In this document: in pieces, positions 1-16,380 of the stretch | How positions within the stretch are numbered: the stretch's first letter is position 1 | Layout: each line of letters starts with the position of its first letter | Assembly (NCBI GenBank): GCA_001803565.1 | Contig: MHDQ01000307.1 | Coordinates: forward strand, 1 to 16,380 | Source of the DNA: Nitrospinae bacterium RIFCSPLOWO2_12_FULL_45_22 | Lineage (GTDB): Bacteria > 2-12-FULL-45-22 | Reading direction: 5' to 3' | Length of the DNA: 16,380 bases | Made by a program: the position numbers and the translations under genes | Notes under the pieces: generated by a model | Seen by the model: the letters and a program-made list of their open reading frames with translations, nothing else | Databases searched by the model: none | What the model was told of the DNA's origin: nothing

Positions 1-242
1 AGGAAGATGATGAGTAGGAGTGCCCCGAACCGACCCTTATACCCTAAAAGTATTGAGAGGGCCCCTACAATCTCAAATACTATGGCACCCAGGGCAAACA
101 GTCCTGTAGCTGGCATGCCAAAAGAAGCCATATTTTGCTGGGTCTGGGCAAAATGCAGTATCTTGTTGATCCCTGATACCAGAAATATCTGACATAAGAA
201 TATCCTTCCCAATAACACCAATATCTTTTCCCATCCCTTCAT
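1..242 (-). CDS. DoxX family membrane protein, 5' part only
   Basis: The complement reads from ATG at 242-240 and stays open to the window edge, giving about 80 residues starting MKGWEKILVLLGRIFLCQIF. The pattern GRIxLxxIFLxSGxNKILxFAxTxxxMAxxGMP, followed by a second hydrophobic segment (about residues 47-65) with FEIVGALSILLGYKGRFGALLLI, is the N-terminal half of a DoxX-family four-helix membrane protein. Family members are usually 120-150 residues, so roughly half is missing to the left. A strong Shine-Dalgarno (GAGGAGGGG) precedes the ATG by about 4 bases, which supports the start. Some DoxX proteins are linked to quinone/thiol redox functions, but the family is functionally diverse and I assign no reaction. 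It is divergently oriented from the exopolysaccharide operon and probably unrelated to it. Confidence 0.8.
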   Translation of the reverse strand, partial: MKGWEKILVLLGRIFLCQIFLVSGINKILHFAQTQQNMASFGMPATGLFALGAIVFEIVGALSILLGYKGRFGALLLIIF

Positions 243-277
243 TTACCCCTCCTCCTCTATTTAACGGGTTTCACAAG

Positions 278-305
278 GATATATCTAAAAGGGGATAGAA
301 GTCAA
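278..305 (-). promoter_or_regulatory. Candidate sigma-70 promoter for the DoxX gene
   Basis: On the minus strand TTGACT (305-300) is followed after 16 bases by TATATC (283-278). The -35 matches 5/6 of the consensus; the -10 is weaker. Transcription would start near 271, leaving a short leader of about 30 bases that contains the GAGGAGGGG ribosome site. Position and spacing are good, but this is a consensus match only. Confidence 0.4.
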
Positions 306-352
306 GGAAATTTGTCAAGCAATACCTAAATAAAAATTTTCCGAAAAATCTG

Positions 353-406
353 GCAAATTATGCCTATACCTAAAGCAAATTATGCCTATACCTAAAGCAA
401 ATTATG
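353..406. repeat. 22-base direct tandem repeat, 2.5 copies
   Basis: Two identical 22-base units (353-374 and 375-396), each starting GCAAATTATGCC and ending CTATACCTAAA with a one-base overlap of those strings, are followed by a 10-base partial third unit (397-406, GCAAATTATG). A degenerate relative, GCAAACATATGCCTAATC, occurs at 671-688, and an inverted relative, GGCATAATTTTTGC, at 552-565. The perfect identity of the units suggests recent slippage. No protein-binding role can be shown. The number of copies is too low and there are no spacers, so this is not a CRISPR. Confidence 0.75.
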
Positions 407-419
407 TCCAAACTCCAGG

Positions 420-438
420 CCCCTGATTTAATCAGGGG
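420..438. repeat. 19-base near-perfect palindrome
   Basis: CCCCTGATT and its exact complement AATCAGGGG are separated by one base. No T-run follows on either side, so it is not a typical intrinsic terminator. It lies in non-coding DNA between the divergent DoxX gene and the exopolysaccharide operon and could be an operator or part of a decayed repeat element. Confidence 0.5.
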
Positions 439-550
439 GTAAGATGCTGCTACTATCACTCCTTGGCGCCTTAGTGACTTGATGGCTGAACGGTTAATAT
501 AGATTTAATTTAGGTAAACAGTTACAAAATTTTAGGGCTCGGCCAAAAAG

Positions 551-566
551 TGGCATAATTTTTGCT
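551..566 (+). promoter_or_regulatory. Sigma-54-like -24/-12 site
   Basis: The 16 bases TGGCATAATTTTTGCT fit the RpoN pattern TGGCACG-R-N3-TTGC-W with only the CG pair mismatched, and the GG and GC dinucleotides have the required 12-base offset. It points towards the exopolysaccharide operon, but would give a leader of nearly 500 bases. The site overlaps an inverted relative of the nearby 22-base repeat, so the match could be coincidental. I saw no clear enhancer site. Confidence 0.25.
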
Positions 567-660
567 CCTTATCATTAGGATAATATTGGTTACTTCCTCC
601 TGATTTTACCGAACGTTTGACAAAAATTTCTTGGGGGATAAAGCTATAAAACTTATTTAT

Positions 661-787
661 CCTGAATTATGCAAACATATGCCTAATCTTTTGTAGGGCA
701 GGGCTTTAGCCCTGCAACTCTGGTGATATAACGCAAACCTAAAGGCTTGCCCTACAATGCCTTGCAATGAAGATTGCATAATTCGGG
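661..787. repeat. Nested inverted-repeat element (MITE/REP-like), 127 bases
   Basis: Outer arms of 14 bases (661-674, CCTGAATTATGCAA; 774-787, TTGCATAATTCGGG) match at 13/14 positions when inverted. Inside them are 25-base arms (691-715 and 733-757) matching at 20/25, both beginning TTGTAGGGCA when read inward. The left inner arm contains its own small palindrome, GCAGGGCTTTAGCCCTGC. There is no coding capacity. In my recollection, TTGTAGGGCA-type palindromes are dispersed in many environmental bacterial genomes; here it is probably one copy of such a family. No obvious target-site duplication was seen. Confidence 0.6.
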
Positions 788-1046
788 TTTATGTCGTTTA
801 CTATAGTTCTCCCTGTAATTAAAGGGGATGAGAAGATAGGATGTTTCTTTTCTTTATCTCTGTTACATACATTTTTGTAGCCCAAAATTACATTTTTGGT
901 AACAGTATCTGCTGGTCTCTCGCTCATTTTTGCCCTAATAAACCATTTTTGTATCTCCTAATTCATAATAATAGACAACAATTAATATTAATAAAGTCTA
1001 ATTTTTGTTCCGGCACATTCCGCATATTACAGCAAAAGGAGAGACG

Positions 1047-1103
1047 ATGCTTTTACTCGCTATTTTATGGTTATTATTAGCTCTTGGTTCTGGGTTAATT
1101 TAG
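1047..1103 (+). CDS. 18-residue hydrophobic leader ORF coupled to bcsA
   Basis: ATG at 1047 is preceded by a strong ribosome site (AAAGGAGAG at 1035-1043; AGGAG is 5 bases from the ATG). It encodes MLLLAILWLLLALGSGLI and stops at 1101-1103, a single base before the bcsA ATG at 1105. bcsA itself has no Shine-Dalgarno (GGGTTAATTTAGA precedes its ATG), and its own frame is closed by TAA at 1096-1098, so it cannot start further upstream. The arrangement implies that ribosomes load at the short ORF and reinitiate at bcsA. The peptide could be a single-helix membrane microprotein contacting the synthase, or simply a loading device. It has no recognised family. Confidence 0.5.
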   Translation: MLLLAILWLLLALGSGLI

Positions 1104-1104
1104 A

Positions 1105-3318
1105 ATGACCGATTTGAGATCCAATATATTTTATAAAATAGTAATAATAGTTACCCTGTCAATATATGCAGCTTATCTTACTTATCGCCTCCTTTATACC
1201 ATCAATCCAGAAGCCCTTATTTTTTCTATAGTCTTTTACTTTGCCGAGCTTTATGGATTAGTGGCCCTCTTTCTATATTTTTTCCAGATGTGGGATTTTC
1301 CCCATAGAGAAGTTAATCTCCCAGAGCAGGGGCTCAGGGTGGCTGCTCTCATTCCCACCTACAATGAGGATATCTCGGTCATACGGAAGACAGCCCTTGC
1401 CTGTATGAATATGGATTATCCCCATGATACGTACATTCTTGATGATGGGGCAAGGCCGAGGGTAAGAGAGCTTGCGCATGAGATTGGCTGCAAGTATTTA
1501 GAGCGTCAGACTAGGATAGGAGCTAAGGCCGGGAACCTTAATCATGCTATTCAGCAGATTGATGCTGATTTCTTTGCCATCTTTGACAGCGATTATGTTC
1601 CCTATCCACATTTCCTTATAAAAACCCTAGGTTTTTTCAAAAACTCCCAGGTTGCTTTTGTTCAAACACCCCAACATTACTATAACATAGATTCCTTTAC
1701 CTTTCGTTATAGCCAAAAAAAACAAAGAATCTGGAACGAGCAAGAAGTGTTTTATCGCCTCATGATGAGTGGGAGGGATTACTGGAACTCCACCTTTTTT
1801 GTTGGAACTGCCGCTATTTTAAGAAAGGAAGCCCTTGAGAGCATTGGGGGGGTTGCAACAGAGACGATTACGGAAGATTTGCACACAACGATAAGGCTTT
1901 ACAAGAAGGGCTGGAAGGGCATATACCATAATGAGGTCTTGGCCAGTGGCCTTTCCCCTATGGATATAACAACCTATCAAACCCAAAAGCTGAGGTGGGC
2001 GTACGGAAACATAAGTGTGATCTTCTATGACAACCCCATTCTGGCGAAAGGGCTTACCCTTCCGCAAAGAATATGTTTTTTTGCCACTTGCTTCGGCTGG
2101 ACTGTAGGATTTTCCAAGGCTATATATTTCATATCCCCAGGTGTTCTTCTCCTTACCGGTATGTATCCCATCGCCAATTTCGATATGGAATTTATTATTA
2201 TCTACCTGACTTTTCTATTGACTGTATTAAGTGGTTTCAAGATCGCAAGCCGGGGCTTTGGGAAGGTTTTTAGGGATGAAGAGTATAACATGCTCAATTT
2301 TTTCATCCTGATGAGGGCTACTTTAAGAGCAATATTCAGACGAAAAAGCGAATACAAAGTTACCGTGAAAGACGCGGCCTTACCCATTTCCCTCCTCTAT
2401 CTGATTCCCCAGTTTTTCGTTCTCCTTACCTCTTACATTGGAATTAACTGGGGTTTATTCAAACTCTATTTCCATATTTCTCAAGATTATAAAGGCCTCG
2501 GTATCGCATCTTTCTGGGCTTTCGTGAATGGCTTCTTGGCCTTTTCGATTGTCCGGGGCGTAACAAAGCCATATCATGGGAGGAGGCACTTCCGAATTCC
2601 TGAATCCCTGCCCCTATACGTTTACCAGGGTAATGAGAGATTTATCGGGTGGACTGGCAACATAAACGAGAGAGGGGTTTCCCTACTTAGTTTATCCCCT
2701 CTTGATCTTAGCCGGGATGTTAAGCTCGAGATCATTATTGGTACAGAGGTGGTGAAGTGTGAAGGGGAGATTGTTTATGAAAACATAAGAAAGACCAATA
2801 AAATTTACTCTTACGGAATAAAATTACGAAACCTTACCCCGGTCCAAGAAAACATCATAATTTCCCACTGCTTCAATGTGGCCCTACCCAGGCTATTCAG
2901 GAACTTCGGGGCCCATATATCCTACCTGAATAACTGGGTTAAAATGCTCAGGGCAAAGCGGATAATCAAAAGGAAAGGACAGCGCTACTTTATTCATATC
3001 CTGGCAATAGTCAGGACCGAGGATGGCAGGGAAAGACCCTATGTGACTCATGACTTGAGCTTGAGCGGGGCACTGATTATAACTTATGAGAGTATCTTCC
3101 TCAACAGCTCCCTATACCTTGACCTAATCCTCCCCGTGGGTAAGGTGGGTATGCAGGGAAGGGTGGTAAGAACAGAGGAGCTTTCGCTTGGTAAACAGAC
3201 TACCTATCTCCTGGGAATCAAATTTGAGGATGATAATGATATCTCCCGACAGAGGCTACGGGAGTTCCTGAAGCGAGAAAGCCAAAGGGGATATCTTGAA
3301 TACTTCAGGGTATCATAG
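1105..3318 (+). CDS. bcsA: BcsA-like processive glucan synthase with tandem PilZ domains
   Basis: This inner-membrane GT2 enzyme is expected to polymerise UDP-glucose into beta-1,4-glucan and push the chain into the periplasm. Two N-terminal TM helices (about residues 10-30 and 36-61) precede the catalytic domain, which shows LIPTYNED (82-89), DDG (113-115), KAGNLN (141-146), the DSD metal site (161-163), FFVGT (231-235), TED with the catalytic base (256-258) and QKLRW (294-298). More TM helices follow to about 485. The C-terminus has two PilZ modules: one with RRHFR (493-497) and NINERG (519-524, the conserved Ser replaced by Asn), and one with RKGQR (623-627) and DLSLSG (650-655). The R-box to D/N-box spacing is nearly the same in both (22 and 23). 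At 737 residues the length is normal for BcsA, but two PilZ domains are unusual. The start is fixed by an upstream in-frame stop. It heads the operon, but no bcsB follows. Other beta-glucans (curdlan, mixed-linkage) are possible; the GH8 neighbour favours cellulose. Confidence 0.88.
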   Translation: MTDLRSNIFYKIVIIVTLSIYAAYLTYRLLYTINPEALIFSIVFYFAELYGLVALFLYFFQMWDFPHREVNLPEQGLRVAALIPTYNEDISVIRKTALACMNMDYPHDTYILDDGARPRVRELAHEIGCKYLERQTRIGAKAGNLNHAIQQIDADFFAIFDSDYVPYPHFLIKTLGFFKNSQVAFVQTPQHYYNIDSFTFRYSQKKQRIWNEQEVFYRLMMSGRDYWNSTFFVGTAAILRKEALESIGGVATETITEDLHTTIRLYKKGWKGIYHNEVLASGLSPMDITTYQTQKLRWAYGNISVIFYDNPILAKGLTLPQRICFFATCFGWTVGFSKAIYFISPGVLLLTGMYPIANFDMEFIIIYLTFLLTVLSGFKIASRGFGKVFRDEEYNMLNFFILMRATLRAIFRRKSEYKVTVKDAALPISLLYLIPQFFVLLTSYIGINWGLFKLYFHISQDYKGLGIASFWAFVNGFLAFSIVRGVTKPYHGRRHFRIPESLPLYVYQGNERFIGWTGNINERGVSLLSLSPLDLSRDVKLEIIIGTEVVKCEGEIVYENIRKTNKIYSYGIKLRNLTPVQENIIISHCFNVALPRLFRNFGAHISYLNNWVKMLRAKRIIKRKGQRYFIHILAIVRTEDGRERPYVTHDLSLSGALIITYESIFLNSSLYLDLILPVGKVGMQGRVVRTEELSLGKQTTYLLGIKFEDDNDISRQRLREFLKRESQRGYLEYFRVS

Positions 3319-3352
3319 AAACCATTCATTCGAGAGAACGCAAATTGTGTAT

Positions 3353-3745
3353 ATGGTTAGAAAACCGCTTATCATAGTAGCAAGCCTTACGCTGATTTCC
3401 TTGATCGTATTTTTTATTTTCAACTTGGCATACAGGGATCAGATTCTAGTGAATCAGGCCTTTTTCCGGATGGTAAATATCCCTTCGCCTTCATTGGTCG
3501 ATATTGTCCAGAAGTCTTCCAGGCGGAACCTTTCAAAAGATGATTCTGCCTTCCTCTACCGTCTTTCCACCATTCTTATCAGGAAAAGGATGCGCAGCGA
3601 GGCCATAGAGGTCTTAGGGCGGGCCCTAAAAAATGAGCCCGATAACCCTCAGTTGAAATTGCAACTTGCCACAGAGCTATTCAATGACGGCCGCTATGAA
3701 GAGGTTGAAAGGCTTTTCAATGAACTTCTCTCGCAGGTCAGGTAA
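3353..3745 (+). CDS. Small membrane-anchored TPR protein, in the bcsB position
   Basis: From ATG 3353 the product is 130 residues: MVRKPL, one TM or uncleaved signal anchor (about residues 4-24, IIVASLTLISLIVFFIFNLA), a linker, and a C-terminal region (about 70-130) with TPR-like helices (AIEVLGRALKNEPDNPQLKL, then ELFNDGRYEEVERLFNELL). The start is uncertain. TTG at 3296 lies 5 bases after AAAGGGG and would overlap bcsA by 23 bases; GTG at 3347 is 10 bases after GAGAG; ATG 3353 has no close ribosome site but gives a clean N-terminus. The 3' end overlaps the bcsC-like gene by 26 bases. It probably places a TPR in the periplasm between the synthase and the large scaffold. It is far smaller than BcsB (about 750 residues) and not a fragment of it that I can recognise. 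The family is unknown to me. Confidence 0.75.
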   Translation: MVRKPLIIVASLTLISLIVFFIFNLAYRDQILVNQAFFRMVNIPSPSLVDIVQKSSRRNLSKDDSAFLYRLSTILIRKRMRSEAIEVLGRALKNEPDNPQLKLQLATELFNDGRYEEVERLFNELLSQVR

Positions 3746-6700
3746 ATTGAGAAAGATCGGTTCTCTTATATTAATCATATTTTTTATCTTGAGCTATGGA
3801 AAAGCTTTATCCCAGGAGAAGAAACCCATGGGGAAAAAGGAGTTGAGAGAAAAGGTTATAATAGGAGCGGCAAGAAATGCCTGGAAAATGGGGGATTATC
3901 AACTGGCCGGAGAGCGATACAAAAGGGCTATAGTCCAATATCCTCACATTTGGGAAATAAGGCGGGAGTATGCCTGGGTTCTAAGGGATGCAGGAAAGCT
4001 AATGGATTCCATTGAGATACTGGAAGAGACCTCCAGAGATTTTCCGGACAGGGAAGAGATTCAGTTGGCCCTTGTAGATGCTTATATAGAGATAAAAGAT
4101 TTTCAATCAGCCGCAAAGCTAATGGAGGTCATCATAAAGAAGAATCCTGATGATAAGAATAGGCTCTTGCGCCTTGCGGAACTCCACGAATGGAGCGGCA
4201 ATTATGCTAAGGCAATAGACCTATATCGGCGTATAGGCATTCTTGCCGTTCCGGAGGAAAAGAGAGACATAAATACCCGGTTGGCCAGACTATCCAGGTT
4301 GGCCGGCGATTATGAGGGGGCGAAGTTGCTATATCGGGAACTCATAAGGGCAGAGTTAAGGGATATAGATCTGGTTAAAGAGTTCGTCAGCCTCCTGGAA
4401 GAGATGGGTGAGACAGAGGAGCTGATCGATATTTCCCTTAAGGCCCTTAAGCTCCATCCTGATGATAGAAATCTTTTAATTTCTATTGCCATGGCTTACA
4501 GCACCAGAAAGGATTTCTCCGCTGCGCAGCCCTATCTCGAGAAAGCCTATCATCTCTACCCAACTGATATAGAGATTGTCAAACGTCTCGGATATGTGTT
4601 TCTCTGGCAGAAGAAGTTCCAGAAGGCATCTGAGCTCCTCTACCGGGTTCTTAAGGAAACCCCGAATGATGATACCCTTAGGGAGGATCTGGCCAACTCG
4701 TTGCTCTGGGGTGGGATGCCCCGGGAAGCCCTTACCCATTACAGATCTCTTATAGAAAGACGCCCTGAAAAGCCGATAGAAAGGATGATGCTGGAAGCCC
4801 TTAAGGGCTCAGGCCTCATAAATGACTACCTATCTTTTTCAGATAAATACCTGAAAAAATACCCCGCTGAGGATAAGGTTAGAAGAGAAAGGGCGGGATA
4901 TCTGGCTTCTCGGGGGAGACTCGTTGAGGCAATCCAGGAATATGAGACCCTTGGTAAATCTTATCCATCCGACGAGGCTCTCAGAAGCGAGCTAGCGAAT
5001 CTCTATCTGTCAGCGAAAAGGTATGAGGATGCAGTTGTCATTTTACAAGACCTACTGAAGGCCCATCCCCAAGATGAGCCCTTACGGCTTTCTCTTGCAA
5101 GAGCCCTCTGGTGGAGCGGTAATGAGGATTTTGCCATTACTCATTATAAAATAATATTGAAAAATAGGCCCGATGATAAGTTGAGGAGAGAATTTGCCGA
5201 TGTATTGTTGTCGGCGCATAAATATCGGGAGGCCGAGGAAGTCCTAGGGGTCCTTATCACGTCTTACCCTGACGATATAGAGCTTCTTAAGAAACGGCTG
5301 AGAGCCCTGGAGGCGATGAACAGGTGGAAAGAGGTTGAGTCCGAGTTGAAAGCATTAATAAAAAAGGCGCCAGAATGGCATGATGGGCGTTATAATTTGG
5401 CCAGGCTCTATCAGTGGTGGGGCAGGGGATGGGAAGCCCTTCCCATTATGAAAGAACTCACTGCTCAATTCCCAGGGAATAAAACCTATAACCTTGCCCT
5501 GGGGAGATTGTACCAAGAAATGGGCTATTGTAAGGAAGCTATTCCCATCTTTGAGAGACATATGGGAGAGGGAATTGATTGGAAATCAAGGGGGAGCTAT
5601 ATACACTCGCTAGTGAGCTGCGCACAATTTCCCAGGGCGGATGATCAGCTTGATCGCCTTATGAGAGAAGCGCCCGAAGCCCCTTATGCCCTTATTATCA
5701 AAGGGCAGGTTTTGTTCAGGCTTGGAGATTACGCAGGGGCGAAAGCGTCCTTCCAGAAAATTGTTAATGGCAAAGAATCCGCTAATATTCCCTTCGACGC
5801 TAGAGTTTTTGTCACAGGCAATGATGACCCAAGGCTTGATGCCCTTCTGGGCCTCGTTGATATAGATACCATTTTTGGCAATTATTCCGGCAGCTTGAGC
5901 ATATTGGAAAAATTGTCAGAGTTAAAAGATGAGGGGAACTGGCCTGTCCTTAGCAGATATGTGATGGCCCTTGGCCATGTAGATAGGCTGCCGGAAGCAT
6001 ACGAAATGCTGGATGGATTAAAGAAAGAGAAGGGGGAGCGGATTGATTTTTTGCTTGTTCAAGGAGAACTTCACAATCTAGCCCGCAACTATTATGCAGC
6101 AGAGGCATCATTTCGCAGGGTACTCTCCCTTGAAAAGAGGAATATAAGGGCGCAGATGGGTCTCATTACTTCTTTAGAGGCCCAGAAGAGGTTCAAAGAG
6201 TCCCACGGGGCACTTGAATGCTTATTAGAACAGGTTCCAGGAGAAATCATGATTAGGACTTATTATACTGAACTCCTTATAAAGAACAGGCAGTGGGAGA
6301 AGGCGAGAGCTGAAATAGACACGATAAGGTCTTTGTCGCCCCACTTGCTCGGACCTTATCTGGATTGGTTTTTCCGGGCATCAAGGGACAGGCAGGATGC
6401 CCGGGACTTGCCAGAACAACTCCGATCCCTTCTGTCCAGACACTCCGTGCCTGATGATGCAAAAAATCGGGGGGTTCTTTCCTCGCTTCTCTTTATCCAG
6501 AACAGACTTCTCCACCACGAAAAATATTATGAACTCTACCTCCTCAGCAAACCATTCCTTCCTATCCTCTCCCATGACATGCGCTTCATGAAGAACTATC
6601 AAATTGCCTTTCTTAATAGCGCCAAGGCCAAGGAGGCTCTTCATGATCTGAGCGCGTTGAGAAGCCAGAAAAGAGATATTTGGCTTGATCTCCTTTTGGT

Positions 6701-8540
6701 CAGGGCCTATATTGCGATGGAGAGCAGTAAAGAAGCCTTATCCCTCATGGAGTTATCGAAAGTATCTTCTAAGGGGGTAGACCCTGAAGGCAGGTTTTTC
6801 CTGGCAGAGCTTTTTCTTCTTTTGAAAAGAGGTGATGAGGCTTTGCAAGTTTACGAAGGGTTGCAAAATGGTGAGGAGAAACTGGTATCTGTTGTTTCGG
6901 GCCTGATTTATGCTAATTACCTGCTTGATCAAGAAGAAAAAGCCGAAGCCCTCCTTCATGATTTTTTTCATAGAGAGCAAAATTTCTTCGTCCGGCTCGA
7001 TTTATTTCGTAATCTGTCTCATATGGGTTTAGGTAGGGATGATGGGTTTTACCGGGACTTTGTCGTGAGAGGCATGGAGAAGTTACTGAAGGAAAGGGAC
7101 GAGAAGGATGCGCTTTTCTTCCTGGCCTATAGTCTGTCTATCCATGGGCATTTGCGAGAGGGGCTGGATTGGTTTCGGGTCATGCTCCGGGGAAAAGCGA
7201 CCCCTCTCCCAGTCCTGTGGATGGCAAGGGTATTGAGCTGGAATAAAGATTACAAAGGGTCTATTGAGGCATATAATCGATATCTGGCTTACAATCCTGG
7301 CGACTTCCTGGCCAGGAGAGAAAGGGCAAGGGTCATGGTAGAGAAGGCAAGGGTCATGGGATGGATGATTGATTACCAGGGGTCCCTCCATGCCTATCAC
7401 GATATCGTTGATGATGGTGGCCCCTGGAAGGAAGTTGAGATGGAGGCTAAGGCCAAGGAGTTCCTATTTAAGGGTTGGATTTTGGATGCCCTCCCAAAGT
7501 ATCGCCTTCTCATTGAAGAGGAGCCAGCGAACAGCGAGGCCCTCTTCGAGCTAGGGCAAATATATTCCAAAAAGGGATTCCATGATCTGGCGATAGAATC
7601 TTACCTTAACTTACTCACGGCCTTCCCGGCTCATCCGGAAGGGCTGATAGCCCTGGAGAGACAGAAACTATACAAGAAGCCTTTTCCTGTCCTGGAGTAT
7701 CAGTTAGTGGACCAGGATGGATTTGATGATAAACGTTCCATAGCCTATGATCAGTTGGAAGCGATCTCCTTTTTCTCTCTATCTGATAATCTTAAACTAT
7801 CTGCTAGATACCAGAAGACCTTTTTCCGTTTCGATACTTTCAAGGATTTTTCTGGGGACCAGCCGCGTATTGATATTGAATATCTTCCAAATATTAGATT
7901 ATCCCTAAAGGGCTTTTTCTCCTATCCGGTATATCAAAGGATTAATGAAGAGAATGCCAATTTTGGATTTGGGGCGAGCTATGCCTTTGACCATGGGCTG
8001 GAGGCATCGGCTGGTTACCATCGCGAAGACCTATGGGAGAACGTTAATACCTTACTTTCGAACGTATATTTTGACAGATTTTTTATTGGGGGTAGATACC
8101 TGAACGATCGGTTCCACCTGGATGGACTTGCTTCTTTTTCTTATTATTCAGACGATAATGTCAGGCCTTTCTTTAAGCTTAGGGGAAGCTACGACCTCAT
8201 GAGATTTCCCACGATCCTAAAAGCAATTATTGATTATGAGTTCTTCGACTTCAGGAAGGAGACCTTCTACTTCTCTCCCGATAACTATTCATTGGTGGCT
8301 CCCTATTTTCAGTGGAGGCATTATCTTAATAAGGATTTTTTTCATGAGGCGGATGAGATTTACTATGACCTCCTTGGGGGTTTCCGGATGGATTCCATGG
8401 GTAATTTCTATACAGATTTCCGGGCAGAGGCCCGCTATGAATGGCGCCAGAGGATCGAGGTCGGCCTCAGGGCGCAGTTTATTGATTCGGATGTCTATAG
8501 AGAGCAGAGGGTGGTCTTTTCTGTGGCTTTTAGGTTCTGA
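3720..8540 (+). CDS. bcsC: BcsC-like giant TPR scaffold with outer-membrane beta-barrel
   Basis: The frame is open from 3666, but ATG 3720 is preferred: AAAGG lies 7 bases upstream and the product then begins with a signal peptide (basic MNFSRRSGKLRK, hydrophobic SLILIIFFILSYG, likely cleavage after KALS). The 1606-residue product has about 1290 residues of TPR-type helical repeats (for example FQSAAKLMEVIIKKNPDD, FQKASELLYRVLKETPNDD, YREAEEVLGVLITSYPDD), room for about 30 or more units. A beta-rich domain from about residue 1322 has alternating aromatic/polar strands and ends VAFRF, the C-terminal Phe typical of outer-membrane barrels. This is the layout of BcsC and PgaA: periplasmic TPR scaffold plus export pore. 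E. coli BcsC is near 1157 residues, so this scaffold is markedly longer. A 7-residue in-frame duplication is visible near 7325-7359. It overlaps the preceding gene and sits 7 bases before the GH8 gene. The symbol reflects architecture; sequence identity to BcsC was not measured. Confidence 0.85.
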   Translation: MNFSRRSGKLRKIGSLILIIFFILSYGKALSQEKKPMGKKELREKVIIGAARNAWKMGDYQLAGERYKRAIVQYPHIWEIRREYAWVLRDAGKLMDSIEILEETSRDFPDREEIQLALVDAYIEIKDFQSAAKLMEVIIKKNPDDKNRLLRLAELHEWSGNYAKAIDLYRRIGILAVPEEKRDINTRLARLSRLAGDYEGAKLLYRELIRAELRDIDLVKEFVSLLEEMGETEELIDISLKALKLHPDDRNLLISIAMAYSTRKDFSAAQPYLEKAYHLYPTDIEIVKRLGYVFLWQKKFQKASELLYRVLKETPNDDTLREDLANSLLWGGMPREALTHYRSLIERRPEKPIERMMLEALKGSGLINDYLSFSDKYLKKYPAEDKVRRERAGYLASRGRLVEAIQEYETLGKSYPSDEALRSELANLYLSAKRYEDAVVILQDLLKAHPQDEPLRLSLARALWWSGNEDFAITHYKIILKNRPDDKLRREFADVLLSAHKYREAEEVLGVLITSYPDDIELLKKRLRALEAMNRWKEVESELKALIKKAPEWHDGRYNLARLYQWWGRGWEALPIMKELTAQFPGNKTYNLALGRLYQEMGYCKEAIPIFERHMGEGIDWKSRGSYIHSLVSCAQFPRADDQLDRLMREAPEAPYALIIKGQVLFRLGDYAGAKASFQKIVNGKESANIPFDARVFVTGNDDPRLDALLGLVDIDTIFGNYSGSLSILEKLSELKDEGNWPVLSRYVMALGHVDRLPEAYEMLDGLKKEKGERIDFLLVQGELHNLARNYYAAEASFRRVLSLEKRNIRAQMGLITSLEAQKRFKESHGALECLLEQVPGEIMIRTYYTELLIKNRQWEKARAEIDTIRSLSPHLLGPYLDWFFRASRDRQDARDLPEQLRSLLSRHSVPDDAKNRGVLSSLLFIQNRLLHHEKYYELYLLSKPFLPILSHDMRFMKNYQIAFLNSAKAKEALHDLSALRSQKRDIWLDLLLVRAYIAMESSKEALSLMELSKVSSKGVDPEGRFFLAELFLLLKRGDEALQVYEGLQNGEEKLVSVVSGLIYANYLLDQEEKAEALLHDFFHREQNFFVRLDLFRNLSHMGLGRDDGFYRDFVVRGMEKLLKERDEKDALFFLAYSLSIHGHLREGLDWFRVMLRGKATPLPVLWMARVLSWNKDYKGSIEAYNRYLAYNPGDFLARRERARVMVEKARVMGWMIDYQGSLHAYHDIVDDGGPWKEVEMEAKAKEFLFKGWILDALPKYRLLIEEEPANSEALFELGQIYSKKGFHDLAIESYLNLLTAFPAHPEGLIALERQKLYKKPFPVLEYQLVDQDGFDDKRSIAYDQLEAISFFSLSDNLKLSARYQKTFFRFDTFKDFSGDQPRIDIEYLPNIRLSLKGFFSYPVYQRINEENANFGFGASYAFDHGLEASAGYHREDLWENVNTLLSNVYFDRFFIGGRYLNDRFHLDGLASFSYYSDDNVRPFFKLRGSYDLMRFPTILKAIIDYEFFDFRKETFYFSPDNYSLVAPYFQWRHYLNKDFFHEADEIYYDLLGGFRMDSMGNFYTDFRAEARYEWRQRIEVGLRAQFIDSDVYREQRVVFSVAFRF
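7325..7359 (+). repeat. In-frame 21-base tandem duplication inside the scaffold gene
   Basis: GGCAAGGGTCATGG occurs at 7325-7338 and again at 7346-7359, exactly 21 bases (7 codons) apart, giving ARVMVEK then ARVMGWM in the protein. It lengthens a helix boundary between TPR units without breaking the frame and looks like recent slippage. Confidence 0.6.
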
Positions 8541-8547
8541 CCCTTAA

Positions 8548-9693
8548 ATGAAGATCATAATATCGGTTTTACTGATCATGTGTTTCCTATTAGGATGCGA
8601 GAAGAGAATGACGGGACTAAAACCCGGAACCCTAAAAGAAATGCTATCCCTTGCCTGGGAGGATTATAAAAAATCCTATATAAAGCCTGACGGTAGAGTA
8701 GTACGCCCCCTGGATGGGGGGGATACTGTATCAGAGGGCCAGGCCTATGCCATGCTTCTGGCCGTTTGGATGGATGACCGACCAGTTTTTGAGAGAGGCC
8801 TGGAATGGAGCAAACGCCATCTGTCCCGGGAAAAGGAGAAGGGGGATCACCTGTTAGCATGGCATTGGAGTGAAGGAGGGGTGACTGATTGGAACTCGGC
8901 TTCTGATGCGGACCTGGATTATGCCCTATCCTTACTTCTTGCTTACCGAAGATGGGGTGAAGAAGCATATAAGAAATGGGCTATAGAGGTCATGGAGAGT
9001 ATTCTTGCTGAAGAGACGATGCCGGACATGAAGGGTAATCTTTATTTGCTCCCTGGGACATGGGGGAGACTGGATAATGGCGCCTTCGTAACCAATCCAT
9101 CATACTACTCCCCTGCTTGGTATCGCCTATTCTTTTCCCTTACAGGAGATAAGCGATGGATGAATCTTCTGGAAGGGGCTTATCAAGTTATAGAGAAGGT
9201 TTCCATGCGCCTGGGTAAAGAACCGGGTGTAGGGCTGATTCCTGATTGGTGCATAGTAAAGCCCAATTTAGATACTGCTCCCGCCGATGGAATGAGCTCT
9301 CGCTACGGCTGGGATGCGATAAGAGTTGTCTGGCGGCTAGGAATAGACTGGACATGGTTCAAAGAAGAGCGGGCCAGGAGATATCTCGGGGTGGTTCTTA
9401 AGAAATTCTACGAGAAGGAGTGGTGGAGAAGGGGGGGTAAGGTTTATATAGAATATCATTACCAGGGAAGCCCCTACAAGGAGTATGAAAGCCCAGCTTC
9501 CTATTTAGCGGCCGCCTTCACCGCCTTTGTTGGAGAGGATAAAGATCTTATGGGAGAATTTTTGCATAAGGCATACGAATTTGGTGTCATCGGTGAAGAT
9601 GGTTTGCTCTTCGAGAAAAGAAAAGACTACTATTCTGACAGCCTTTCGCTCCTGTTTCTTACTCTATTAGCAGAAGCTGCAATAAGCTTCTGA
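8548..9693 (+). CDS. bcsZ: GH8 endo-beta-glucanase lipoprotein (BcsZ-like)
   Basis: This 381-residue product is a glycoside hydrolase family 8 enzyme, expected to cleave internal beta-1,4 links in the growing polymer in the periplasm. It begins with a lipoprotein signal (MKIIISVLLIMCFLLGC, lipobox LLGC, lipidated Cys17); E. coli BcsZ by contrast is soluble. TVSEGQAYAML carries the presumed general acid Glu63. The GH8 signature ASDADLDYALSLLLAYRRW starts at residue 118, with Asp122. NPSYYSP (183-189), LIPDW (230-234) and RYGWDAIRV (252-260, Asp256) match conserved BcsZ blocks, so it should be active. Length is typical. It starts 7 bases after the scaffold gene and lacks a strong ribosome site, so it is probably coupled and is the last gene of the tight operon. 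GH8 also includes chitosanases and lichenases, so substrate is inferred from context. Confidence 0.92.
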   Translation: MKIIISVLLIMCFLLGCEKRMTGLKPGTLKEMLSLAWEDYKKSYIKPDGRVVRPLDGGDTVSEGQAYAMLLAVWMDDRPVFERGLEWSKRHLSREKEKGDHLLAWHWSEGGVTDWNSASDADLDYALSLLLAYRRWGEEAYKKWAIEVMESILAEETMPDMKGNLYLLPGTWGRLDNGAFVTNPSYYSPAWYRLFFSLTGDKRWMNLLEGAYQVIEKVSMRLGKEPGVGLIPDWCIVKPNLDTAPADGMSSRYGWDAIRVVWRLGIDWTWFKEERARRYLGVVLKKFYEKEWWRRGGKVYIEYHYQGSPYKEYESPASYLAAAFTAFVGEDKDLMGEFLHKAYEFGVIGEDGLLFEKRKDYYSDSLSLLFLTLLAEAAISF

Positions 9694-9771
9694 AAGAAAT
9701 TGTAAGAACAGGGTTGTCCTTGTCCGATGCCACAGGGGTTGTTCCCAGGCTATATGATTCTTCCCGAATAT

Positions 9772-9789
9772 ATTGAAAGTTTATTCAAT
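9772..9789. promoter_or_regulatory. Small dyad upstream of the sulfatase-like gene
   Basis: ATTGAA and TTCAAT form a perfect 6-base inverted repeat with a 6-base spacer, 58 bases before the ATG at 9848. It could be an operator or chance in AT-rich DNA. No convincing sigma-70 promoter was found in the 154-base gap, so read-through from the operon is possible. Confidence 0.2.
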
Positions 9790-9847
9790 GAGCTAGTGTT
9801 AGCAAAGGTGCTCCTTGATTTCTTCTCTTAAGAAGGAGTGTATAGGA

Positions 9848-11758
9848 ATGGCACATAGATTCTTCAGGGAGATAAAAGGGTTTATTTGTATCTTCTATAT
9901 TGCTCTTATTACACTCGTAATCTCAAGGACTATCCTCCAAACGATCGGCAACATGTACATTGAGGAAGGACTTTTCGTGCTGGTTGCCCGACTCATGATA
10001 GACGAGCTTTATAATGCTATCCTCGAAACATGGCCTCTCCTGGTAATCATCTTAGTTTTGCAAGTGGTTCTTTCCATCTATTTCAACCGTGATTTCACCA
10101 GCTCACAAAAATGTATGGATGATAAAAAGGTGGAAGAGAAACGATACAGATCTATTCTGACCGTGTCCACAGTGTTTGCAGTCCCTATCTACCTGGGAAT
10201 TAGATGGATAGTTGGCTACAGACACCCGGTGATCTGGGTGTATTGTGGGGCAATATTGATACTGATTATTGCAGGGACATTGTCATGGTCGGCTATTTTC
10301 TCAAAGAAAAGGAGGATGAGAAAGGATGATAGGGAAGGAAAATTACATTTTAAATCTCTTCTCAGGCTTCACTACATGCTTTTTCTTACTCTTCTGATTT
10401 TTTTCCCTCCCTGGATGATCCTGATGAGTGCAAGACCTCTAAAGGAAAAAAATATTCTTCTCATAGTAATAGACACTCTCCGTGCAAACCACCTTGGATG
10501 TTATGGTTACAAGCGTTCTACAACTCCAAACATCAACAGGCTTGCTAAAGGTGGTGTGTTGTTTACTAATGCATATTCACAGTCCTCATGGACCAAAACA
10601 TCCATTGCCTCGCTTATGACAGGGGCTTATCCCTATCGTCACAACGTTTTCTACGAGAATGGCGACTATTCCGCTCTTCCAAAAGAGGTAGTAACCATTG
10701 CCGAGGTTTTACTTAACTCTGGTTATAAAACAGTAGGGTTCTCTGCAAACCCGCATATAATTCCTGAATTCGGATTCAGCCAGGGGTTCTCTTCGTTCCA
10801 ATATGATATCCTTTGGCGTCAAAACAGCACTGAGGTCGTTACGGAGATAGTGATAAATTATCTAAGGAGGCGGAAAGGATTGAAAAGTACATTTATGTAT
10901 GTTCATTACCTTGACCCGCACGATACCTATACTCCATCATTGCCATGCGAGGAATTTTCCCATGCTTACCAACCAGATAATCCTGCTGTAAGAGATGGCG
11001 AGGCTTATACCCTTTCTGGAGCACGCTCTTTAAAGACGAAACTGCATATGGGTGTCATACCAACACCCTATCCTATGAGCAGTAATGATCTTGAGTTTCT
11101 TATGGCTCTATACGATTGCGAGATAAGTCAAGTGGATGAAGGGGTCGGGAGGATTCTTGCAACTCTCGAAGACATCGGCGCCATGGATAATACTATCATA
11201 ATCGTGACCTCAGATCATGGTGAGGGATTCCTGGAACACGGCATGCTAACGCATGGATACCAGCTCTTTAACGAGACTGTAAAGATTCCACTGATCATCT
11301 ACGAACCCGGCTCTCCATACAGATCATTGCGATATGACAATCCCGTTGAGCTGATCGGAGTTTTCCCCACCATCCTTTCTCTTCTAGGTATCACTTTCAG
11401 TGGGGATATAGATGGCAATATCCTGCCTCCTTTCGAGTCTTCCTCGACATCCCAGGATGATTCGATTGCTTTTGGTATTACCCGCTTCAGGAAGCAAGAT
11501 AAGGCTTTTCTCCTGCAGGGAGATTGGAAAATAATCAGGGATTTTGTTAAAGCAGAAACGTCTCTTTTCAATATAGCGGAGGATCCGCTAGAAAAGGTCG
11601 ATGTAGTGGATGATAACCCGGATATAGTCAACAATATGTCGAGACGCATGGTGAAGATTATAAGACGCCCTATGAAGCCTATCTCATCGGTTGGATTTAG
11701 CCAGCCGGATAATCCCATTCTCAAGGAAAGGCTTAGATCACTTGGCTACCTCTACTGA
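9848..11758 (+). CDS. Five-TM alkaline-phosphatase-superfamily (sulfatase-like) enzyme, Thr nucleophile
   Basis: ATG 9848 is chosen because AAGGAG (9833-9838) lies 9 bases upstream, giving 636 residues. About 200 N-terminal residues hold five TM helices with basic loops after TM2 and TM4 (NRDFTSSQKCMDDKK..., SKKRRMRKDDREGK), so by the positive-inside rule the C-terminal catalytic domain is periplasmic. That domain is PF00884-type: NILLIVIDTLRAN (Asp209), SWTKTSIASLMTGAYPYRH, TSDHGEGF (Asp456, His457) and THGYQLFNETVKIPLIIYEP. In the nucleophile motif the Cys/Ser of true sulfatases (C/S-x-P-x-R) aligns with Thr249, so formylglycine formation is not expected. Thr is used by LtaS and EptA-type phosphotransferases. 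The topology also resembles BcsG, which adds phosphoethanolamine to cellulose (with Ser). The C-terminal LFNIAEDPLEKVDVVDDNP is sulfatase-like, so donor and acceptor are open. It follows the GH8 gene by 154 bases. Confidence 0.8.
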   Translation: MAHRFFREIKGFICIFYIALITLVISRTILQTIGNMYIEEGLFVLVARLMIDELYNAILETWPLLVIILVLQVVLSIYFNRDFTSSQKCMDDKKVEEKRYRSILTVSTVFAVPIYLGIRWIVGYRHPVIWVYCGAILILIIAGTLSWSAIFSKKRRMRKDDREGKLHFKSLLRLHYMLFLTLLIFFPPWMILMSARPLKEKNILLIVIDTLRANHLGCYGYKRSTTPNINRLAKGGVLFTNAYSQSSWTKTSIASLMTGAYPYRHNVFYENGDYSALPKEVVTIAEVLLNSGYKTVGFSANPHIIPEFGFSQGFSSFQYDILWRQNSTEVVTEIVINYLRRRKGLKSTFMYVHYLDPHDTYTPSLPCEEFSHAYQPDNPAVRDGEAYTLSGARSLKTKLHMGVIPTPYPMSSNDLEFLMALYDCEISQVDEGVGRILATLEDIGAMDNTIIIVTSDHGEGFLEHGMLTHGYQLFNETVKIPLIIYEPGSPYRSLRYDNPVELIGVFPTILSLLGITFSGDIDGNILPPFESSSTSQDDSIAFGITRFRKQDKAFLLQGDWKIIRDFVKAETSLFNIAEDPLEKVDVVDDNPDIVNNMSRRMVKIIRRPMKPISSVGFSQPDNPILKERLRSLGYLY

Positions 11759-11809
11759 GGCAGAGGGTGCTATATCTATATGACCGCTGTGGTGATGCAG
11801 AAGTTATAT

Positions 11810-11846
11810 GCTGGGGTTTTTGATCCTAGGGTAATCAAAGCCCGGC
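11810..11846 (+). terminator. Hairpin after the sulfatase-like gene, weak terminator candidate
   Basis: GCTGGGGTTTTTGAT (11810-11824) can pair with ATCAAAGCCCGGC (11834-11846) across a 9-base loop, with a G-T pair and a small bulge. It lies about 50 bases after the stop codon. The bases that follow (ATAAAATATG) are not a T-run, so termination is doubtful. Confidence 0.25.
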
Positions 11847-11905
11847 ATAAAATATGTCGTGTCTTTTGCTCTTAGGGTTTTTTAAACTACCTTCAGGCAT
11901 TTCTT

Positions 11906-13120
11906 GTGACGGAGAAAAAGTTACTTCCATTCTTGGGGATCATTAGTTGTCTATTTCTGGCAGTAACGCTAGGGGTGTTTTGTAAGGATGTAGTCCCTGA
12001 AATCGCGCCCAGGATGGATTTTATCTCGTACTGGTGCACCTCAAGAATGCTCCTGGAAGGGGAAAATCTTTATGACTTTGACAGGTTGTTTGAGCGGGAA
12101 AAGACCCTGGGCTGGCAGCAGGAAACGCCCCTTATAATGTTTAATCCGCCCTGGTTGGCCGTGCTGGTAATACCCCTGGCTCTGCTAAAATACGAGCATG
12201 CCGCCTATTTTTGGATGATTATTAATCTGTTGGTTTCTTTTTTAAGTTCCGCTCTCCTATGGAGGGTCTATGCCAGGGAAAAATTTCCTGGGTATCTAGG
12301 CCTGGTGTGGGCGGTTACCATTATTTTTTACCCTACTCTCCTTATAATCTGGTTAGGCCAGATGACCTGGCTTACCCTCCTGGGGATTTCGGGATTTCTT
12401 TATTTTTATAAAGAAGAAAGGGATTACCTCTGTGGAATATTTCTGGTATTGATGACCATAAAACCTAACCTGATGCTTATCCTATTCCCAATTATTCTTT
12501 TCTTGATCATCTACCAAAGGCGATATAAGATATTTTTGAGTTCGGGTGTCCTATTCCTTCTGCTGATTGCCATTCTGACGGCCTACTTCCCTTCCTGGCT
12601 CCAAGATTATCTGGGTGTAGCCCTGGAGAAGCCCCCCCTTGACCTCAAAACCCCCACCATAAGGTATATGGCTTATAAATACTTGGTGGGAGAAAATATA
12701 ATTCAATACTTTACCCTTATTTTTGCCCCCATAACTATTTTGGCCTTTATTAACTGGAGGAAATTAATAAAGCTAGAAGAAGCAATGGGAACTATTATAG
12801 TAATGACCTTTCTGTCAACTATATTCTGCTGGAGCTATGATTTTGTCCTTTTCTTGATACCGATTTTTGAGATCCTCTCTTTCTCGGTTTTAAGGTCTGG
12901 TCTTCGCGGTAGTAAGATAGGCAAAATGTTCCTTATCTTTTTATTTATTTCCAACGGCATTCTTTATTGGCAAGGGATAAAAGAAATCCCTAATTATGTC
13001 TCCGTATGGTTTATCCCTTTTTTTACGGTCCTCTTTTTTGTCTTCCGGTATAAGCTTATGGTAACGGTTCAGGGAGCAGGACTCCGGCAAAGCGGGTACT
13101 ATCAAACGCAGGATCTCTGA
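11906..13120 (+). CDS. GT87-like (DUF2029) polytopic glycosyltransferase
   Basis: The start is GTG at 11906 with a weak CAGG 8 bases upstream; the next ATG (residue 37) would remove the first TM helix. The 404-residue product has about 10 TM helices. After TM1 comes the first periplasmic loop with DFISYWCTSRMLLEGENLYD (Asp38 onwards), then FNPPWLAVLVIPLAL, GQMTWLTLLGISGFLYF and LMTIKPNLMLILFP, all typical of the GT87/DUF2029 family. Known members are GT-C enzymes that transfer mannose or a related sugar from a polyprenyl-phosphate donor on the periplasmic face. The sugar is not predictable here. The downstream ALG5-like GT2 could supply a polyprenyl-phosphate-linked donor. About 150 bases separate it from the preceding gene, so it may have its own promoter, which I cannot identify. 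Confidence 0.75.
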   Translation: MTEKKLLPFLGIISCLFLAVTLGVFCKDVVPEIAPRMDFISYWCTSRMLLEGENLYDFDRLFEREKTLGWQQETPLIMFNPPWLAVLVIPLALLKYEHAAYFWMIINLLVSFLSSALLWRVYAREKFPGYLGLVWAVTIIFYPTLLIIWLGQMTWLTLLGISGFLYFYKEERDYLCGIFLVLMTIKPNLMLILFPIILFLIIYQRRYKIFLSSGVLFLLLIAILTAYFPSWLQDYLGVALEKPPLDLKTPTIRYMAYKYLVGENIIQYFTLIFAPITILAFINWRKLIKLEEAMGTIIVMTFLSTIFCWSYDFVLFLIPIFEILSFSVLRSGLRGSKIGKMFLIFLFISNGILYWQGIKEIPNYVSVWFIPFFTVLFFVFRYKLMVTVQGAGLRQSGYYQTQDL

Positions 13121-13218
13121 CCCATGGCTTTAATTCTGATTAACCCTAAAAGGTTGAGTTACCCAACTTGTGACTCAGGGATTTAGCCCGGATAAGTAAA
13201 CCCTTTGTCTTCAGGAAA

Positions 13219-13569
13219 ATGCAGGCATTTAACTCTAGACCCTGGCTAGTTTTAAATGAACTGCCGGTTTTATTTTCTGATACCTATTCGTTGGCATCTT
13301 CTTATTCAAATATATACTGGGACCTAAAACCGCTGCTGGACGATGTCAAGAATCGCAGGATTGATGGTGTTTTAATGAGTTTTGATCCCACTGATACTGA
13401 GCCCCTCAAAAATAAACCCTGGTTGCGAGGGCACTGGCCAGATATCTTTGTAAAAGAATTACTCCAATACTATGAAAAATCCCCTGATACCAGATGGAAA
13501 AAAATCGGCATCGTTTGCTACCTTCCGAAAAAAAGAACTGATCAGTTCGAACTTAAACTGCTAAAATAG
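13219..13569 (+). pseudogene. Orphan C-terminal fragment of a GT-C-type glycosyltransferase
   Basis: This 116-residue frame (open since 13174, ATG at 13219, weak AGGA site) is soluble, with no TM helix. VLNELPVLFSDTYSLASSYSNIYWDLKPLLDDVKNRRIDGVLMS, split here only for description, resembles the C-terminal periplasmic tail of GT39/GT83/GT87-like membrane enzymes, where a pattern like 'LLAGKPVLFDPF...LVEDIRNRRFDLVIL' recurs. The many-helix membrane part that should precede it is absent: the upstream GT87 gene ends at 13120 in a different context and has its own C-terminus. I therefore read it as the remnant of a deleted gene. A genuine small protein cannot be excluded. A 12-base motif flanks it in inverted orientation (TTAACCCTAAAA at 13140-13151, TTTTGGGGTTAA at 13573-13584; 11/12). 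Confidence 0.55.
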
Positions 13570-13572
13570 GAA

Positions 13573-13748
13573 TTTTGGGGTTAACCCAAATAATGCAGTA
13601 AAAAAATTAGAACGCAGATTTACACAGATTTATAAAGATTTACGCAGATATGTCTTGAATATTTTTATTCAAAGAAGAAAGATAATTTTCTTTTTATAAT
13701 CCTGTAGTTTCTGCGTTCATCTGCGTCCAATTGCATTTTTGGGGTTAA
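13573..13748. repeat. MITE-like inverted-repeat element between 12-base direct repeats
   Basis: Direct repeats TTTTGGGGTTAA lie at 13573-13584 and 13737-13748. The 152 bases between them have related inverted ends: ATGCAG..GAACGCAGATTTACACAG on the left (from about 13593; core 13610-13627) and, on the right (13711-13736), CTGCGTTCATCTGCGTCC then AATTGCATT, whose complement reads AATGCAATT then GGACGCAGATGAACGCAG. A further ACGCAGAT copy is at 13642-13649. There is no coding capacity. From memory, ACGCAGATTTACACAGATT-type repeats are common dispersed elements in environmental genomes. The direct repeats may be a target duplication, though 12 bases is long and the left copy is also part of a small palindrome (GGGTTAACCC). 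Confidence 0.6.
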
Positions 13749-13780
13749 ATGGTTTAAGACTTTTATGGAGGGTTTTTCCC

Positions 13781-15451
13781 ATGTCCCTCAATCATTCTGA
13801 GCATAGCCATGAGGAAGTTGAATCTATTCCAGACAATCCCGTACCTACCTTCTTTCGATGGGTAATGCCTTCTATAGGAGACCTATTGTTTATAATGATT
13901 TTCTTGCTCTTACTTTCCCTGGGGGCAAGATTGCTGGATGATGGGGATACCGGATGGCATATCAGGATAGGAGAGCAGATCTGGAAAACCTTCTCTATCC
14001 CTCATCAGGATCTATATTCCTATACTATGCCAGACCAACCCTGGTTTGCCTGGGGATGGCTATCCGATGTAATATTCGCTGTAGTACATAAGATTTTAGG
14101 ATTAAACGGCATTGTCATCCTTTCAGCCCTGATCTTCAGTCTTACTTTTTCCCTCCTGTTCAGATTTCTCCTTAAGCAAGGGACAGATCTCATCCTTTCC
14201 GCCATACTGGTGATTATAGCTGCCTCTGCCTCGACGCTTCACTGCCTGGCACGGCCCCATATCTTCAGTCTCCTTCTGACCCTGATCTGGTTTTGGCTCC
14301 TCGATCAGTACCAGACCCAGGGGAAAAAGTATCTCTATTTTTTACCTCTAATTATGCTCTTCTGGGTAAATCTGCACGGAGGATTTGTTTCCGGCTTTAT
14401 TATCCTTTTTATTTATCTATTAGGAAACCTATTAACTTATATGACCGGTTCTCATAAGCCGGATAAACTCAGGGCCAGGGCGCAGCTAAAATCTTTTGCC
14501 TTAACTGGGGCCTTATGCCTGGTAGTGGCAATCTGCTTAAACCCTTATGGGTATAAGCTCTTTACCCATATCTATGAATCCTACCTGGGATCAACATTTC
14601 TGAGGGATTATACTATGGAGTTTAAGTCCCCTGATTTTCACGCCGGCCTGGGATATAAAATGTATGCCATCCTCATATTGCTCATCATCATGGCCTTTGG
14701 GGTATCCCTTAGCAGGACAAATTTTGTCGAGATAGGCTTGATCATTACCTGGACCTATATGTCATTATATTCTGCTAGAAATATCCCCCTCTTTGCTATA
14801 ATTGCGGCACCCATAATAGGAAGACATGCGGAGGTCTTTTTTAACTCATCTGATATGCAGGCCAGGCTATCTCCCTGGTTGAGGAGTTTCTTAAACAGAT
14901 TTTTTGCTTTATCTAGGCGGACCCGGGTTTCTAATGACCTGTTTAATAAACACCTCTTAGCCATTACTGCGGTTCTTATAGTAGGGATGATCGGCCTTAA
15001 TGGTGGAAAGGTAAGGGGAAAAGGGTTATTCAGTTTTAATTTTGATAGCCAGAGATTTCCGGTTGCCGCCCTTGAATTCATAAAGCCCAACAAAATCCGG
15101 GGAAACATGTTTAATGAGATGGGCTGGGGCGGATTTTTGATCTATGCCCTGTATCCAGAATACAAGGTCTTTATCGATGGACGGGGGGACATGTATGGGG
15201 GAGATTTTGCAAAAACTTACACCCAGGTTGCCTGGGTTAAAGCGGGATGGAAAGAGGTCTTGCATAAATACAACGTTAATTGGGTTATCTATCCGGCTAA
15301 TTCCCAACTATCTGTTCTTTTGATAGAGAGTAAAGATTGGAAGCTTATCTATGCCGACCGGGTGGCTAACATTTTTGTCCGGAATATTCCCCAAAATGAG
15401 GGGCTTATTAAAAAATATCCCGCGGCGGAGTTGGCAGTAGATGAAAGATAA
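13781..15451 (+). CDS. Polytopic GT-C-like membrane protein, family unnamed
   Basis: The frame is open from 13739, but ATG 13781 is preferred: GGAGGG (13767-13772) lies 8 bases upstream. The 556-residue product has a polar N-terminus (about 30 residues rich in His and Glu), about 10 TM helices and a soluble C-terminal tail of about 130 residues. The first periplasmic loop carries LLDDGDTGWHIRIGEQIW, then PHQDLYSYTMPDQPWFAWGWLSDVIF; later blocks are LARPHIFSLLLTLIWFWLLDQ and FWVNLHGGFVSGF. An acidic DGDTGWHI motif in the first loop fits a GT-C glycosyltransferase fold. The tail (MFNEMGWGGFLIYALYPEYKVFIDGRGDMY) is also recurrent in this group. I know it only as a widespread uncharacterised membrane family. 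It overlaps the next GT2 gene by 11 bases, so the two are probably co-translated. Confidence 0.7.
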   Translation: MSLNHSEHSHEEVESIPDNPVPTFFRWVMPSIGDLLFIMIFLLLLSLGARLLDDGDTGWHIRIGEQIWKTFSIPHQDLYSYTMPDQPWFAWGWLSDVIFAVVHKILGLNGIVILSALIFSLTFSLLFRFLLKQGTDLILSAILVIIAASASTLHCLARPHIFSLLLTLIWFWLLDQYQTQGKKYLYFLPLIMLFWVNLHGGFVSGFIILFIYLLGNLLTYMTGSHKPDKLRARAQLKSFALTGALCLVVAICLNPYGYKLFTHIYESYLGSTFLRDYTMEFKSPDFHAGLGYKMYAILILLIIMAFGVSLSRTNFVEIGLIITWTYMSLYSARNIPLFAIIAAPIIGRHAEVFFNSSDMQARLSPWLRSFLNRFFALSRRTRVSNDLFNKHLLAITAVLIVGMIGLNGGKVRGKGLFSFNFDSQRFPVAALEFIKPNKIRGNMFNEMGWGGFLIYALYPEYKVFIDGRGDMYGGDFAKTYTQVAWVKAGWKEVLHKYNVNWVIYPANSQLSVLLIESKDWKLIYADRVANIFVRNIPQNEGLIKKYPAAELAVDER

Positions 15452-16172
15452 TATCTATCTCTCTGTTATTATTCCTGCTTATAACGAGGCCCAAAGGATC
15501 CGAGAAACCCTTATAAAGATTTGCCGGTACCTTCAAGAAATGCGGTATCGCTATGAGGTTATTGTAGTAAATGATGGCAGCCAGGATAATACATCAGATA
15601 TTGTTAGAGAACTCTCTAAAAAAATGCCAGTTATAAAATTGTTAGAAAATGCAACGAACCGGGGAAAAGGGTATGCAGTCTGTGCTGGCGTTAAGGCCTC
15701 CCAGGGACAATTAGTGCTGTTTTCCGATGCCGACCTTTCTACTCCTATAGAGGAGCTGGAAAAATTGAAAGCAGCCCTGGAAGAGGAGTATGATATTGCT
15801 ATTGGTTCCCGGGGGCTAGCAGGGTCTGAGATAGCAGTGCGGCAGCCCTGGTATAGAGAAACCATGGGGAAGATTTTTAATAGATTGGTTCGACTATTTG
15901 CGATCCGCGGTATAAAGGATACCCAATGCGGCTTTAAGCTCTTCAGACAGACAGTTGCTAAACAGGTATTTGATTTGCAGAGGATAGAGAGATTTGCCTT
16001 TGACGTTGAACTACTCTTTATCGCCCGGAGAAGACGATGGAGGATCAAAGAAATTCCCATAAGGTGGATTAATTCTCCTTGCTCCCGGGTAAAGCTAGGA
16101 AAAGATTCCCTGAAGATGTTTTTTGATCTATTCAAGATAAGAATGAATGCTATGAGGGGAAGGTATAACTAG
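15441..16172 (+). CDS. ALG5-like polyprenyl-phosphate glycosyltransferase (GT2)
   Basis: This 243-residue cytoplasmic or membrane-associated enzyme probably moves a hexose, most likely glucose, from a nucleotide sugar to polyprenyl phosphate. It shows SVIIPAYNEAQRI (8-20), VVNDGSQDNT (Asp45), NRGKGYAV (73-80), the metal-binding DAD (96-98) in FSDADLSTP, GSRGLAGSEIAVRQPWYRE and KDTQCGFKLF. The RQPWYRE segment and the DTQCGFKLF block are characteristic of dolichyl-phosphate beta-glucosyltransferase (ALG5/DPG synthase) relatives rather than plain DPM synthases. There is no C-terminal GtrA-like membrane domain. It starts 11 bases inside the upstream GT-C-like gene, indicating translational coupling, and could supply that enzyme's donor. 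Substrate identity is inferred from family resemblance. Confidence 0.82.
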   Translation: MKDNIYLSVIIPAYNEAQRIRETLIKICRYLQEMRYRYEVIVVNDGSQDNTSDIVRELSKKMPVIKLLENATNRGKGYAVCAGVKASQGQLVLFSDADLSTPIEELEKLKAALEEEYDIAIGSRGLAGSEIAVRQPWYRETMGKIFNRLVRLFAIRGIKDTQCGFKLFRQTVAKQVFDLQRIERFAFDVELLFIARRRRWRIKEIPIRWINSPCSRVKLGKDSLKMFFDLFKIRMNAMRGRYN

Positions 16173-16222
16173 CTCCATGGTTGGCTTGCGTATAGCCATA
16201 TCAGCCCTTGTGCTTTATATGC

Positions 16223-16380
16223 ATGGATAAGTTCAAAATGAATAAATATTGCGGATTCCTCACTATACAAACAATCATGAACTCCCTCTTTATCGGACTT
16301 ATATTGGGTTATATTATCCTCTGGTCAAAATTAGCACTGGATGACACCTTCAACCTCGTAAAAACAACTGATTTTACCGC
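16223..16380 (+). CDS. Start of an unidentified membrane protein, truncated at the edge
   Basis: The frame stays open to the window edge for about 52 codons from ATG 16223 (alternatives TTG 16208, ATG 16238). None has a clear ribosome site. The visible part, MDKFKMNKYCGFLTI followed by a hydrophobic segment SLFIGLILGYIILWSKLALD, looks like a basic cytoplasmic end plus one TM helix. Position after the GT genes suggests another envelope-glycan membrane protein, but the family cannot be named. Confidence 0.4.
   Translation, partial: MDKFKMNKYCGFLTIQTIMNSLFIGLILGYIILWSKLALDDTFNLVKTTDFT

Follow-up and report, generated by a model that had tools for sequence, protein, structure and literature searches.

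Positions 1105-9693 of the window, by which we mean the whole 16,380-nucleotide stretch of DNA analyzed here, hold a tight operon of four genes, all on the forward strand, encoding a BcsA-family synthase, a small membrane protein with TPRs (TM-TPR), a TPR-barrel exporter and a GH8 enzyme. BcsB is thought necessary in the known systems and is regarded as indispensable to cellulose synthesis in bacteria; no gene for it was found in the window, and the TM-TPR gene lies in the bcsB position. Judging from sequence comparisons, the operon probably directs a c-di-GMP-responsive, synthase-dependent secretion of β-glucan without BcsB, in which the TM-TPR protein would take BcsB's tethering role.

Gene organization

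The synthase gene (1105..3318, +) encodes a GT2 protein of 737 residues and is followed by the TM-TPR gene (3353..3745, +; 130 residues). The exporter gene (3720..8540, +), encoding 1606 residues with a signal peptide, a TPR solenoid and a C-terminal barrel, shares 26 bp with the TM-TPR gene, and the gene for the GH8 glucanase (8548..9693, +; 381 residues) starts 7 bp past its end. The original prediction of closely packed BcsA-, BcsC- and BcsZ-type genes agrees with this layout, the families being backed by Pfam, NCBIfam and PDB comparisons, and so does its observation that the place of bcsB encodes only a protein of about 130 residues with a TM helix and TPRs. A small ORF encoding a hydrophobic peptide of 18 residues was also noted 5' of the synthase gene; a counterpart was not found among the relatives checked.

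The synthase

The synthase is most similar to BcsA (PDB 7lby, E 4e-82) and, together with the GH8 domain (PF01270, 164 bits), is of the cellulose type; synthase motifs, PilZ and GH8 had been read beforehand as pointing to a glucan. Two TM helices at the N-terminus are followed by the GT2 domain and then by further TM helices. The D,D,D,QxxRW motifs of BcsA-type enzymes are present (DDG at residue 113, DSD at 161, TED at 256, QKLRW at 294), as are the FxVTxK-type gating loop (KVTVK at 418) and PilZ. The latter had been foreseen as a single domain but was found to be two, the first with RRHFR at 493 and NINERG at 519, where the serine of D/NxSxxG is missing, and the second with RKGQR at 623 and DLSLSG at 650.

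In E. coli, the tail anchor of BcsB is held in a groove of BcsA TM1-3 (PMC11470070), and the window synthase lacks the N-terminal helices that form this groove with TM3. BcsB-positive synthases have an N-terminal extension of at least 45 residues and 3-7 predicted TM helices ahead of the GT domain, compared to about 0 residues and 1-2 helices in the window clade, as counted by plain hydropathy. BcsB-partnered synthases are thus predicted to have about two extra N-terminal TM helices that are absent from the window clade.

Absence of BcsB

Searches with the PF03170 profile found no BcsB in the window or in the whole source genome, even at E≤10. They were likewise negative for the 21 genomes whose synthases are closest and for nine additional Planctomycetota that encode a window-type synthase; a BcsB too divergent for this profile would be missed. 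As a positive control, the same profile was run on 50 less close genomes and matched a full-length BcsB in 27 of them; in four Planctomycetota with classical synthases the BcsB gene adjoins that of the synthase. The "BcsB" match in L042 spans only about 130 of 606 positions, and L042 was omitted from the second phylogenetic tree. A single branch of the synthase tree parts the BcsB-positive from the BcsB-negative enzymes (SH-aLRT 99), the window synthase lying outside the BcsB-positive side, and a topology grouping the window clade only with BcsB-positive synthases was rejected by the AU test (p-AU 3e-35).

The source genome is a MAG of 85% completeness in 321 contigs, which would leave room for an ordinary BcsB-dependent cellulose operon with bcsB encoded elsewhere or lost in assembly gaps. 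We regard this as very improbable, as BcsB was not found in the 21 closest genomes or in the nine additional ones, two of the latter (G290 and G385) being assembled essentially as one contig of about 4 Mb, and as both the tree position and the N-terminal helices are unlike those of BcsB-dependent enzymes. Two findings had been named beforehand as speaking against a BcsB-less system: a bcsB gene elsewhere in the genome that co-occurs with this operon type in relatives, and a phylogeny placing the synthase among BcsB-dependent enzymes. With bcsB consistently absent from the relatives, with none elsewhere co-occurring with this operon type, and with the synthases separated in the tree, neither was found.

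Exporter and GH8 enzyme

The exporter C-terminus is predicted to form a 16-strand outer-membrane barrel (pLDDT 89). Structural alignment with VIA-align gave nearly tied scores for BcsC (Z 27.1), PelB (26.4) and PgaA (25.8), the next being 17.4, and Foldseek ranked PgaA as nearest; judging from the model, the barrel fits all three about equally. The assignment as a BcsC-type exporter holds for the predicted fold but not for the BCSC_C profile (PF05420), which gave no match. In Planctomycetota, the exporters of the two operon versions share about 47% identity over roughly 1060 residues and differ at their N-termini: those of the TM-TPR type start with TPRs, and those of the BcsB type with SPOR domains, as tested with Pfam in L166. 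The idea that the exporter N-terminus has merely lost a BcsB-docking TPR fails in that form, since it is SPOR domains with which the BcsB-type exporters of this phylum begin.

The GH8 enzyme scored 142 bits against the BcsZ equivalog, below the cut-off of 299, and a lipobox (LLGC) predicts it to be a lipoprotein. Its residues E63, D120 and D256 are conserved and align with E95, D152 and D278 of CelA. Lichenases, xylanases and chitosanases are also members of the GH8 family. In the relatives, the exporter gene is mostly adjoining or nearby, and a GH8 gene was found in L022, L102 and L154-L157.

In outline the gene types resemble pgaABCD, and the operon could be read as a Pga-like system that makes an amino-sugar polymer and in which the small protein would be the analog of PgaD, a reading to which the Foldseek ranking would lend itself. 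The two systems share a TPR-barrel porin of closely similar barrel fold and a small membrane partner of the synthase, but the synthase, hydrolase and small partner come from different families. The synthase scored 365 bits against the CelA/BcsA profile (TIGR03030, cut-off 699) and only 59 against that of PgaC (TIGR03937, cut-off 422); no PgaB deacetylase/hydrolase domain was found in the operon, where the sole hydrolase gene is that of GH8; and the TM-TPR protein, with one TM helix plus TPRs, was not PgaD-like by any test run. An identity as a PNAG/Pga system was accordingly rejected as improbable, and the earlier view that the layout is closer to Pga is less well supported.

The TM-TPR protein

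The TM-TPR protein has an N-terminal signal-anchor helix, its single TM segment, and TPRs predicted to be periplasmic. A free TM-TPR gene lies directly 3' of the synthase gene in seven relatives (L022, L102/L023, L154-L158), and in ten other planctomycetes (L025, L027, L029-L032, L037, L160-L162) the synthase chain itself continues at its C-terminus into a fused TM+TPR module, which together argue for a function at the synthase. Free and fused modules align weakly outside the anchor and, as TPRs are easily matched, could be convergent. A predicted model of a synthase-TM-TPR fusion reached intermediate confidence (pTM 0.52), with pLDDT <50 in the linker and TM parts, and contact of the TM-TPR protein with synthase and exporter is suggested by gene order and fusion only. 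A comparison gave no support for the protein being a split-off N-terminus of the BcsB-type exporter.

Alternatively, the synthase may act alone like plant CesA or RiGT2, the TM-TPR protein being merely a scaffold or assembly factor of the exporter with no BcsB-like role. In yeast, RiGT2 works in the absence of BcsB (PMC10374906); like the window synthase, it lacks the first helices. Furthermore, other BcsB-negative clades, in Proteobacteria and Nitrospirota, encode BcsS and no TM-TPR protein was found there. The recurrent placement beside the synthase or in one chain with it makes this alternative unlikely.

Comparison with known systems

The operon shares with the Bcs systems (BcsA-BcsB-BcsC-BcsZ) of E. 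coli, Rhodobacter and Komagataeibacter the synthase motifs, gating loop and PilZ, the exporter fold of TPRs and a 16-strand barrel, and GH8. It differs, besides the missing BcsB, in the second PilZ domain, a barrel below Pfam BCSC_C detection and the predicted lipoprotein nature of GH8. The BcsB-less state is not in itself new, as it is known from cyanobacterial XcsA/HlyD, clostridial CcsA/CcsB and the Romboutsia glucan synthase RiGT2. The cyanobacterial type IV system likewise combines a BcsB-less PilZ synthase with an endoglucanase, but has an HlyD-like partner (XcsB) and a proposed export through TolC (PMC12430437), where the window operon has TPR proteins and a TPR-barrel; an HlyD/TolC type was rejected, since none of the window genes that were scanned encodes an HlyD domain. 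CcsA-CcsB and RiGT2 also have a PilZ GT2 synthase without a homologous BcsB, but unlike the window operon lack an outer-membrane TPR-barrel; the clostridial system has a CBM11-like protein as CcsB and a hydrolase of GH5 (PMC7710045). The present layout was not found in literature on bcsB-less operons and on cellulose genes with TPRs in Planctomycetes, a search mostly outside subscription journals.

Proposed mechanism and implications

The four genes are kept as a set across relatives. In the preferred reading, binding of c-di-GMP to the PilZ domains would switch on the synthase, which would polymerize UDP-glucose and push the chain out through its own TM channel. The anchor of the TM-TPR protein would lie next to the synthase, and the TPRs in the periplasm would dock to, or extend, the exporter solenoid, which would lead the chain to the outer-membrane barrel, while GH8 may trim stalled chains. 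So placed, the TM-TPR protein would tie synthase to exporter as BcsB does, and perhaps also provide the stabilizing role of the BcsB tail anchor. The polymer is inferred to be a glucan, most likely cellulose-like; RiGT2, itself a BcsB-less PilZ synthase, makes a mixed-linkage (1,3;1,4)-β-glucan and is unresponsive to c-di-GMP (PMC10374906). A receiver-GGDEF-HD protein is encoded within the operons of L102 and L156, and a third relative's operon has inserted genes of similar size; with the PilZ motifs, these genes fit c-di-GMP control. The original interpretation, that this could be a distinct class of c-di-GMP-controlled polysaccharide secretion, is partly supported.

More tentatively, the TM-TPR protein could truly replace BcsB in function. 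Its single helix would then activate or stabilize the synthase in the manner of the BcsB tail anchor, and its TPRs would form one unbroken relay with the exporter. If so, the glucan would cross the periplasm on TPRs alone, and a separate class would span the window lineage, Planctomycetota, Verrucomicrobiota and probably Methylomirabilota.

TM-TPR in place of BcsB recurs in related operons from several bacterial phyla, and surveys demanding bcsA plus bcsB (e.g. PMC7112194) would miss this operon class. Both operon versions occur within one phylum, Planctomycetota, and the fused synthase-TM-TPR forms offer single-chain targets for structural work. The operons may thereby serve as a natural experiment to tell which tasks of BcsB are really required, among the tail anchor that supports synthase activity, the tether to the exporter and the guidance of the glucan.

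Operon architecture

The four-gene operon lies on contig 307 of a draft genome (3.67 Mb, 85% complete) and encodes, on the forward strand, a BcsA-family synthase (1105–3318), a 130-residue protein comprising an N-terminal signal-anchor helix and predicted periplasmic TPRs at the usual place of bcsB (TM-TPR; 3353–3745), a TPR-barrel exporter (3720–8540) and a GH8 enzyme (8548–9693). The first two genes are separated by 34 bp, the TM-TPR and barrel genes overlap by 26 bp, and 7 bp separate the barrel and GH8 genes. Residues 12–509 of the synthase match E. coli BcsA (7lby, E 4e-82), placing it in the BcsA family, and its catalytic motifs (DDG, DSD, TED, QKLRW) and a gating loop (KVTVK) were found; its score of 365 bits is far under the cellulose-synthase equivalog cut-off of 699. 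The first of its two PilZ domains keeps RxxxR (RRHFR) and has N replacing S in D/NxSxxG (NINERG), and the second has both motifs intact (RKGQR, DLSLSG), a pattern shared with L022 and L023 (L, loci of relatives; G, genomes). The Nitrospira clade has paired PilZ-like motifs as well, with RRAFR/NLSEDG followed by RRTLR/DMSFTG in the Nitrospira moscoviensis synthase (L071, 9917–12199), so the tandem PilZ may be older or have arisen twice. Two synthase genes lie within one operon in L022, L102, L155 and L156. A hydrophobic 18-residue ORF (1047–1103; MLLLAILWLLLALGSGLI) with a strong Shine-Dalgarno sequence (AAAGGAG) ends one base upstream of the synthase ATG; no counterpart was seen upstream of the synthases in the relatives checked.

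The barrel model (345 residues, 16 strands, pLDDT 89) was most similar to BcsC (Z 27.1), PelB (26.4) and PgaA (25.8). These stand well above the next match (17.4), which marks the modelled barrel as a synthase-dependent polysaccharide porin, the three types not being told apart. An exporter of this type is found near the synthase in most loci; it lies ~25 kb away in G385, and was not found adjoining the synthase in L030 (Blastopirellula marina) or beside it in L024, where the contig stops after the synthase.

The GH8 enzyme carries a lipobox and conserves the positions that align to CelA E95, D152 and D278. GH8 companions occur in the window, L022, L102, L154, L155, L156 and L157; most systems with a fused synthase-TM-TPR have none. 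Downstream, 9815–11758 encodes a membrane protein with N-terminal TM helices and a sulfatase/alkaline-phosphatase-type domain; where sulfatases normally have Cys it carries Thr (WTKTS), a feature of phosphoethanolamine or phosphoglycerol transferases. No such gene follows GH8 in L022 or L102.

Absence of BcsB

The original prediction of a cellulose-type operon lacking BcsB was borne out, as a search with the BcsB profile PF03170 found none in the window genome. Nor was BcsB found in the 21 genomes whose synthases are closest among the matches listed, or in nine further Planctomycetota having a window-type synthase, including G290 and G385, whose contigs of 4.03 and 4.08 Mb are essentially whole genomes; its absence from these relatives, the point proposed for checking, was consistent. 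As positive controls, the same profile picked up BcsB over its full length in 27 of the 50 less close genomes (setting aside a partial match in L042) and, adjoining the synthase, in four Planctomycetota with classical synthases. Judged from these searches, the absence of BcsB from this operon type is not accidental, and the BcsB-less operon is more general than a single sequence could reveal.

In a quick-search tree of 84 synthases, most from a scan and among the matches listed, every synthase whose genome encodes full-length BcsB fell within one supported clade, and the window, Methylomirabilota and Planctomycetota sequences were united at support 100. A second quick-search tree, again mostly from the matches listed, took in the four BcsB-positive Planctomycetota and dropped sequences that were long or doubtful; it split BcsB-positive from BcsB-negative synthases by a single branch (SH-aLRT 99), and a topology uniting the window clade with BcsB-positive sequences only was rejected (p-AU 3e-35). 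The BcsA phylogeny proposed as a check therefore places the window synthase outside the BcsB-positive group. An rpoB tree, used solely to place the window genome as some rows were in the wrong frame, grouped it with G001 and G064; the three lie near Nitrospirota and Proteobacteria, apart from Planctomycetota. The operon may have been transferred between phyla.

The BcsB-positive synthases (28 sequences, without L042) have at least 45 residues ahead of the segment where the window synthase starts, mostly with two extra predicted TM helices, giving 3–7 before the GT domain, while the window clade has ~0 extra residues and 1–2 TM helices (counts by hydropathy alone). In the E. coli complex, a groove of BcsA TM1–3 holds the BcsB tail anchor (PMC11470070); most of this groove is therefore missing from the window clade.

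Free and fused TM-TPR modules

A free TM-TPR gene directly follows a synthase in seven relatives (L022, L102/L023, L154, L155, L156, L157, L158), and the free anchors share Y-[RHK]-x-x-[IL]-[IL]-[LVI] right behind the helix. In ten planctomycetes (L025, L027, L029–L032, L037, L160–L162), a TM helix, measured in the first seven, and a TPR run lie C-terminal to the second PilZ of the synthase itself; in L026 (Verrucomicrobiota) a 559-residue TM-TPR gene comes next after the synthase. That the module follows the synthase or is fused to it argues for placing it at the synthase. Free and fused modules align only weakly outside the anchor; a common origin is likely.

Both versions exist within Planctomycetota, as synthase-BcsB-GH8-BcsC in four and synthase-TM-TPR-BcsC-GH8 in the others. 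Their exporters (L022 or L157 vs L165) share 46–47% identity over ~1060 C-terminal residues, whereas the first ~150 residues gave no alignment: this region is TPR in the TM-TPR version (L157), while the BcsB-version exporter L166:4129-8100 starts with two SPOR domains, which the N-termini of L163–L165 resemble by eye. The SPOR domains suggest that the planctomycete BcsB-type exporter may bind peptidoglycan. In E. coli, BcsB tethers the first TPR of the exporter (PMC11379886); an exporter N-terminus that changed along with the partner would fit replaced docking, short of proof.

In L102 and L156 a receiver-GGDEF-HD gene separates TM-TPR from the exporter gene, and L158 has genes of like size. 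Together with the PilZ motifs, this fits putative c-di-GMP control of the operon, with the caution that RiGT2 has PilZ motifs yet shows no c-di-GMP response (PMC10374906).

Relation to other BcsB-less systems

A second BcsB-less layout combines a PilZ-type GT2 synthase with a BcsS (PF17036) or BcsS-like gene (L028, L033, L034, L035, L036, L041, L045, L088 and others). BcsS-like genes, Pfam-tested in L028 and L033–L035 and elsewhere assigned by sometimes weak similarity, adjoin BcsB-negative synthases in Proteobacteria, Nitrospirota, Myxococcota and Gemmatimonadota, so that BcsB absence is wider than the window's class, with differing partners. Glucan synthases without BcsB are also known in cyanobacterial XcsA, with the HlyD-like partner XcsB (PMC12430437), clostridial CcsA-CcsB, with another partner (PMC7710045), and RiGT2 (PMC10374906); the window class differs in having TM-TPR at the bcsB place. 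The portion of an operon survey consulted, which expected loci to hold bcsA and bcsB, does not report this class (PMC7112194), and no description was found in the literature searched, mainly outside subscription journals. The operon is a new form of synthase-dependent glucan secretion, with TM-TPR where BcsB would stand, and we infer its mechanism from architecture, fusion and comparison.
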